Origin: Achromobacter deleyi
GTDB lineage: Bacteria; Pseudomonadota; Gammaproteobacteria; Burkholderiales; Burkholderiaceae_B
Length of the DNA stretch: 64,000 bases
Direction of reading: 5' to 3'
Assembly (NCBI RefSeq): GCF_016127315.1
Contig: NZ_CP065997.1
Location: 1,798,001-1,862,000, forward strand
A model generated the notes under the pieces. It ran no database searches. It saw nothing but the letters and a program-made list of their open reading frames with translations, and was not told where the DNA came from. A program made the translations under genes and the position numbers. Each line of letters opens with the position of its first letter. Within the stretch, counting starts at the first letter, position 1. This document shows positions 1 to 64,000 of the stretch, piece by piece.

Positions 1-60
1 ATGTGCGGGCAGGCGTGGGCGCCTTTTTGCGCCTTGATCGATGTGATCGTCGAGGTCTTC

Positions 61-762
61 ATGAAGCGTGTGCTGTCCCGGATGTTGGTTGCGAGCGGGC
101 TGTTGCTCGGCGCCTCCGCCTTATCTACTTCGAGTTTCGCCGCCGATGGCGCTGCGGGCCCGGCCAAACCAGATGCCGCCAAGGGCGGGCAGCTGTTTGA
201 CCAGGGCGATGCCTCGCGCGGCATCATCGCCTGTGCGTCCTGTCATGGCGCGGCGGGTAACAGCACCATCCCGGTGAATCCCAACCTGGCTGCGCAACCC
301 CACGAATACCTGGTCAAGCAATTGACCGACTTCCAGGTCAAGCAGGGCGCCAAGCTGCCGGTGCGCAATGGTCCCGGTGGCAATCCCACCCCCATGACCG
401 CCATGGCGCAGAACCTGACGCCGGCCGATATGCAGAACATCGCCCTGTACCTGGCGCAGCAACCGCTGAAAGAGCCGGCCACCGCCGGTTATGAGAAGTT
501 GGTTGATCTGGGTCAAAAGATCTGGCGCGGCGGATTGCCCGAGCGCAATGTTCCCGCCTGTGCGGCATGCCATTCTGCCAATGGCGCGGGCATTCCGGGC
601 CAGTATCCCCGCCTGTCGGGCCAGTTCCCCTTGTATATCGAAGAGCAGCTCAAGCTGTTCCGCAGCGGCGATCGCGCCAACGACGTGATGCACGCCGTGG
701 CCGACCGGATGTCGGATGCCGACATCAAGGCCGTGGCGGACTACGCGGCCGGCCTGCGGTAG
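61..762 (+). CDS. Dihaem cytochrome c4
   Basis: 233-residue periplasmic electron carrier. Residues 1-27 form a signal peptide ending SFA before ADGAAG. Two haem-binding CXXCH motifs are present, CASCH at 58-62 and CAACH at 167-171, each starting one half of the internally duplicated cytochrome c4 fold. The usual role is passing electrons from bc1 to terminal oxidases. I chose the ATG at 61 because it begins the signal peptide; the frame is open back to base 1, but those 20 codons do not look exported. It sits just upstream of the cytochrome c maturation genes resB and ccsA, which fits its need for covalent haem. Confidence 0.93.
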   Translation: MKRVLSRMLVASGLLLGASALSTSSFAADGAAGPAKPDAAKGGQLFDQGDASRGIIACASCHGAAGNSTIPVNPNLAAQPHEYLVKQLTDFQVKQGAKLPVRNGPGGNPTPMTAMAQNLTPADMQNIALYLAQQPLKEPATAGYEKLVDLGQKIWRGGLPERNVPACAACHSANGAGIPGQYPRLSGQFPLYIEEQLKLFRSGDRANDVMHAVADRMSDADIKAVADYAAGLR

Positions 763-846
763 GCACCCGCCGGCAACGCGCGCGGCTGGTCCGCGTTCAC
801 GCAACCTGGGCATGACGGAACCTGTTTCCGTCTTGCGCTGTCTACG

Positions 847-880
847 AGGGGGGTAGCCGATCGTGCGGCCCCCCTTTTTT
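847..880 (+). terminator. Terminator-like hairpin abutting the resB start
   Basis: Six G (848-853) pair with six C (869-874), with an inner CCG/CGG pairing, followed at once by six T (875-880). This has the form of an intrinsic terminator for the cytochrome c4 gene, but the resB ATG lies two bases after the T-run, so it may instead act as an attenuator or occlude resB translation. Confidence 0.6.
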
Positions 881-881
881 C

Positions 882-2960
882 ATGAATTCGACTCAGACAC
901 ACTCCCGTCCCTCCCTGCGCAGCTTGCCCCGCGATCTGTTTGAATTGCTGGGTTCGATGCGCTTCGCCGTCAGCCTGCTGATGTTCATCTGCGTGGCGAG
1001 CCTGGTGGGAACGGTCCTGCAGCAGAACCGGTCGTCCAACAACTACATCGACCAGTTCGGCCCGTTCTGGTTCGAGGTGTTCGACAAGTTCTCGATCTGG
1101 CAAGTCTACAACAGCTGGTGGTTCCTGCTGATTATGGCGTTCCTGGTCATTTCGACGACGGTCTGCCTGATCCGCAACGCGCCCAAGATGCTGCGCGACG
1201 CGCGCTCGTTCCGCGAGCACGTGCGCGGGGGCAGCCTGCGGGCCTTTCCGCACCGCGTCGAGACCGAGGCGCCCACCGACGTGCCGCAGACCGCGGCCGG
1301 CCTGACCGCGCTGCTCAAGCGCATGGGCTACGCGGTGCGCGAGCGCCAGGACAGCACCGGCGTGCTGCTGGCCGCCAAGAAGGGCAGCGCCAACCGGCTG
1401 GGCTACGTGTTCGCCCACGCCGCCATGGTCATCATCTGTGTCGGCGGCCTGCTCGACAGCGAGCTGCCGGTGCGGCTGCAGGTCATGTTCGGCGGCAAGA
1501 AGCCCATCGTCGAGAACATGCTGATTTCCGAGGTGCCGGAGAGCGGCCGCCTGTCGGTCAACAACCCGAGCTTCCGCGCCAGCGTGCTGGTGCCGGAAAA
1601 CGGCCAGGCCAGCACCGCGGTGGTGATGGTGGGCGACGGCGCGCTGGTGCAGCCGATGCCGTTCACCCTGAAGCTCAAGAAATTCGTCGTCGATTACTAC
1701 TCGACCGGCATGCCCAGCCGCTTCGCCAGCGAAGTCGAAGTGACCGATCCGGACACCGGCAAGAGTTTCGATTCGACCATCGAGGTCAACGAGCCGCTGC
1801 GCTTCAAGGGCATGACGGTCTACCAGTCCAGCTTCGATGACGGCGGCAGCACGGTGGTGCTCAAGGGCTATCCGCTGGTGGGCGCCGACAGCGCCACGTT
1901 CAATGTTGACGGCACCGTGGGCAAGACCGCCGAAGTAACCGCTCACACTGCGCGTGGCCCGCGCAGCATGGGGGTGGAAATCACGGCGCTGCGCCCGATC
2001 AACGTCGAGGACCTGACCCGCGGCGATCCCAAGGGCGGCAACCAGAGCTTCGCCGAGCACGTGGCCTCGGTGTCCGGCAGCGCCGCCGGCAAGAAGAACG
2101 AGAACCTGCGCAACGTGGGCCCCAGCGTCGAATACAAGCTGATCGACGACGCGGGCCAGGCGCACGAATTCCAGAATTACATGCTGCCGGTGCAGCTGGA
2201 CGGCGCCAGCGTGTTCCTGGCTGGCGTGCGCAACAATGCCGCCGAGCCGTTCCGCTATCTGCGCATCCCGGCCGACGACGACAGCTCCGTGGCGGAGTTC
2301 ATGCGGTTGCGCGCGACGCTGGCCGATCCCGCCGCGCGCCAGGAAGCGGCCCGCCGCTTCGCCGAGCGCAACAGCCCCAGCGGCGCCGACCGCCAGCCGT
2401 TGCAGACGGCCGCCGATCGCGCCCTGGAAACCTATGCCTCCGGCGGCCTGCAGGCCGTGGCCGCGTTCCTGCAGGCCAACACGCCGGCCGCCGACCTGGA
2501 GCGCGCCGCGGACGTGGTGATCCGCCTGATCGGCGCCAGCATGAACGAACTGCGGGCGGTCGAGCGCGAACGCGCCGGCTTGCCGCCGGTCCCGACCGAA
2601 GGCCCCGAGGCCGAGCGCGCCGCGCTGTGGTCGCGCCTGGCGGTGGCGGCGCTGTCGGACCTGACGGTCTATCCGGCCCCGGTGTTCTTCTCCCTGGCTG
2701 ATTTCAACCACGTGCAGGCCAGCGTCTTCCAGGTCAGCCGCACGCCGGGCAAGAATACGGTCTACCTCGGCAGCCTGCTGCTGGTGCTGGGGGTGTTCTC
2801 GATGTTCTATATTCGGGATCGCCGCGTCTGGATCTGGATCAAGCCGCAGGAAGGCGGCAGCGGCATCCTGGCGGCGATGACGTCGCAGAAGCGTACACTC
2901 GACTTCAACCAGGAGTTCGATCGCTTCAAGCAGGCGCTGCTGCGCCAGAAAGGGTCTTAA
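882..2960 (+). CDS. resB: Cytochrome c biogenesis protein ResB (CcsB)
   Basis: 692 residues, the usual size for ResB of System II cytochrome c maturation, which with CcsA exports haem and attaches it to apocytochromes. Transmembrane segments are visible at about 26-46, 79-97, 174-191 and 626-646, with a large periplasmic region between the third and fourth. The start at 882 has no Shine-Dalgarno sequence and follows directly on a terminator-like hairpin; the next Met is residue 26, already in the first membrane helix, so 882 remains the best start. ccsA follows after 8 bp, so the pair is co-transcribed. Confidence 0.93.
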   Translation: MNSTQTHSRPSLRSLPRDLFELLGSMRFAVSLLMFICVASLVGTVLQQNRSSNNYIDQFGPFWFEVFDKFSIWQVYNSWWFLLIMAFLVISTTVCLIRNAPKMLRDARSFREHVRGGSLRAFPHRVETEAPTDVPQTAAGLTALLKRMGYAVRERQDSTGVLLAAKKGSANRLGYVFAHAAMVIICVGGLLDSELPVRLQVMFGGKKPIVENMLISEVPESGRLSVNNPSFRASVLVPENGQASTAVVMVGDGALVQPMPFTLKLKKFVVDYYSTGMPSRFASEVEVTDPDTGKSFDSTIEVNEPLRFKGMTVYQSSFDDGGSTVVLKGYPLVGADSATFNVDGTVGKTAEVTAHTARGPRSMGVEITALRPINVEDLTRGDPKGGNQSFAEHVASVSGSAAGKKNENLRNVGPSVEYKLIDDAGQAHEFQNYMLPVQLDGASVFLAGVRNNAAEPFRYLRIPADDDSSVAEFMRLRATLADPAARQEAARRFAERNSPSGADRQPLQTAADRALETYASGGLQAVAAFLQANTPAADLERAADVVIRLIGASMNELRAVERERAGLPPVPTEGPEAERAALWSRLAVAALSDLTVYPAPVFFSLADFNHVQASVFQVSRTPGKNTVYLGSLLLVLGVFSMFYIRDRRVWIWIKPQEGGSGILAAMTSQKRTLDFNQEFDRFKQALLRQKGS

Positions 2961-2968
2961 GGTTTCCT

Positions 2969-4315
2969 ATGTCCACGACGACCACCACGCATCCCCCCAC
3001 GCCCGACAACCTCTGGCAGGACAGCCTGTCCGAGACCGGTGACAGCCGCGCGCAGCGCGGCCGGCCGGACTGGACGGACATCGTGTTCTTCCTGCTGCTG
3101 GCGGCCGGCGCCGGGTTCGCGCTGACGCGTTTCAGCGGCGCCATGGACTACTACGAGAAGATCATCCTGTGCGGCACCGTGCCGGTGCTGGCCTGGATGG
3201 GCTGGCTGTGGCGTCCGCTGCGCCGCCTGATGGTGGCCTGTGCGATCGCGGCCGGTCTGGCGCTGATGCTCTACGGCAACGACCTGGCGCGGGCCGAGCA
3301 GGTGTTCTTCCTGAAATACCTGTTCTCGTCGCAGTCGGCGATCCTGTGGATGAGCGCGCTGTTCGCGCTGGCCATGGTCTGCTACTGGATCGGCTTCTTC
3401 AGCCCGACCGCGGCCTGGCTGGGCACGGCCCTGACCTGGGGCGCGGTGTTCGCGGGCGTCACGGGCCTCCTGGTGCGCTGGCGCGAAGGCCACCTGATGG
3501 GCCCGGACCTGGGCCACATCCCGGTCAGCAACCTGTACGAAGTGTTCGTGCTGTTCGCGCTGATCACGGCGCTGTTCTACCTGTACTACGAACGCAAGTA
3601 CGCCACGCGCGCGCTGGGCGGCTTCGTGCTGCTGGTGGTGACGTCGGCGGTGGTGTTCCTGCTGTGGTATTCGTTCACGCGCGACGCCGGGCAGATCCAG
3701 CCGCTGGTGCCGGCGCTCAAGAGCTGGTGGATGAAGCTGCACGTGCCCGCCAACTTCATCGGCTACGGCACCTTCTCGCTGGCGGCGATGGTCGGCTTCG
3801 CCTACCTGGTCAAGCAGCACGGCCAGACCTCGTCGTGGCTCAAGCTGGCGCCGCTGTTCGTGCTGGGCGTGCTGCTGTGCGCCGAGCCCATGGTGTTCCG
3901 CACCGACGGCCTGTCGGCCACCTGGATGCTGTACTTCGGCATCGGCGCGGTGATCGTCGGCGCCATCCTGCTGGGCCGGCGCCGCATCGCCGCCGCGCTG
4001 CCGCCGCTGGAGGTGCTGGACGACATCATGTACCGCGCCATCGCCATCGGCTTCGCCTTCTTCACCGTGGCGACCATCCTGGGCGCGCTCTGGGCCGCGG
4101 ACGCCTGGGGCGCCTACTGGCAGTGGGACCCCAAGGAAACCTGGGCGCTGATCGTCTGGCTGAACTACGCGGCCTGGCTGCACATGCGCCTGATCAAGGG
4201 CCTGCGCGGCACCATGGCGGCCTATTGGGCGCTGACGGGTCTTCTGATCACCGGCTTCGCCTTCCTCGGGGTGAACATGTTCCTGTCGGGCCTGCATTCC
4301 TACGGCCAGCTCTGA
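2969..4315 (+). CDS. ccsA: Haem-handling cytochrome c assembly protein CcsA (ResC type)
   Basis: 448-residue polytopic membrane protein with the tryptophan-rich WWD motif (WGAYWQWDPKETW, about residues 379-391) that presents haem at the outer face of the membrane. It partners ResB to form the System II synthetase. Names are confused in databases: the WWD protein is CcsA in Bordetella work but matches a family called CcsB elsewhere. The start follows resB by 8 bp with AAGG upstream. The first 30 residues are hydrophilic, then many helices follow. Confidence 0.93.
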   Translation: MSTTTTTHPPTPDNLWQDSLSETGDSRAQRGRPDWTDIVFFLLLAAGAGFALTRFSGAMDYYEKIILCGTVPVLAWMGWLWRPLRRLMVACAIAAGLALMLYGNDLARAEQVFFLKYLFSSQSAILWMSALFALAMVCYWIGFFSPTAAWLGTALTWGAVFAGVTGLLVRWREGHLMGPDLGHIPVSNLYEVFVLFALITALFYLYYERKYATRALGGFVLLVVTSAVVFLLWYSFTRDAGQIQPLVPALKSWWMKLHVPANFIGYGTFSLAAMVGFAYLVKQHGQTSSWLKLAPLFVLGVLLCAEPMVFRTDGLSATWMLYFGIGAVIVGAILLGRRRIAAALPPLEVLDDIMYRAIAIGFAFFTVATILGALWAADAWGAYWQWDPKETWALIVWLNYAAWLHMRLIKGLRGTMAAYWALTGLLITGFAFLGVNMFLSGLHSYGQL

Positions 4316-4329
4316 GCCTGGCGCGCACG

Positions 4330-4361
4330 GCAAAAGGCCCCGTTACGACGGGGCCTTTTGC
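4330..4361. terminator. Bidirectional terminator between ccsA and lysA
   Basis: A perfect 12-bp stem (4330-4341 with 4350-4361) and 8-base loop, with AAAA on the left arm and TTTT on the right, lies between the convergent ccsA and lysA genes and can serve both. Confidence 0.85.
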
Positions 4362-4381
4362 ATGGGGAAGCCGGAGCGCGT

Positions 4382-5674
4382 TCAGGGCAGCGTCGATTCG
4401 CCGCGCAGCAGATCCCGCAGGGTCTCGCGCTGGCGCACCACGTAATAGTGGTCGCCGTCGACCATGACCTCGGCCGCGCGCGGGCGGGTGTTGTAGTTGC
4501 CGGCCATGGTCATGCCGTAGGCGCCGGCCGATTCCAGCGCCAGCACATCGCCCTGTTCCAGCACCAGCGCGCGCTGGCGGGCCAGCCAGTCGGCGCTTTC
4601 GCAGACCGGGCCGACGACGTCGTATTCGAGCGTGTCGCCGGTGCGCGGCCGCAGCGGCCGCAGGCCGTGCCAGGCGTCGTACAGCGCCGGCCGTAGCAGG
4701 TCGTTCATGGCGGCGTCGACGATGGCGAAATTGCGCGCCTCGCCGTGCTTCAGGTACTGGACGGCGGTCAGCAGCACGCCGGCGTTGCCGACCAGCGACC
4801 GCCCGGGTTCGAGCACCAGCCGCAAATGGCCCTGGCCGCGTGCCTGCAGGCGCTGGAACACGTGATCCAGCAGCGCCTTGGGCGAGGGCGGCACTTCGTC
4901 GCTGTAGCGGATGCCCAGGCCGCCGCCCAGGTCCAGGTGCGACAGGCGGATGCCGATGCCGTCCAGGTCGGCGACCAGGTCGAGCAGCTTTTCCAGTGCG
5001 TCGAAATAGGGACTGATGTCGGTCAGCTGCGAGCCGATGTGGCAGTCCAGGCCGGTGATCTCCAGGCCGGGCAGCAGGCGGGCGCTGCGGTAGGCGTCCA
5101 GCGCCGCCCCGATGGGGATGCCGAACTTGTTTTCCTTCAGGCCGGTGGAGATGTAGGGATGGGTCTGCGCGTCGACGTCCGGGTTGACGCGCAGCGCCAC
5201 CCGGGCGCGTTGCCCGGTTTCCCGGGCCACGTCGGACAGCCGCTGCAATTCGGCCTCGGACTCGACGTTGAAGCACATGACGCCGGCGGCCAGCGCCGCG
5301 CGCATTTCCCAGGCCTGCTTGCCGACGCCGGAAAAGACGATGCGGGCGGGATCGGCGCCCACGGCCAGGGCGCGTTCGAGTTCACCGCCGGAGACGATGT
5401 CGAAACCGGCGCCGAGGCGGGCGAATTCCTTGAGGACGGCCAGGTTGGAATTGGCCTTCATGCCGTAGCAGACCTGCACGGGGCGCTGCCCGACGGCGCT
5501 GCGGTAGGTTTCCCAGGCGGCCTTGAGCGCCGCGCGGGAGTAGACGTAGAGCGGCGTTCCCAGTTTTTCGGCCAGATGGTCCAGCGGCACGTCTTCGGCG
5601 TACAGCACGTTGTTGCGGTACTGGAAGAAGGGGTGCCCGGCCAGTTCGGGCGGAACCGGGAACGCGGCGGTCAT
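4382..5674 (-). CDS. lysA: Diaminopimelate decarboxylase
   Basis: 430 residues, the usual length for LysA, the PLP enzyme that decarboxylates meso-diaminopimelate to lysine in the cytoplasm. Visible motifs: the PLP lysine in GMKANSN (Lys73), the glycine loop HLDLGGGLGIRY, the phosphate-binding EPGRSLVGN and the active-site cysteine in GPVCESADW (Cys358). The ATG overlaps the stop of the upstream small lipoprotein gene (ATGA), and no Shine-Dalgarno sequence is seen, so translation is probably coupled. The same lipoprotein-lysA-cyaY neighbourhood occurs in many proteobacteria. Confidence 0.96.
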   Translation of the reverse strand: MTAAFPVPPELAGHPFFQYRNNVLYAEDVPLDHLAEKLGTPLYVYSRAALKAAWETYRSAVGQRPVQVCYGMKANSNLAVLKEFARLGAGFDIVSGGELERALAVGADPARIVFSGVGKQAWEMRAALAAGVMCFNVESEAELQRLSDVARETGQRARVALRVNPDVDAQTHPYISTGLKENKFGIPIGAALDAYRSARLLPGLEITGLDCHIGSQLTDISPYFDALEKLLDLVADLDGIGIRLSHLDLGGGLGIRYSDEVPPSPKALLDHVFQRLQARGQGHLRLVLEPGRSLVGNAGVLLTAVQYLKHGEARNFAIVDAAMNDLLRPALYDAWHGLRPLRPRTGDTLEYDVVGPVCESADWLARQRALVLEQGDVLALESAGAYGMTMAGNYNTRPRAAEVMVDGDHYYVVRQRETLRDLLRGESTLP

Positions 5675-5838
5675 GGCAGGGAGGGCGTGGCCGGTATCTG
5701 CGGTACCTGGGGCGTCGTCTGGCCTCGCCCGGGTGGGGGCGGCTTGCCGTCGGGCGTGGGCATATACAACGGACCCTTGTAGCCGCAGGCCGCAACCATG
5801 CCGGTCGCCAACAGCGTGGCTACAATGCGAAGAGACAT
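5671..5838 (-). CDS. lptM: Small lipoprotein, LptM (YifL) type
   Basis: 55-residue lipoprotein. A short signal sequence ends in the lipobox VAAC (acylated Cys18), followed by GYKGPLYMP, the conserved start of the LptM/YifL family, then a proline-rich tail. In Escherichia coli LptM assists maturation of the LptD-LptE LPS translocon at the outer membrane. The stop overlaps the lysA start by 4 bases, and the gene is divergent from cyaY with about 55 bp for both promoters. An in-frame GTG eight codons upstream is an alternative start. Confidence 0.85.
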   Translation of the reverse strand: MSLRIVATLLATGMVAACGYKGPLYMPTPDGKPPPPGRGQTTPQVPQIPATPSLP

Positions 5839-5893
5839 GCGGCTGAATGCCAATTGGAACACTGGGAACTCCGTAATTCTTGCAGGCTCGATT

Positions 5894-6223
5894 ATGACCG
5901 AATCCGAATTTCTTGCGTTGATCGACCAGGTGCTGAACAGCATCGAAAGCCAGGCCGATGACTGGGCGGCTTCGCTCGACGTCGACGTCGAAACCAGCCG
6001 CAGCGGCAATGTGCTGACGATGGTCTTCGAAGACAATACCCACGTGGTGGTGAACAGCCAGGCCGCCATGCAGGAACTGTGGGTGGCCGCGCGCAGCGGC
6101 GGCTTCCACTACCGTTACGACGGCCAGAACTGGAACGATACCCGAGGCGGCCCGAAATTGCCGGACGCCCTGTCCCAGATCTGTTCGGCGGCGGCCGGCG
6201 TGCCCGTCACGATCCGCCTGTAA
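5894..6223 (+). CDS. cyaY: Frataxin-like iron-binding protein CyaY
   Basis: 109 residues, the normal CyaY length. It shows the acidic first helix (MTESEFLALIDQVLNSIE) and the WVAARSGGFHY and W-D core of the frataxin fold. CyaY binds iron and modulates the IscS/IscU iron-sulfur assembly machinery. The ATG at 5894 gives the canonical N-terminus. It is divergent from lptM-lysA and converges on mrcA across a shared terminator. Confidence 0.94.
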   Translation: MTESEFLALIDQVLNSIESQADDWAASLDVDVETSRSGNVLTMVFEDNTHVVVNSQAAMQELWVAARSGGFHYRYDGQNWNDTRGGPKLPDALSQICSAAAGVPVTIRL

Positions 6224-6231
6224 CGCCCAAT

Positions 6232-6262
6232 AAAAAGGCCGGCTGACGCCGGCCTTTTTTTC
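6232..6262. terminator. Bidirectional terminator between cyaY and mrcA
   Basis: A 12-bp stem (6232-6243 with 6248-6259) with a TGAC loop carries A5 on one side and T8 on the other. It serves both convergent genes. Confidence 0.88.
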
Positions 6263-6269
6263 ATTCCGT

Positions 6270-8717
6270 TCAGAACGGGATCTTCTGCGACCAGGGTTGG
6301 GCGTTCTGCGAGCCCACGCCCGGTCCGACCTTGATGCGGTTGTCTTCGCCGCTGTCGTTGTTCAGGCCGTTCAGGAACTCGCCCAGCGTATCGGCCTGCG
6401 GCAGGCCCAGGCGCGCCACCGCCTGTCCGGGCGGGAATTCCGAGAAGTAGTACTCGCCGTTCTCGACGATGATGCCGTCGGGACGGGGGCGCGGCTTTTC
6501 TTCCGGCACGCCCTTGAGCACGTCCTGCATGTAGTCGACCCAGATCGGCATGGCCACGCCGCCGCCGGTTTCGCGCGAACCCAGCGACTTGGGCTGGTCG
6601 AAGCCGAGCCAGGCGGTGGCCACCAGCGACGGCGTGTAGCCCGAGAACCACGCATCCACGGATTCGTTGGTGGTGCCGGTCTTGCCGGCGATGTCGTTGC
6701 GCTTGAGCAGCACGCGGGCGCGGGCGGCGGTGCCGTAGGTGGCCACGCCGCGCAGCACGTCGTCCATGATCCAGGCGGTGCGCGGGTCGATGGCGCGGGC
6801 GGCGGCGTCGCCGGCCACGGTCGGCTTGGCCTGCATCACGATCTTGCCGTTGCTGTCGGTGACGCGGTCGATCAGGTAGGGCGTGACGCGGTAGCCGCCG
6901 TTGGCGAACACCGAGAACGCGCCGGCCAGCTGCAGCGGGGTCACCGAGCCGGCGCCCAGCGCCAGCGGCAGCACCGCGGGCTGGCGCGCCTTGTCGAAGC
7001 CGAAGCGGGTCAGGTAGTCCTGCGCGTACTGCGGGCCAATGGCCTGCAGGATGCGGATCGAGACCATGTTCTTGGACTTGTACAGGCCCTGGCGCAGCGT
7101 CAGCATGGGCTCGTACTGGTTGCCGTAGTTCTTCGGATTCCAGGCCTTGGAGCCGGTCTGGGCCGCGGTCAGTTCGAACGGCTGGTCGGAGATCTGCGTG
7201 GCCGGCGTCAGGCCGCGCTCGAGCGAGGCGGCGTAGATGAACGGCTTGATGTTCGAGCCGGGCTGGCGCCAGGCCTGCGTCACGCGGTTGAAGTTGCCGC
7301 GGTAGAAGTCGAAGCCGCCGACCATGGCGCGGATCGCGCCGTCCTGCGGCGACAGCGCCACGAACGCGGCCTGCACCGACGGCAGGTTGATGATTTCCCA
7401 GTTGTCGCCGAGCTTGCGGATGTAGACCACCGAGCCGCGCTTGATGCGCTGCTCGGGCTTGGCCTTGTCGTTGAGCGCGCGCGCCACCACGCCCAGCACC
7501 TTCTTGTCGGTGACGGTGATGATCTCGCGCGAGCTGCGCGCCAGCTTCACTTCGGTGGGGCTGGCCGACAGCACCAGCGCGGTCAGCAGGTCGCCGCTGT
7601 CGCCGAACTTGTCGAACACGCCGTCCAGGAATTCATCTAGGGCCTGCGGGTTGTTCTCGGTGCCCGGCGGCAGGTCGAGCTGTTCCTCGGGGCCCGGGTA
7701 GGGCGCGCGGCGGGTGTATTCCAGCACGCCTTCACGCACGGCGCGGTAGGCCGCTTCCTGGTCCTTGGACTGGACCGTGGTGTAGATGTTGATGCCGCGC
7801 GAGTAGACGTTGTCCTGGTACACGTTGAACAGCAGCTGGCGCGCCAGTTCGGCCACGTATTCGCCATGGATGCTGTAGCCGCCAGCCGGCGTGCCTTCGG
7901 CCGACTTCATGACGATCTGCTGCGCCATCGCCTGCTTGTATTCGGGCTCGGTCAGGTAGCCCAGCGACTGCATGCGGCCCAGCACGTAGCGCTGGCGCAG
8001 CTCGGCGCGGGGGCGGTTGGAGATCGGGTTGAAGCGCGACGGGGCCTTGGGAATGCCGGCCAGCATCGCGGCCTCGGCCGGCGTCACTTCGGACAGCGGC
8101 TTGCCGAAATAGGTGCGCGAGGCGGCGGCGAACCCGTAGGCGCGGTGGCCCAGGTAGATCTGGTTCATGTAGAGCTCGAGGATCTGGTCCTTGGTGAGCT
8201 CGGATTCGATCTTGAACGTCAGCAGCAGTTCGTAGAACTTGCGCGAGTAGGTCTTTTCCGACGACAGGTAGAAGTTGCGCGCCACCTGCATGGTGATCGT
8301 GCTGGCGCCCTGCGTCTTGGACATGTTGATCAGGTTGGTCAGGCCGGCGCGCACCACGCCGGTCCAGTCGATCCCGCCGTGCTGGTAGAAGCGGTCGTCT
8401 TCGGCCGCCAGCACCGCGGACTTCATCACGTCCGGGATTTCATTGAAGCGCAGCACGTTGCGGCGCTCTTCGCCGAATTCGCCGATCAGCACCTTGTCCG
8501 CCGTGTAGACGCGCAGCGGCACCCGCGGGCGGTAGTCCGTCATGGCGTTCAGGTCCGGCAGGTTGGGCCAGGCCAGCGCCAGCGCCATGCCCGCCAGCAG
8601 CACGCCGCACAGGAACAGGCCGGCAAAGAAAATGCCGGTCTTGACGAAAAAACGCAATATCGGGGAACCGTTATTGGCGGGCTTGTCTTTTTTGGAGGAA
8701 TTCTGCGGCTTGCTCAT
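6270..8717 (-). CDS. mrcA: Penicillin-binding protein 1A (bifunctional transglycosylase/transpeptidase)
   Basis: 815-residue class A PBP. A cytoplasmic tail and membrane anchor (about 20-50) precede a GT51 transglycosylase domain with the catalytic Glu106 in AAEDDRFYQHGGI and the GASTITMQ motif. The transpeptidase domain has the SXXK serine (Ser488 in PGSNIKPF), an SKN motif and KTGT at 679-682. It polymerises and cross-links peptidoglycan in the periplasm. It is divergent from aroK. In E. coli and many relatives, type IV pilus assembly genes (pilMNOPQ/hof) lie between the two; here they are absent. Confidence 0.96.
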   Translation of the reverse strand: MSKPQNSSKKDKPANNGSPILRFFVKTGIFFAGLFLCGVLLAGMALALAWPNLPDLNAMTDYRPRVPLRVYTADKVLIGEFGEERRNVLRFNEIPDVMKSAVLAAEDDRFYQHGGIDWTGVVRAGLTNLINMSKTQGASTITMQVARNFYLSSEKTYSRKFYELLLTFKIESELTKDQILELYMNQIYLGHRAYGFAAASRTYFGKPLSEVTPAEAAMLAGIPKAPSRFNPISNRPRAELRQRYVLGRMQSLGYLTEPEYKQAMAQQIVMKSAEGTPAGGYSIHGEYVAELARQLLFNVYQDNVYSRGINIYTTVQSKDQEAAYRAVREGVLEYTRRAPYPGPEEQLDLPPGTENNPQALDEFLDGVFDKFGDSGDLLTALVLSASPTEVKLARSSREIITVTDKKVLGVVARALNDKAKPEQRIKRGSVVYIRKLGDNWEIINLPSVQAAFVALSPQDGAIRAMVGGFDFYRGNFNRVTQAWRQPGSNIKPFIYAASLERGLTPATQISDQPFELTAAQTGSKAWNPKNYGNQYEPMLTLRQGLYKSKNMVSIRILQAIGPQYAQDYLTRFGFDKARQPAVLPLALGAGSVTPLQLAGAFSVFANGGYRVTPYLIDRVTDSNGKIVMQAKPTVAGDAAARAIDPRTAWIMDDVLRGVATYGTAARARVLLKRNDIAGKTGTTNESVDAWFSGYTPSLVATAWLGFDQPKSLGSRETGGGVAMPIWVDYMQDVLKGVPEEKPRPRPDGIIVENGEYYFSEFPPGQAVARLGLPQADTLGEFLNGLNNDSGEDNRIKVGPGVGSQNAQPWSQKIPF

Positions 8718-8832
8718 CGCGGCGATTTTACGGGTATCTCCGGTCCCACCTCAGTGTGGCGGATCGGTTTCTGTAACAAGATAGTTCAGTGTGGTGCGCG
8801 GGCAACTTGGCGGCAGATGTGATAATGCCGTC

Positions 8833-9474
8833 ATGAACTTTTCCGCTCACTCATGTCCGGAGGCTGACCCGGACCTGGCGCCCTCCGGCGAGGCGCCCGA
8901 AAACCCGCCTTGCGCCTCGGAGTGCCTGGGCAAGACCGTGTCGTTGCCGCACGACCTGCCCATCTTCCTGGTGGGGATGATGGGGGCGGGCAAGACGACC
9001 ATCGGCCGTGGCCTGGCGCGTGCCCTGGGGCGCGATTTTATCGATCTGGACCATGAGCTCGAGGCGCGTTGCGGCGTGCGGGTGCCGGTAATCTTCGAAA
9101 TCGAGGGTGAGGCCGGTTTCCGTCGCCGGGAATCCGCCGCCCTGGAAGAGTGTACCCAACGGCGCAACATAATTCTCGCCACTGGTGGCGGCGCCATCCT
9201 GGCCGCCGAAAACCGGTCGCGCCTGCGCGAGCGGGGCATCGTGGTCTATTTGAGGGCCAGTGTGGACGAATTGTTCCGCCGCACCTGCCGCGATCGCAAC
9301 CGGCCCCTGCTGGCCACCGCCGATCCGCGTGGCACGCTGCGCGACCTGATGACCCTGCGCGAGCCCCTCTACAAGGAAGTCGCCGACCTGGTGGTGGAAA
9401 CCGGCTCCATGCCCATCCACACCCTGGTCAAGGCGCTCCTGCCGCAATTACAAGCCTTCGAGAAGCAGATATGA
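8833..9474 (+). CDS. aroK: Shikimate kinase
   Basis: 213 residues; phosphorylates shikimate in the chorismate pathway. The P-loop GMMGAGKTT is at 48-56, followed by the shikimate-binding DLDHELE region and the GGGAIL motif. The conserved enzyme starts near residue 42, so this copy carries about 40 extra N-terminal residues, hydrophilic and Pro/Glu-rich. The frame is open upstream to 8791, but the ATG at 8833 is the more credible start. Its stop overlaps the aroB start (ATGA), indicating coupled translation. Confidence 0.95.
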   Translation: MNFSAHSCPEADPDLAPSGEAPENPPCASECLGKTVSLPHDLPIFLVGMMGAGKTTIGRGLARALGRDFIDLDHELEARCGVRVPVIFEIEGEAGFRRRESAALEECTQRRNIILATGGGAILAAENRSRLRERGIVVYLRASVDELFRRTCRDRNRPLLATADPRGTLRDLMTLREPLYKEVADLVVETGSMPIHTLVKALLPQLQAFEKQI

Positions 9475-10547
9475 ACGTTGTTGAGGTCGATACCCCGGGC
9501 GGACAGTACCCCATCCGCATCGCGCCGGGGCGCCTGGATGCCCTGGACGAGAGCATTCCCGCCGACGCCACCGCCATCGCGGTGGTGACCAACCCGACCG
9601 TGGCGGCCCTGTACGGCGAACGCGCCGAAGCCGCCCTGGCGCGCACCGGCAAGCGGGTGCTGCGCATCGAGCTGCCCGACGGCGAGTCGTACAAGGACTG
9701 GCAGTCGCTGAACCTGATCTTCGACGCGCTCCTGACCCATCGCCTGGACCGCCGCTGCGTGCTGGTGGCGCTGGGCGGCGGGGTGATCGGCGACATGACC
9801 GGCTTTGCCGCCGCGGTGTACATGCGCGGCGTGCGTTTCGTGCAGGTGCCCACGACCCTGCTGGCCCAGGTCGATTCGTCGGTCGGCGGCAAGACGGCCG
9901 TGAACCACCCGCTGGGCAAGAACATGATCGGCGCGTTCTACCAGCCGCTGGCGGTCGAGATCGACACCGCCGTGCTGGCCTCGCTGCCGGCGCGCGAAGT
10001 GTCCGCCGGCCTGGCCGAAGTCATCAAGTACGGCCTGATCCTGGATCCGGAATTCTGGACCTGGTGCGAACAGAATGCGCAAAAACTGCGCAGCCTGGAT
10101 CCACAGGCCGTCGCTTACGCCATCCGCCGCTCGTGCGAACTGAAGGCGCAGGTGGTGGGCAAGGACGAACGCGAGTCCGGCCTGCGCGCCATCCTGAACC
10201 TGGGCCACACCTTCGGCCACGCCATCGAGGCGGGCCTGGGCTACGGCGCCTGGCTGCACGGCGAGGCGGTCGGCTGCGGCATGGTGCAGGCGGCGGAACT
10301 GTCGGCCGACGTGGCGGGTTTCCCGCGCGCCGACGTGGCCCGTGTGCGCGCGCTGGTCGAGGCCATCGGCTGTCCCGTGATCGCGCCCGACCTGGGGGCC
10401 GATCGCTGGCTCGACCTGATGCAGGTCGACAAGAAGACCGAGGGCGGCGAGATCCGCTACGTGCTCATGACCCGCATCGGCGAAGCGATGATGCGGGCGG
10501 CGCCGGCCGATGCCGTGCGCGCCGTATTGGCCCGAACCACTCAATAA
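9471..10547 (+). CDS. aroB: 3-dehydroquinate synthase
   Basis: 358 residues, canonical length. AroB converts DAHP to 3-dehydroquinate using NAD and a metal. Visible are the NAD-binding [14 protein letters not shown] segment, [20 protein letters not shown], and the metal ligands in [17 protein letters not shown] and the following HGEAV. Its start overlaps aroK by 4 bases and dgt follows after about 26 bp, giving an aroK-aroB-dgt operon. Confidence 0.96.
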
Positions 10548-10573
10548 AGACTGCTGGAGAGACGGTGTCGCAG

Positions 10574-11701
10574 ATGAAAGAACTGGCTTCCTATGCATCC
10601 GACCCGTCCCGATCGCGCGGCCGGGCCTATGCCGAGCCCGCGCCGGAAAACCGCACGGAATTCCAGCGCGATCGCGATCGCATCATCCATTCGGGCGCGT
10701 TCCGGCGGCTGGAGTACAAGACCCAGGTCTTCGTGAACCACGAAGGCGACCTGTTCCGCACCCGGCTCACGCACAGCCTGGAAGTGGCGCAGATCGCGCG
10801 CACCCTGGCGCGCAGCCTGGGGCTGTCGGAAGACCTGACCGAAGCCATTTCGCTGGCGCACGACCTGGGCCACACGCCGTTCGGCCATGCCGGCCAGGAC
10901 GAGCTCAACGCCTGCATGCGCGAACTGGCGCCCGAGGCCGGCGGCTTCGAGCACAACCTGCAGAGCCTGCGGGTGGTCGACGAGCTTGAAGAACGCTATG
11001 CCGACTTCAATGGCCTGAACCTGTGCTTCGAGACCCGCGAGGGCATTCTCAAGCACTGCTCGGCGGCGCATGCGCGGCAGCTGGGCGCGGTGGGCGAGCG
11101 CTTCCTGGCGCGCACCCAGCCGTCGCTGGAGGCGCAGATCGCCAACCTGGCCGACGAAGTGGCCTACAACAACCACGACATCGACGACGGCCTGCGTTCG
11201 GGGCTCATCACGCTGGAACAGCTGCAGGGCGTGTCGATCTTCCAACGCCACCACGCCGAGGTGCTGGCGCGCTATCCCGACCTGGCGTCGCGCCGCGCGG
11301 TGGCCGAAACCATCCGGCGCATGATCAACACGCTGATAGGCGACCTGACGCAGACCTCGCTGGCGCGCATCCATGACGCGGCGCCGGCCAGCGCCGACGA
11401 CGTGCGGCGCGCGCCGCCGCTGGCGGGGTTCTCGGAAGGCATCCGGCGCGAGGCGGATGAACTGAAGAAGTTCCTGTTCGACAACCTGTACCGGCACTAC
11501 CGCGTGCTGCGCATGACCACCAAGGCGCGCCGCATCGTGCGCGAATTGTTCGCGGCGTTCCTGGATGATCCACGCCTGTTGCCGCCGGACTATCGCCGCG
11601 CGGCCTTCAATGACCAGGCCCGCGCCATCGCCGACTACATCGCCGGCATGACCGACCGCTACGCCATCCGCGAGCACCGGCGCCTGTTCGACATGGGCTA
11701 G
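10574..11701 (+). CDS. dgt: Deoxyguanosinetriphosphate triphosphohydrolase-like protein
   Basis: 375-residue HD-domain phosphohydrolase of the dGTPase family that controls dNTP pools. The metal and catalytic residues are visible: His67 in [10 protein letters not shown], the HD pair at 96-97 and His100/His105 in [19 protein letters not shown] lies 12 bases before the ATG at 10574 and only 3 bases before an in-frame GTG at 10565, so the start could be either; I prefer the ATG because the family begins near MKELASYA. It is the last gene of the aroKB operon. Confidence 0.92.
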
Positions 11702-11781
11702 GGCCGGCGCCGGGCGGCGTTCAGGGCTGATGTGCCCTGGGCGCCACCCGTGCCGGGGTCAGGCGGCGCGGCCCGCCGGTA

Positions 11782-12444
11782 TCAACGATGCTTGCGGTAC
11801 GGTTCGTCGGCCTCGACGAAAGTGGCTTCGGCGCGCGCGTCGCGCATCCATTCCTGCATCGCCGGCAGCGCCAGCACCGCGTCCATGTAGTCGCGCACCG
11901 GGCCGGCCGCGGCGATGCCGTAGGTGACGAAGCGCGACACGATCGGCGCGAAGAACGCATCGGCGATCGAAAAGGCGCCAAACAGGAACGGGCCGCCCTG
12001 GCCGAACTCGGCGCGCGTGTCCTGCCAGATGGCATGCATGCGCGAAATCTCCTGGCGCGCGGCCTCGGAAATGTCGATGCCCGGCAGGTGCGCCTCGATG
12101 TTCATCGGCAGCGCCTGGCGCAGCGCGCCGAAGCCGCTGTGCATCTGCGCCGCCAGCGAGCGGGCGCGGGCCCGGGCGCGCGCATCCTGCGGCCACAGGC
12201 GGGCCTCGGGATGCTGTTCTGCCACGTACTCGCAGATCGCCAGCGAGTCCCAGACCGCCAGGTCGCCATCCAGCAGCACCGGCACCAGTCCGGCCGGCGT
12301 CAGCGTTTCCAGGTGGCGGGCGAACGCCTCGGTGAACAGGCCCAGCTTCTGTTCGGTGAAAGCGACGCCGGTGGCGCGCAGCGCGAGCCATGGCCGCAGC
12401 GACCACGACGAGTAGTTCTTGTTGCCGATGATCAAGGTGTACAT
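11782..12444 (-). CDS. Glutathione S-transferase family protein
   Basis: 220-residue cytosolic GST. The N-terminal thioredoxin-like domain carries NKNYSSWSLRPWLAL, with a likely catalytic serine, and the glutathione-binding VWDSLAICEY. The C-terminal all-helical domain follows (FSIADAFFAPIV). AAGGGGA lies 6 bases upstream of the ATG. It converges on dgt and lies just downstream of uvrA on the same strand, separated by 42 bp. The substrate cannot be read from the sequence. Confidence 0.88.
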   Translation of the reverse strand: MYTLIIGNKNYSSWSLRPWLALRATGVAFTEQKLGLFTEAFARHLETLTPAGLVPVLLDGDLAVWDSLAICEYVAEQHPEARLWPQDARARARARSLAAQMHSGFGALRQALPMNIEAHLPGIDISEAARQEISRMHAIWQDTRAEFGQGGPFLFGAFSIADAFFAPIVSRFVTYGIAAAGPVRDYMDAVLALPAMQEWMRDARAEATFVEADEPYRKHR

Positions 12445-12486
12445 GCCGATTCCCCTTAGTGACAGGCCCTGGTTGCGCCGCGCCGT

Positions 12487-15342
<2,856 letters not shown>

Positions 15343-15476
15343 GTCTATCGGGCTCTTTTAAGCGGTTGCAAAGGCCAACTTGGTACTATAGCGCGCCGAG
15401 TCCTCAGGCCATAGATCAGACCGCAAGCGCATGACATTCGCGCGCGAACGGCCCTCGTCATCGTTGAAAATTCCGC

Positions 15477-16661
15477 ATGCCGGCAGACACGAAACTGAAA
15501 TTGACCCCTTCCGAGCGCCGCGCCAGCGTGGCGCTGGCCGGTTTGTTCGCCGCGCGGATGCTGGGACTGTTCCTGTTGCTGCCGGTGTTCGCCGTCGCCG
15601 CCCGCGGCCTGCCGGGGGGCGATGACCCTGCCCGGGTCGGCCTGGCGCTGGGCATGTACGGCCTGACCCAGGCGTTCATGCAGATTCCCTTCGGGCTGGC
15701 CTCCGACCGCTGGGGCCGCCGGCCCGTGGTGCTGTTCGGCCTGCTGCTGTTCGTGGCGGGCAGCGTGGTCTGTGCGCAGGCCGATGACGTGTTCTGGATC
15801 ACCATCGGCCGCGCCATCCAGGGCGCCGGGGCCATTTCGGCCGCCGTGACCGCCTGGCTGGCCGACGCCACCCGCGACGAGGTGCGCACCCGCGCCATGG
15901 CCATGGTGGGCGGCTCGATCGGCCTGTCGTTCGCCGCGTCGCTGGTGCTGTCGCCGGTGCTGGTGGGCTGGTGGGGGTTGTCGGGCCTGTTCTGGACCAT
16001 CGCCTGCCTGGGCGTGGTCTGTCTGGCGGTGGCGCGCTGGGTGGTGCCGGTGGTGCCGCGCACCCAGGCCCGCACCATGCAGGCCGCCAGTCCGCGCCAG
16101 GTGCTGACCCACACCGACCTGCTGCGGCTCAATTTCGGCGTGTTCGTGCTGCACATGATCCAGGTGTCGCTGTTCGTGGTGGTGCCGGCGCTGCTGGCCA
16201 AGGTCGGCGGCCTGGATGCGCGCGAGCTCTGGAAGGTCTACCTGCCGGTGATCCTGGTGTCGTTCGTGCTGATGGTGCCGGTGGTGTTCGTGGCCGAAAA
16301 GCGCCGTGCCCACCGCGGCGCCCTGCGCGCCGCCGTGGCCGGGCTGGTGCTGGTGTGCGCGCTGTTGCCGGCGGCCAGCCATGGCTTCTACACCCTGGCG
16401 GTGGCCCTGACCGGCTTCTTCGTGGCGTTCAACGTGCTGGAGGCGCTGCAGCCTTCCCTGGTGTCGCGCGTGGCGCCGCAGGCCTACAAGGGCCTGGCGC
16501 TGGGGTTCTACAACACGGCCCAGGCCGCGGGCTTGTTCACGGGCGGCGCGCTGGGCGGCTGGGTGGCATCGCACTCCGGCGCCGGCACGGTCTTCATCGG
16601 CGCGGCCGTGCTGGCGGCCGTCTGGCTGGCCGTGACCTGGGCGCTCAAGCCGCTGGCCTGA
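15477..16661 (+). CDS. MFS transporter
   Basis: 394-residue major facilitator with about 12 membrane segments. The signature between helices 2 and 3 is DRWGRRPVV (loop 2-3 motif A), and GAISAAVTAWLAD is in helix 4. It resembles drug or sugar efflux members but the substrate is not apparent. The order uvrA (divergent) - MFS - ssb recurs in Burkholderiales. No obvious Shine-Dalgarno sequence precedes the ATG at 15477. Confidence 0.88.
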   Translation: MPADTKLKLTPSERRASVALAGLFAARMLGLFLLLPVFAVAARGLPGGDDPARVGLALGMYGLTQAFMQIPFGLASDRWGRRPVVLFGLLLFVAGSVVCAQADDVFWITIGRAIQGAGAISAAVTAWLADATRDEVRTRAMAMVGGSIGLSFAASLVLSPVLVGWWGLSGLFWTIACLGVVCLAVARWVVPVVPRTQARTMQAASPRQVLTHTDLLRLNFGVFVLHMIQVSLFVVVPALLAKVGGLDARELWKVYLPVILVSFVLMVPVVFVAEKRRAHRGALRAAVAGLVLVCALLPAASHGFYTLAVALTGFFVAFNVLEALQPSLVSRVAPQAYKGLALGFYNTAQAAGLFTGGALGGWVASHSGAGTVFIGAAVLAAVWLAVTWALKPLA

Positions 16662-16824
16662 GGCGTCCGCGGATCGGGCGGCGGAAAGTCGCGGATCGCG
16701 CCGCCAACGGTGCCCAACAGCGGTGAAATCGTTTCCCGGGCAGGACAGCTTTGTCACGATTCCGGTTTGGCGCGGCAAGCGCTTTTCGTCGATAATAGAA
16801 GACAAACTAGGGCTTCTCCGGCGT

Positions 16825-16851
16825 CGCCGGTCATCATTGCGGTGACCGGCG
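16825..16851 (+). other. Perfect hairpin in the ssb leader
   Basis: The 9-bp arms 16825-16833 and 16843-16851 are exactly complementary around a 9-base loop, about 100 bp upstream of the ssb start. The rest of the 289-bp MFS-ssb gap shows only a GATAAT-like -10 box near 16792. The hairpin could be a leader structure or the MFS gene's terminator without a T-run. Confidence 0.4.
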
Positions 16852-16950
16852 AGTTTCATGAAGCCGGTCTTCAACATCGCTTTTTATGTTGTTGCCGGCG
16901 CGCTCGCGGCAACGTGTGGCACAGGCTGTCAACAACAGAGGGACAACGGC

Positions 16951-17472
16951 ATGGCATCGGTTAACAAAGTCATTCTCGTGGGCAACCTGGGTCGCGACCC
17001 GGAAGTCCGCTATAGCCCCGAGGGGGCCGCAATCTGCAACATGTCCATCGCCACGACCTCCACCTGGAAGGACAAGGCATCGGGCGAACGCCGCGAAGAA
17101 ACCGAATGGCACCGCGTGGTCATGTACAACCGCCTGGCCGAAATCGCCGGCGAATACCTGAAGAAGGGCCGCTCGGTCTACATCGAGGGCCGCCTGAAGA
17201 CCCGCAAGTGGCAGGACAAGGACACGGGCGCTGACCGCTACAGCACCGAAATCGTCGCCGACCAGATGCAGATGCTGGGCGGCCGCGAAGACGGCGGCGG
17301 CGGTGGCGGCAGCTACGGTGGCGGCGGCGGTTACGACGACGCGCCGGCGCGCCAGCCGCAGCAGCGCGCCCCGGCCCAGCGCCCGGCGCCGCAGCAGCGT
17401 CCCGCGCCCCAGGCTGCACCCGCCGGTGGCGGCGCCAACCTGGCCGACATGGACGACGATATTCCGTTCTGA
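16951..17472 (+). CDS. ssb: Single-stranded DNA-binding protein
   Basis: 173 residues. The N-terminal OB fold (about 1-110, [20 protein letters not shown] onward) binds ssDNA as a tetramer. A Gly-rich stretch and a Pro/Gln/Ala-rich linker follow, ending in the acidic tip MDDDIPF that recruits repair and replication partners. GAGGGA lies about 7 bases before the ATG. The frame stays open 31 codons upstream, but that stretch is not part of any SSB. A strong hairpin ends the gene and two DnaA-box-like arrays lie downstream. Confidence 0.97.
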
Positions 17473-17498
17473 TCGCGTCTCCCGCGGCCGTTCACGAA

Positions 17499-17533
17499 CA
17501 AAGCCCGGCAAGCCTTGCGCTTGCCGGGCTTTG
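17499..17533 (+). terminator. ssb terminator hairpin
   Basis: A perfect 14-bp stem (17499-17512 with 17520-17533) around a 7-base loop starts 26 bp after the ssb stop. No long T-run follows, though the right arm ends GCTTTG. Confidence 0.7.
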
Positions 17534-17600
17534 TGCCGTTTGGACGTCGCCAAGGCGCCGCGGCTGCTGGAAGCTGCTGTTTTTCCGGGGAAATCCCGTC

Positions 17601-17680
17601 AGCTATCCACAGGCTGTGCACAGCATTTCAACAGCTTGCCCACTGGTTTTCGGGCCTTTTCCACCGGTTGTTCACAGGGC
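17601..17680 (+). repeat. DnaA-box-like array, copy 1
   Basis: Six motifs of the form TNCACAG or close variants start their CACAG-like core at 17608, 17619, 17630, 17641, 17662 and 17673, that is at offsets 0, 11, 22, 33, 54 and 65. All face the same way and sit on one helical face. CTATCCACA and TTGTTCACA are each one mismatch from the DnaA consensus TTWTNCACA. The same layout recurs 207 bp on. The 728-bp gap between ssb and the first DUF4148 gene otherwise holds only the terminator, an AT-rich tract near 18000-18060 and two operators. Confidence 0.7.
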
Positions 17681-17807
17681 CTCGCCAGGGGATTCTGGTG
17701 CCTCCAGGGCCGCCAAATGACGCCTCAACCCGCCGGATTTCGGACCCGCGTCCCGTCACCCTCCCAAAAGCCGCATGCAGCCTGGCTCCACGCATATTGC
17801 TGGCGCG

Positions 17808-17887
17808 AACTATCCACAGGCTGCGCACAGCCTTTGCACAGCTTGTTCACCGTAATTCGCGGTTTTTCCACAGCTTTTCAACAGGGT
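17808..17887 (+). repeat. DnaA-box-like array, copy 2
   Basis: Ungapped direct repeat of 17601-17680, 60 of 80 bases identical by hand count, with core starts at 17815, 17826, 17837, 17848, 17869 and 17880, the same offsets as copy 1. It contains one exact match to TTWTNCACA (TTTTCCACA, 17864-17872). The 127 bp between copies shows no repeat. Confidence 0.7.
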
Positions 17888-18036
17888 CGAAAAGGGCGCG
17901 CCTGGTTCACGCCAGGATTGCCGTTATCCGCCACCCGGCGTCGGCCTTTCGCAAACCGGCCCGCCGTCGCGGCCGATCGCTGAGGGGACTGGCTTCATGA
18001 AATATTTGGTTTCATAAAAGCCTCTTGCGCTATCTA

Positions 18037-18050
18037 TCTAGTAGTAGGTA
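18037..18050. promoter_or_regulatory. TetR-type palindrome, distal site of the first DUF4148 gene
   Basis: ATCTA-N4-TAGGT, one of four copies of a 5-4-5 palindrome [A(C/T)CTA-N4-TAG(A/G)T] found only before the two DUF4148 genes and the adjacent tetR in this window. Confidence 0.55.
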
Positions 18051-18143
18051 AGATTCATCCATCGACGCAGCACCCAGCAACACCGCAGCGCCGCCCCAAA
18101 CCAGAAATACAGTAGCACCTCCTTTTTATTTGCCTTGTTGTCT

Positions 18144-18157
18144 ACCTATAAGTAGAT
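18144..18157. promoter_or_regulatory. TetR-type palindrome, proximal site of the first DUF4148 gene
   Basis: ACCTA-N4-TAGAT, 43 bp before the ATG at 18201. A possible -35 TTGTTG (18135-18140) and a weak -10 (18157-18162) bracket it, so a bound repressor would block the promoter. Confidence 0.6.
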
Positions 18158-18200
18158 AGTTTAAACGAAACATCCTAGCCATCGTTATCTGGAGATCATC

Positions 18201-18506
18201 ATGAAGACCCTCGTATCCGCCCTGATCCTGTCCGCTTCCTTCATCGGCGCCGCTCAAGCCGGCGAACTGGACTACCCGCCCGCCCTGAACACCCAAAGCA
18301 CGGTGACCCGCGCCCAGGTGCAGCAAGAACTGGCTGCCGCCCGCGCCAACGGTGAACTGGCCACGACCGAAGAAGGCTACGCCGCCACCGCGTTCGCCAG
18401 CGCTGGTGACAAGAGCCGCGCCCAGGTGAAGCAGGAACTGGCCGCCGCCCGCGCCCAAGGCCTGACCGAAAGCGGCGAACTGGACTACCCGCCCGTTCAA
18501 GGCTGA
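18201..18506 (+). CDS. Exported DUF4148 protein, tandem copy 1
   Basis: 101 residues: a signal peptide (cleavage after about residue 20, AQA), then two DUF4148-type repeats (AQVQQELAAARANGE and AQVKQELAAARAQG) and the motif GELDYPP at both ends of the mature part. DUF4148 proteins are small periplasmic or secreted proteins common in Burkholderiales with no known function. GGAG lies 6 bases before the ATG. It differs from the next gene at only four residues (11, 15, 19, 29), so the pair is a recent duplication or is kept alike by gene conversion. Two palindromes upstream suggest control by the nearby TetR. Confidence 0.85.
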   Translation: MKTLVSALILSASFIGAAQAGELDYPPALNTQSTVTRAQVQQELAAARANGELATTEEGYAATAFASAGDKSRAQVKQELAAARAQGLTESGELDYPPVQG

Positions 18507-18521
18507 TTTTTTCGACTCGAA

Positions 18522-18539
18522 ATCTATCTATAGATAGAT
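18522..18539. promoter_or_regulatory. TetR-type palindrome before the second DUF4148 gene
   Basis: A perfect 18-bp palindrome (18522-18530 with 18531-18539) containing ATCTA-N4-TAGAT, the same element as before the first copy and before tetR. It lies 47 bp from the ATG. Confidence 0.62.
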
Positions 18540-18586
18540 AGTTCTCATCCAAATCGCAGTACCCGATCCTTTTCCGGAGATCCACC

Positions 18587-18892
18587 ATGAAGACCCTCGT
18601 ATCCGCCCTGATCCTGACCGCCTCGTTCCTGGGCGCCGCCCACGCCGGTGAGCTGGACTATCCGCCCGCCGCGAACACCCAAAGCACGGTGACCCGCGCC
18701 CAGGTGCAGCAAGAACTGGCCGCCGCCCGCGCCAACGGTGAACTGGCCACGACCGAAGAAGGCTACGCCGCCACCGCCTTCGCCAGCGCCGGCGACAAGA
18801 GCCGCGCCCAGGTGAAGCAGGAACTGGCCGCTGCCCGCGCCCAGGGCCTGACCGAAAGCGGTGAACTGGACTACCCGCCCGTGCAAGGCTGA
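18587..18892 (+). CDS. Exported DUF4148 protein, tandem copy 2
   Basis: 101 residues, identical to the upstream copy except S11T, I15L, Q19H and L29A, three of which fall in the signal peptide. It has the same signal peptide, two internal repeats and terminal GELDYPP motifs, with CCGGAG upstream of the ATG. It has its own palindrome-bearing promoter region, so the two copies are probably separate transcription units under the same regulator. Function unknown. Confidence 0.85.
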   Translation: MKTLVSALILTASFLGAAHAGELDYPPAANTQSTVTRAQVQQELAAARANGELATTEEGYAATAFASAGDKSRAQVKQELAAARAQGLTESGELDYPPVQG

Positions 18893-18909
18893 GTCCGATG
18901 ACGGCCACT

Positions 18910-18950
18910 GCGAACCCCGGGGGGCGGGATCATTCCCGGCCGGGGTTCGC
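18910..18950 (+). terminator. Hairpin after the second DUF4148 gene
   Basis: An 11-bp perfect stem (18910-18920 with 18940-18950) starts 18 bp after the stop. It lacks a T-run, so efficiency is uncertain. Confidence 0.5.
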
Positions 18951-18997
18951 ACGGTTGCATCGGATCCCCGCCTAGGGATACCGCCGATGACGAACCA

Positions 18998-19011
18998 ACC
19001 TATTAGTAGGT
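18998..19011. promoter_or_regulatory. TetR-type palindrome before tetR (autoregulation)
   Basis: ACCTA-N4-TAGGT ends 11 bp before the tetR start at 19023, the best-conserved copy of the shared element. Its position so close to the start suggests autorepression. Confidence 0.6.
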
Positions 19012-19022
19012 AATATTCAGCC

Positions 19023-19613
19023 ATGGACACTCCGACCCCCAACACCACCCGCGACCAGCTGCTGGCCCACGCCGAAAAGCTGATCCGTACCCGCGGTTGC
19101 AACGGTTTCAGCTATCGCGACCTGGCCGAGCACGTGGGCGTGAAGACGTCCAGCATCCACTACTACTTTCCCGGCAAGGACGACCTGCTCTACGAGGCCG
19201 TTGAAGCCTACAGCGCCCGCGCCCTGGCGTCGGTGCGCAGCATCGACACCGCGCAGCCGGCCCACGCCCAGCTCGACGCCTATCTGACGATGATGGAATC
19301 GAAGGCCTGCGGCCACGGCGAACTGTGCCTGGGCGGCATGCTGGCCGCGGAAATGATGAGCCTGCCCGACCGCGTGCGCGGCGCGCTGCAGGGATTCTTC
19401 CGTGCGCACGAAGCCTGGTTGACCCGTGTATTGGCGCAAGGCGCCGAAGAGGGCACCCTGAAATTCTCGGGCACCGCCGAAGCGGCCGGCCGGGCGGTGT
19501 TCGCCACGGTGCAGGGCTGCATGCTGGTGTCACGCCTGTTCCAGGCGCCGCCGGCCCTGTGCGAGGCGATCAGCGCCCTGTACGTCGAGTGCCAGGACAA
19601 GCCCGCCGCCTGA
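19023..19613 (+). CDS. TetR/AcrR family regulator next to the DUF4148 genes
   Basis: 196 residues. The N-terminal helix-turn-helix (about 8-55, ending VGVKTSSIHYYFPGKDDLL) is typical of TetR; the C-terminal half is a ligand-binding helical domain (KACGHGELCLGGML, with several cysteines that could sense electrophiles). No Shine-Dalgarno sequence is seen, and the operator-like palindrome lies 11 bp upstream. The same palindrome precedes both DUF4148 genes, so I infer that it represses them and itself. The inducer is unknown. Confidence 0.85.
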   Translation: MDTPTPNTTRDQLLAHAEKLIRTRGCNGFSYRDLAEHVGVKTSSIHYYFPGKDDLLYEAVEAYSARALASVRSIDTAQPAHAQLDAYLTMMESKACGHGELCLGGMLAAEMMSLPDRVRGALQGFFRAHEAWLTRVLAQGAEEGTLKFSGTAEAAGRAVFATVQGCMLVSRLFQAPPALCEAISALYVECQDKPAA

Positions 19614-19635
19614 TCCACTCCGCTTTTCCATCGCC

Positions 19636-19664
19636 ACGGCCGCAACGCGCAAGCGTGCGGCCGT
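19636..19664 (+). terminator. Hairpin between tetR and the hydrolase gene
   Basis: Arms 19636-19644 and 19656-19664 are perfectly complementary, with an inner CGC/GCG pairing. It lies between two convergent genes and has only a weak T-run. Confidence 0.5.
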
Positions 19665-19701
19665 TGTCATTGGGCCGCGGTGGATAGCGGCGTCGCCTGC
19701 C

Positions 19702-20556
19702 TCAAGCCAATGCGCGCGCCATGTCCGCGCTGCTGCGCGCCTGCATGCCGAGGTCGCGCATACGCTCCAGGAACACCGACTGCGCGTCCGCGAAGCCCGT
19801 GACCGGGCTGATGCAGTCGGTCAGCAGCACCACGCGCGACAGGTTGCCGCCCGGCAGGTGTTCGGCGATGTGCTCGACCGTGGCCTTGACGCAATGGCTG
19901 CCGGCCACGCCCGCGACGATGATGAGGTCGGAACGGTCCAGCGCGTCGAGCAGCTTGCGGTTGAGCTGGCTGCGCGGGTCGTCGGCATCCGGCACCTCGG
20001 CCATCAGCGCGCTGTAGTGCTCAGTCCACGGGTTGGCGCCCTTGGGCACCTTGCGCACGATGTATTGGCGTTCGTCTTCCCAGCGGCCATAGGCGGCGCG
20101 CACGTCCGGATGGACGTTGTGGCCCCAGGTGCCGATCTCGCAATGCACCGGCCAGACCATCAGGGTGTAGCGGCCGCGCGCCTCCAGCTCGTCCAGATAC
20201 GACAGCGTGCGCGGCAGGTCGTCGACGTGGCGGGGCTGGAAGGCGCCCGAGCGCACCTGGCTGGCGGTGATGGGCGTGAAGGGCGCGACCGGCCGGCCGT
20301 CGCCGCCGCGCCAGAAGGTCGGATGGGCGATGTCGAGCCGATGGTGCGAATCCAGCGTGACGGTGACGGCCGACAGCGCGTGCGCGGTGGCATCGACGAA
20401 GCGCGCCAGCCGCTGCATGTCGGCATGCGCGCCCGGCACCGGCAGCGCGGGCGCGACGGCCTGGCCCGTCAGCGGATCGACGGGCAGGTATTGCGCGGGA
20501 AGGTCGCAGAAATCATTCTGCGGATCGATGATCAGTAGATGAACGGAGCGCGACAT
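19702..20556 (-). CDS. Isochorismatase-fold cysteine hydrolase (nicotinamidase-like)
   Basis: 284 residues. The catalytic triad of the family is visible: Asp in LLIIDPQNDF, Lys in VRKVPKGANPW, Cys in GVAGSHCVKATVEH. DSHHRLDIAHP resembles the metal-binding D-X-H segment of nicotinamidases. Family members hydrolyse nicotinamide, isochorismate or carbamoyl groups; at 284 residues this one is longer than PncA and may have another substrate. Upstream lie a possible microprotein gene and a TetR gene on the same strand, and one palindrome matching the TetR site, so induction by a small molecule is plausible. Confidence 0.82.
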   Translation of the reverse strand: MSRSVHLLIIDPQNDFCDLPAQYLPVDPLTGQAVAPALPVPGAHADMQRLARFVDATAHALSAVTVTLDSHHRLDIAHPTFWRGGDGRPVAPFTPITASQVRSGAFQPRHVDDLPRTLSYLDELEARGRYTLMVWPVHCEIGTWGHNVHPDVRAAYGRWEDERQYIVRKVPKGANPWTEHYSALMAEVPDADDPRSQLNRKLLDALDRSDLIIVAGVAGSHCVKATVEHIAEHLPGGNLSRVVLLTDCISPVTGFADAQSVFLERMRDLGMQARSSADMARALA

Positions 20557-20656
20557 GGGGGCACAGGCAGGAAGTGAATACGAAATATAGACCGGGAGAC
20601 GCGCTGTGCGCGAGCGTCTTGCCCGGATCCGGCCTGGCCACGCACGGCGGCCCGTT

Positions 20657-20788
20657 TCAGAACAGCACCAGGTGACGGGGCAGATCGGGCAACTGGCGCA
20701 GCAACGCGCGCCACGAGAGCCACATGCGGGCCAATCCCGCCACCACCACCGCGGTCGCGCCGATATAGAAAACCATGATCCACTCCAT
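20657..20788 (-). CDS. Possible 43-residue single-span membrane microprotein
   Basis: Reads MEWIMVFYIGATAVVVAG at the start, then LARMWLSWRALLRQLPDLPRH and a stop: one hydrophobic span followed by a basic amphipathic tail. The Met at residue 5 (start 20776) has GGAG about 8 bases upstream and may be the true start, giving 39 residues. A perfect 16-bp palindrome matching one upstream of the neighbouring TetR gene ends 11 bp before the first ATG, which argues for a regulated gene here. I recognise no family. It could also be leader sequence of the hydrolase gene 100 bp downstream. Confidence 0.42.
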   Translation of the reverse strand: MEWIMVFYIGATAVVVAGLARMWLSWRALLRQLPDLPRHLVLF

Positions 20789-20798
20789 GCCACTTGAA

Positions 20799-20814
20799 TC
20801 GCACGGTCGTGCGA
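20799..20814. promoter_or_regulatory. TetR-type palindrome before the microprotein/hydrolase genes
   Basis: TCGCACG-GT-CGTGCGA is a perfect 7-2-7 palindrome. A close relative sits before the tetR gene at 21491-21506, at the same distance from its ATG (10-11 bp). Confidence 0.6.
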
Positions 20815-20861
20815 AATTAGCCAAAAACAATGCCGGCTCGCGCCGGCTTCCAGGGTAAGGA

Positions 20862-21479
20862 TTACTCGATGTACTTGAAACTGCGATACGTGGAAATCAG
20901 GCGCTCGTAGGCGGCGCGCACCCGTTCGCGAGCCTTGGGATCGCGCAGGAAACGGGCGTCGTGCATCAGGCCGATCATCAGGCTGTAGACCTCGAACACC
21001 AGTTGCTCGGGGTCGGTGTCCGGGCGCAGGTGGCCTTCTTCCAGCGCCTGCCGCACCGTGCGCACCATGACGCCGCGCCACCGCCGCAGGTTGTTTTCCA
21101 GGATTTCGCGCAGGGGGGATTCGACATCATCGAATTCGAAGGCGCCGGCGATATAGATGCAGCCGGTCAGCAGTTCGACGTTGCAGGCGCGCTCGATCCA
21201 CAGGCTCATGAGCGCGTTCAAGCGCGGCAGTCCGCGCGGTTGCGCCATGGCGGGCGTGAAGACGGCCTCCACGAAGCGGCGCTCGTACTCATCCAGCACG
21301 GCCTGCTGCAAGGCTTCGCGCGAGCCCACCCGTGAAAACACGCCGCTCTTGCTGATATCCAGGCGCTTGGCCACCTGGCCGAGCGACAGGCTCTCGAGCC
21401 CCTGGGCGGCGGCCATGTCCAGGGCCGCGTCCACGATGGCCGCGAAAGTCAGCTCGCTCTTTTCGGTCTTGGCAGTCAT
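20862..21479 (-). CDS. TetR family regulator
   Basis: 205 residues from the ATG at 21479. The helix-turn-helix (LGQVAKRLDISKSGVFSRVG, about 33-52) is in the N-terminal domain; the C-terminal part resembles TetR_C domains with the DTDPEQLVFEVYSLMIG segment. The frame is open 33 codons upstream, but those residues are basic and atypical and would overlap the operator. A palindrome 11 bp upstream suggests autoregulation, and the matching one at 20799-20814 suggests control of the microprotein and hydrolase genes. Confidence 0.85.
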   Translation of the reverse strand: MTAKTEKSELTFAAIVDAALDMAAAQGLESLSLGQVAKRLDISKSGVFSRVGSREALQQAVLDEYERRFVEAVFTPAMAQPRGLPRLNALMSLWIERACNVELLTGCIYIAGAFEFDDVESPLREILENNLRRWRGVMVRTVRQALEEGHLRPDTDPEQLVFEVYSLMIGLMHDARFLRDPKARERVRAAYERLISTYRSFKYIE

Positions 21480-21490
21480 GCGCCAGAATT

Positions 21491-21506
21491 TAGCACGGCT
21501 GTGCGA
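21491..21506. promoter_or_regulatory. TetR-type palindrome before the second tetR gene
   Basis: TAGCACG-GC-TGTGCGA matches the perfect palindrome at 20799-20814 at 13 of 16 positions. A further TGTGCGA half-site follows at 21511-21517. Confidence 0.58.
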
Positions 21507-21540
21507 AAAATGTGCGATTTTCCTGCGAAAGGACATCGGC

Positions 21541-21570
21541 AAAAAAAACCGGACAGCCTGGGCTGTCCGG
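21541..21570 (-). terminator. glcB terminator
   Basis: The stem 21549-21557 with 21562-21570 is followed, reading on the minus strand, by eight T (21548-21541). It lies about 31 bp downstream of the glcB stop. Confidence 0.85.
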
Positions 21571-21601
21571 TACGGCATGCGTCGCCGTTGCCGGCGGGGA
21601 A

Positions 21602-23776
21602 TCAGGCCTGGGCAGCCTTGAACGCCAGGCGGAACTTGTGCAGCAGCGGCTCGGTGTAGCCGTTGGGCTGGGTCAGGCCTTCGAACACCAGCGCGCAGGC
21701 GGCCTTGAACGCCAGCGAGCCGTCGAAGTTGCCCGCCATCGGCAGGTAGTGGGGATCGCCGGCGTTCTGGCCGTCCACCACCTTGGCCATGCGCTTGAAG
21801 GTCTCCATGACCTGGTCGTGATGGGTGACGCCGTGGCGCAGCCAGTTGGCGATGTGCTGGCTGGAGATGCGCAGCGTGGCGCGGTCTTCCATGAGGCCGA
21901 CGTTATGGATGTCCGGCACCTTGGAGCAACCCACGCCCTGGTCGATCCAGCGGACCACGTAGCCCAGGATGCCCTGCACGTTGTTGTCCAGTTCCTGCTG
22001 GATGTCGGCGGCGGACCACTTGGACTTGTCGCCCACCGGCACCGTCAGCAGGCCGGCCAGCAGTTCGTCGCGCACGCTGTCGAGCTTGGTGCGTTCGAGT
22101 TCCTGCTGGACCGCCTGCACGTCCACCTGGTGGTAGTGCAGCGCGTGCAGCGTGGCGGCGGTGGGCGACGGCACCCAGGCGGTATTGGCGCCGGCCTTGG
22201 GGTGCGCGATCTTCTGTTCGAGCATGGCGGCCATCAGGTCGGGCATGGCCCACATGCCCTTGCCGATCTGCGCGCGGCCGCGCAGGCCGGCGTCCAGGCC
22301 GACCAGCACGTTGTTGCGCTCGTAGGCGGTGATCCAGGCGGTGGCCTTCATGTCGCCCTTGCGCAGCATGGGGCCGGCTTCCATGCTGGAATGCATCTCG
22401 TCGCCGGTGCGATCGAGGAACCCCGTGTTGATGAACGCCACGCGCGACGCCGCGGCCTGGATGCAGGCCTTCAGGTTGATGCTGGTGCGGCGCTCTTCAT
22501 CCATGATGCCCATTTTCAGGGTGTTGCGCGGCAGGCCCAGCAGGTCTTCGACGCGATCGAACAGCTCGCTGGCGAAGGCGGCCTCGACCGGGCCGTGCAT
22601 CTTGGGCTTGACGATGTAGACCGAGCCGGTGCGCGAGTTGAGCTTGCGCTCGCGATCCTGCAGCGCCGCCAGGCTGGTGACCACGGCGTCGAGGATGCCC
22701 TCGGGGATCTCCTGGCCGTCGCGGTCCAGCACGGCCGGGTTGGTCATGAGGTGGCCGACGTTGCGCACGAACATCAGCGAGCGGCCATGCAGCGTCAGCG
22801 ACGAGCCGTCCGGACGCGTGTACTGGCGGTCCGCGTTGAGCTTGCGGGTGAAGGTCTTGCCGCCCTTGGTGACAGCCTCGGTCAGGTCGCCCTTCATCAG
22901 GCCGAGCCAGTTGCGGTAGATGTGGACCTTGTCTTCGGCGTCGACCGCGGCGACCGAGTCCTCGCAGTCCATGATGGTGGTCAGCGCGGCTTCCACCAGC
23001 ACGTCCTTGACGCCGGCGGCATCGGTGGCGCCGATGCTGTGGGCGCGGTCGACCTGGATCTCGAAATGCAGGCCGTTGTTCTTGAGCAGGATGGCCGTGG
23101 GCGCGTCGGCGTCGCCCTGGTAGCCGGTGAACTGGGCCGGCGTCTTGAGCGTGGTGGCGCCGGTCGCCAGCGCGACCTTCAACTGGCCGTTCTCGACCGT
23201 ATAGCCGCGCGCGTCGGCGTGCGAGCCCTGCGCCAGCGGCGCCGCGGTGTCGAGGAACTGACGGGCGCGTGCGATCACGGCGCGGCCGCGTTCGGGGTTG
23301 TAGCCGGCGCCGCTGTCGCCCGGCGTGGCGGGAATGGCGTCGGTGCCGTAGAGCGCGTCGTACAGGCTGCCCCAGCGCGCATTGGCCGCGTTCAGCGCAT
23401 AGCGCGAGTTGGACATCGGCACGACCAGTTGCGGGCCGGCCTGCTGCGAGATTTCGGTATCGACGTGGTCGGTGGTGGCGCGCACCGAGGCGGGTTGCGG
23501 CAGCAGGTAGCCGATGCCTTCGAGGAACTGGCGGTAGGCCGTCGGATCGGCGATGGGGCCCGGATGGGCGCGATGCCAGGCGTCGAGTTCGGCCTGCAGG
23601 CGGTCGCGTTCTGCCAGCAGGGCGCGGTTCTTGGGCGCCAGGTCATGCACCAGGGCCGCGAATCCCTTCCAGAACGCGTCGGCGTCCAGCCCGGAGCCGG
23701 GCAACGCTTCCTTTTCGATGAACTGGCTGAGATTGGCCGCCACTTGCAGGCCGTGGTGCTGGGTGCGTTGAGTCAT
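21602..23776 (-). CDS. glcB: Malate synthase G
   Basis: 724 residues, the monomeric malate synthase G size. It condenses glyoxylate with acetyl-CoA to malate in the glyoxylate and glycolate pathways. Segments typical of the family include [33 protein letters not shown] and [17 protein letters not shown]. The divergent gene is a FadR-type regulator, and two identical operators lie in the 237-bp gap, so expression is probably switched by a glycolate- or organic-acid-responsive regulator. Confidence 0.96.
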
Positions 23777-23876
23777 GCGGATCTCTGACGGTAGTAGGTC
23801 TGGGCGGCGCGGGCGCCGGGCGAATCGGTCCTGACATCATCGTTCGCACCCGACCCAAAGTCCATATCAAAAACCG

Positions 23877-23889
23877 CTGGTCATACCAG
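23877..23889. promoter_or_regulatory. FadR-type operator, glcB-proximal
   Basis: CTGGT-CAT-ACCAG contains the 11-mer TGGTCATACCA, matching the TGGTNNNACCA form bound by many FadR-subfamily GntR proteins. It lies about 100 bp upstream of the glcB start. Confidence 0.68.
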
Positions 23890-23985
23890 TTTATTTGGCG
23901 GAGGTCCGGCAAACATCGTTTTTTTATGGTTCTATATCAGTCACTTACAAAGGCAGGGAGCGACGGACCAAGGATGGCGGCGGTA

Positions 23986-23996
23986 TGGTCATACCA
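23986..23996. promoter_or_regulatory. FadR-type operator, regulator-proximal
   Basis: A second exact copy of TGGTCATACCA, 17 bp before the regulator's ATG at 24014. A further half-site CTGGTCC follows at 23997-24003. Confidence 0.68.
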
Positions 23997-24013
23997 CTGG
24001 TCCGGAGAACGCA

Positions 24014-24772
24014 ATGCACGCGGAAACTGAAGCGAAACCCCGCCAGGTGGCGGACGAGGTGGCGGAGCGCATCGAGCGCCTGATTCTGGACGGCGTCCTG
24101 AAGGCCGGCCAGGCCTTGCCCTCGGAACGGCGGCTGACGGAAAAACTGGGCGTGTCGCGCACCGCGCTGCGCGAAGGGCTCAAGCTGCTGCGCGCGCGCG
24201 AGATCATCCATACCTCGCAGGGCAAGGGCTCGTTCGTGGCCCGCATTTCCAAGGTGGACGCCGGGCCGCTGATGCATCTGTTCAATTCGCAGCCGCGCAC
24301 CCTGTATGACCTGCTGGAAGTGCGCTCGCTGCTGGAGGCGGATTCGGCGCGGCTGGCGGCGTTGCGCGGCACCGAGGCCGACTTCATCATGATCCGCCGC
24401 CGTTACGACGAGATGGTGAACACGCAGGGCGCGGATACCGCCACGCACGCGCACCTGGACCATGCCTTTCACCTGGCGATCTGCGAGGCCTCGCACAACC
24501 CGGTGCTGGTGCACACGCTGCAGTCGCTCAACGACCTGATGCTCGGTTCGGTGTTCGCCTGTGTGAACAACCTGTACCACCGCGAGCCGGAGAAGCGCCA
24601 GATCGACAAGCAGCACGCGCGGCTATTCAATGCCGTGATCGGCCGCCAGCCGGAGCAGGCGCGCCGCGCCGCGGCCGACCACGTCGACAGCGTGCGGCAA
24701 AACCTGGCCGAGATCGAACAGGAAGAGCAGCGTTTGGTGCGGGCGACGCTGCGCCTGGAAGGGTGGACCTGA
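24014..24772 (+). CDS. GntR/FadR family regulator, probable control of glcB
   Basis: 252 residues. The winged helix (about 10-75, including LPSERRLTEKLGVSRTALREGL) is followed by an FCD effector domain with the metal-ligand pattern in HLDHAFHLAICEASHN and a later His. It resembles GlcC, LldR and PdhR. It is divergent from glcB with two TGGTNNNACCA sites between them, one near each gene, consistent with autoregulation and control of malate synthase. Confidence 0.88.
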   Translation: MHAETEAKPRQVADEVAERIERLILDGVLKAGQALPSERRLTEKLGVSRTALREGLKLLRAREIIHTSQGKGSFVARISKVDAGPLMHLFNSQPRTLYDLLEVRSLLEADSARLAALRGTEADFIMIRRRYDEMVNTQGADTATHAHLDHAFHLAICEASHNPVLVHTLQSLNDLMLGSVFACVNNLYHREPEKRQIDKQHARLFNAVIGRQPEQARRAAADHVDSVRQNLAEIEQEEQRLVRATLRLEGWT

Positions 24773-24860
24773 GCGCCGCCGCGCGGACCAGGGCAGCGGG
24801 CGGGCCGACGACCGGCCCGTGCCGTGATGAGGCCACGCGCGCCGCGGCGCGTCGCCCGGC

Positions 24861-25979
24861 TCAGCGGTCTTCGGTCATGGCGCCGGCCAGGGCCAGCGGC
24901 TTGCCCGCATAGACGCGGCCAAAACGGTTGGCCAGCAAGGCTTCCAGCGAGATCTGTTCCTGGCCGACGAAACCGCGCTGCGGCAGCACCCCCTGGGCAA
25001 CCAGATCCAGCGCCGCGCAGATGCCGGCCGCGGTCGACAGCTGGATGGCGCTGAGCCGGTGGCCGTCGACGTCGGCGCCGAACACGCGGATGGGGTAGGA
25101 CTCTTCTTCCAGCCGGCCGTGGCGGTGGCCCGAGGCCTGCGCCTGGATGACGATGACGTCCTGCTCGGTGGTGGGAATCGCGGTCTCGAAGATGTCCTTG
25201 AGCAGGTCGCGGCGATCGCGCAGGCGCAGATCGTTCAGCAGCAGCTTCATCAGGTTGCAGTGCCCGGGGTAGCGCACCGACTTGTAGTCCACGTTGCGGG
25301 CGCGTCCCAGCAGGGTCGCGGGCAACGTGCCCAGGCCGCCCGAGGTGTTGAAGGCCTCGTACTCGACCCCATCCAGCGCGAAGGTCTCGTAGCCTTCGAG
25401 CGCCGGCACGCTGGTCAATTGGCCGTCGACGATGGCCTCGCACGGATTGCAGTATTCGTTGATCAACCCTTCCGTGCTCCAGGTCAGGTTGTAGCGCAGG
25501 CTGTTGGACGGGTAGCGCGGCAATGCGCCCACGCGCATGCGCAGGTCCAGCAGGGTGTCGAAGCGTCGCGCCAGCGCATTGCCGACGATGCCGATGAAGC
25601 CCGGCGCCAGGCCGCACTGCGGCATCAGCACCGCGCGGGCGTCGCTGGCCAACGCCTGGATGGCATGGGTGCTGGCGACGTCTTCGGTCAGGTCGAAATA
25701 GTGCACGCCGGCCTGGGCGCACAACTGCGCGACCGCGATGGCGCGATGGAACGGCAGGGCGTTGACCACCGCATAGCGGCCCTCGATGCAGCGGGCCAGC
25801 GACGCGTCGTCGCTGATCTGGCGCGTCTCGCAACCCAGTTCCGCGACCACGCGCAGCCGCGCCGGATCCTGGTCGGCCACCAGGACCGAGTAGTCGCCGC
25901 TGCGCTCGAGCATCAGGGCGATGGCGAAACCGATTTTGCCGGCGCCCAGGAGGAGGATGGGCTTGGGGGAGGGGGACAT
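24861..25979 (-). CDS. Saccharopine dehydrogenase family protein
   Basis: 372 residues. The N-terminal Rossmann fold begins PILLLGAGKIGFAIA; the C-terminal domain matches the saccharopine dehydrogenase family. Such enzymes act on lysine or polyamine derivatives (lysine 6-dehydrogenase, saccharopine or carboxynorspermidine dehydrogenases); I cannot tell which here. AGGAG lies 8 bases before the ATG at 25979, which decides the start over an in-frame ATG 13 codons upstream. It stands alone on its strand. Confidence 0.82.
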   Translation of the reverse strand: MSPSPKPILLLGAGKIGFAIALMLERSGDYSVLVADQDPARLRVVAELGCETRQISDDASLARCIEGRYAVVNALPFHRAIAVAQLCAQAGVHYFDLTEDVASTHAIQALASDARAVLMPQCGLAPGFIGIVGNALARRFDTLLDLRMRVGALPRYPSNSLRYNLTWSTEGLINEYCNPCEAIVDGQLTSVPALEGYETFALDGVEYEAFNTSGGLGTLPATLLGRARNVDYKSVRYPGHCNLMKLLLNDLRLRDRRDLLKDIFETAIPTTEQDVIVIQAQASGHRHGRLEEESYPIRVFGADVDGHRLSAIQLSTAAGICAALDLVAQGVLPQRGFVGQEQISLEALLANRFGRVYAGKPLALAGAMTEDR

Positions 25980-26116
25980 GGTGCGGCTCCTGCATAGAGG
26001 GGGATGGGTTGGCCTCATCCTATGCGCGAGCGCTGTCGATTTGTAGATACCAAAGCGTCGTAACGGCTGTAGGTAACGTCGTTATGACTTAATTGACGAT
26101 CGAAACGTCAAAAAGA

Positions 26117-26146
26117 AAAGCCCCCCGGGTGAGGCCGGAGGGCTTT
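26117..26146 (-). terminator. Terminator of the DUF4148 gene at 26.2 kb
   Basis: An 11-bp stem with one mismatch, read on the minus strand, is followed by a T-rich run (26120-26111 complement: TTTTCTTTTT). It lies 38 bp after the stop. Confidence 0.8.
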
Positions 26147-26184
26147 GGGGGCGATTGCCGGGGCCTGGTAGCCAGGCCGTGCAA

Positions 26185-26580
26185 TCAGCTGCCCATGGGG
26201 GGGTAGTCCATGTTGCCGAAGGTGACCAGGCCTTCCGCCTTGGCTTGGGCCAGTTCGGTCTGGACCTGGCTGCGGCTCAGCGCGGTGGTGCTGGCGGCGT
26301 GGGCGACGGGCGGGTAGTCCATGTTGCCGAAGGTGACTTCACCGGCGTTCTTGGCCTGGGCCAGTTGTTCCTGCACTTGCTGCGCGGTCAGGCTCGACTT
26401 CGAGGCGATGGCGGCGGGGTAGCCTTCTTCGCCGAAGGTGTATTGGCCGGAAACCTTGGCTTGTTGCAGTTCGGCTTGAACCTGGGCGCGCGTCGGGCCT
26501 TGGTCGGCTTCAGCGGCTTGGGCGCCCGCGGCGGCCAGAACGGACATGGACAGCATCAAAGCGGTAGCAAGGGTTTTCAT
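26185..26580 (-). CDS. Exported DUF4148 protein with three repeats
   Basis: 131 residues: a signal peptide (cleavage near AQA, about residue 22), then three copies of a unit of about 35 residues, each with an A-Q-V-Q-x-E-L-x-Q-A-K helix and ending EEGYPA, FGNMDYPP or FGNMDYPP. It is related to but distinct from the pair at 18.2-18.9 kb, and its promoter region lacks their palindrome. AGGTCTGCT is a weak ribosome site. Function unknown. The 332 bp upstream to the DUF1090 gene holds an AT-rich promoter tract (26640-26760) and a GGAGC/GCTCC hairpin at 26869-26885. Confidence 0.83.
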   Translation of the reverse strand: MKTLATALMLSMSVLAAAGAQAAEADQGPTRAQVQAELQQAKVSGQYTFGEEGYPAAIASKSSLTAQQVQEQLAQAKNAGEVTFGNMDYPPVAHAASTTALSRSQVQTELAQAKAEGLVTFGNMDYPPMGS

Positions 26581-26868
26581 AGCAGACCTCCATATGTCTT
26601 GAGCTTGGGATCCGATCCTCTGGCCTGATTGCCGGGGGTCGCTTGCTGTGTCCCGATGAGATGCATTCTCGGCTCAAATAACCCTGGGATAAACCCTTAT
26701 TACCTGAAAACATCTTTCCAAAATGAATACTAATCGGATGGGAACTTACCAAATGGCACCATAGGTGGCGATATTTCCATTTGATGACGCAATAGGTAGT
26801 GGTTGGCGACGCGAGTGGCGGGCGATGAAGGCGGGCAGTGCGGGGAGGGGGCCGTGGAACCCGCCCGG

Positions 26869-26885
26869 CGGAGCGCGTGGCTCCG
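26869..26885 (-). terminator. Possible terminator of the DUF1090 gene
   Basis: A 6-bp perfect stem (26869-26874 with 26880-26885) lies 28 bp beyond the stop. There is no T-run, so support is weak. Confidence 0.3.
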
Positions 26886-26912
26886 GGGGCGGATACGGCA
26901 AGGGAGGAGGGA

Positions 26913-27323
26913 TCAGCGGTTCAGGTCGGCCAGCGCGGCGTCGTATTCGGCGCGGGCTTCGTCCAGCTTGCGCTGCGCCTTGTCGATCTTTTCCTGCTTG
27001 CCCTTGGCGCGGGCGGCCTTGAGCTCGTCTTCGCGCTCGGACACCTTGTTCTGCTTGTCGCGCACGTCGGCTTCGCGTTGCGATTGCAGGCGGCTGTCGG
27101 TGCAGTAGGCCTTGGCCTCTGCCAGCGCCTTCTGCAAGCCAGCCACCCGGTGCGTGTTGCCGTGGGCGCGCGCATACGTGATTTCGTTTTCGAGATGGCA
27201 GAACTTGGCAGCGCAGCCGCGCTGGGCCGAGCAATCGGTGGTGGCCTGGGCGTGGGCCGGCAGGGCGCCGAGCAGGGCGCTGGCCGAAGCAAAGGCCAGC
27301 AGGGTTTTCGTCAGAGCGGACAT
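26913..27323 (-). CDS. DUF1090 family periplasmic protein
   Basis: 136 residues from the ATG at 27323, which has GGAG 7 bases upstream. The signal peptide ends near HAQA. The mature part has the DUF1090 cysteine pattern (C-x5-C-x4-C then a fourth Cys in AYC) and then a long charged helix (LQSQREADVRDKQNKVSERE and on) that should form a coiled coil. E. coli YqjC belongs to this family; its function is unknown. It lies 69 bp downstream of ubiA on the same strand. Confidence 0.82.
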   Translation of the reverse strand: MSALTKTLLAFASASALLGALPAHAQATTDCSAQRGCAAKFCHLENEITYARAHGNTHRVAGLQKALAEAKAYCTDSRLQSQREADVRDKQNKVSEREDELKAARAKGKQEKIDKAQRKLDEARAEYDAALADLNR

Positions 27324-27392
27324 CGGTGTCTCCGTAAGGCATGTCGGAACGGCCATCATCTCCCAAGCATGGCGCGTCCGCAATGCGCCGGA

Positions 27393-28319
27393 TCAGCCGA
27401 TCAGGGTGCCCGCGAGCGCCGCCGCGACCAGGATCGCGCCCAGCCAGAGGTTGGCGCGGAACAGCATGAAATTGCGGTCGGGACGCTGGATGTCGAACAC
27501 CTTCAACTGCCACGCCAGGTGCACGGCGATCGCCGCCATGCCGACGTAATAGGCCCACGACATGCCGATGGCATAGCCGCCCCAGGTCCACAGAATCACG
27601 GTGGCCAGGTAGAAGCCGCCGATCCACAACTTGCCCTGGTCGCCGAAGCGCATGGCCGTGGAATGCAGGCCCAGGCTGCGGTCATCGCGCACATCGACGT
27701 AGGCGTAGATGCTGTCGTAACCCACCTGCCACAGCACCGCGCCGAACCACATCGCGATGGCGGCCAGGGGCACGTGGTTCTGCGTATCCGACCAGGCCAT
27801 CAGCATGCCCCAGTTGAAGCAGATGCCCAGGACGACCTGCGGCCAGTAGGTGACGCGCTTGCACAGCGGATAGATGAAAACGAACGGCAGCACGGCCAGC
27901 GCGAGCCAGCGGCTCATGCCGTTCAGGAAGAAAAGAAGCGAGCCGCAGACCACCAATTGGCCAAATAAAAACCAGACCGCATTACGCATGCTGAGCTGCC
28001 CGCTGGTCAGCGGACGGAAGCGGGTGCGTTCGACGTGCTTGTCGAAGTCGCGGTCGCACATGTCGTTGACGGTGCAGCCGATGCCGCGCATCAGCAGCGC
28101 GCCAAGCGAGAACACCACCAGGCGTTGCAGGTCGGGCAGGCCGCCGGCGGCCTGGATCAGCGCGGCGATACAGGGGAGCAGCGTCAGCCAGGTGCCGATG
28201 GGGCGGTCGAGCCGGCACAGCCGGGCGTAGGGGCGCCACGATTTGGGCAGCCAACGTTCGACCCAGTCGGTGAAAACAATGTCGCTGAGGTCGACGGGAG
28301 AGGATTGCGGAGCGCTCAC
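27393..28319 (-). CDS. ubiA: 4-hydroxybenzoate octaprenyltransferase
   Basis: 308 residues from the proposed GTG start. UbiA attaches the polyprenyl tail to 4-hydroxybenzoate in ubiquinone synthesis, in the inner membrane. Both aspartate motifs that bind the prenyl diphosphate with magnesium are present: NDMCDRDFDKHVERTRFRPL and DVRDDRSLGLHSTAMRFG. There is no ATG in the usual place; GTG at 28319 (giving MSAPQSSPV) is my choice, with GTG at 28325 or a TTG at 28364 as alternatives, and none has a clear Shine-Dalgarno sequence. Confidence 0.92.
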   Translation of the reverse strand: MSAPQSSPVDLSDIVFTDWVERWLPKSWRPYARLCRLDRPIGTWLTLLPCIAALIQAAGGLPDLQRLVVFSLGALLMRGIGCTVNDMCDRDFDKHVERTRFRPLTSGQLSMRNAVWFLFGQLVVCGSLLFFLNGMSRWLALAVLPFVFIYPLCKRVTYWPQVVLGICFNWGMLMAWSDTQNHVPLAAIAMWFGAVLWQVGYDSIYAYVDVRDDRSLGLHSTAMRFGDQGKLWIGGFYLATVILWTWGGYAIGMSWAYYVGMAAIAVHLAWQLKVFDIQRPDRNFMLFRANLWLGAILVAAALAGTLIG

Positions 28320-28363
28320 TGTCACGGCGAAAGAAAAGGGAGGAAAGCCGACAGCATAAAACA

Positions 28364-28388
28364 ACGGCCGGGCATCGCGCCCGGCCGT
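28364..28388 (-). terminator. Terminator of the aminotransferase gene
   Basis: A perfect 10-bp stem (28364-28373 with 28379-28388), followed on the minus strand by TGTTTTAT. It lies between the aminotransferase stop and the ubiA start. Confidence 0.72.
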
Positions 28389-28418
28389 GGACCGTCAAGC
28401 GTGGTCAGGACCCGGTTT

Positions 28419-29621
28419 TCAGGCCGTGTATTCCTTGAGCAGCTTGCCCAGGATGGCGATGCCGGTGCGGATCTTGTCTTCCGGCACGGTGGCGAAGCTC
28501 AGGCGCAGCGTGTTGGCGCGGCCGGCGCCGCTGTAGAACGGCGCGCCCGGCACGAACGCGACGTTCTGGGCGATGGCCTTTTCCAGCAGCTTGGTGCTGT
28601 CGATGTGCTCGGGCAGCGTCACCCAGATGAACATGCCGCCTTCGGGCTTGGTCCAGCTGATGGTGGCGGGGAATTCGCGCGCGATGGCTTCCAGCATGCA
28701 GCTGCCCTGGGCGCGGTAGATTTCGCGCACGTTGGGCAGGTGCTCTTCGAGGAAGCCGTCCTTGACGATTTCGTACACGGCCATCTGCGTCAGCGTGGGC
28801 GTGTGCAGATCGGTGGCCTGCTTGGCCTGCACCAGCTTGTTGATCAGCGGACGGGCGGCGGCGATGTAGCCCAGGCGCAGGCCGGGGGCCAGCACCTTGG
28901 AGAACGTGCCCAGGCGCACGACGTTGGCGCCGTATTCGGCGGCCAGGGCGATCAGGCCCGGTTGCGGTTCGCCGGCGTAGCGCAGTTCACCGTAGGGATC
29001 GTCCTCGATGATGGTCAGGCCCAGCTCGGCGGCGCGCTTGACCAGCGCGATGCGGCGTTCCAGGCTGAGGGTGCGGCCGGTGGGGTTCTGGAAGTTGGGC
29101 AGCGCGTACAGGAAGCGGGCGCCGGCGGCCAGTTCGGGGGTGATGGCCTCGGGGATCAGGCCGCCGTCATCGGTGGGCACCGGCACGTACTTGGGCTGGT
29201 ACAGGCTGAACGATTGCAGCGCGCCCAAGTAGCTGGGGTCTTCGACCAGCACCTTGCTGTCCTTGTCGATCAGCACTTTGCCCAGCAGATCCAGCGCCTG
29301 CTGCGAGCCGGACACGATCAGGACCTGGTCGGCGGCGACATTGGCGCCAGCGCGGTTCAGGTCTTCGGCGACCCATTGGCGCAGCGGCGCGTAGCCTTCG
29401 GTGGGACCGTATTGCAGGGCGGCGCGGCCGTTGGTGGACAGTACCTTGTCGAATGCCGCACGCACCACTTCTACCGGGAAGCCGCCGGGCGCCGGCAGGC
29501 CGCCTGCGAACGAAATGACTTCGGGGCGCTCGGTGACCTTGAGGATCTCGCGGATGGCGGAGCTGGTGAGTTGCAGGGCGCGTTCGGAAAATGCGAACGT
29601 CGGTTCGAGAGGCTTGTCCAT
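28419..29621 (-). CDS. PLP-dependent aminotransferase (2-aminoadipate/LysN-like)
   Basis: 400 residues, fold type I. The PLP lysine is in LGTFSKVLAPGLRLGY, with the phosphate-binding SGSQQALDL and the family motif ALPNFQNPTGRTLSLERR. It resembles 2-aminoadipate, aromatic and MocR-related transaminases; substrate not fixed by sequence. The ATG at 29621 is preferred over an in-frame TTG six codons upstream because the family starts near MDKPLEP. It is divergent from the GAF-domain gene. Confidence 0.9.
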   Translation of the reverse strand: MDKPLEPTFAFSERALQLTSSAIREILKVTERPEVISFAGGLPAPGGFPVEVVRAAFDKVLSTNGRAALQYGPTEGYAPLRQWVAEDLNRAGANVAADQVLIVSGSQQALDLLGKVLIDKDSKVLVEDPSYLGALQSFSLYQPKYVPVPTDDGGLIPEAITPELAAGARFLYALPNFQNPTGRTLSLERRIALVKRAAELGLTIIEDDPYGELRYAGEPQPGLIALAAEYGANVVRLGTFSKVLAPGLRLGYIAAARPLINKLVQAKQATDLHTPTLTQMAVYEIVKDGFLEEHLPNVREIYRAQGSCMLEAIAREFPATISWTKPEGGMFIWVTLPEHIDSTKLLEKAIAQNVAFVPGAPFYSGAGRANTLRLSFATVPEDKIRTGIAILGKLLKEYTA

Positions 29622-29789
29622 GGCTTGCTTCTTAATCAAGAAGGGGGGTGACGGGGTGATGACAACGGGGCGGTAAAGACGTTACTGCGTAAACTATTGT
29701 CCCACAGCGTAGCAAGGCGGCCCCTTTATCGCGGGCAACCCCTAAAATCACTTGCACCGATAATCGCCTGTACAGTTACATTTATACAT

Positions 29790-30275
29790 ATGTTTGAAGC
29801 CGCCCCGATCGCCGCCGACTCCAAGGCCGCGCTGTACGCCGAACTGGCCAAGCAGGCCCGCGCCCTGCTCGACGGCGAGCACGACCGCATCGCCAATGCC
29901 GCCAACCTGAGCGCGCTGGCCTACCAGGCGCTGCCCGACCTGAACTGGGTGGGGTTCTACTTGTTCGACGGCACGGAGCTGGTGCTGGGGCCGTTCCAGG
30001 GCAAGCCGGCCTGCGTGCGCATTCCGCTCAATCGCGGCGTGTGCGGCGCGGCCGCCAGCCAGCGCCAGACGCAACTGGTGCCGGACGTGCATGCGTTCCC
30101 CGGCCACATCGCCTGCGACGCGGCCTCGCGTTCCGAGATCGTGGTGCCGCTGGTGCGCCAGGGCGAGTTGATCGGCGTGTGGGACGTGGACAGCCCGGTG
30201 CCGGACCGCTTCGACGAAGACGATCGCCAGGGCATGGAAGCGCTGTGCACGATCTTCCTGGCCAGCCTGCGTTGA
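29790..30275 (+). CDS. msrC: GAF-domain free methionine-(R)-sulfoxide reductase
   Basis: 161 residues, a single GAF domain. All three cysteines of free-Met-(R)-sulfoxide reductases are present: PACVRIPL, GVCGAAA and HIACDAASRSEIVVP, in the usual spacing, as in E. coli MsrC (YebR). The enzyme reduces free methionine sulfoxide, linked to thioredoxin. The ATG at 29790 is the only credible start; an in-frame TTG extension is unlike the family. Confidence 0.9.
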   Translation: MFEAAPIAADSKAALYAELAKQARALLDGEHDRIANAANLSALAYQALPDLNWVGFYLFDGTELVLGPFQGKPACVRIPLNRGVCGAAASQRQTQLVPDVHAFPGHIACDAASRSEIVVPLVRQGELIGVWDVDSPVPDRFDEDDRQGMEALCTIFLASLR

Positions 30276-30437
30276 CAGCGTGGCGGCGGCCCGGTAGATT
30301 TGCGCATCGGCCGCCCGCGGCCGGTTTCAACCCTTTATTCCATTCATGATTCCTCAGGCCATCTCGTCCGCTTTCCTGTTCCGCGCCCTTGGCGTGGCGA
30401 CGGTTCGCGCCGGCCTGAAATCCAAAAAACAGCCGCT

Positions 30438-30469
30438 CATCTGACCGGAGCATGCTGTTCCGTCAGATG
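30438..30469. promoter_or_regulatory. Inverted repeat upstream of the DapA-like gene
   Basis: CATCTGAC (30438-30445) and GTCAGATG (30462-30469) are perfect inverted repeats, with an inner GGA/TCC extension. It lies about 115 bp before the ATG in the 308-bp gap after msrC, which otherwise shows nothing. It could be an operator or the msrC terminator. Confidence 0.4.
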
Positions 30470-30583
30470 GGCGACGGAACAGCGGCCTCACGGCGGCGCC
30501 ACGGCGCCTTCGCGCGCACCCCCTAGTATCCCGAGCACTTCTGTACGGTCCAACCACGGTCCGCTTACACCGAAGGAGTGTTC

Positions 30584-31477
30584 ATGCAAACTCAACAATC
30601 CCCGTTCCAAGGCGTCTGGATCCCCCTGGTGACGCCGTTTTCCGGCGGCGCCGTCGATGGTGGGGCCCTGCGCCGCCTGGTGCGCCATTTCGCGGCGGCG
30701 GGCGTCGACGGGCTGGTCGTGTGCGGCAGCACCGGCGAAGCCGCGGCGCTCGATGACGCCGAGCAGCTGGCGGTGCTGGATGCCGTGCTGAACGAGGCCG
30801 GCGCCATGCCGGTGGTGATGGGCCTGGCGGGCAACCACCAGGGCCACGTGCTGCAGCGCCTGGCCGCGTTCGGCACCCGCCCGCTGGCCGGCATCCTGGC
30901 GCCGGCGCCGTATTACGTGCGGCCCGGCCAGGACGGCGCCGCCGCCTATTTCCGCAGCCTGGCCGATGCCTCGCGCTTTCCCCTGGTGCTGTACGACATT
31001 CCGTACCGCACAGGAACGACGCTGGAAACCTCGACCCTGTTATCGCTGGCCGCGCATCCGAACATCGCCGCGATCAAGGACTGCGGCGGTTCGCTCGACA
31101 AGACCCTGGCGCTGATCGCCGACGGCAACATGAACGTGCTGGCGGGCGAGGACCTGCAATCGCTGTCGCTGCTGTGCCTGGGCGGCAGCGGCCTGATCGC
31201 GGCAGCCGCGCATATCCGCCCGGACCTGTTCGTGGCCATGTACCAGGCGGTGCGGGCGCAGCAGCTGGACCTGGCGCGCAAGCTGTTCCAGGCGCTGGCG
31301 CCGGTGATCCAGCTGGCCTTCGCCGAACCCAATCCGGGCCCGGTGAAGGCGCAACTGGGGCGCCAGGGCCTGCTCAGCGACGAGCTGCGCGAGCCCATGC
31401 CGGCGGCCAGCGCGGCCCTGGCGCGGCGCATGGACGCGGCGGTAGCGGGCCTGAACCGGCAGTTTCCCTGCCAATAG
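30584..31477 (+). CDS. Dihydrodipicolinate synthase family protein
   Basis: 297 residues, a class I aldolase-fold lyase. It has GSTGEAAAL, the carboxylate-binding loop, YDIPYRTGTTL with the catalytic tyrosine, and AAIKDCGG with the Schiff-base lysine. These fit 4-hydroxy-tetrahydrodipicolinate synthase (dapA), though paralogues act on other keto acids; with no other lysine gene adjacent I leave the symbol open. AGGAG lies 5 bases before the ATG at 30584. Confidence 0.88.
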   Translation: MQTQQSPFQGVWIPLVTPFSGGAVDGGALRRLVRHFAAAGVDGLVVCGSTGEAAALDDAEQLAVLDAVLNEAGAMPVVMGLAGNHQGHVLQRLAAFGTRPLAGILAPAPYYVRPGQDGAAAYFRSLADASRFPLVLYDIPYRTGTTLETSTLLSLAAHPNIAAIKDCGGSLDKTLALIADGNMNVLAGEDLQSLSLLCLGGSGLIAAAAHIRPDLFVAMYQAVRAQQLDLARKLFQALAPVIQLAFAEPNPGPVKAQLGRQGLLSDELREPMPAASAALARRMDAAVAGLNRQFPCQ

Positions 31478-31601
31478 CGGGAAGTTGCGGGCGGGGTCAG
31501 CAGCTTTGTGGCGGCCGGATTCATTTGGTAATAAATGTCTCCCCGCGAGGCTGACGGATTGCTTATGATGCGGCCATTCTCCGGGGTGAAACAAAACGTT
31601 C

Positions 31602-32378
31602 ATGGCCCAAGCTTTTGTCGCGTTGTCCGCCTGGCAGGTCATGCTGGCGGGCCTGCTGTTCTTCGGCGGCATCTACCTGCTTTTCGGCGCGGCCACCTGG
31701 CTGCTGACCCAGCACATCCTGCCGGCGCTGGGCATCGGCCGGCCGCTCGATCCGCGGCCGCTGGCGCCGGGCCAGTTGCGCCGCGAGTTCACGCAGTCGG
31801 GCGTGTCGATCCTGCTGTTCGGCACCGGCATGATCTTTCCCTGGGGCCTGCTGCAGCTGGGCTGGGCGCACCTGGATCCGGATGCCAGCTGGCAGAAAAT
31901 CACGCTGGAGATCCTGGCCCTGGTGGCCTGGAACGACGTGCATTTCTGGATCAACCACCGGCTGCTGCACACCAAGCTGCTGCGCCGTTTCCACCTGCCG
32001 CACCACCGCTCGGTGGTGACCACGCCGTTCTCGACCTACAGCTTCCATCCGATCGAGGCGCTGATGCTGGGCAACGTCATCATGCTGCCGATGGTGGTGC
32101 ATGATTTCAGCTTCTGGTCGCTGGCGTCGGTGCCGCTGTTCAGCCTGTTCTTCAACTGCATCGGCCACGCCAACTACGATTTCTTCCCCAACGTGTCGTA
32201 TTCGCACTGGTTCGCCGCCAGCCGCCGGCATCACCTGCACCATGCCTGCTACCACGGCAATTTCGGCTTCCAGTTCACCTTCATGGACCGACTGTTCCGC
32301 ACCCGCCTCAAGGCCGAGGCGGCGACGTCCCAGCTGGAGGCTTTCCGGCAGCGAGAATCGCTTGGCGGACGGGCTTAG
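31602..32378 (+). CDS. Sterol desaturase/fatty acid hydroxylase family protein (cassette gene 1)
   Basis: 258 residues, a membrane di-iron oxygenase. It has two N-terminal membrane pairs and the histidine clusters HFWINHRLLH, HLPHHRS and RRHHLHHACYHGNFG that bind the iron pair. Family members hydroxylate or desaturate sterols, sphingoid bases, fatty acids or carotenoids. It is the first gene of a tight four-gene unit: the desaturase downstream overlaps its end by 17 bp. A bacterial sterol substrate is unlikely; a fatty-acyl chain is my inference. Confidence 0.85.
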   Translation: MAQAFVALSAWQVMLAGLLFFGGIYLLFGAATWLLTQHILPALGIGRPLDPRPLAPGQLRREFTQSGVSILLFGTGMIFPWGLLQLGWAHLDPDASWQKITLEILALVAWNDVHFWINHRLLHTKLLRRFHLPHHRSVVTTPFSTYSFHPIEALMLGNVIMLPMVVHDFSFWSLASVPLFSLFFNCIGHANYDFFPNVSYSHWFAASRRHHLHHACYHGNFGFQFTFMDRLFRTRLKAEAATSQLEAFRQRESLGGRA

Positions 32379-33270
32379 CAAGCGGCGCCGGCTGCCCGCG
32401 CTGCGCAACCGGCGCGATTGGCAGAGCCTGGCCTACCTGGCCGCGCTGCCCGCCCTGGCGGCGTGGCAGTGGCTGCACGGCTTCTGGTGGCCGCTGTACG
32501 CGCTGATGCTGTTCCTGACGCTGGGCATCGGCGTGATCCACCACAACCACACGCACATCCGCATGTGGCATGGCCGCTGGAGCAACCGTGCCACCGACTT
32601 CTGGATCACGTTGTTGCAGGGGCATCCCACCTTCGTGTTCTATCCGGCGCACGTGGCCAACCATCACCGCTTCAAGCACGGCGCGCGCGACGTGGCGCGC
32701 ACCTATCGCTTCGGCGGCGACACCAATCACCTGTGGGGCTACCTGATCCACCCGGCGCAGGCCGTGTGGGTGCTGTATCCGCTGTTCTTCGCCTGGCTCG
32801 GGCGGCTGCGCCGGCATTGGCCGGGCGCGTGGCGCTACTGCATGTGCCAGTACGGCGCCTGGCTGGGGCTGTGGGGCGGCCTGCTGGCGATCAATCCGGT
32901 CAAGGCGCTGGTGTTCGTCATCATTCCGCAACTGCATGGCCTGCACTGGCTGCTGGCCACCAACTACCTGCAGCACGCGCACGCCGATGGCGGGCCGCGC
33001 GCCGTGGCGGGCCTGAACTATGCCCGCAATTTCGAAGGACTGGTCAATCCGCTGCTGTTCAACATCGGCCTGCATACCGCGCACCACGAGAGCCCGCGCG
33101 CGCACTGGTCCGAACTGACCCGGTTGCATCGCGACCACTACCGGGCCCGCGTGACGCCCGCGCTGAACGAAGGCGGCCTGACGCCGTACATGTTCCGCGT
33201 GTTCGTGCTGGGCACCTTCCTGCCGCGCTTTCGCAGCCGTTCCTGTATGGCGCCCGAGCACGTGCGCTAG
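32362..33270 (+). CDS. Fatty acid desaturase-type protein (cassette gene 2)
   Basis: 302 residues if it starts at the TTG at 32362, which overlaps the previous gene by 17 bp; no ATG or GTG occurs before the first membrane helix. It has the three histidine boxes of membrane fatty acid desaturases, HHNHTHIRMWH, HVANHHRFKH and HTAHHESPRAHW, with membrane pairs between. Likely to introduce a double bond or hydroxyl into an acyl chain. The ketoacyl synthase fusion gene follows after 35 bp. Confidence 0.82.
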   Translation: MADGLSKRRRLPALRNRRDWQSLAYLAALPALAAWQWLHGFWWPLYALMLFLTLGIGVIHHNHTHIRMWHGRWSNRATDFWITLLQGHPTFVFYPAHVANHHRFKHGARDVARTYRFGGDTNHLWGYLIHPAQAVWVLYPLFFAWLGRLRRHWPGAWRYCMCQYGAWLGLWGGLLAINPVKALVFVIIPQLHGLHWLLATNYLQHAHADGGPRAVAGLNYARNFEGLVNPLLFNIGLHTAHHESPRAHWSELTRLHRDHYRARVTPALNEGGLTPYMFRVFVLGTFLPRFRSRSCMAPEHVR

Positions 33271-33305
33271 CGCCGCAACCCCATACCTGCCACTAGAGAC
33301 CCGCC

Positions 33306-35237
33306 ATGCCTATCGCGTTCAATCGTGTCTACCTGGAAAGCGCCGGCTATTTCATGCCGGGCGAACCCGTGTCCAACGAGGCCATGGACAGCTACATCGC
33401 GCCGCTGAACCGCATGTCCAGCCGCATCAAGAGCCGCATCCTGGCCGAGAACGGCATCAAGCAGCGCTACTACGCGATCGATGCCGAGGGTTCCACCGTC
33501 TTCACCAATGCGCAGCTGGCCGCCAACGCCATCCGCGATTGCCTGCGGCGCAACGATGGCGACCTCGCGGACGTGTCGCTGCTGACCAGCGGCTCGTCGG
33601 GCGGCGACGCGCTGATGCCGGGCTTCGCCAATATGATCCAGGGCGAGCTGGCCGCGCATCCGATGGAGACGCTGTCGGTGCACGGCATCTGTGCCGCGGG
33701 CGTGTCGGCGATCCAGGTGGCGGCGCAGGGCGTCGAGATGGGCGGCCACGCCAGTGCGCTGGCGGTGGCGGCGGAACTGCCGTCGCGCCTGTTCAAGCGC
33801 TCGCGCTTTGCCGCGCGCGGCTACGACGCCGACTTCGACGCGCATTTCCTGCGCTGGATGCTGTCCGATGGCGCCGGCGCGCTGTTGCTGGGACGCGGCG
33901 GCCGGCCGCTGCCGGGCGCGTCCCAGGGCGTGCGCCTGCGCCTGAAGTGGGTGCACCAGCGGTCGTTCTCGGGCGACTATCCGGTCTGCATGCAGCTGGG
34001 CCTGTCGGCCGACCGCCAGAAGGGCCACCTGGACTATCCGTCGTGGAACGAGGCCGAGGCCGATGGCGCGCTGTCGCTGCGCCAGGACATCCGCCTGCTG
34101 CCGCACCTGTTCGACATCGGCATCCACGAGTACGCCAAGCTGGTGCGCGACGGTTGGCTGGATCCGGACCAGGTGGATCATTTCCTGTGCCACTACTCGT
34201 CCGAGAAATTCATTCCGGTGGTCGAGGACCTGATGGAGAAGGCTGGCCTGGTGATCCCGCGCGAGCGCTGGTTCAGCAATCTGGCCTGGCGCGGCAACAC
34301 CGGCGCGGCGTCGATCCTCATCATGCTGGCCGAGTTCCTGGAAACGCGCGAGATCAAGCCGGGCGAGCAGATCTTCTGCTACATCCCCGAGTCGGGCCGC
34401 TTCATGGCGGCCTACATGCTGCTGGAAGCCGAGGCGGCGCACGACGCCGCGCCGTCGGTCGCCGTCGGCGCCACGCCAGCCGTGGCCGGGCGCGAGGACG
34501 CGCACAGCGCCGATGCCGACGCCATCGCGCCGCCGCACGATCCGGACATGGCGCCGCAGGGCCTGGGCCAGCTGCTGACCGAACTGGCGGCGATCTGGCA
34601 CGACTACCGCTCGCGCGTCTGGCGCACGCCGGTGGTGCGGCGCCTGCGCAACCGCCGCTTCGAGACCGCCGATTACCTGAACTGGATGGAGAACTGGATT
34701 CCGCAGGTGCGCGAGGGCAGCAAGTGGATGCGCGAAGGCGCGGCCTCGCTGACCGAGCAGTACCAGCCGCTGGCCGCGCTGATCGACATGCACGCCGGCG
34801 AGGAGCAGAACGACTTCCAGATCCTGTTCCAGGACTACCGCACGGCCGGCGGCGCCATCGACAACATCGACGCGCTGCGCCGCAACCCCGGCGGCGAGGC
34901 GCTCAACGCCTATCTGCACAGCCTGGCCGCCACGCGCGACCCGATCGGCCTGCTGGGCGCCATCTACATCATCGAGGGCACCGGCCAGCGCATCGTGCCG
35001 GCGCTGCTGCCGTTGCTGAAGGCCAGCCTGAAGCTGCCGCCGGACGCCTTCCGCTTCCTGGAATACCATGGCCACAACGACGAGAACCACCTGGCGCGCT
35101 GGCTGACCGCGGTGGAACTGGCGCTGGACTGCGACGAGGACGGCCGCGCCGAGCAGCGCATCGTCGACACCGCGCGCCGCACCGCCGCGCTGTACCTGAT
35201 GCAGTTTCATCACGTGATGGAGGATGACGCCGCATGA
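33306..35237 (+). CDS. Ketoacyl synthase III fused to a haem-oxygenase-like di-iron domain (cassette gene 3)
   Basis: 643 residues. About 1-385 form a thiolase fold of the ketoacyl-ACP synthase III type with the Cys-His-Asn triad in place: Cys129 (HGICAAG), His296 (CHYSSEKF) and Asn331 (WRGNTGAAS). A Pro/Ala/Asp-rich linker (about 388-420) leads to a helical C-terminal domain like PqqC/UndA-type di-iron oxidases: HAGEEQND (His496, Glu499/500), IIEGTG (Glu557) and EYHGHNDENH (Glu586, His588, Asp592, His595). One enzyme may thus condense and one oxidatively modify or cleave an acyl chain. Its stop overlaps the next start (ATGA). Confidence 0.8.
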   Translation: MPIAFNRVYLESAGYFMPGEPVSNEAMDSYIAPLNRMSSRIKSRILAENGIKQRYYAIDAEGSTVFTNAQLAANAIRDCLRRNDGDLADVSLLTSGSSGGDALMPGFANMIQGELAAHPMETLSVHGICAAGVSAIQVAAQGVEMGGHASALAVAAELPSRLFKRSRFAARGYDADFDAHFLRWMLSDGAGALLLGRGGRPLPGASQGVRLRLKWVHQRSFSGDYPVCMQLGLSADRQKGHLDYPSWNEAEADGALSLRQDIRLLPHLFDIGIHEYAKLVRDGWLDPDQVDHFLCHYSSEKFIPVVEDLMEKAGLVIPRERWFSNLAWRGNTGAASILIMLAEFLETREIKPGEQIFCYIPESGRFMAAYMLLEAEAAHDAAPSVAVGATPAVAGREDAHSADADAIAPPHDPDMAPQGLGQLLTELAAIWHDYRSRVWRTPVVRRLRNRRFETADYLNWMENWIPQVREGSKWMREGAASLTEQYQPLAALIDMHAGEEQNDFQILFQDYRTAGGAIDNIDALRRNPGGEALNAYLHSLAATRDPIGLLGAIYIIEGTGQRIVPALLPLLKASLKLPPDAFRFLEYHGHNDENHLARWLTAVELALDCDEDGRAEQRIVDTARRTAALYLMQFHHVMEDDAA

Positions 35238-36130
35238 ACAAGGAACCCGAATTCCTTGCCAAGGGCCACGATCCCGCCGATCCGAGCCCGTGGCTGGCGC
35301 TGTACCTGGACCGCAGCACGCCGCTGCCGGACAAGGTCAAGAAGGCCTGGCTGACCGATTCGAGCTGCGGCTCGCGCCAGTACCTGCTGCCGTTCCTGCG
35401 GCCGCTGGCGCGCGCCTTCATCATCCTGATCCAGGTCATCAAGACCTTCCTGCCGCGCCGCTGGTCGCATTCGCGGCTGCTGCACCGCATCCTGGCGTGG
35501 GGCCTGAAGCGCTTCGTGTCGCCCGAGGCCAACTGGCTGATCCTGCGGCATTTCCACCTGGGCGCGCAGATCCTGGCGTTCATCGCGGCCAATTCGCCGG
35601 TGCGCGTGGCCACCACGCCGCTCGAGCCGATGGAGATCGACGATCTCAAGGACGAACTGTTCGTCAAGCACGACCTGAACCTGTTCAACTTCGTGATCCG
35701 GCTGAACCAGGCGCTGCGCGATGCCGGCGTGGAGATGCACGCGCCCGAGCGCGTGGATTTCTCGATGATCCGCGATCCGGGCCTCAAGCTCGAGGACATG
35801 CCGCAGGGCAAGCTGAATTTCCTCGACCTGCAGAGCGCCATCGAACTGTTCACGCCGCTGTATCAGCTGATGCTGACCGACAACGACTTCTGGCGCGCGG
35901 CCAATTCGCTGCAGCTGGACGAGACCATCGGCATCTACGCGGCCAAGCTGCTGGGCGCGCCGCAGCACCTGATCCTGGTCAACAACAGCCATCCGCTGGT
36001 GCCGATGTCGACGCTGCGCGCCGGCTACCGCCTGGTGCTGCACGGCCTGTCGACCGAGATGCTGCACAGCCTGCTGATGGAGATGCGCGACGCGCAGCAG
36101 GGCGGCGAGCCGCCCGCGCCGATCGCCTGA
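35234..36130 (+). CDS. Uncharacterised protein of the acyl-modification cassette (gene 4)
   Basis: 298 residues; I do not recognise a family. There is no signal peptide. A hydrophobic, basic-flanked stretch at about 55-75 (FLRPLARAFIILIQVIKTFL) could bind a membrane, followed by a mostly helical, charged region with conserved-looking LRHFHLGAQILAF and DETIGIYAAKLLGAP. It is translationally coupled to the ketoacyl-synthase fusion through a 4-base overlap, so it most likely acts in the same pathway, perhaps as an oxidase partner or lipid-binding subunit. Confidence 0.75.
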   Translation: MNKEPEFLAKGHDPADPSPWLALYLDRSTPLPDKVKKAWLTDSSCGSRQYLLPFLRPLARAFIILIQVIKTFLPRRWSHSRLLHRILAWGLKRFVSPEANWLILRHFHLGAQILAFIAANSPVRVATTPLEPMEIDDLKDELFVKHDLNLFNFVIRLNQALRDAGVEMHAPERVDFSMIRDPGLKLEDMPQGKLNFLDLQSAIELFTPLYQLMLTDNDFWRAANSLQLDETIGIYAAKLLGAPQHLILVNNSHPLVPMSTLRAGYRLVLHGLSTEMLHSLLMEMRDAQQGGEPPAPIA

Positions 36131-36257
36131 AAAACGGCCGGATCCTGGTGTTGTCCCTGTAGGGCGGGGCGAGGTCGCTACGCTATAGTGCGACCCTTGT
36201 CCGCCGATTCGGGACCGCGTGCGCGTGGCCCGGATTCCCATTCCGGAAGCGCTTTCG

Positions 36258-37541
36258 ATGTCCCAGCCCATAGAAGTCATCGCCACACTCCTGTTCGTCG
36301 TGGCGGTGCTGCACACCTTTTCCGTTCCCATGTTCGCCCGCCTGGCTCATCGCGGCGGACCGCATGCCGGCTTCTGGCACCTGCTGGCCGAGGTCGAGGC
36401 GGTGTTCGGGGTGTGGGCGTTCGCCCTGATCGTGGCGATGGCCGCGCTGTCGGGGCCCTCCGCGGCCATCGGCTACATGGACACGCGCAACTTCACCGAG
36501 CCGCTGTTCGTCTTCACCATCATGGTGGTGGCGGCCAGCCGGCCGATCCTGGAACTGGTGGGGCTGCTGGTGCGCGGCACGGCGCGCGTGCTGCCCCTGC
36601 CGCGGGAACTGGCGACCTTCTTCGTGGTGATGTCGCTGGTGCCGCTGGGCGGCTCGTTCATCACCGAACCGGCGGCCATGACGCTGGCGGCCATCCTGCT
36701 GCGCGACGCCTATTTCCGCACCAGCGGGCGCGCCGGCTTCAAGTACCTGACGCTCGGCGTGCTGTTCGTCAACGTTTCCATCGGCGGCGTGCTGACCTCG
36801 TACGCGGCGCCGCCGGTGCTGATGGTGGCATCCACCTTCGGCTGGGATTCGGCCTTCATGGCGCAGCATTTCGGCTGGCGCGCCGCGGTGGCGGTGTGCC
36901 TGAACGCGGGCCTGCTGACCTTCATCTGCCGCAAGGCGCTGCTGGAGCGCTCGGTGGGCACGGGCGGCGGCGTCGACGCGCCCGAAGGCAAGGACAACCG
37001 GCAGCCGGTGCCGGCGCTGGTGATGCTGATCCACCTGGTGTTCCTGGTGGCGGTGGTGCTGAGCGCCCACCATCCGGCGATCTTCCTGGGCCTGCTGATG
37101 ATGTTCATCGGCTTCGCCGAGGCCTATAAGCGCCACCAGAACCGCCTGCTCATCAAGGAGGGGCTGATGGTGGGCTTCTTCCTGGCCGGCCTGGTGGTGC
37201 TGGGCGGCCTGCAGAAGTGGTGGCTGCAGGACCTGCTGGGCGGGCTGGAGCCGTTCGTGCTGTTCTGGGGCGCGACCGCCCTGACGGCGATCACCGACAA
37301 CGCCGCGCTGACCTACCTGGGGTCGCTGGTGGAAGGCACCAGCGAGGCCTGGCGCTACATGCTGGTGGCTGGCGCGGTGACGGGGGGCGGCCTGACGGTG
37401 ATCGCCAATGCCCCGAATCCGGCCGGTTTCGCCATCCTGAAGAATCATTTCCCGGACGGCAGCATCTCGTCCGGACGGCTGTTTTTGTCCGCCCTGGGTC
37501 CGACGCTGGTGGCCGCCCTGATGTTCCTGCTGCCCGTCTGA
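36258..37541 (+). CDS. Putative Na+/H+ antiporter-like transporter
   Basis: 427 residues with about 11 membrane helices. It matches in character the putative Na+/H+ antiporter family of unknown specificity: conserved GGSFITEPAAMTLAA, TSYAAPPVLMVAS and ITDNAALTYLGSLVEG, helix breaks typical of ion-transporter-superfamily proteins. GGAAG lies 8 bases before the ATG at 36258; an in-frame GTG 13 codons upstream is less likely. The 245-bp gap downstream has GC-rich inverted repeats but no gene. Confidence 0.8.
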   Translation: MSQPIEVIATLLFVVAVLHTFSVPMFARLAHRGGPHAGFWHLLAEVEAVFGVWAFALIVAMAALSGPSAAIGYMDTRNFTEPLFVFTIMVVAASRPILELVGLLVRGTARVLPLPRELATFFVVMSLVPLGGSFITEPAAMTLAAILLRDAYFRTSGRAGFKYLTLGVLFVNVSIGGVLTSYAAPPVLMVASTFGWDSAFMAQHFGWRAAVAVCLNAGLLTFICRKALLERSVGTGGGVDAPEGKDNRQPVPALVMLIHLVFLVAVVLSAHHPAIFLGLLMMFIGFAEAYKRHQNRLLIKEGLMVGFFLAGLVVLGGLQKWWLQDLLGGLEPFVLFWGATALTAITDNAALTYLGSLVEGTSEAWRYMLVAGAVTGGGLTVIANAPNPAGFAILKNHFPDGSISSGRLFLSALGPTLVAALMFLLPV

Positions 37542-37786
37542 CCGAGCGGGGCGCGCACCCCCGGCGGAGCCCCCGGGCGCCCCGTCGCGGGGGTGCCGCC
37601 GGCCTTTCACGAAAAACCGCTAAAATTCAAGACTTTCCCGTATTTTTCCGGCCGTGCCCGGCCGTTGTCCGGTCCAAGCCAGTTCCGGCCCCGGGGCCTC
37701 CTGTTGGAGGACCCTCGCGCCCCTGGCTTCGCGCAGTGTCCGGCCGACGGTCATAGATATACCGGGCCCGCGCCTGGGAGCCCTCG

Positions 37787-38116
37787 ATGCCCATCTACGC
37801 TTACAAGTGCAGCGCCTGTGGCCATGCCAAAGACGTCCTGCAGAAGATTTCCGACGCGCCGCTTTCGGTTTGCCCCGAATGCGGCCAGAGCACGTTTTCC
37901 AAGCAAGTGACCGCGGCTGGCTTCCAGCTCAAGGGCTCGGGCTGGTACGTCACCGATTTCCGCGGCAACGGCAACGGCGGCCAGCAGGCCACCGGCGCCA
38001 GCGCCCCGTCGGCGCCCGCTGAAGGCGCCGCGCCGGCCGCCGGCGCACCGGCTCCGGCCGCTGCTCCCGCGCCCGCCGCCCCCGCGCCCGCCGCGGGACC
38101 GGCCACCACTTCCTGA
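37787..38116 (+). CDS. FmdB-type zinc ribbon protein
   Basis: 109 residues. The first 40 form a zinc ribbon (CSACGH and CPECGQ), the FmdB/putative regulatory protein family; the last 45 are almost pure Ala/Pro, a disordered tail. Molecular role unknown. It is followed after 11 bp by a DUF502 gene and then aspS, a common betaproteobacterial order. GGGAG lies about 7 bases before the ATG. Confidence 0.88.
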   Translation: MPIYAYKCSACGHAKDVLQKISDAPLSVCPECGQSTFSKQVTAAGFQLKGSGWYVTDFRGNGNGGQQATGASAPSAPAEGAAPAAGAPAPAAAPAPAAPAPAAGPATTS

Positions 38117-38127
38117 GCACACGCGCG

Positions 38128-38796
38128 ATGCGAATGCGCGTCATCAAAAAGTACTTCATCACCGGCCTGCTGATCTGGGTTCCCCTGGTCATCACGGTGT
38201 GGGTGCTGGGTCTGCTGGTCGCCACCCTCGAAGGGTTCGTGCCTGGCTTCCTGTCGTCCGAATCGCTGTTCGGCGTCGACATTCCCGGCTTCCGCTTCGT
38301 CCTGGTCATCGTGGTGGTACTGTTGACGGGCATCTTCGCGGCCAACCTGATCGGCCGTACCATGGTGGACCAGTGGGAAAACCTGCTGGGCCGCATTCCC
38401 CTGGTGCGTTCGATCTACAACTCGGTCAAGCAGGTCAGCGATACCGTGCTGGCCCCGAACGGCCAGGCGTTCCGCCGCGCGGTGCTGGTGCAGTATCCGC
38501 GCGCCGGCAGCTGGACCATCGCATTCGTCACCGGCACGCCCAGCGGTGAAGTGGCCGAGCGCTTGCCCGGGGACCACATCAGCGTGTACGTGCCGACCAC
38601 GCCGAATCCCACGTCCGGCTTTTTCCTGATGGTGCCCCGTGCCGACACGGTGGACCTGCAGATGAGCGTGGACGCGGCCTTGAAGTACATCGTTTCCATG
38701 GGCGTCGTCGCCCCGGGTCCGGCCATGCCGGGCGCCCGGCCGGCGCCGCCCGCTCCGACGCCGGACGCGCAGCGCGCGCCGGGCGTCGACCTGTAA
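38128..38796 (+). CDS. DUF502 family membrane protein
   Basis: 222 residues. Two membrane helices (about 8-34 and 57-76) precede the family hallmark [20 protein letters not shown] and a beta-rich cytoplasmic part; the C-terminal 25 residues are Pro/Ala-rich. Function unknown. It lies in the fmdB-DUF502-aspS unit, 40 bp before aspS. An ATG two codons further in (38134) is an alternative start. Confidence 0.88.
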
Positions 38797-38836
38797 CCCT
38801 TTACGCTACTACCAAGCACACAACGGAGTTATCCCG

Positions 38837-40624
<1,788 letters not shown>

Positions 40625-40642
40625 GTCCACCCCCGAGCGCCT

Positions 40643-40670
40643 GCGGCGCTCCCCCTCAAGGGGGCGCCGC
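40643..40670. repeat. REP-like palindrome after aspS
   Basis: GCGGCG and CCCCC arms pair with GGGGG and CGCCGC around a TCAA loop. Such C5-TCAA-G5 palindromes flanked by GCGGCG are typical of dispersed extragenic repeats in Burkholderiales. It may double as the aspS terminator. Confidence 0.5.
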
Positions 40671-40823
40671 GCGGGACCGGCGGAGCCGGATCCCGGCGGC
40701 CTGGCTTGGGGCGGGATCTCGGGTTTGGGGCTTGGGCTTTCGGGCGCACCGCGCGGCGGGTCACTCCGTTTCAGGGTGTCTCCGAGGTGGGAAGGGTTCA
40801 TGGAATTGGAGTAATCTGGCAGA

Positions 40824-40843
40824 CGCCGCCTGGGTTGGCGGCG
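40824..40843 (+). terminator. Hairpin before the EEP phosphatase gene
   Basis: Seven-bp arms 40824-40830 and 40837-40843 with a 6-base loop, then a T7 run about 14 bases on (40858-40864). Possibly a second terminator for aspS. Confidence 0.4.
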
Positions 40844-40913
40844 CTTGCCGGGGCTCCTTTTTTTGTGGGCCGCGGTGGGCGGTTTCACTGTCTTGAGAGG
40901 CGCCATCTCTTCC

Positions 40914-41780
40914 ATGTCGCTCATCCGTGTCGTCAGCTACAACATCCATAAGGGCCGCTCGGCGCTGGGCCGCCGCGACTCCCTGAATGAACTGCGCCTG
41001 GGCCTGTACGGCCTGCGCCCCGACCTGGTCTTCCTGCAGGAAGTGCAGGGCCGCAACGAGCAGAAATCGCTGCTCGACGCCCAGCACGAATCGCTGGCCG
41101 CCGCGCTCAAGCTGGACGTGGCCTATGGCCGCAACGCGATCCGCCACGAGACCGACCATGGCAACGCCCTGTTGTCGCGCTTTCCCATTCTTGACCACGA
41201 AAACCAGGACATCTCCGACCACCGGCTGGAGCAGCGCGGCCTGCTGCACGCGACCATCGAGCTCGACGGCCGTTCGGTGCATTGCTTCGTGGTGCACCTG
41301 GGCCTGTTCGCCGGCAGCCGCAGCCGCCAGATCCTGGCGCTGACCGAGCGCATCCGGCGCATGGTGCCCGATGGCGAGCCGATCCTGATCGCGGGCGATT
41401 TCAACGACTGGGGCGACCGGCTGGCGCCGCTGTTCGTGCAGCAGCTGGGCCTGTACGAGGTGTTCTCGCATGCGCCGCGCAGCCATGGCGGCGAACTGCC
41501 GCGGCTGCGCGATTCGGTCAAGCGCCTGAGCAATGCGCTGCGCGGCCTGCCCAACAGCGGCGTGTCGGTGCTGGAGCGCACCAACCAGCTCGGCATGGAC
41601 GGCAGTTCGCGCCTGTTGCTGCCGCCGCCGCGCACCTTCCCGGCCGTGTTCCCCTGGTTCCGGCTGGACCGCATCTACCAGCGCGGCTTCGCCGTGCGCA
41701 GCGCGCGCGTGCTGCGCGGCCGCGAATGGGCGCGGCTGTCCGATCATTCCCCCTTGCTGGCCGAGCTGGAACTCCCGTGA
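40914..41780 (+). CDS. Endonuclease/exonuclease/phosphatase family protein
   Basis: 288 residues of the EEP (DNase I-like) fold. Metal and catalytic motifs: SYNIHKG, FLQEVQG, VVHLGLF, GDFNDWGD and SDHSPLLAEL. It overlaps clsB by four bases (GTGA). The same pairing exists in E. coli as ybhP-clsB, where the EEP protein's role is unknown; a phospholipid-linked phosphodiesterase role is an inference. Confidence 0.88.
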   Translation: MSLIRVVSYNIHKGRSALGRRDSLNELRLGLYGLRPDLVFLQEVQGRNEQKSLLDAQHESLAAALKLDVAYGRNAIRHETDHGNALLSRFPILDHENQDISDHRLEQRGLLHATIELDGRSVHCFVVHLGLFAGSRSRQILALTERIRRMVPDGEPILIAGDFNDWGDRLAPLFVQQLGLYEVFSHAPRSHGGELPRLRDSVKRLSNALRGLPNSGVSVLERTNQLGMDGSSRLLLPPPRTFPAVFPWFRLDRIYQRGFAVRSARVLRGREWARLSDHSPLLAELELP

Positions 41781-42988
41781 AGGCCGAGCAGGTCAGGCTG
41801 GAGTGGACCGACGGCAACGATATCCGGCTGCTGCAGAACGGCACCGACTTTTTCCCGGCGCTGTGCCAGGCGATCGACGCGGCGCAGTCCAGCGTCCACC
41901 TGGAAACCTACATCTTCATGCTGGACCGCACCGGCCTGAAGGTGCTGGACTGCCTGATGGCGGCGGCCGCGCGCGGCGTCAAGGTGCGCGTGGTGCTCGA
42001 CGGCTTCGGCGCCGCCGAGACGGTGGACGCCCTGCGCGAGCGCCTGACCGGCGCGGGCGCGCAATGCCGCGTCTTCCGCCCGGAACCGCGCTGGTTCGCC
42101 CGGTTCATTCCCTCGCGCAGCCGCCTGCGGCGGCTGCACCGCAAGGTCACCATCGTCGATGGCAGCGTCGCCTTCATCGGCGGCATCAACATCATCGACG
42201 ACTACGACGACCTCGATCCCACCGATGGCATCTCGGCGCCGCGCTTCGATTTCGCGGTGCAGGTGCGCGGCCCCTTGGTGACCGAGGCGGCCTACGCCCA
42301 GGACCTGCTGTGGGTCCGCCTGAACTGGGCGCGCCTGCGGCGCCATCCGCGCGACTGGAACCGCATGCGGCTGACCAAGCCCAGCCACGCGCACGTCGCG
42401 CCCTGTGGCGACCTGCGCGCCGCGCTGGTGCTGCGCGACAACCTGCGTTTCCGCCAGACCTTCGAACGCGCCTATCTCTACGGCATCACCCAGGCGCGGC
42501 GCGACATCCTCATCGCCAACGCCTATTTCTTCCCCGGCCGCCAGTTCCGCCGTGCCCTGGCCAAGGCCGCCGCGCGCGGCGTGCGGGTCCGGCTGCTGCT
42601 GCAGGGCAAGGTCGAATACCGCATGCAGTACCACGCCACGCGTTCGCTGTACGACCAGTTGCTGCGCGACGGCATCGAGATCTACGAGTACATGCCGAGC
42701 TACCTGCACGCCAAGGTCGCGGTGATCGACAACGTCGCCACGGTCGGCTCGTCCAACCTGGACCCCTTCAGCCTGCTGCTGGCGCGCGAGGCCAACGTGG
42801 TGGTGGACGACCAGCCGTTCGCCTGGGACCTGCAGGAGCGGCTGGAGGCGGCCATCCAGGCGGGCGGGCGTTTCATCCGGCCGCTGGACTACCAGCGGCG
42901 CGGCTGGGTGCGGCGCTGGGTGGACGCGGCGTCCTATACCTTGCTGCGGATCGGGGTGGCGTTGACGGGGACGTCGGACAAGTATTGA
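41777..42988 (+). CDS. clsB: Cardiolipin synthase, ClsB type
   Basis: 403-residue phospholipase D superfamily enzyme with two HKD motifs: HRKVTIVDGS and HAKVAVIDN followed by GSSNLDPFS. ClsB joins phosphatidyl groups from phosphatidylglycerol (or phosphatidylethanolamine) to make cardiolipin. The GTG start overlaps the upstream gene's stop, so translation is coupled. Unlike ClsA it has no strong N-terminal membrane helices. A terminator follows directly, inside the end of the convergent transporter gene. Confidence 0.92.
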   Translation: MKAEQVRLEWTDGNDIRLLQNGTDFFPALCQAIDAAQSSVHLETYIFMLDRTGLKVLDCLMAAAARGVKVRVVLDGFGAAETVDALRERLTGAGAQCRVFRPEPRWFARFIPSRSRLRRLHRKVTIVDGSVAFIGGINIIDDYDDLDPTDGISAPRFDFAVQVRGPLVTEAAYAQDLLWVRLNWARLRRHPRDWNRMRLTKPSHAHVAPCGDLRAALVLRDNLRFRQTFERAYLYGITQARRDILIANAYFFPGRQFRRALAKAAARGVRVRLLLQGKVEYRMQYHATRSLYDQLLRDGIEIYEYMPSYLHAKVAVIDNVATVGSSNLDPFSLLLAREANVVVDDQPFAWDLQERLEAAIQAGGRFIRPLDYQRRGWVRRWVDAASYTLLRIGVALTGTSDKY

Positions 42989-42990
42989 AG

Positions 42991-43014
42991 CGCGCCGCCT
43001 CAGGCGCGTTTTTT
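42991..43014 (+). terminator. clsB terminator overlapping the EamA gene end
   Basis: A 6-bp GC stem (42991-42996 with 43003-43008) followed by T6. The hairpin's right half and T-run fall inside the last codons of the convergent transporter gene, where A6 codes for its C-terminal KK. Confidence 0.8.
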
Positions 43015-43869
43015 CAGCAGCCCCAGGGCCAGCGCCGTGCCGACCAGGATGATGGCGGCGCCGGCGCCGATGGAGGGCGTGATGGCCTCGTCCAGGAACC
43101 AGGCCCCCCACACGACGCCAAAGATCGGCACCAGGAAGGTGACGCTGACCGCCCCGGTGGGGCCGACATTGGCGATCAGCCGGAAGAACACGATATAGGC
43201 CGCGCCGGTGCAGACGATCGCCAGCAGGATGGTGGCGAGCCAGGCGGCGCCCGATGCGGGCGTTTCGGGCCAGGCGGAGATCGCCAGCGGCAGCAGGACC
43301 AGCGAGGCGGCAATCATGCTGCCTGTGGCATTGGCCAGGGCGTCCACGCCGCTCAGGAAGCGCTTGGTCCAGTTGGCGGCGATGCCATAGAAGATGGGGG
43401 CGGAAATCGCGGCAAGCACGGCGGGGCCGGTGCCACCGTCCTGGAAGTGCAGTTTGTCCCAGACCAGCACGATGATGCCGACCAGGCCGATCATGAGGCC
43501 GAGCGACCGCATCCAGGGCAGGCGGTCCTTGAACCACAGCCAGCCCACCACCGCGCCCCAGACCGGGGTGACGGCGTTCGCCACGGAAAGGAACCCGGCG
43601 CCGAGGGACTGCGCCGCGTAGGCATACAGCAGGAAAGGCACCGCCGCGTTGAGCGTGCCGACCACCAGCAGCGATTTCCAGTGCCGGCGGATGATCGGCA
43701 GCTTGCCGCGCCACAAGGCAATCGGCAGCAGGAACAGCGCCGCCAGGCCCACGCGCAGTTCGATCAGCGCGACGGGACCGAAGTCCGCCACCGCCAGGCG
43801 CATGAACAAAAAAGAGCCGCCCCAGACGGCGGCCAGTGCCAGAAGGTCCAGCAGATCACGTTGACGCAT
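43000..43869 (-). CDS. EamA/DMT family transporter
   Basis: 289 residues with ten membrane helices in two EamA repeats (first starts LLALAAVWGGSFLFMRLA, second around AISAPIFYGIAANWTKRF), ending in a basic LLKKRA. Drug/metabolite exporters of unknown substrate. It is 15 bp downstream of the MFS exporter on the same strand, so they probably form one unit with the CoxG-like gene. Confidence 0.9.
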   Translation of the reverse strand: MRQRDLLDLLALAAVWGGSFLFMRLAVADFGPVALIELRVGLAALFLLPIALWRGKLPIIRRHWKSLLVVGTLNAAVPFLLYAYAAQSLGAGFLSVANAVTPVWGAVVGWLWFKDRLPWMRSLGLMIGLVGIIVLVWDKLHFQDGGTGPAVLAAISAPIFYGIAANWTKRFLSGVDALANATGSMIAASLVLLPLAISAWPETPASGAAWLATILLAIVCTGAAYIVFFRLIANVGPTGAVSVTFLVPIFGVVWGAWFLDEAITPSIGAGAAIILVGTALALGLLKKRA

Positions 43870-43884
43870 GCGTTCAGTCCCGGG

Positions 43885-45306
43885 TTACGTCGTTTTCCGG
43901 CTCGTGGCCAGATTCTTCATCTTGACCCGGTGCGCCAGCAGCGCACAGGTCAGGGACAGGACGATACACAGGACCAGCCCGGTGCGCACTCCGTTTAGTA
44001 CGCTGCTGTGGGAGATCAGGATGCCGACCACCGCGGTGCCGAGGGCGCTGCCGATGGCGCGGGTGGTCTGGACCAGGGCGGACGCCACGCCCACGTCGCG
44101 GCGTTCGCTGAGCATCTGCATGAACAGGGTCAGGTTCGGCAACAGGAAGCCGAGCGCGCAGCCGTTGACGAAGAATGCCGCCAGGATCCACCAGGCCGAG
44201 GTGCCGGGAGAAATCAGCAGCACCATCAGCGAACCTGTCGCCAGCAACCCGCCGCCGAACACCATCAGGCGTTGCGGCTCCGTCTGCCTGGGAAAGAGGC
44301 GGCCATTGATGATGCTGCCGACCGAAATCGCGGCCACCAGCGGCGTCAGCAGCAGGCCCGCCTCGCTCGGGGTGTATCCCAGCACCTGCTGCAACAGCAG
44401 GGGGCTGTAGAAGATCAGGACGAACATGACGGCGCCGACCATCATGGCGGCGAGATTCAGAAGCCGCGATTCCCAGGCCGCCAGCACGCGCAGCGGGAAT
44501 ATCGGGGTCGCAACTCTGCGCTCGGTCGGTATCAGGATGGCAATGGCGACGACGCCGGCCAGCGCCAGGCACAGGCCCAGCACGGGATGGGCGTGGTCGC
44601 CGCTGGCGAAGGCCAGCTCCAGCGCCGCCAGCGGGGCGCCGACGGCGATCACGAGCAGGACGGCGCCCAGCCAGTCGATCTTGCGGCTTTCATCGTGCAG
44701 CGGCCGGATCCGGGGGAAGTACCGTGCCAGCAGGAAGAGCGTGACGGCCGCCGCGATCGGCGAGATGAAGAACGCGGCCCGCCAACCCAGCGCCTGGGTC
44801 ACCGCGCCGCCCAGCACCGGCCCGATGCCGCTGGCCATGGCGAATGCCGCGGAGACCAGCGCCATCCAGCGCACGCGCTGCTTGGCGTCGGGGAACAGAT
44901 CGGCGGGCGCGGCGAAGGCGGTGGCGATCATCATGCCGCCGCCAATGCCCTGCAGCGAGCGGAAGATGATCAATTGCGTCATCGACTGCGCCAGGCCACA
45001 GGCGATGGAACCCAGGGCGATGATCAGCACCGATACCAGCATCAGCGGCTTGCGGCCGAACATGTCGCCCAGGCGGCCGAAGATCAGGATCGACGCGGCG
45101 GTGGCCAGCAGGTACCCGGTACCGACCCAGGCGTAGAGCGCCATGCCGTCCAATGCCTCGGCCACGCGCGGCAGGGTGGTGCTGATGATGGTGGAATCGA
45201 ACGCCGCCAGCACGACGGTGGCGGATACCCCCGCCATGGCCATCAGCAGGTCGCGGCGGGAATGTACGGGGGCGGCGGGCTGGGTCGATGGAGGAGGCGG
45301 GTTCAT
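43885..45306 (-). CDS. MFS transporter, DHA2 (EmrB/QacA) type
   Basis: 473 residues from the ATG at 45306, with about 14 helices. Motif A reads GRLGDMFGRKPLM, and motif D-like FDSTIISTTLPRVAEAL in helix 1 is typical of DHA2 multidrug exporters. An ATG four codons upstream (45318) is also possible; neither has a strong Shine-Dalgarno sequence. It lies between a CoxG-like gene and an EamA exporter. Confidence 0.9.
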   Translation of the reverse strand: MNPPPPSTQPAAPVHSRRDLLMAMAGVSATVVLAAFDSTIISTTLPRVAEALDGMALYAWVGTGYLLATAASILIFGRLGDMFGRKPLMLVSVLIIALGSIACGLAQSMTQLIIFRSLQGIGGGMMIATAFAAPADLFPDAKQRVRWMALVSAAFAMASGIGPVLGGAVTQALGWRAAFFISPIAAAVTLFLLARYFPRIRPLHDESRKIDWLGAVLLVIAVGAPLAALELAFASGDHAHPVLGLCLALAGVVAIAILIPTERRVATPIFPLRVLAAWESRLLNLAAMMVGAVMFVLIFYSPLLLQQVLGYTPSEAGLLLTPLVAAISVGSIINGRLFPRQTEPQRLMVFGGGLLATGSLMVLLISPGTSAWWILAAFFVNGCALGFLLPNLTLFMQMLSERRDVGVASALVQTTRAIGSALGTAVVGILISHSSVLNGVRTGLVLCIVLSLTCALLAHRVKMKNLATSRKTT

Positions 45307-45339
45307 GCCGCCAAGCATATCATCGGCCCACTAGGGTTT

Positions 45340-45909
45340 TCACTTGTAGAACGCGTGGTAACTCCAGAACACGGCTATGACCAACACCACGAGTGCCCAT
45401 GACCAGCGTGAGTTCGACAGGCCACGCGGTTCCGGTTCCGGCGGTGGCGGAGGGGGCGCGACTCGGGGCTGCGCAGCCATGTGGTCGATGAACGCCGTGA
45501 AGAATCGATCGATGATCTTCTCGCCAGCCTTCAGCACCAGGCCTTCGCCGCATTCGGCCAGCTTGCCGCCGGTCATGCCGGCGAGGGTGTAGGCCACGCG
45601 CGTGCCTTCGTCCTTGGTGCTGAGATTGACCTGAGCGGTGCCGATCGCCAGGCACGCCGCCAGCCCCTTGCCCTCGAATACGAGCGTGCAGCTGTTGGGC
45701 GGATCCACGTCGGACAGCAGGATTTCGCCTTCATAGTCGGTATCGATGCCGGCCACCTTGGCCCGCAATGTGACCGCATATTCGGTGGCGGACCGCTGTG
45801 TCACGCTGATGCAACCCGGTATGCATCGCTGCAATACAGCGGGATCCGTGAGGGCGTCCCAGGTTTGATGCTGGGTTGAAGGAATCCACTGGGCATCGGC
45901 TATGCGCAT
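45340..45909 (-). CDS. SRPBCC (CoxG-like) protein with C-terminal membrane anchor
   Basis: 189 residues. About 1-140 form a START/SRPBCC lipid-binding-like fold of the CO dehydrogenase subunit G family (MRIADAQWIPSTQHQTWDAL at the start, WDALTDPAVLQRCIPGC). A run of prolines then leads to one membrane helix (about 170-186). AGGAGA lies 6 bases before the ATG. CoxG recruits CO dehydrogenase to the membrane, but no cox genes are here, so the partner is unknown. Confidence 0.85.
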   Translation of the reverse strand: MRIADAQWIPSTQHQTWDALTDPAVLQRCIPGCISVTQRSATEYAVTLRAKVAGIDTDYEGEILLSDVDPPNSCTLVFEGKGLAACLAIGTAQVNLSTKDEGTRVAYTLAGMTGGKLAECGEGLVLKAGEKIIDRFFTAFIDHMAAQPRVAPPPPPPEPEPRGLSNSRWSWALVVLVIAVFWSYHAFYK

Positions 45910-46018
45910 GGCTGTCTCCTTTTTGGGCCTTGTTTGAGTATTGTGGCCCTAAACCAGGAAATCTGCCATGAGAGTGTGCGAGCCGTCGGCGGCACCCTTG
46001 CGTGGGTTCAGTTGGTGA

Positions 46019-47287
46019 TCAGCGTCGTTCCGCAGGTGACCCGGTGACGCTGCGCGGGTGAGACAAGGCCAAAAAGAGGGCGATCAGCATGGCGTACATT
46101 GATATGGTGCGCATGCCTCGGAACATCAGCTCAGTCAGGCCGAATACGACAAAACTCAGGCAGAGCGCCAATCCCATCGCAGCTGCGGCTCGGGCGGGCA
46201 TCGGTAAAGGCTGCTTGAGCCTGCGCAAGAAAATGGCGGCAGGCGCGAAATAAATAATCAGCAGGGCGATTGCGCCGAGGATGCCATAGCTGGCCATTGC
46301 CATGAGCATGTCGTTGTGGGTCTCACCAAAGTTGTTGGTGACATACTCCGAGACTATTCCGGCTTCCTGAAGCCGTGGCAGGGATTGTTCATAGCGCTTG
46401 CCATTTCCACTGCCCAGCCAGGGGTCCTGCTGGAACATGTGCCATGCGGCACGCGCCAGCTGGACGCGGATGCAGACCGAGCTGTCAGCCCGATCATTCT
46501 GCGTCATGCATTCATGTATTTCTTGCTGAGCCAGATAGATTCGATCACGGAAACCGCTGTTGCTGAAGGCGAGGGCGGATGCCGCGGCGGTGAACGTCAG
46601 CATTGCCGCCACCAGGCGCACCGGGCGGATCTTCGGAAAGAAAAGCACCAGTCCGATCGCCGCGAAAATTGGGAATGCCATCCATGTCGAGCGGGTGAAC
46701 GTCAGGATGACGCCGATGACGGAAGCGGCCGTTATCAACAGTTTCGCGATTCTTTCCGCGCGAGGATGTTGCGAGAAAGGCACCGCCAATGAATACAGGC
46801 TCATGCATCCGAACAGCAGCAGCAAGTTCGCATAGCTGACGGCGTTGTAGTCCCCGGTAACGGGCCGTCCGCTCGTGGTCAGCGCGAGTTCCAGGACCGT
46901 GGCCGCTCCGACCACTGCCGCTCCGAGAGTGCCGAGAATTGCCAACTGGAGTTTTTGTACATCGATGCGCAATAGAGCGAAGAGCAATATGCCGACGCTC
47001 GGGCCCAATCGGAAGGCACGTTCGATATCCGATGATGACCATCCGTGCTTGGTCCATTGGCTCAGCACGACGGTGAGCATCGGAAGGCACATCAACACGA
47101 TGAACCCCCTGTAGCCGGTCGCCATGAGTGCATCGGGCGAGGGAGCGCTGCGCGGCCATGCCAACAGCGCCAAAGCCATCACGATCGACAGGTAGGACAG
47201 CAGGCTGCCTCCGTAACCAGAGGCCATGTTCAGCAATGGGATGGCGGCGAGTACCACCACCAGCAAAGATTTCAATGATCTAAGCAT
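46019..47287 (-). CDS. O-antigen ligase/polymerase family protein
   Basis: 422 residues, about 11 membrane helices, with the periplasmic loop typical of Wzy_C proteins: WHMFQQDPWLGSGNGKRY then ETHNDMLMAMASYGILGAI, including the conserved H-N-D. Such proteins ligate O-antigen to lipid A-core or polymerise repeat units. Last gene of the leftward polysaccharide operon, 11 bp after the sugar transferase. The frame is open far upstream, but the ATG at 47287 gives a proper first helix. Confidence 0.85.
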   Translation of the reverse strand: MLRSLKSLLVVVLAAIPLLNMASGYGGSLLSYLSIVMALALLAWPRSAPSPDALMATGYRGFIVLMCLPMLTVVLSQWTKHGWSSSDIERAFRLGPSVGILLFALLRIDVQKLQLAILGTLGAAVVGAATVLELALTTSGRPVTGDYNAVSYANLLLLFGCMSLYSLAVPFSQHPRAERIAKLLITAASVIGVILTFTRSTWMAFPIFAAIGLVLFFPKIRPVRLVAAMLTFTAAASALAFSNSGFRDRIYLAQQEIHECMTQNDRADSSVCIRVQLARAAWHMFQQDPWLGSGNGKRYEQSLPRLQEAGIVSEYVTNNFGETHNDMLMAMASYGILGAIALLIIYFAPAAIFLRRLKQPLPMPARAAAAMGLALCLSFVVFGLTELMFRGMRTISMYAMLIALFLALSHPRSVTGSPAERR

Positions 47288-47298
47288 AGTAGACGCGG

Positions 47299-47934
47299 TC
47301 AGTTCGCGCCGCTTCGTTTGAGAACAATCTTCAGGGTCAGCAAGGCTATGCGAAGATCCTGCCGCAAGGTGCAGTTGCGCACATACTCGGTGTCGTATGC
47401 GACGAGTTCGTCCTGAGTGAGCGCGCTGCGGCCGCAGACTTGGGCCAGGCCCGTGATGCCAGGTCTGACGCCATGGCGCAGTTGCCAATCATCGGCAGCG
47501 AAATCGGCGCGTTGCACGGGTGTCATGGGCCGAGGTCCGATCAGAGACATATCTCCAACCAGAACATTCAGGAGTTGCGGCAGTTCATCCAAGCTGGTGC
47601 TTCTCAGGAAAGCTCCGATTGGTGTAATGCGCGAATCGTTCACTTCGGTCGTGCGGAACGCCGACCGTTGCGTCTTGACCTCTTCCAAGGGCACGCTCTC
47701 CGGTACATCGCCGCCATCGACAGCGACGGTCATCGTTCGGAATTTAAGCATGCGAAACCTGCGCAGGTCCTTGCCCACCCTGGTCTGCCGAAAGAAAATC
47801 GGACGACCTTCCTTGATCAGGACTGCCAGCGCCAACCCCGCCAGGACGGGCGCCAGAACGATCAGCAACAGCAAGGCCGCCAGGAAATCCATCGGGCGTT
47901 TCAGGCAATACGCCTGCTTGGTCTTACCCTGCAC
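47299..47934 (-). CDS. Undecaprenyl-phosphate sugar-1-phosphate transferase
   Basis: 211 residues, a short monotopic phosphoglycosyl transferase (PglC/WbaP catalytic type). One membrane helix (about 17-38), then RQTRVGKDLRRFRMLKFRTM and STSLDELPQLLNVLVGDMSL with IGPRPM, the catalytic core. It starts glycan assembly by loading a sugar phosphate on undecaprenyl phosphate. The GTG start overlaps the asnB stop by 11 bases, arguing for coupling; Met15 is the alternative. Confidence 0.9.
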   Translation of the reverse strand: MQGKTKQAYCLKRPMDFLAALLLLIVLAPVLAGLALAVLIKEGRPIFFRQTRVGKDLRRFRMLKFRTMTVAVDGGDVPESVPLEEVKTQRSAFRTTEVNDSRITPIGAFLRSTSLDELPQLLNVLVGDMSLIGPRPMTPVQRADFAADDWQLRHGVRPGITGLAQVCGRSALTQDELVAYDTEYVRNCTLRQDLRIALLTLKIVLKRSGAN

Positions 47935-49726
47935 GTTGGTTTTCCCCGGTGTTCCGCAGGAAAACCTCTTCCCATAGGTTCTGCGCGATCAAGGCTCGGA
48001 TCTCACGAGTGTAGTTGTGGCTGCCGCTGATGTGATCGTCCAGCATCGATCCGAGGCGTTCAGGCTTGAACAGGGCCGGCAGATTCGATTTTTCGCCAAC
48101 CAGGTGGTCCCTGCAAAAATCAGCGAGCTCATTGCGGAACCAGTCGCCAACCGGCACCGTGAACATTTGTTTACGGCGGTACGCCAGATCATCTCCGATC
48201 ATCGGCGCGACTGCCTTCTTGTAGAGGTATTTGGTCACGCCGTCGCGCAGCTTCAGCGTGCCGGGCATGCGGAACGCGAATTCCATCATGCGGTAATCGA
48301 GGAAGGGCGTGCGCGCCTCGAGCGACTCCGCCATACCCATGCGGTCCGGCTTTACGAGGTTATTGCCGGACAGCAGCAGTTGCATGTCCAGAAACAAGGC
48401 CTGATTGATCCGGTCCTGGTGTGGGACCTGGGCCATGATGTCGCTCGCCATGGCGAACGAATCCACGTTGCTCAGGCGTTGCTGATCCGCTGGTCGATAC
48501 AGGTCGATCTTGGCTTCCGGCGAGAACAGGCTGATGCTGTCGAAATAGCGTCGGGTGAATGACGCCTGATCCAGCTCATCAATGCCGGGTTGCGAGAAGA
48601 AGCTTTGGTACTTGTCGTAGCCTGCGAACAGTTCGTCGCCGCCGTCGCCGGTCAGCACCACCTTGACGTGCTTTGCGGCAAGTTGGGAAACACGCCAAGT
48701 CGGCAGGAACGATACGTCCCCGTGAGGTTGGTCGCAGTACCAGGTTGCCTTGGGCCAACGATCAAGCATGTTGGGAGATACACGTTCCATCGTGTGCTGC
48801 GTGCCAAAGCGATCAGCTGCGGCTTGAGCGAAGGACGCTTCATCGTACCGGGGATCGTCAAAGCCGATGCAGAATGTCTGTACGGGGCGCGACATGTGGC
48901 GCGCCATCAGACCGACGACGCTGCTTGAGTCGACGCCGCCCGACAGGAACGCGCCGATTGGCACGTCGGAGCGCAGGCGAATGCGGACCGCATCGTCCAG
49001 GATGGCGTTGAATTCTTCGATCCAGTCGGATTCACTGCGGCCGTGCTGTGGCTGCACCTTGGCCAGATCCCACCACTGATGCACGGAACTGCCGGCGGCG
49101 CTGATTTTCATCCAATGTCCGGGCATCAGATGCCGCACGCCCTTGAACATGGTGTAAGGCGCGGGAACGTAGTTGTAGGTCAGATAGTGGTGCAGTGCCT
49201 CTTCGTCACGCACGGCCGGAATGCCCGCCAACAGCAAGGCCTTGATCTCCGACCCGAAAACCAGTCGCTTGCCTTGCTCGGCGATGTACAGCGGTTTGAC
49301 GCCGATTCGATCGCGGATCAGGTACATGGCCTGCTCGCGCTTATCCAGAATGGCGATCGCAAACATGCCGTTGAGTTTGCTTATGAACGAAATGCCCTCT
49401 GTTTCATACAGGCGAAGCAGTACCTCGGTATCGGAATGGGTGCGGCAGTGCACTCCCTTTGCCGCCAATTCCGCAGCGAGTTCGACGTGATTGAAAATCT
49501 CTCCGTTCTGGACCAGGATGATCTGGCCATCATCGGAGATAAAGGGTTGATGCCCATCTTTGACATCAATAATCGAAAGACGACAGTTCCCCAGTGCGGC
49601 GCCAGCCTCGGCATGCACGCCATTCTCATCCGGCCCGCGATGGTGCAGTACCTTCGCCATGGCGGAAAGCGTGTCTGCGCTGAGACTTGCCTTGTCTCGG
49701 TCGAAATAGCCAAAAATGCCGCACAT
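47924..49726 (-). CDS. asnB: Asparagine synthetase-like amidotransferase (AsnB family)
   Basis: 600 residues, full length. The N-terminal class II glutaminase domain uses Cys2 (MCGIFGYFD) and RLSIIDV, and the C-terminal synthetase domain has the ATP pyrophosphatase loop LSGGVDSS (262-268). AsnB makes asparagine, but homologues inside O-antigen loci (for example WbpS) amidate sugar uronic acids. Given its place between flippase and sugar transferase, I infer the latter role here. Confidence 0.9.
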   Translation of the reverse strand: MCGIFGYFDRDKASLSADTLSAMAKVLHHRGPDENGVHAEAGAALGNCRLSIIDVKDGHQPFISDDGQIILVQNGEIFNHVELAAELAAKGVHCRTHSDTEVLLRLYETEGISFISKLNGMFAIAILDKREQAMYLIRDRIGVKPLYIAEQGKRLVFGSEIKALLLAGIPAVRDEEALHHYLTYNYVPAPYTMFKGVRHLMPGHWMKISAAGSSVHQWWDLAKVQPQHGRSESDWIEEFNAILDDAVRIRLRSDVPIGAFLSGGVDSSSVVGLMARHMSRPVQTFCIGFDDPRYDEASFAQAAADRFGTQHTMERVSPNMLDRWPKATWYCDQPHGDVSFLPTWRVSQLAAKHVKVVLTGDGGDELFAGYDKYQSFFSQPGIDELDQASFTRRYFDSISLFSPEAKIDLYRPADQQRLSNVDSFAMASDIMAQVPHQDRINQALFLDMQLLLSGNNLVKPDRMGMAESLEARTPFLDYRMMEFAFRMPGTLKLRDGVTKYLYKKAVAPMIGDDLAYRRKQMFTVPVGDWFRNELADFCRDHLVGEKSNLPALFKPERLGSMLDDHISGSHNYTREIRALIAQNLWEEVFLRNTGENQRAG

Positions 49727-49763
49727 TTATTTGATTCCTATCAGGGTTTCAGGGTCGGCATTT

Positions 49764-51251
49764 TCAGCGCCTGACTAGAGATTTAAGATTTGGTATGCCG
49801 ACGCAAAGATTCACGGCGAGGACCGCGAGGCCGGCCAGCGCAATCCAGCCGAGCAGCATCCAGTGCGGCAGGGAGAGGTAAGTCTGGATGGTGGCAAGCA
49901 TCGCAAAGACGGCAGATGACAGCACGATCGCAAGCACGACTCGCGAGTCGAATACTCCGTTGTTGCCCCAGAGTTTCGGGCCGGTTGCAATCCATAGGCA
50001 AACCGTCATCACTGCGTAGGTCGCGTTAAGTATAAGCATAACGGAGCCAACGGCGAGGCCGCCTGCGAACCAGGCCATGGCGATGGCCATCGCGCCAACA
50101 CACAACCCGCTTATCCACATAGGGACGTGGGTGCGCTTTTGCGCGTTCAGGGCTGTGGCGAGCATATAGCACGCTCCTTGCAACGGCAAGGACAAGAAGC
50201 CGATTCCCGCCAAGGTGCCGAGATCGTCGAGTTCCTTGCCGGACAGGCTGCCGCTCTGGCCATAGACGAGCGATGCGAGGGGTAGTGCGTACCACGCGCA
50301 GATCAGCGTGATCGACACAGACAGCAGGATCGTCAGACGCAGCGCCTGCCCCAGCAAAGCATACCCTTCGGGAGATCGGATGGAAGCGGCGAAGTGCTTC
50401 GATAGCCTGGGGAACGTGATGGACGCGATCAGCGTGATGAATACGGATAGTGGGAGTTCGACCAGCTTGCTGGCGTAGTTGAAGATGGCGACGCCTCCTT
50501 CGCCGCTGGCAGAGGCGTAGGCGCGCGCAAGCACGGGTACCGCCAGCAGGATGCTGCTGGACAGGAGTGCCTGGAAGTAGCGGGTCAACAGGGCGCGGTT
50601 TATCAGCCAGTCGGCCCAGATATTGCGCGGCCTTTCCCGGGGGATATTCGCCAATTGCGCGGCCCAGCGGAAAAACGCGCCGGCGTTGATGGCGAGGGCC
50701 AGGGCCACGATCAACGATGTGTTCATGCCGGGGACCAATAAAACGGCGATGATGCACGTGTTGAAAATCAGTGTGCCAAGCCCGCTGGAGAGGAACCGTT
50801 CGTTGGCTTGTAGATAGGCGGTTGTCGTGCCGGCCAGAGCGCTCAGCGGAATGGCCCACGCCATGATCCGCATCGCGACCGCGCCGTCGTCATAGGCCTG
50901 TGCGACAAGGCCCGGACCGAGCAAGCCGAGAACCTGGATTGGAAACGACGCGATCAGCAGGGCGAGCATGCCGAACAGGCCGCCGATCACCAGGGAGGAT
51001 TGCACGAACAAGTTCGCCGCGCGCGTTTTGTCCAGGCTCTTGAATTCTGGGACGAGTGCTCCTGCAAGCCCTCCAGCGAGCAGCAGATTGACCAGCAGGT
51101 CGGGCAGGGTCAGTACCAGCACCGCGGCATCTGCTTGGGCGGTGGCGCCGAAGTGGGAGGCAAGAACGATTTCGCGCAGGAAGCCTGTAATGCGTCCCGC
51201 CAAGATGGCGACGGACAGGACTACTCCCATTCGTATCAGGCTTTTGCCCAT
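49764..51251 (-). CDS. MurJ/Wzx-like lipid-linked oligosaccharide flippase
   Basis: 495 residues, about 14 helices of the MOP flippase superfamily, MviN/MurJ branch: GRITGFLREIVLASHFGA and DLLVNLLLAGGLAGALVPEF match the MurJ N-terminal motifs. It lies in a polysaccharide operon, so the likely cargo is the undecaprenyl-linked repeat unit and not lipid II. asnB follows after 37 bp. The ATG at 51251 gives the expected N-terminus. Confidence 0.87.
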   Translation of the reverse strand: MGKSLIRMGVVLSVAILAGRITGFLREIVLASHFGATAQADAAVLVLTLPDLLVNLLLAGGLAGALVPEFKSLDKTRAANLFVQSSLVIGGLFGMLALLIASFPIQVLGLLGPGLVAQAYDDGAVAMRIMAWAIPLSALAGTTTAYLQANERFLSSGLGTLIFNTCIIAVLLVPGMNTSLIVALALAINAGAFFRWAAQLANIPRERPRNIWADWLINRALLTRYFQALLSSSILLAVPVLARAYASASGEGGVAIFNYASKLVELPLSVFITLIASITFPRLSKHFAASIRSPEGYALLGQALRLTILLSVSITLICAWYALPLASLVYGQSGSLSGKELDDLGTLAGIGFLSLPLQGACYMLATALNAQKRTHVPMWISGLCVGAMAIAMAWFAGGLAVGSVMLILNATYAVMTVCLWIATGPKLWGNNGVFDSRVVLAIVLSSAVFAMLATIQTYLSLPHWMLLGWIALAGLAVLAVNLCVGIPNLKSLVRR

Positions 51252-51284
51252 CGAGTGTCGTGGTGCGAGGCGGCGTTGTTAGGG

Positions 51285-52127
51285 CTAGGATGCCGAGCCG
51301 GCAGCGGCAGCGGCAATTTGCTTCTGCGAGACAATGTCATCCACGATGCGCCGCAGGCGCAGCCGGTTTTCATCCACCAATGCGGGCGATGCCTCGAATT
51401 GGGCGATGGCCTGGTTCAGCTTGCCGATTTCGTGTTCAAAGTCCATGTTGGACTTGAGCTCGTCGAGGCTCTGCGCCATCCGGTGGAAGGTGCGCGACAG
51501 AATGACGCTGGATGAGCCGAGGCGGACGTGTTCACCGAGGATGACCTCGGCGGGCAATTGTCCTTCGCCGACTCGGGCAATGCCTCCAATGCCGAAGGGG
51601 AGACCCTGGCGGCGTACGATGGCGGCCAGTTCGTCGATGAGGCCACTGGCCAGCGGCTCGAACATGAAGGTACAGCCTAGCTCAAGATGCAGATCGTTGA
51701 GCCCGATATGGAGTTCGGATACGCCGGCGATCTCGACGATTTCGGCGAGCGCGCGCGTGGCGCCCACGGTTTCCAACAGGGGAATCAGGCGGGCACGGCC
51801 GTCGATCCATTGACTGACCTGGCGGACCGCAGCCGCGTCCGCGAACATCGGAAGCATGATGATGTCGGCGCCTCGCATCAAGACCTGCTCAATTTCCTCC
51901 TGGGTATTGCCGTCCAGGGGATTGATGCGTACCAGCAGGTCTGAGTCGGGAGCCGCTTGCCGGATGGTGTCCACGTCGCTTAGCGTGTGGCGGCTGATGA
52001 CAGTGTTCAAATGACCCTGGCGGGCCAGTTTTCCTGTGAACTCAAGATCGACAAACACACGACTTACTCCGTGTTTGACGACGTACCGGGCGATGTCCGG
52101 CAAGTTCGTGATCAGCATGTAGTTCAT
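51285..52127 (-). CDS. HpcH/HpaI aldolase family protein in polysaccharide operon
   Basis: 280 residues from the ATG at 52127. TIM-barrel class II pyruvate aldolase type: VFVDLEFTGK, PLLETVGATRAL (metal Glu) and ELHIGLNDLHLELG (metal Asp). Family members split or make 2-keto-3-deoxy acids using pyruvate or phosphoenolpyruvate. As first gene of the leftward glycan operon it could make or degrade an unusual acidic sugar precursor. In-frame ATG (52175) and TTG (52199) extensions exist but look non-conserved. Confidence 0.82.
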   Translation of the reverse strand: MNYMLITNLPDIARYVVKHGVSRVFVDLEFTGKLARQGHLNTVISRHTLSDVDTIRQAAPDSDLLVRINPLDGNTQEEIEQVLMRGADIIMLPMFADAAAVRQVSQWIDGRARLIPLLETVGATRALAEIVEIAGVSELHIGLNDLHLELGCTFMFEPLASGLIDELAAIVRRQGLPFGIGGIARVGEGQLPAEVILGEHVRLGSSSVILSRTFHRMAQSLDELKSNMDFEHEIGKLNQAIAQFEASPALVDENRLRLRRIVDDIVSQKQIAAAAAGSAS

Positions 52128-52237
52128 CGTGGTCCACCCGTCTATAGCGGCCAGAGTGTACACTATCCTGCCCATAAGTGCGTTTTCAGCCAGATACAAA
52201 TTGGTATATTTCTGATTAGTGGAACCAATGAATAACT

Positions 52238-53335
52238 ATGAGTAGATCAAGCCAGTTCCTCGCTTCGGAAGAAACTCCCGATCTCAATTTTCGACAAACC
52301 ATGTTCCGACTCGGTCTGGTGCTTGTCGTATTGTGCATCGGGTTTTATATCGTGGGAGCAAGTGGTTCCAGCAGTCTGCGCCCTCGTCTGGTGCTGCATT
52401 ATCTGTTCACTTCTACACCTGCTGCGATCTCCAGCTACGCCAGCTACTATTTCTACAATGTCCTGGAAAAATATGATTTTTGGGGGGTAGTGGCGTCCGT
52501 GGGTTTTCTGATGATTATCGGAATTGCCACTGCCTTGCTGGTGTTCGAGATTTTCTACTACTGGTGGAAACGGGGCGATTTCAGGGTTGGAATGCGGGAA
52601 ACGTCGCTGTATCGATTTGCGTTCGGCGACAAGAGCGAACGGACCGATCTCTATCTGTTCCTGTATTACGCGCTATCGCTTGATGGGTTGGTGGTCATGG
52701 CGTTGGGCTTGTTGGGGCCCTTTATTATTTTTGGAATTCTGGTCAATAACGTCCAGATCGGCATCGGGCAATATATGCCGTCGTGGGCGGCATTTCTGGT
52801 ATTCATCCTGGTCGCGGATTTCCTGGCGTATTGGTTTCACCGCTTCGCTCACACAACGACCTCGCTTTGGGAACTGCACAAGTTTCACCATTCCGCACTC
52901 AGCATGAATCTGCTGACTGCGCACAGGAATCACCCATTCGAAGTGGCGATGCAGTATCCGCTGCGCGCGATTCCGTTGATTCTGGTCGGGCCCAGTATTC
53001 CGGAGTATGTGGTCTACACAATGATTCACCACGCGGTGATTCTATTGCAGCATTCCAATTTCAATGTCGGCTTCGGCTGGTTTGGCCGGATTATCGTGTC
53101 GCCGCGCTTTCACCTGTTGCACCATTCGTCCAAGCCTGAACATTTCGATCAAAACTATGCTGTGGTGTTCTCGTTCTGGGATGACTTGTTTGGCACAAGG
53201 TACAAAGGGAAGGACATCGATCCCGTTTATGGTGTGACAGACAACTATTTTAACCGGCGGGGATTCGGTTTTGATATGTGGGCGCCATTCAAGCGCTTCT
53301 GGCGAGGAATCTTCCGTAAGCCCGTCAAGGTTTAG
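52238..53335 (+). CDS. Sterol desaturase/fatty acid hydroxylase family protein in glycan locus
   Basis: 365 residues with several membrane helices and the histidine clusters FHRFAH, HKFHHSALSMN and HLLHHSSKPEHFDQNY of membrane di-iron oxygenases. Longer than the cassette enzyme at 31.6 kb and not closely similar. Low GC at its start (21 G/C in bases 52201-52260) suggests transfer. A five-codon reading frame (52228-52245) overlaps the start codon. Possible role: hydroxylating a lipid or acyl group of the surface glycan. Confidence 0.82.
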   Translation: MSRSSQFLASEETPDLNFRQTMFRLGLVLVVLCIGFYIVGASGSSSLRPRLVLHYLFTSTPAAISSYASYYFYNVLEKYDFWGVVASVGFLMIIGIATALLVFEIFYYWWKRGDFRVGMRETSLYRFAFGDKSERTDLYLFLYYALSLDGLVVMALGLLGPFIIFGILVNNVQIGIGQYMPSWAAFLVFILVADFLAYWFHRFAHTTTSLWELHKFHHSALSMNLLTAHRNHPFEVAMQYPLRAIPLILVGPSIPEYVVYTMIHHAVILLQHSNFNVGFGWFGRIIVSPRFHLLHHSSKPEHFDQNYAVVFSFWDDLFGTRYKGKDIDPVYGVTDNYFNRRGFGFDMWAPFKRFWRGIFRKPVKV

Positions 53336-53384
53336 GGAACACCGGCTCCCGATGCAGGCAGCGCGCGGGAGCCGGTTTGATCGC

Positions 53385-54554
53385 TTACTTCGGCTGCATA
53401 TCAGCTGTAGCGCGGCGGGAAGGGGCGTCAGGGCGCGTTGAGTAGCGCTTGAGTCGCAAGGCGGGTTTCTCCACCAGGTACCAGGACAACAGGCCCGCTG
53501 CGATGCTGAACGCGACCGAGATCCATGCGCCCGCAACGGGCGAAACTTTGCCGTTCAGGTAGTAGTACGCCATCTGCTGCAGCGGTGTGGAATATATGTA
53601 TACACCGTAGGAGATGTCTCCCATCCGGTGGATGGCATCGGCCAGTTGCGAATGGCGGACTCCAATGGCCATCACGATATATGGCAGCGCGATGAAGTGC
53701 ACGGGATAGTAGGCGCTGGTCTTGAAAGTCAGTATATAAACAACAGCCAAGATCGCCGCGACTTCAAGTCGCAAGAAGCGCAAGGGGATCCAATTGAATA
53801 ATGCCCCTATGAAAAAGAAGGCGATGAAGCGTGCTGCATTCACGGGTTGAAAATACAGCCAGAAGAAATAATCTTCTTTATTGTTGTTGATCGATTGCAT
53901 CGCATACCAAAGCGTCTTGTCATTGGTCGCCGTACCAATGAGAAAATAGGCTGCGGTAATGATGGCCAGGGCGAGGGCGTACGGCCACTTGCGACCCCTG
54001 ACAAACAGCAAGGCTATCGCGATGAGATAAGCCGAGAACTCGATGCTGAGCGTCCAGATAGAACCGTTGACGGTGAAGGGCCGGGGCTGGCCTTCGAAAA
54101 CGCCGGGCAGCACGGTTTGCAGCGGAAACAGGAAAATATTCAGCAGATAGAGCCACGTGCGCTCGTGGGACAAATAGCTTGCCAGGGGCAGGCTTGTGAC
54201 CATCGGGCCCAGGATCAAGGCGCTCCATAGCATGCAGACGATCAGGCCGGGGAAGATGCGCACTGAACGATTGACGATGTAGCCGCCAATGGTGGGCGAG
54301 GCAAGCAAGCTACGCGTTACCAGAAAGCCGCTGATCACGAAGAAGGTGATCACACCGACGGTGGCCAGGTCGTCATAGCCGGACCACTGCAACACAGGAC
54401 AGGGGCCAAGGGCGAAGATGCGCAAAACATGGGAGTACACGACCATGAACGCCGCGGCAAGGCGCAGTACGTCGAAGTTGTTGCGTGACGGCAGAGCAAC
54501 CAGGGCGTCCCTGGGATGGGCTGCGGAGCCGGCGCTCAGAGCGAAAGTCATCAT
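53385..54554 (-). CDS. Acyltransferase family 3 membrane protein
   Basis: 389 residues, about ten helices. Starts FDVLRLAAAFMVVYSHVLRI with the conserved His and Arg of acyltransferase-3 (OafA/NodX/WecH) proteins, and later RSVRIFPGLIV. These move acetyl or other acyl groups onto O-antigen or exopolysaccharide sugars. It is divergent from the rightward glycan operon. Two adjacent Met codons start the frame. Confidence 0.88.
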   Translation of the reverse strand: MMTFALSAGSAAHPRDALVALPSRNNFDVLRLAAAFMVVYSHVLRIFALGPCPVLQWSGYDDLATVGVITFFVISGFLVTRSLLASPTIGGYIVNRSVRIFPGLIVCMLWSALILGPMVTSLPLASYLSHERTWLYLLNIFLFPLQTVLPGVFEGQPRPFTVNGSIWTLSIEFSAYLIAIALLFVRGRKWPYALALAIITAAYFLIGTATNDKTLWYAMQSINNNKEDYFFWLYFQPVNAARFIAFFFIGALFNWIPLRFLRLEVAAILAVVYILTFKTSAYYPVHFIALPYIVMAIGVRHSQLADAIHRMGDISYGVYIYSTPLQQMAYYYLNGKVSPVAGAWISVAFSIAAGLLSWYLVEKPALRLKRYSTRPDAPSRRATADMQPK

Positions 54555-54654
54555 GTCATTGATTGAAATGGTGGGGTGCGACGGAAGTGCGCAATTTTTG
54601 CACAGGTAGGGGCGGCATGGGCGGTTTTGAGTGTGGCTTGCCCGGGCATCGCAC

Positions 54655-54660
54655 TATAAT
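54655..54660 (+). promoter_or_regulatory. Consensus -10 box of the rightward glycan operon
   Basis: TATAAT, 40 bases before the first ATG at 54700. No good -35 box is found at 16-18 bp (TGTGGC at 54632), so the promoter may need an activator. Confidence 0.5.
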
Positions 54661-54699
54661 GTTCCCCTACCTACATTGGCTACTGCCGCGAAATTATCC

Positions 54700-56025
54700 A
54701 TGAAAAATAACGCCACGTTACATGTCGTGCACTGCATTGACACAGAGGGCCCGCTCGATGAGAGCCTTGCGGATACCTTTGTTCGCCTGCGGCAGTTGTT
54801 TAACGTGGTGCTTCCCCCCACGCGTGAGAATCTGATCAAGCTGCAGCAGCGCCAGATTCCGCTGGATGGCCTGGAAGACGAGGTCGCCAAGGTCGTTTCG
54901 CCCTCGTTGATGGCCTATAACCGCACTTGGCATGACGTGGGCGCGATGCTTGATGATTGCATGAGCGCACCTTTTCGCAACCAGATGGTCGATGATTTTG
55001 GCCGTGGTTGGGTCTATAGCTGGCATTGCATGGACCACTTGGGATTGAATGAGAATCCGCGGCGTAAGGATTTTGGGTACGGAAATATTTTTCGCTACTA
55101 CCAGGACAAAATACGCGAGACGAATTCCGAGCTCGACGAAATTGATTGGCATTTTCACCCGCTGTCATTGACTCGACATCCACTTCATGCCGCAACGTCT
55201 TTCGCAAATAGTATGGATATTTTGATGCCTACTATTGCGCGACGCATTATAGATAACCACTGGTTCCCCACTACCAACCGGCCCGGTTTCCATGCCGAGC
55301 GCCCGGACTCGCATCTGTTTTTCGAGCAGTGGATCCCCTTTGACTATGCCAGCCAGTCGCATGAGTCGGCGATCTCGGCTCAGCGTGATACCCAGCTTGG
55401 TCGGTTCGGTGATTGGTCCCGTGCTCCTGCGGATTGGCTTGGTTATCATCCGAGCCATGACGACTATCAGATCCCCGGAAGCTGCCGGCGCTGGATTTTT
55501 CGGTGTCTGAATCTGGGAACGCGCTTGCGGGTAATGCAGATCGAACATGTGCGAGATGCCTTCAGGCAGGCGAGTGAGAATGGATCGGCGATTCTTGCCT
55601 TTGCCGATCACGATTATCGGGATATTCGGCCGGATGTCCAAACCTTGCGCGCCATGTTGCAAGAGGTGCGTGCCGAGTTTCCCGACGTGAAAATACGTTT
55701 TTCTGGTGCCCATGAGGCGGCCCAGGCGCACGTCAGTGCTGAAAGCGAATCAATACAGCCGTTGGAGCTTGCGCTTCGGGTGGAAAATAATCGCGTTTAC
55801 GTGAACGTGGTTGCGGGACAGGTCTTCGGTCCGCAACCATTCCTTGCGTTGCGCACGCGTGATGGGCGCTATTTTCACGACAATTTTGATGTCATCACGC
55901 CGAAGTCCGAATGGACTTATGTGCTGGACGACCAGACAATGATGTTGCAGAGTCTGTCGCACATTGGCGTGGGAGCGGCGGGTCGCTTTGGTGGATACCA
56001 CGTAGCGTTACATACGGTTGTATGA
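54700..56025 (+). CDS. Uncharacterised polysaccharide-locus protein, deacetylase-like
   Basis: 441 residues, no signal peptide. It starts ATLHVVHCIDTEGPL, recalling the D-T-E start of polysaccharide-deacetylase-like (NodB-fold) domains, and has WHFHPLSLTRHP and FADHDYRDIRPD as further His/Asp-rich segments. A C-terminal domain of about 75 residues is beta-rich. I infer a sugar deacetylase or related hydrolase but am not sure. The ATG at 54700 is preferred over upstream GTG. Confidence 0.65.
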   Translation: MKNNATLHVVHCIDTEGPLDESLADTFVRLRQLFNVVLPPTRENLIKLQQRQIPLDGLEDEVAKVVSPSLMAYNRTWHDVGAMLDDCMSAPFRNQMVDDFGRGWVYSWHCMDHLGLNENPRRKDFGYGNIFRYYQDKIRETNSELDEIDWHFHPLSLTRHPLHAATSFANSMDILMPTIARRIIDNHWFPTTNRPGFHAERPDSHLFFEQWIPFDYASQSHESAISAQRDTQLGRFGDWSRAPADWLGYHPSHDDYQIPGSCRRWIFRCLNLGTRLRVMQIEHVRDAFRQASENGSAILAFADHDYRDIRPDVQTLRAMLQEVRAEFPDVKIRFSGAHEAAQAHVSAESESIQPLELALRVENNRVYVNVVAGQVFGPQPFLALRTRDGRYFHDNFDVITPKSEWTYVLDDQTMMLQSLSHIGVGAAGRFGGYHVALHTVV

Positions 56026-56113
56026 TGCAGCGCGGAAATCTTGTTCGGACCTCATAATTCAGCCGAACAAACGATTCGAGCAGATTCGAAACGTTGATAC
56101 TGACCCAGAGATA

Positions 56114-57355
56114 ATGAAAGTATTCTTGGTGTTTTACGGAGGGGGCCATGTCACCGCCGCCATTCCGCTTATCCGCTCGCTGAAAAACAGAGGTCACGAG
56201 GTTGTGCCGCTCGCTTTGACGACTGCATCCGCGGTGTTGAGCCGATTGGGCATCGCGCATCGGACGGTCCGTGACTATGTGGATGCGACCGACGCTCGGG
56301 TCGCGTTGTATGGTGGCAAGCTGGCCGAGAGGCACCATACGGAAGGCAAGGGCATTCCGAAGGAAGAGTCCATTGCCTACCTTGGCGCCTCGATGCGGGA
56401 TCTGGTCGATGAGATCGGAGAGCCCGCGGCTTGGGCTGCTTATGAAGAGCGTGGTCTCAATGCATTTTCACCCGTGGCCACCGCCAGCCGCATTCTCAAA
56501 TCGGAACAGCCCGACTGGGTAGTGGCGACCGCTTCGCCGCGCATGGAATCCGCGCTATTGCGGGCGGCCTGCCAGCTGCATATTCCCAGCATCTGCGTCA
56601 TCGATCTTTTTGCCATCCTTGAGTTGCCTTGGTTGCGCCGCCCTGACAACGGGCACCTGCTGACGGTCTATTCGCAGACCGTGGTCGATCGCCTGGTGGA
56701 GGCCGGGCGGATGCGCGAACGTATTTTCGTGACTGGCAATCCGGCATTCGATGCGCTCAATGATCCCGAATTGCAGCAGCTGGGTGCGCAATGGCGCCAT
56801 CGGCATGGAGTCGCGGATCAAGAAAAGCTCATTCTCTGGGCGGAGCAGCCCGAACCGTTGAATCCCGAATTGCCCCGGCGGGTGAGGGCGTTCCTCGCTG
56901 AACTTTGCGCACGGCGCGCAGGGTGGCGTCTGGTTGTACGACTGCACCCCAGCAGTACTGATCCGCGTGGTGAGGTTATTCCCGAAGGGGCGTTGCATAG
57001 CCCTGCGGAAGATGCGTTGCCGGTGGTGGCGGCCGCGGCGGATGCCGTTGTCACGCTTACGTCCACGGTGGCGATGGAGATGCTGCTGACGGGTAAGCCC
57101 GCCATCATCCTGCAGTTGTCCCAATACGATGAGTTGGTAAGCTACAGCGAAGCGGACGGCGCACTGGTGCTTGGCGATTTGCAGGAAGTCGGTCAAGGTC
57201 TGGAACAGGTGCTGAATGACACGCCGCTTGCCCGGAAACTCTCCGCGGCCCGCAAGACCTTGCCGCCGCCAGGAAACGCGGCCGAGCGTGTCTGCGACGT
57301 GCTTGAAAATGAACATGCGAAGACTCTCGCCGAGATTCGAGAGGCCCGTATATGA
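56114..57355 (+). CDS. GT-B fold glycosyl- or glycerophosphotransferase-like protein
   Basis: 413 residues. N-terminal MKVFLVFYGGGHVTAAIPLIR resembles UDP-sugar GT-B enzymes; the C-terminal half has VVRLHPSS and LTSTVAMEMLLTGKPAIIL, shared by CDP-glycerol glycerophosphotransferases and UDP-GlcNAc 2-epimerases. Cytoplasmic. Its stop overlaps the next start by four bases. The frame runs back to 56018, but the ATG at 56114 begins the fold. Confidence 0.75.
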   Translation: MKVFLVFYGGGHVTAAIPLIRSLKNRGHEVVPLALTTASAVLSRLGIAHRTVRDYVDATDARVALYGGKLAERHHTEGKGIPKEESIAYLGASMRDLVDEIGEPAAWAAYEERGLNAFSPVATASRILKSEQPDWVVATASPRMESALLRAACQLHIPSICVIDLFAILELPWLRRPDNGHLLTVYSQTVVDRLVEAGRMRERIFVTGNPAFDALNDPELQQLGAQWRHRHGVADQEKLILWAEQPEPLNPELPRRVRAFLAELCARRAGWRLVVRLHPSSTDPRGEVIPEGALHSPAEDALPVVAAAADAVVTLTSTVAMEMLLTGKPAIILQLSQYDELVSYSEADGALVLGDLQEVGQGLEQVLNDTPLARKLSAARKTLPPPGNAAERVCDVLENEHAKTLAEIREARI

Positions 57356-60234
57356 GCCCGCGGAATGCAGCATTCGGCGAGCCTGGGCCGACGCAGGAGG
57401 CCTCGGCAACCCTAGCGGCCGATGACGTGGCGACGCGCTGGCGGGGCAGGTTGCTGGTTCTGCTTGCCCTGGGGCTGTTCACCGCCGCGAGTCTGCCGAT
57501 CCTTCCCGTCTGGGGCGACGCGTGTAGATTGTTCGCAATCGCCGTTCTCGTGCTTCATCCCCGAGTGCCTCGATGGCTGGGTGTGGTCCTGGGACTGGCT
57601 CTGGTGGGATTGATGCTCCTGCCGATGGCACATTCGCATGCAGGCTTGCTGGTCAGGCCGCTTCAGTATGTGGCGGATGCCGTGCACTATGTCATGGGCT
57701 ATCCGCTCAACCTCGCGCCGGCAGTGCAATTGCTCGTCGTCGATGGTGTTCTTTTCGCCGGGCTCGGGTTTCTTTGCTGGCGGGATACGCACGGCAACCC
57801 GATGGGCCGGTATGTACTCATCGTGCTGGTGCTGTTCGGCGTCTGGTTGTTCGGCAATGCGCTATGGAGTCTCTATGACGCCGTTCGCGAGTTGTCGACG
57901 GACGCCGATAGTGTCTCCTTGCTCGAGCGGTCTGTCAGTAGCGTAATGGCAGCCTCGGCCATCTGGTACGCATTCATCCTGACTGCATTCTTGGTCGTGA
58001 TCTTGGTCAAGACCGAGCGCGATCGCACCTTATTGCTATCGACGATCGGCTTGGCCATGGTGTTCCAGGCGTTGATCGCTTTGGCGCAGATGGCGGTGGG
58101 AGACTGGGCCTACATCCTGGAATTTCCAGACGGACTGGACTACATCCGCCGGGTGCGTGGAGCATATTATTACCACGGCAGCCTGGATCTGTTCCTGACG
58201 ATTGGTCTGTTCGTCATGGTGTCGCTGACGGCGAACGTGCGGCGTAAATGGTTGCCAGTGGCGGGGTTTGCAATACTGGCCTGTACGTTGGCGCTGAACA
58301 GTACCCGCGCATTGAGTGTTGGTATCTGTCTTGGCGCCGTCGCATGCTTGATCTGTTTTTGGCGGGTGCGGGCCAGTCTGTATCGCCCGATGATTGTGGC
58401 GTTGATACTTGTCATTCCCATGTTTGCGTCGCTGGTGTTCTATGACAAAGCGGAACGCAAGATCGAGGGAGACGGCACATCGGTCGAAATCCTTGCTCAG
58501 ACCAACGTGGCCCGTTTCGACCTGGCAGGCGGCGCGATAAAGGCTATTGAAAAGCAGCCCTTGTCGGGATATGGCCCGAGTTGCGTGATTCCGCTATCCG
58601 GTCGCGTGTTGGGCGGCGAACGTTGCACTGATTCGTCTCACGTGCTTCTGGTGGACGCCGCGCTGATGCTGGGCATACCGGCTCCGGTGTTGTTGTTCCT
58701 GTTCTTCGCGGGCATCGGCGGGTACTGTCTATGGCGTGTCTTGTTCCGCCGTGATCCCTGCGGACTGTACATGGTTGGCGTCGTGGGGATGGTAGTAATG
58801 CTGAGCATTGCCACCTTGTTCTTCCCCAAGGAGCGCGACTGGAATCTTCTCATGGTGTTCGCGATCCTGGCGCTGGCAGTCTGCGCGCCCAATGGGTCGG
58901 TCACGACGGGGGAGCGCTCAATCCTCGTGAGCCGTTGGGGCCGGGTTGGCATTGCGCTTAGCGCGCTTGCATCGATCCTTTGGGTCGTGCTCACAAGCCC
59001 GACTTATACAATGCCCCTGACGGACTTTTTGCGCGCTCGTGCGCTCATGAACGCGCAACATGTGCCTCAGGTGGTCTACAGCAATTCGGGTCTGTTGACG
59101 GCGGTGGGACGATTTGCCTTTTCCGTGATGGGAAACTGGATTCCCTCTTTAAAGAATGTGGCGTTCCGTCAGTTGCGTGACAACGGCGAGTCGCTTGATC
59201 TGCCTACGGGGTCCTGGGTCTTCTGGTCCGGGGCGCACGACAGTGCCTATCCCAACCTGGTGAAGAGCCAGCGTTTCAATTTCTACCGCCCTTACGGTCT
59301 GGCGCCAAGTTTCAATTTGCCCTATGGTTGGGAGATCGTCCGCAGCAGTTCGCCAGCGGTGTCGCTGCTGAGGGTGGGCTCTTCACCTTACGTGGCGCCA
59401 TTGGGGCTGGACGACGTCCTGTGTGGCAAAGTCCGTGACGATGATGTTTCGCTGTTTGGCACACCGCGCGACTGCGCCCCGCATGTCCCGGTGAATGAGC
59501 TGAGCGAATGGCGGCGTATCGCACCGGTCGTGACCCAGTTGCAGTTCAAGCTGAGCGATTCGCAGACAGAAGCCGAAAAGCGTAGCCGCATTCAACGGCA
59601 ACTGACGCCTGTGCGGCACACGGGTCTGGAGTTCGACTTGATCTATCAGGATGGTCGCAGCGTTCATATCGATGAGGATCGGAGCATTCCCCTGGCTTTC
59701 GGCGAGGGAGAGCGTCTGAAGGCGGTTGATATGACGATGCGGGTCAACGCACCTTACGTACGCCTGGAGTCGGGCGCCGTGATCGCTGTAGGCATCAACC
59801 TGGCGCGTCCTGATGCAATTACCACGGTGACGGCGGACGGCGTGAAGCCCGCACCTGTGCTGGGGGATGAAAAGGCGACGACGTCCTGGGCCGGACGCGA
59901 TGGCGATCAGATCGTAATCGATGCCCGCAGGGCCAAGCGCGCGTCGCCGTTCCTTTATGAAATCATGCTGCCGAATTACGCCAAGCCAGACGGCAAGCCG
60001 CCAGTCAGTTGGGTGTTTGAAGGATCAAACGATGGTCAATCCTGGGTCGACCTGGATCGGCGCAGCCGCCGTGAAGATCTGACCCTTGGGGCGACCGAGT
60101 GGTATGCGCTGCGCTCAACGCCGGGTTATGACTATTACCGGTTCACGTTGACCGGCAAGAACAAGAGCGAACCTATCTCCGTCTCTGGCGTGAAGCTGTA
60201 CACCGAATTTTCTGGAAATCCTGACTATGAATGA
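57352..60234 (+). CDS. Ligase-like polytopic membrane protein with discoidin-like tail
   Basis: 960 residues. About 30-560 hold some 12 helices and a Wzy_C-type region (FDLAGGAIKAIEKQPLSGYG, then DSSHVLLVDAALMLGIPAP, with the conserved His). About 570-960 is a large extracytoplasmic part whose end (DEKATTSWAGRDGDQIVIDA to FTLTGKNKSEPISVSGVKLY) looks like an F5/8 type C (discoidin) carbohydrate-binding domain. Ordinary O-antigen ligases are about 400 residues and lack this tail. It could polymerise or ligate a glycan while gripping it. Coupled to both neighbours by short overlaps. Confidence 0.72.
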   Translation: MSPRNAAFGEPGPTQEASATLAADDVATRWRGRLLVLLALGLFTAASLPILPVWGDACRLFAIAVLVLHPRVPRWLGVVLGLALVGLMLLPMAHSHAGLLVRPLQYVADAVHYVMGYPLNLAPAVQLLVVDGVLFAGLGFLCWRDTHGNPMGRYVLIVLVLFGVWLFGNALWSLYDAVRELSTDADSVSLLERSVSSVMAASAIWYAFILTAFLVVILVKTERDRTLLLSTIGLAMVFQALIALAQMAVGDWAYILEFPDGLDYIRRVRGAYYYHGSLDLFLTIGLFVMVSLTANVRRKWLPVAGFAILACTLALNSTRALSVGICLGAVACLICFWRVRASLYRPMIVALILVIPMFASLVFYDKAERKIEGDGTSVEILAQTNVARFDLAGGAIKAIEKQPLSGYGPSCVIPLSGRVLGGERCTDSSHVLLVDAALMLGIPAPVLLFLFFAGIGGYCLWRVLFRRDPCGLYMVGVVGMVVMLSIATLFFPKERDWNLLMVFAILALAVCAPNGSVTTGERSILVSRWGRVGIALSALASILWVVLTSPTYTMPLTDFLRARALMNAQHVPQVVYSNSGLLTAVGRFAFSVMGNWIPSLKNVAFRQLRDNGESLDLPTGSWVFWSGAHDSAYPNLVKSQRFNFYRPYGLAPSFNLPYGWEIVRSSSPAVSLLRVGSSPYVAPLGLDDVLCGKVRDDDVSLFGTPRDCAPHVPVNELSEWRRIAPVVTQLQFKLSDSQTEAEKRSRIQRQLTPVRHTGLEFDLIYQDGRSVHIDEDRSIPLAFGEGERLKAVDMTMRVNAPYVRLESGAVIAVGINLARPDAITTVTADGVKPAPVLGDEKATTSWAGRDGDQIVIDARRAKRASPFLYEIMLPNYAKPDGKPPVSWVFEGSNDGQSWVDLDRRSRREDLTLGATEWYALRSTPGYDYYRFTLTGKNKSEPISVSGVKLYTEFSGNPDYE

Positions 60235-61186
60235 GAGCATCTTACTAATTGGCGCCGGCAACCTGGGAAGCCGGCATTTGCAGAGTCTGGCAGATGCTCC
60301 GTGGATCGGGCGCGTGGTGGTGGTGGAACCCAGCCAGGCGGCCGCGGAAGTTGCCCGTACGCGATGGCACGATGTGCCGAATTGCCAGGGCAAGGAATTG
60401 ATTTTCGCCGCATTGGATGATGTGGCGCGGCACGGGCCGTTTCATGCGGCCGTGATTGCCACCCCTGCGCCAGGACGTCTGCAGGTATTGCGCGCAGTGC
60501 TTGGCCTGGGGATCAAGCGAGTACTGTGCGAGAAGGTACTGTTTCAAAGCGAAGCGGAACTGGATGACGCGTTGACGGCCGCGGCCGAGGCGGGCGCGGA
60601 TATCCGCGTGAACCATATCTACCGTTACCTGGACGCTCTCTGCAAATTGCGCGCCTTGACGGCCGGCCAGCAGCTGTCCATGTCTGTAGACATTGACGGC
60701 GACGGCATGGGCTGCAATCTCATTCACTACGTCGATCTCTTTGCCTATCTGACCGGCTCGAACGTGAGCGAGCTGTCGGCGGAAATCGACAAGCCGGTCC
60801 ACGAGTCCAAGCGGGGCGGCAGTTTCGTGGAGTTCACGGGCAAGGCCGTTGCGTCCGATGATCTCGGAGGTCGACTGCGCGTGACTTACCACGACAAGGT
60901 GCCGGCGGCGGCTCCGCGCATCTGCGTGGAAGGCGAATTCGGCCGGGTCGTGTTCGATGAGGCGGCAGGTTCAGTGGTCAGCGATCTTGCCCCATTGCAG
61001 GGTCTTGTCTTCAATGTGCCACGGGTGAGTGCGCTGACTGCGCCGATTCTTGCGGAGCAACGCGAAGGCCGCTGCTTGTTGCCGACCCTGGAGCAATCCG
61101 CAGCGATGAATCGTCTGATGTTGAAGACGTTCAACGTTCAATTGACCGGGCGGCATGAGCGTGAGCTCGCTTGCCCCATCACCTGA
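60227..61186 (+). CDS. Gfo/Idh/MocA family oxidoreductase, variant
   Basis: 319 residues, NAD(P)-binding Rossmann start ILLIGAGNLGSRHLQSL. Where the family usually has EKP, this protein has CEKVLFQS, so the proline is lost, though the lysine stays. NHIYRY and NLIHYVDLFAYLTG fit the catalytic region. Likely oxidises or reduces a nucleotide sugar. Overlaps the ligase-like gene by 8 bp. Confidence 0.82.
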   Translation: MNESILLIGAGNLGSRHLQSLADAPWIGRVVVVEPSQAAAEVARTRWHDVPNCQGKELIFAALDDVARHGPFHAAVIATPAPGRLQVLRAVLGLGIKRVLCEKVLFQSEAELDDALTAAAEAGADIRVNHIYRYLDALCKLRALTAGQQLSMSVDIDGDGMGCNLIHYVDLFAYLTGSNVSELSAEIDKPVHESKRGGSFVEFTGKAVASDDLGGRLRVTYHDKVPAAAPRICVEGEFGRVVFDEAAGSVVSDLAPLQGLVFNVPRVSALTAPILAEQREGRCLLPTLEQSAAMNRLMLKTFNVQLTGRHERELACPIT

Positions 61187-61217
61187 ATAGCCTGTTGCGC
61201 ACGAGGAGTTGGAACTC

Positions 61218-62165
61218 ATGAATATCTTGTTGGTTGGCGCGGGTGGGATTGCCCCCGAGTATGTCAAGGCACTGCGTGCTGTAGGCGTTCAGAATATCGA
61301 TGTGTTGGCTCGGACCGAAGCCTCTGCACAAAAGCTTGCGCGGGATTGGCAATTGGGCCAGGCGTTCGGCGGTGGGGCGGATACGCTGGCCAAGGTCGGT
61401 GGAAAGTACGACGGCGTCGTGCTGGCATCCGCGATCGAAAGCTTGATGCCCCTGATGAGTGTGCTGGCCGACATCGGCGCAAAAAAGGTGCTCGTCGAAA
61501 AGCCTGTCGCACTGTCGAGCCAGGCGCTGCGCACCTTTATTGCGGCTCATCCGTCGTTTGATGCGGCCGTCGCGCTGAACCGTCTGTACTTCCCTTCCGT
61601 TGAATTGCTGCGCGAGCACATGAAGGGCGAAGAAGTCACCAGTGCCGCGTTTTCGTTCACGGAGTGGGTGCATCGCATTGATGCCACCGCCTATTCCACC
61701 CTCGAGCTCGCCCGATGGGGGGCCAGCAACTGCATCCACGTGATAGCAACGGCATTCGACCTCATCGGCATGCCCAAGGCGCTGCATAGCGTTATTGCCG
61801 GCCAGGACACCATATCCTGGCATCCCGCGGGCGCCGTGTTCGCTGGATCTGGAAGCTCTGACAAAGATATTCCGTTCACCTACATGTCGGATTGGCGCAG
61901 TGCCGGACGCTGGTGGCTGAGCGTGAGCACAACGCGGGGGCGCTACGACCTGATGCCGATGGAAGGCGTGACTTTCACCGAACGCGGGACCGTCGCGCCT
62001 CAAACGTTGATGGCGCCCTATTCGGGCGAGGTCAAGTGCGGCTTTGAGCCAATGCTGCGGGCTTGGCTGGCACCGGCTGGTCAATCGACTGTCGTGGGTT
62101 TGAACGATCTGGCGGCTCATCTCGAAGTCATTGAAAAAATCTTTGGTTATGACGCGGTTGCCTGA
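61218..62165 (+). CDS. Gfo/Idh/MocA family oxidoreductase
   Basis: 315 residues. Rossmann start NILLVGAGGIAPEYVKAL and the family EKP motif (VLVEKPVALS). The C-terminal part has CIHVIATAFDLIGMP in place of the usual G-H-x2-D. GAGGAG lies 9 bases before the ATG at 61218. With the neighbour it may act as a pair on successive steps of one nucleotide-sugar pathway. It overlaps the next gene by 17 bp. Confidence 0.82.
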   Translation: MNILLVGAGGIAPEYVKALRAVGVQNIDVLARTEASAQKLARDWQLGQAFGGGADTLAKVGGKYDGVVLASAIESLMPLMSVLADIGAKKVLVEKPVALSSQALRTFIAAHPSFDAAVALNRLYFPSVELLREHMKGEEVTSAAFSFTEWVHRIDATAYSTLELARWGASNCIHVIATAFDLIGMPKALHSVIAGQDTISWHPAGAVFAGSGSSDKDIPFTYMSDWRSAGRWWLSVSTTRGRYDLMPMEGVTFTERGTVAPQTLMAPYSGEVKCGFEPMLRAWLAPAGQSTVVGLNDLAAHLEVIEKIFGYDAVA

Positions 62166-63255
62166 AACGCTGGACGTCGCCGCGTTTCTTGCGCGGCCGC
62201 TGGATCCCCTGGTCTTCTACGATATTTTGCCGTCGGATGGCTGGTCGGTTCAGGGGCTGCCCGAGAAGCCGGCCATCGGCGATTTGGTGGACAGGTTATT
62301 GGCCGCTACGATCGACACGGTGGCGGAAGCCGATCTCGATCTGATCCGCGTGGCGCTGCTGGGTGGCCGCGCGGACCAAGAGCGTGACGAGCGGTTGACT
62401 GCGCTGGCGGACCATGCGTCCAGGCTCTACTCGCGCTTGCTTGAAGGTGGGAAGAGCCGTAGACCGTTGCGCATGAAGTTGCAGCAATTGAACTTCTTCC
62501 TGCGGGATTGGCTGGATCGCGACGTCGATGTGGTGCGTGACGTACAGGGAGAGAAGTTGCTCGGTGCGCCGGCGCCATGGGACTGGCTGGACCTGGAGGG
62601 AGGGGGGCGGCTCCTGTTGATTTCGGGGCCAGACAATGTCCGGTGGCATTGGCAGGGAAAATCCGGCGGGCAATCTTGCGGATACCCGAGTCAGCTGGAT
62701 CTGATCGCTCCGGGGCGCATTAGCATCGGTTCTATTTTTTCAAATGGCGCCGATGTATTTGATAACGGCACCATTGATCATGTGGAACATCATCGGCCTA
62801 TTGTCCTGATGTTCTCCATGGCCGCGGAACTCTGGGCGGTGGATTACGACGGCCATGTCTTTCCGATCGGCGATCAAGCGGCAGGGGTCAAAGTGCCTAT
62901 TCGGCAGGTGGATCGCGCGCGCCGTATCGGCGATCGGCTCTATCTGTCGGATTGGACCGCCCCGGGCGTCATCGTCGTGGTGGAGCTTGGCAGTCTTGCC
63001 AGCCGGGTTCAGGCTCTGCCGGGAATACTGCTATTGAATGACATCTGCGAGGGGCCCGAAGGCTTCTACGCGGTCTGCAAGCAGCAAGGCAATGTCTTTG
63101 CGTTTGATCACGCTTTCATGCCTCGTGGTGAGCGGCTTGGATTCGGGCGAGGCAAGGGGAGGCTGTTCGATCCCTTGACCGTGCGCTGCAGCGGTGACCA
63201 GCTTCAAGTGTTGAACTGGATCACCGGCAGTCTCATTCTGCTGAAAGCCTTCTAA
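62149..63255 (+). CDS. Uncharacterised protein, possible beta-propeller
   Basis: 368 residues; no family recognised. About 1-130 are helical and charged; about 140-368 are beta-rich with repeated short strands (LWAVDYDGHVFPIGD, RLYLSDWTAPGVIVVVELGS, NDICEGPEGFYAVCKQQGNVF) suggesting a propeller. No signal peptide. It overlaps the upstream oxidoreductase by 17 bp, so it belongs to the glycan operon and may be a cytoplasmic glycosyl-modifying or lyase-type enzyme. Confidence 0.65.
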   Translation: MTRLPETLDVAAFLARPLDPLVFYDILPSDGWSVQGLPEKPAIGDLVDRLLAATIDTVAEADLDLIRVALLGGRADQERDERLTALADHASRLYSRLLEGGKSRRPLRMKLQQLNFFLRDWLDRDVDVVRDVQGEKLLGAPAPWDWLDLEGGGRLLLISGPDNVRWHWQGKSGGQSCGYPSQLDLIAPGRISIGSIFSNGADVFDNGTIDHVEHHRPIVLMFSMAAELWAVDYDGHVFPIGDQAAGVKVPIRQVDRARRIGDRLYLSDWTAPGVIVVVELGSLASRVQALPGILLLNDICEGPEGFYAVCKQQGNVFAFDHAFMPRGERLGFGRGKGRLFDPLTVRCSGDQLQVLNWITGSLILLKAF

Positions 63256-63269
63256 GCCTGAATAGGCGT

Positions 63270-64000
63270 TTATTTGCGCTTTTTCAGTACCGTTTCGATG
63301 CACGCAATGGTGCGCTCGAGTTGGCCTTCGCTCATGTTCGAACCGGAAGGCAGGCAGATGCCGTTGTGGAAGAGTCCGTCGGAAACGGATTCTTCACCGT
63401 GCTTGAAGTACTCGCAAGATGCAAAGACTGGCTGCAGATGCATCGGCTTCCAGACTGGACGCGCTTCGATGTGCTCGGCACCCAGCGCCTGGATCAAATC
63501 GGCGGGAGTGACCCCGATCTTCGGATCCAGCGTGAGCGCGCTCAACCAGTGAGTCGAGAAACTCCAATCGGGTTCCGGCATCATGTGCACGCCAGGCACG
63601 CGCTGGAAGCGGTCGAGGTACTGGGCGTAGACGTGTCGCCGGCTTTGTACCCGGTCCTCCAGCACCTTGAGCTGTCCTCGGCCGACGCCCGCCAGGATGT
63701 TGCTCATGCGGTAATTGAAGCCGATTTCGCTGTGCTGATAGTGCGGGGCCGGATCCCGGGCCTGAGTGGACAGGAAACGGGCCCGGTCGACGATCGCTTT
63801 GTCATTCGACACGAGCATGCCGCCACCCGACGTGGTGATGATCTTGTTGCCGTTGAACGAGTAGATGCCGATGGCGCCGAAAGTGCCGCTGGCGCGACCT
63901 TTGTAGCGTGCGCCGAGGGACTCGGCGGCGTCTTCAACCAGGGGTACTCCGTACTGGTCGCAAAGGGCAAGGATCGGGTCCATGTCGGCGCTCTGGCCGT
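63270..64000 (-). CDS. DegT/DnrJ/EryC1 sugar aminotransferase (5' end outside window)
   Basis: The window holds the last 240 or so residues; the frame runs on past base 64000. PLP-binding segments: LVEDAAESLGARYKG, YSFNGNKIITTSGGGML with the internal-aldimine lysine, and NYRMSNILAGVGRGQL. Such enzymes add an amino group to a keto-nucleotide sugar for surface glycans. It converges on the rightward operon with 14 bp between stops. Confidence 0.92.
   Translation of the reverse strand, partial: GQSADMDPILALCDQYGVPLVEDAAESLGARYKGRASGTFGAIGIYSFNGNKIITTSGGGMLVSNDKAIVDRARFLSTQARDPAPHYQHSEIGFNYRMSNILAGVGRGQLKVLEDRVQSRRHVYAQYLDRFQRVPGVHMMPEPDWSFSTHWLSALTLDPKIGVTPADLIQALGAEHIEARPVWKPMHLQPVFASCEYFKHGEESVSDGLFHNGICLPSGSNMSEGQLERTIACIETVLKKRK

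Follow-up and report, generated by a model that had tools for sequence, protein, structure and literature searches.

A ketosynthase, iron oxidase and DUF6999 gene unit in Achromobacter deleyi and other bacteria, and the fatty-acyl pathway it may encode

What might be produced by four tightly packed genes of Achromobacter deleyi, and how many of these genes belong together? The genes are located in a 64,000-nucleotide stretch of contig NZ_CP065997.1 (hereafter the window) and encode a membrane fatty-acid hydroxylase (FAH), a membrane fatty-acid desaturase (DES), a ketosynthase (KS) fused to a haem-oxygenase-like iron oxidase (HDO), and a protein of the family DUF6999 (Table 1). An initial annotation, made from the sequence alone, had read them as a four-gene cassette for a fatty-acyl product. 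On recheck, its four genes and their coordinates proved to be exact, as did the 17-bp overlap between FAH and DES, the 35-bp gap between DES and the fusion gene, and the 4-bp overlap of the latter with the DUF6999 gene. The closest named relatives of the encoded proteins are from Achromobacter.

Table 1. Features of the A. deleyi locus (positions in the window).
Feature	Position	Strand	Description
FAH	31602..32378	+	258 aa; membrane fatty-acid hydroxylase family (PF04116); accessory tailoring gene
DES	32362..33270	+	about 302 aa; membrane fatty-acid desaturase family (PF00487); accessory tailoring gene
KS-HDO fusion	33306..35237	+	643 aa; residues 1 to about 378 StlD/DarB-like ketosynthase III, about 406 to 643 haem-oxygenase-like iron oxidase
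HDO domain of KS-HDO fusion	34521..35234	+	PF14518 (Haem_oxygenas_2)
DUF6999 gene	35234..36130	+	298 aa; PF22523; all-helical model; third core gene

Gene content and integrity of the locus

FAH matched its Pfam family (FA_hydroxylase) with 73.9 bits (cut-off 31) and contains the histidine boxes HFWINH, HLPHH, and HHLHH. DES, for which a TTG start codon at 32362 was inferred, matched FA_desaturase with 80.7 bits (cut-off 29.7) and carries the boxes HHNHTH, HVANHH, and HTAHH. Together with the hydrophobic segments, these motifs fit two membrane iron enzymes, as annotated initially. The fusion protein matched PF08541 (ACP_syn_III_C) and the HDO family, both above the cut-off, and its catalytic triad (C129-H296-N331) is invariant in all 36 aligned cassette KSs, in agreement with the earlier reading as a fusion of a KS III having an intact triad with an iron oxidase. 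The hydropathy limit was exceeded by no segment of the fusion protein and by one segment of the DUF6999 protein.

The four genes are real and intact. Comparison of each of them with its counterparts in Bordetella genomosp. 1, an Achromobacter, and Variovorax yielded dN/dS values of 0.20–0.34 in 12 out of 12 cases, which indicates that all four are under constraint. Because of these values and the synteny across phyla described below, the arrangement is considered to be more than chance. A dapA-like gene and a Na+/H+ antiporter gene next to the cassette were also considered as members of the unit and were rejected, since the flanks vary between genera among the matches listed. A 648-aa open frame runs antisense to KS-HDO (window 33267-35213, minus strand). 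At a G+C content of 65%, long antisense frames arise frequently, and there is no sign that this one is a gene.

Extent and distribution of the conserved core

A scan with a DUF6999 alignment, using one genome per species, confirmed at least 512 DUF6999-encoding stretches, the best 80 of which were used for comparison of loci. These best 80 of at least 512 loci span Pseudomonadota, Bacillota, Myxococcota, and Acidobacteriota and include Sphingomonadales, Sneathiella, Paenibacillus, Cohnella, Myxococcaceae, Acidobacteria, Steroidobacter, Luteimonas, Lysobacter, Variovorax, Achromobacter, Bordetella, and others; one record titled Bacillus (L054) shares 79% identity with the Sphingomonas query, and its title may be wrong. 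An HDO homolog is present near DUF6999 (within about 3 kb) in 78 of the 80 loci, and in the remaining two DUF6999 starts less than 0.5 kb from a contig end. A KS was found on the same 78 loci, in a few of them truncated by the contig end. KS and HDO form one protein in 55 of these 78 loci and are encoded separately in 23, with the split genes overlapping by 4 bp in 12 of the 14 Sphingomonadales loci listed. When the possible DUF6999 start closest to the HDO stop is considered, the two genes overlap by 4 bp in 35 out of 77 loci and by 8 bp in 22. A looser arrangement was observed for L050, with the KS about 8 kb away, and for L086, L092, and L098, with HDO and DUF6999 0.7–3 kb apart.

Homologs of FAH and DES were present on only a minority of the best 80 of at least 512 loci, namely on 14 (once on the opposite strand) and 11, respectively. 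Among 13 Burkholderiales genomes with the cassette (see below), FAH and/or DES lie upstream of the KS in all 13 and both do so in ten. The conserved unit consists of KS, HDO, and DUF6999 and is smaller than the four-gene form, hydroxylase and desaturase being lineage-specific extras. Both membrane enzymes being optional, the four genes together are the form that the three-gene core takes in one lineage. What remains of the originally proposed four-gene cassette is a co-inherited unit that combines a condensing enzyme with several iron oxidases, whereas its extent has to be reduced to three conserved genes.

At the level of genomes, the distribution of the unit is patchy. DUF6999 was found in 6 out of 274 genomes of the class (in one as fragments only), 13 out of 300 of the order, and 9 out of 398 of the phylum; Caulobacter vibrioides, included as a control, carries a DUF6999 gene as well. 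Among the 300 Burkholderiales genomes, the same 13, from nine genera, contained DUF6999 together with HDO and KS of the cassette type; these relatives are not independent samples, though the association also crosses phyla. In the 13 genomes the HDO profile scored 312–340 bits, against a maximum of 94 bits in all others. The KS profile scored 524–577 bits in the 13 and 369–410 bits in a further six, its remaining matches not exceeding 86 bits (the three profile searches are assumed to cover the identical 300 genomes, as the identifiers agree). Among 196 genomes of the order of a Sphingomonas-like genome (G772), three contained a full-length DUF6999, a remnant was detected in addition, and the cassette HDO was found in the three genomes with the full-length protein (343–347 bits; next match 93 bits). 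The check for a lack of co-occurrence, suggested with the initial annotation, did not refute the latter.

Close to the DUF6999 matches of the surveyed genomes, KS and HDO lie beside DUF6999 at 17 of 19 loci. One exception, L025, belongs to genome G074, in which DUF6999 is intact and the profile searches found neither a cassette KS nor a cassette HDO; the other, L027, belongs to G052, where, as in G1067, DUF6999 is a remnant. Weaker HDO matches (44–94 bits) in 41 of the 300 Burkholderiales genomes were rejected as cassette members, since they belong to another operon. In 17 such loci (L135-L151), no separate KS or DUF6999 match was found within about 1.5 kb, and the Pfam scan of one of them identified this second operon as composed of an AMP-binding ligase, a PF14518 HDO, a short-chain dehydrogenase, and a protein of about 210 aa with weak TPR matches.

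The 801-kb plasmid pTHAF3_a of Pseudoalteromonas sp. THAF3 (L168) carries separate genes for a KS, an "iron-containing redox enzyme", as it is named in the record, and a DUF6999 protein. This set is preceded by a gene for a 185-aa protein without Pfam match, and a 186-aa gene is found at the same place in L041.

Relationship of the core proteins to known systems

Among solved structures, the best match of the KS was StlD (5gk0; 221 bits, E 6.6e-64), followed by a FabH-type enzyme with 40 bits. The PQS biosynthetic enzyme structure 3h76, which we take to be PqsD, reached 27 bits; because of this weak match, the label "PQB biosynthetic", under which the KS appears in two records among the matches listed, was dropped. 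The NCBI model for StlD/DarB (NF005293) scored 331 bits for the window KS, below the cut-off of 450, and 322–413 bits for six cassette KSs including that of the window, against 593 and 599 bits for two DarB-type KSs. Since the score lies below the cut-off, the reaction of the cassette KS may have drifted. Across 37 alignment rows of HDO- and DarA-linked KSs, with two long-branch rows omitted, 33 positions including the triad show no variation. In a quick tree of 39 KSs, calculated without bootstrap from 34 chosen cassette KSs and five of the six DarB-type KSs (L167 was left out; L026 and L041 are long branches), one branch separates HDO-linked from DarA-linked enzymes (SH-aLRT 99). The cassette KSs are accordingly placed as the sister clade to StlD and DarB. 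All alignments of the analysis consist of chosen rows (A2, 52; A3, 42; A4, 36). A plasmid of Streptomyces sp. NBC_00008 (L169) also encodes a KS, with about 39% identity to that of the window, amid genes for two acyl carrier proteins, a P450, an FAD monooxygenase, FabF, and FabG; this is apparently another pathway using a KS of the same broad family.

The six Burkholderiales KSs scoring 369–410 bits adjoin a DarA-like gene, with a gene order resembling the dar cluster of Azoarcus as given in the available part of PMC3949708; by eye, a small gene resembling those for ACPs is present in four of these stretches as well. A DarA profile built from the six DarA-like proteins of these same genomes, which have a DarB-type KS and no DUF6999, matched all six and none of the 13 cassette genomes, that of the window included. 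Hence, in these 19 genomes a StlD/DarB-like KS occurs together with DarA or with HDO and DUF6999, and in no case with both sets, so that one broad KS family has two alternative partners. One of the DarA-like proteins yielded no match in Pfam (E 0.01), NCBIfam (E 1e-20), or the PDB (E 1). The role of DarA is unsure, as the accessible passages of two papers name it differently, namely "DAR-aromatase" (PMC3949708) and "dialkylresorcinol condensing enzyme" (PMC9606717). The cassette resembles the dar and stilbene clusters in its nearest KS family, the shared triad, and the 33 invariant positions, and two host acyl thioesters would be the expected substrates of its KS as well. It differs from dar clusters in that its KS falls below the curated cut-off, that no DarA was found in the cassette genomes, and that the KS has HDO and DUF6999 as its neighbors. 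Cyanobacterial dialkylresorcinol clusters containing CylC, to go by the available text of PMC8406957, likewise pair a DarB homolog with a non-haem dimetal enzyme, but they possess DarA and use CylC halogenases rather than HDO and DUF6999.

The HDO domain has a haem-oxygenase-like fold and eight invariant His/Glu/Asp residues. Its helix 2 reads H-x3-E-x2-D at the position where the structure 3dde shows H-x3-E-x2-H, and since D98 takes the place of the histidine, one metal ligand may be an aspartate. This residue and the fusion to a ketosynthase distinguish the window HDO from haem-oxygenase-like diiron oxidases such as UndA, CADD, HrmI, and others.

The DUF6999 protein is a full-length member of its family (PF22523; 441.6 bits, cut-off 27, profile positions 1-275 of 275), a family without described function and for which no paper was found in the open-access literature searched. 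A confident AlphaFold2 model (pLDDT 90.8) is all-helical. No sequence match and no clear or significant fold match were obtained in the PDB, and profile comparison revealed no relation to the HDO or DarA profiles. Many polar residues are invariant in 52 out of 52 sequences (R105, H106, H146, D147, D229, E230, H270, E275, and others). By its appearance, the protein is a putative enzyme. The association with KS and HDO provides DUF6999 with a first functional context.

A possible pathway and its alternatives

The three-gene core very probably represents a dedicated, co-inherited fatty-acyl pathway, and the action on host fatty-acyl chains suggested by the initial annotation is regarded as probable. 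With the core being kept in Achromobacter, Bordetella, Variovorax, Lysobacter relatives, Sphingomonas, Paenibacillus, Myxococcus, and Acidobacteria, it probably makes something useful that has been overlooked. DarB-family ketosynthases reportedly form 1,3-cyclohexanediones and resorcinols (title of Fuchs et al. 2013). Moreover, darA and darB expressed in a foreign host gave a dialkylresorcinol, according to the available part of PMC3992019. Because of this chemistry and the product formed in the foreign host, we propose a DarB-like condensation of two fatty-acyl thioesters, followed by oxidation by the HDO in DarA's stead and a step involving DUF6999, and tentatively regard this as the best explanation of the unit. 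The same finding accounts for the lack of an acyl carrier and a reductase (an ACP gene was not recognized in the window cassette), which had initially been taken as a sign that a host fatty-acyl chain is modified; with a KS of StlD/DarB-like nature, it does not point to simple chain modification.

Starting from the observed three-gene association, KS-HDO fusion, KS clade, HDO fold, and lack of DarA matches in the 13 Burkholderiales genomes, we infer the following chemistry. The KS would join two fatty-acyl thioesters from host fatty-acid synthesis, as DarB and StlD do, most likely to a (carboxylated) alkyl-cyclohexane-1,3-dione. The HDO, either fused or encoded by an adjacent, overlapping gene, would take over this product directly and oxidize it with O2, by aromatization, hydroxylation, or oxidative decarboxylation, thereby replacing the DarA of dialkylresorcinol clusters. 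DUF6999 would carry out a further step or bind and hold the product. Owing to the fusion, a single recombinant protein would suffice to test directly in which order the first two steps proceed. Chemistry of the cyclohexanedione/resorcinol type, argued here by analogy, is a real possibility, though short of an even chance. The same grade applies to the wider suggestion of an unrecognised class of bacterial lipid biosynthesis in at least four phyla, in which a DarB-like KS would pass its product on to the iron oxidase fused to it, whose metal site is altered, and DUF6999, as an all-helical enzyme without solved relative, would complete a lipid for which the literature searched gave no description. 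Several points stand against the proposal and keep it tentative: the KS score below the StlD/DarB cut-off, the unsure role of DarA, the amino-acid preference ascribed to HDOs, and the orphan DUF6999 of G074. The parts are of known kinds; as far as searched, their combination, the exchange of partners, and the link to DUF6999 are new. In line with the initial annotation, no description of the KS-HDO-DUF6999 cassette or of a pathway with this gene set was found in the open-access literature searched, which comprised few subscription papers and no bioRxiv preprints and hence is no proof.

Alternatively, the KS might catalyze a non-cyclizing head-to-head Claisen condensation like OleA, and the HDO might act on the resulting beta-keto acid in the manner of UndA, leading to a ketone, an alkene, or a shortened hydrocarbon. 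We consider this unlikely, since StlD exceeds every other solved KS by about 180 bits and no OleBCD-like set was recognized by eye among the neighbor families recurring on at least three of 79 loci. (This neighbor count lacks L094, whose DUF6999 was missed by the gene caller, as was the DES of L116; families were labelled mostly by eye and in some cases by Pfam scan.) The products named initially, i.e., a terminal alkene, ketone, beta-lactone, or head-group-free lipid, received no specific support, and the first three are less likely.

Somewhat more doubtful still is a pathway in which the KS forms a pyrone, beta-keto ester, or other acyl condensate, the HDO hydroxylates it, and the product acts as a diffusible signal and not as a lipid of the membrane. 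The available text of PMC9606717 reports dialkylresorcinols to be signals in bacteria, and a TetR-like regulator (by eye) lies near the core on 10 of the 79 loci, nine of them from Sphingomonadales. However, no regulator or receptor common to the lineages was seen by eye among the recurring neighbors, and the acyltransferase, transporter, and desaturase genes by the core point to long membrane chains. Finally, an HDO acting on an amino acid or amine, with the KS acylating it by a PqsD-like logic to an N-containing product, would agree with the apparent specialization of HDOs for amino-acid substrates described in the available part of PMC13185094 and with the "PQB biosynthetic" record names, but is improbable in view of 27 bits for the PQS biosynthetic enzyme against 221 for StlD and of the neighbors, among which no amino-acid gene recurs across lineages and an aminotransferase-like family lies within 5 kb on just 4 of 79 loci, three of them from Achromobacter (by eye).

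In the DarB-like pathway preferred here, membrane hydroxylases and desaturases would modify the alkyl chains, lineage by lineage. Since FAH and DES occur on few of the best 80 loci and other accessory genes are found elsewhere, the membrane oxygenase genes are tailoring genes with which the pathway dispenses in other organisms. A different PF00487 desaturase is encoded between HDO and DUF6999 in three loci and, as a fragment at the contig end, in two more; these belong to some, not all, Myxococcaceae and to an acidobacterium. On eight loci of the neighbor count, the core is accompanied by an MFS transporter family, presumably of the LplT type, and one scanned fusion of this transporter also carries acyltransferase and AMP-binding domains, suggesting that the product, or the chains from which it is built, form part of the membrane. 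A family of alpha/beta hydrolases adjoins the core on three loci of the same count.
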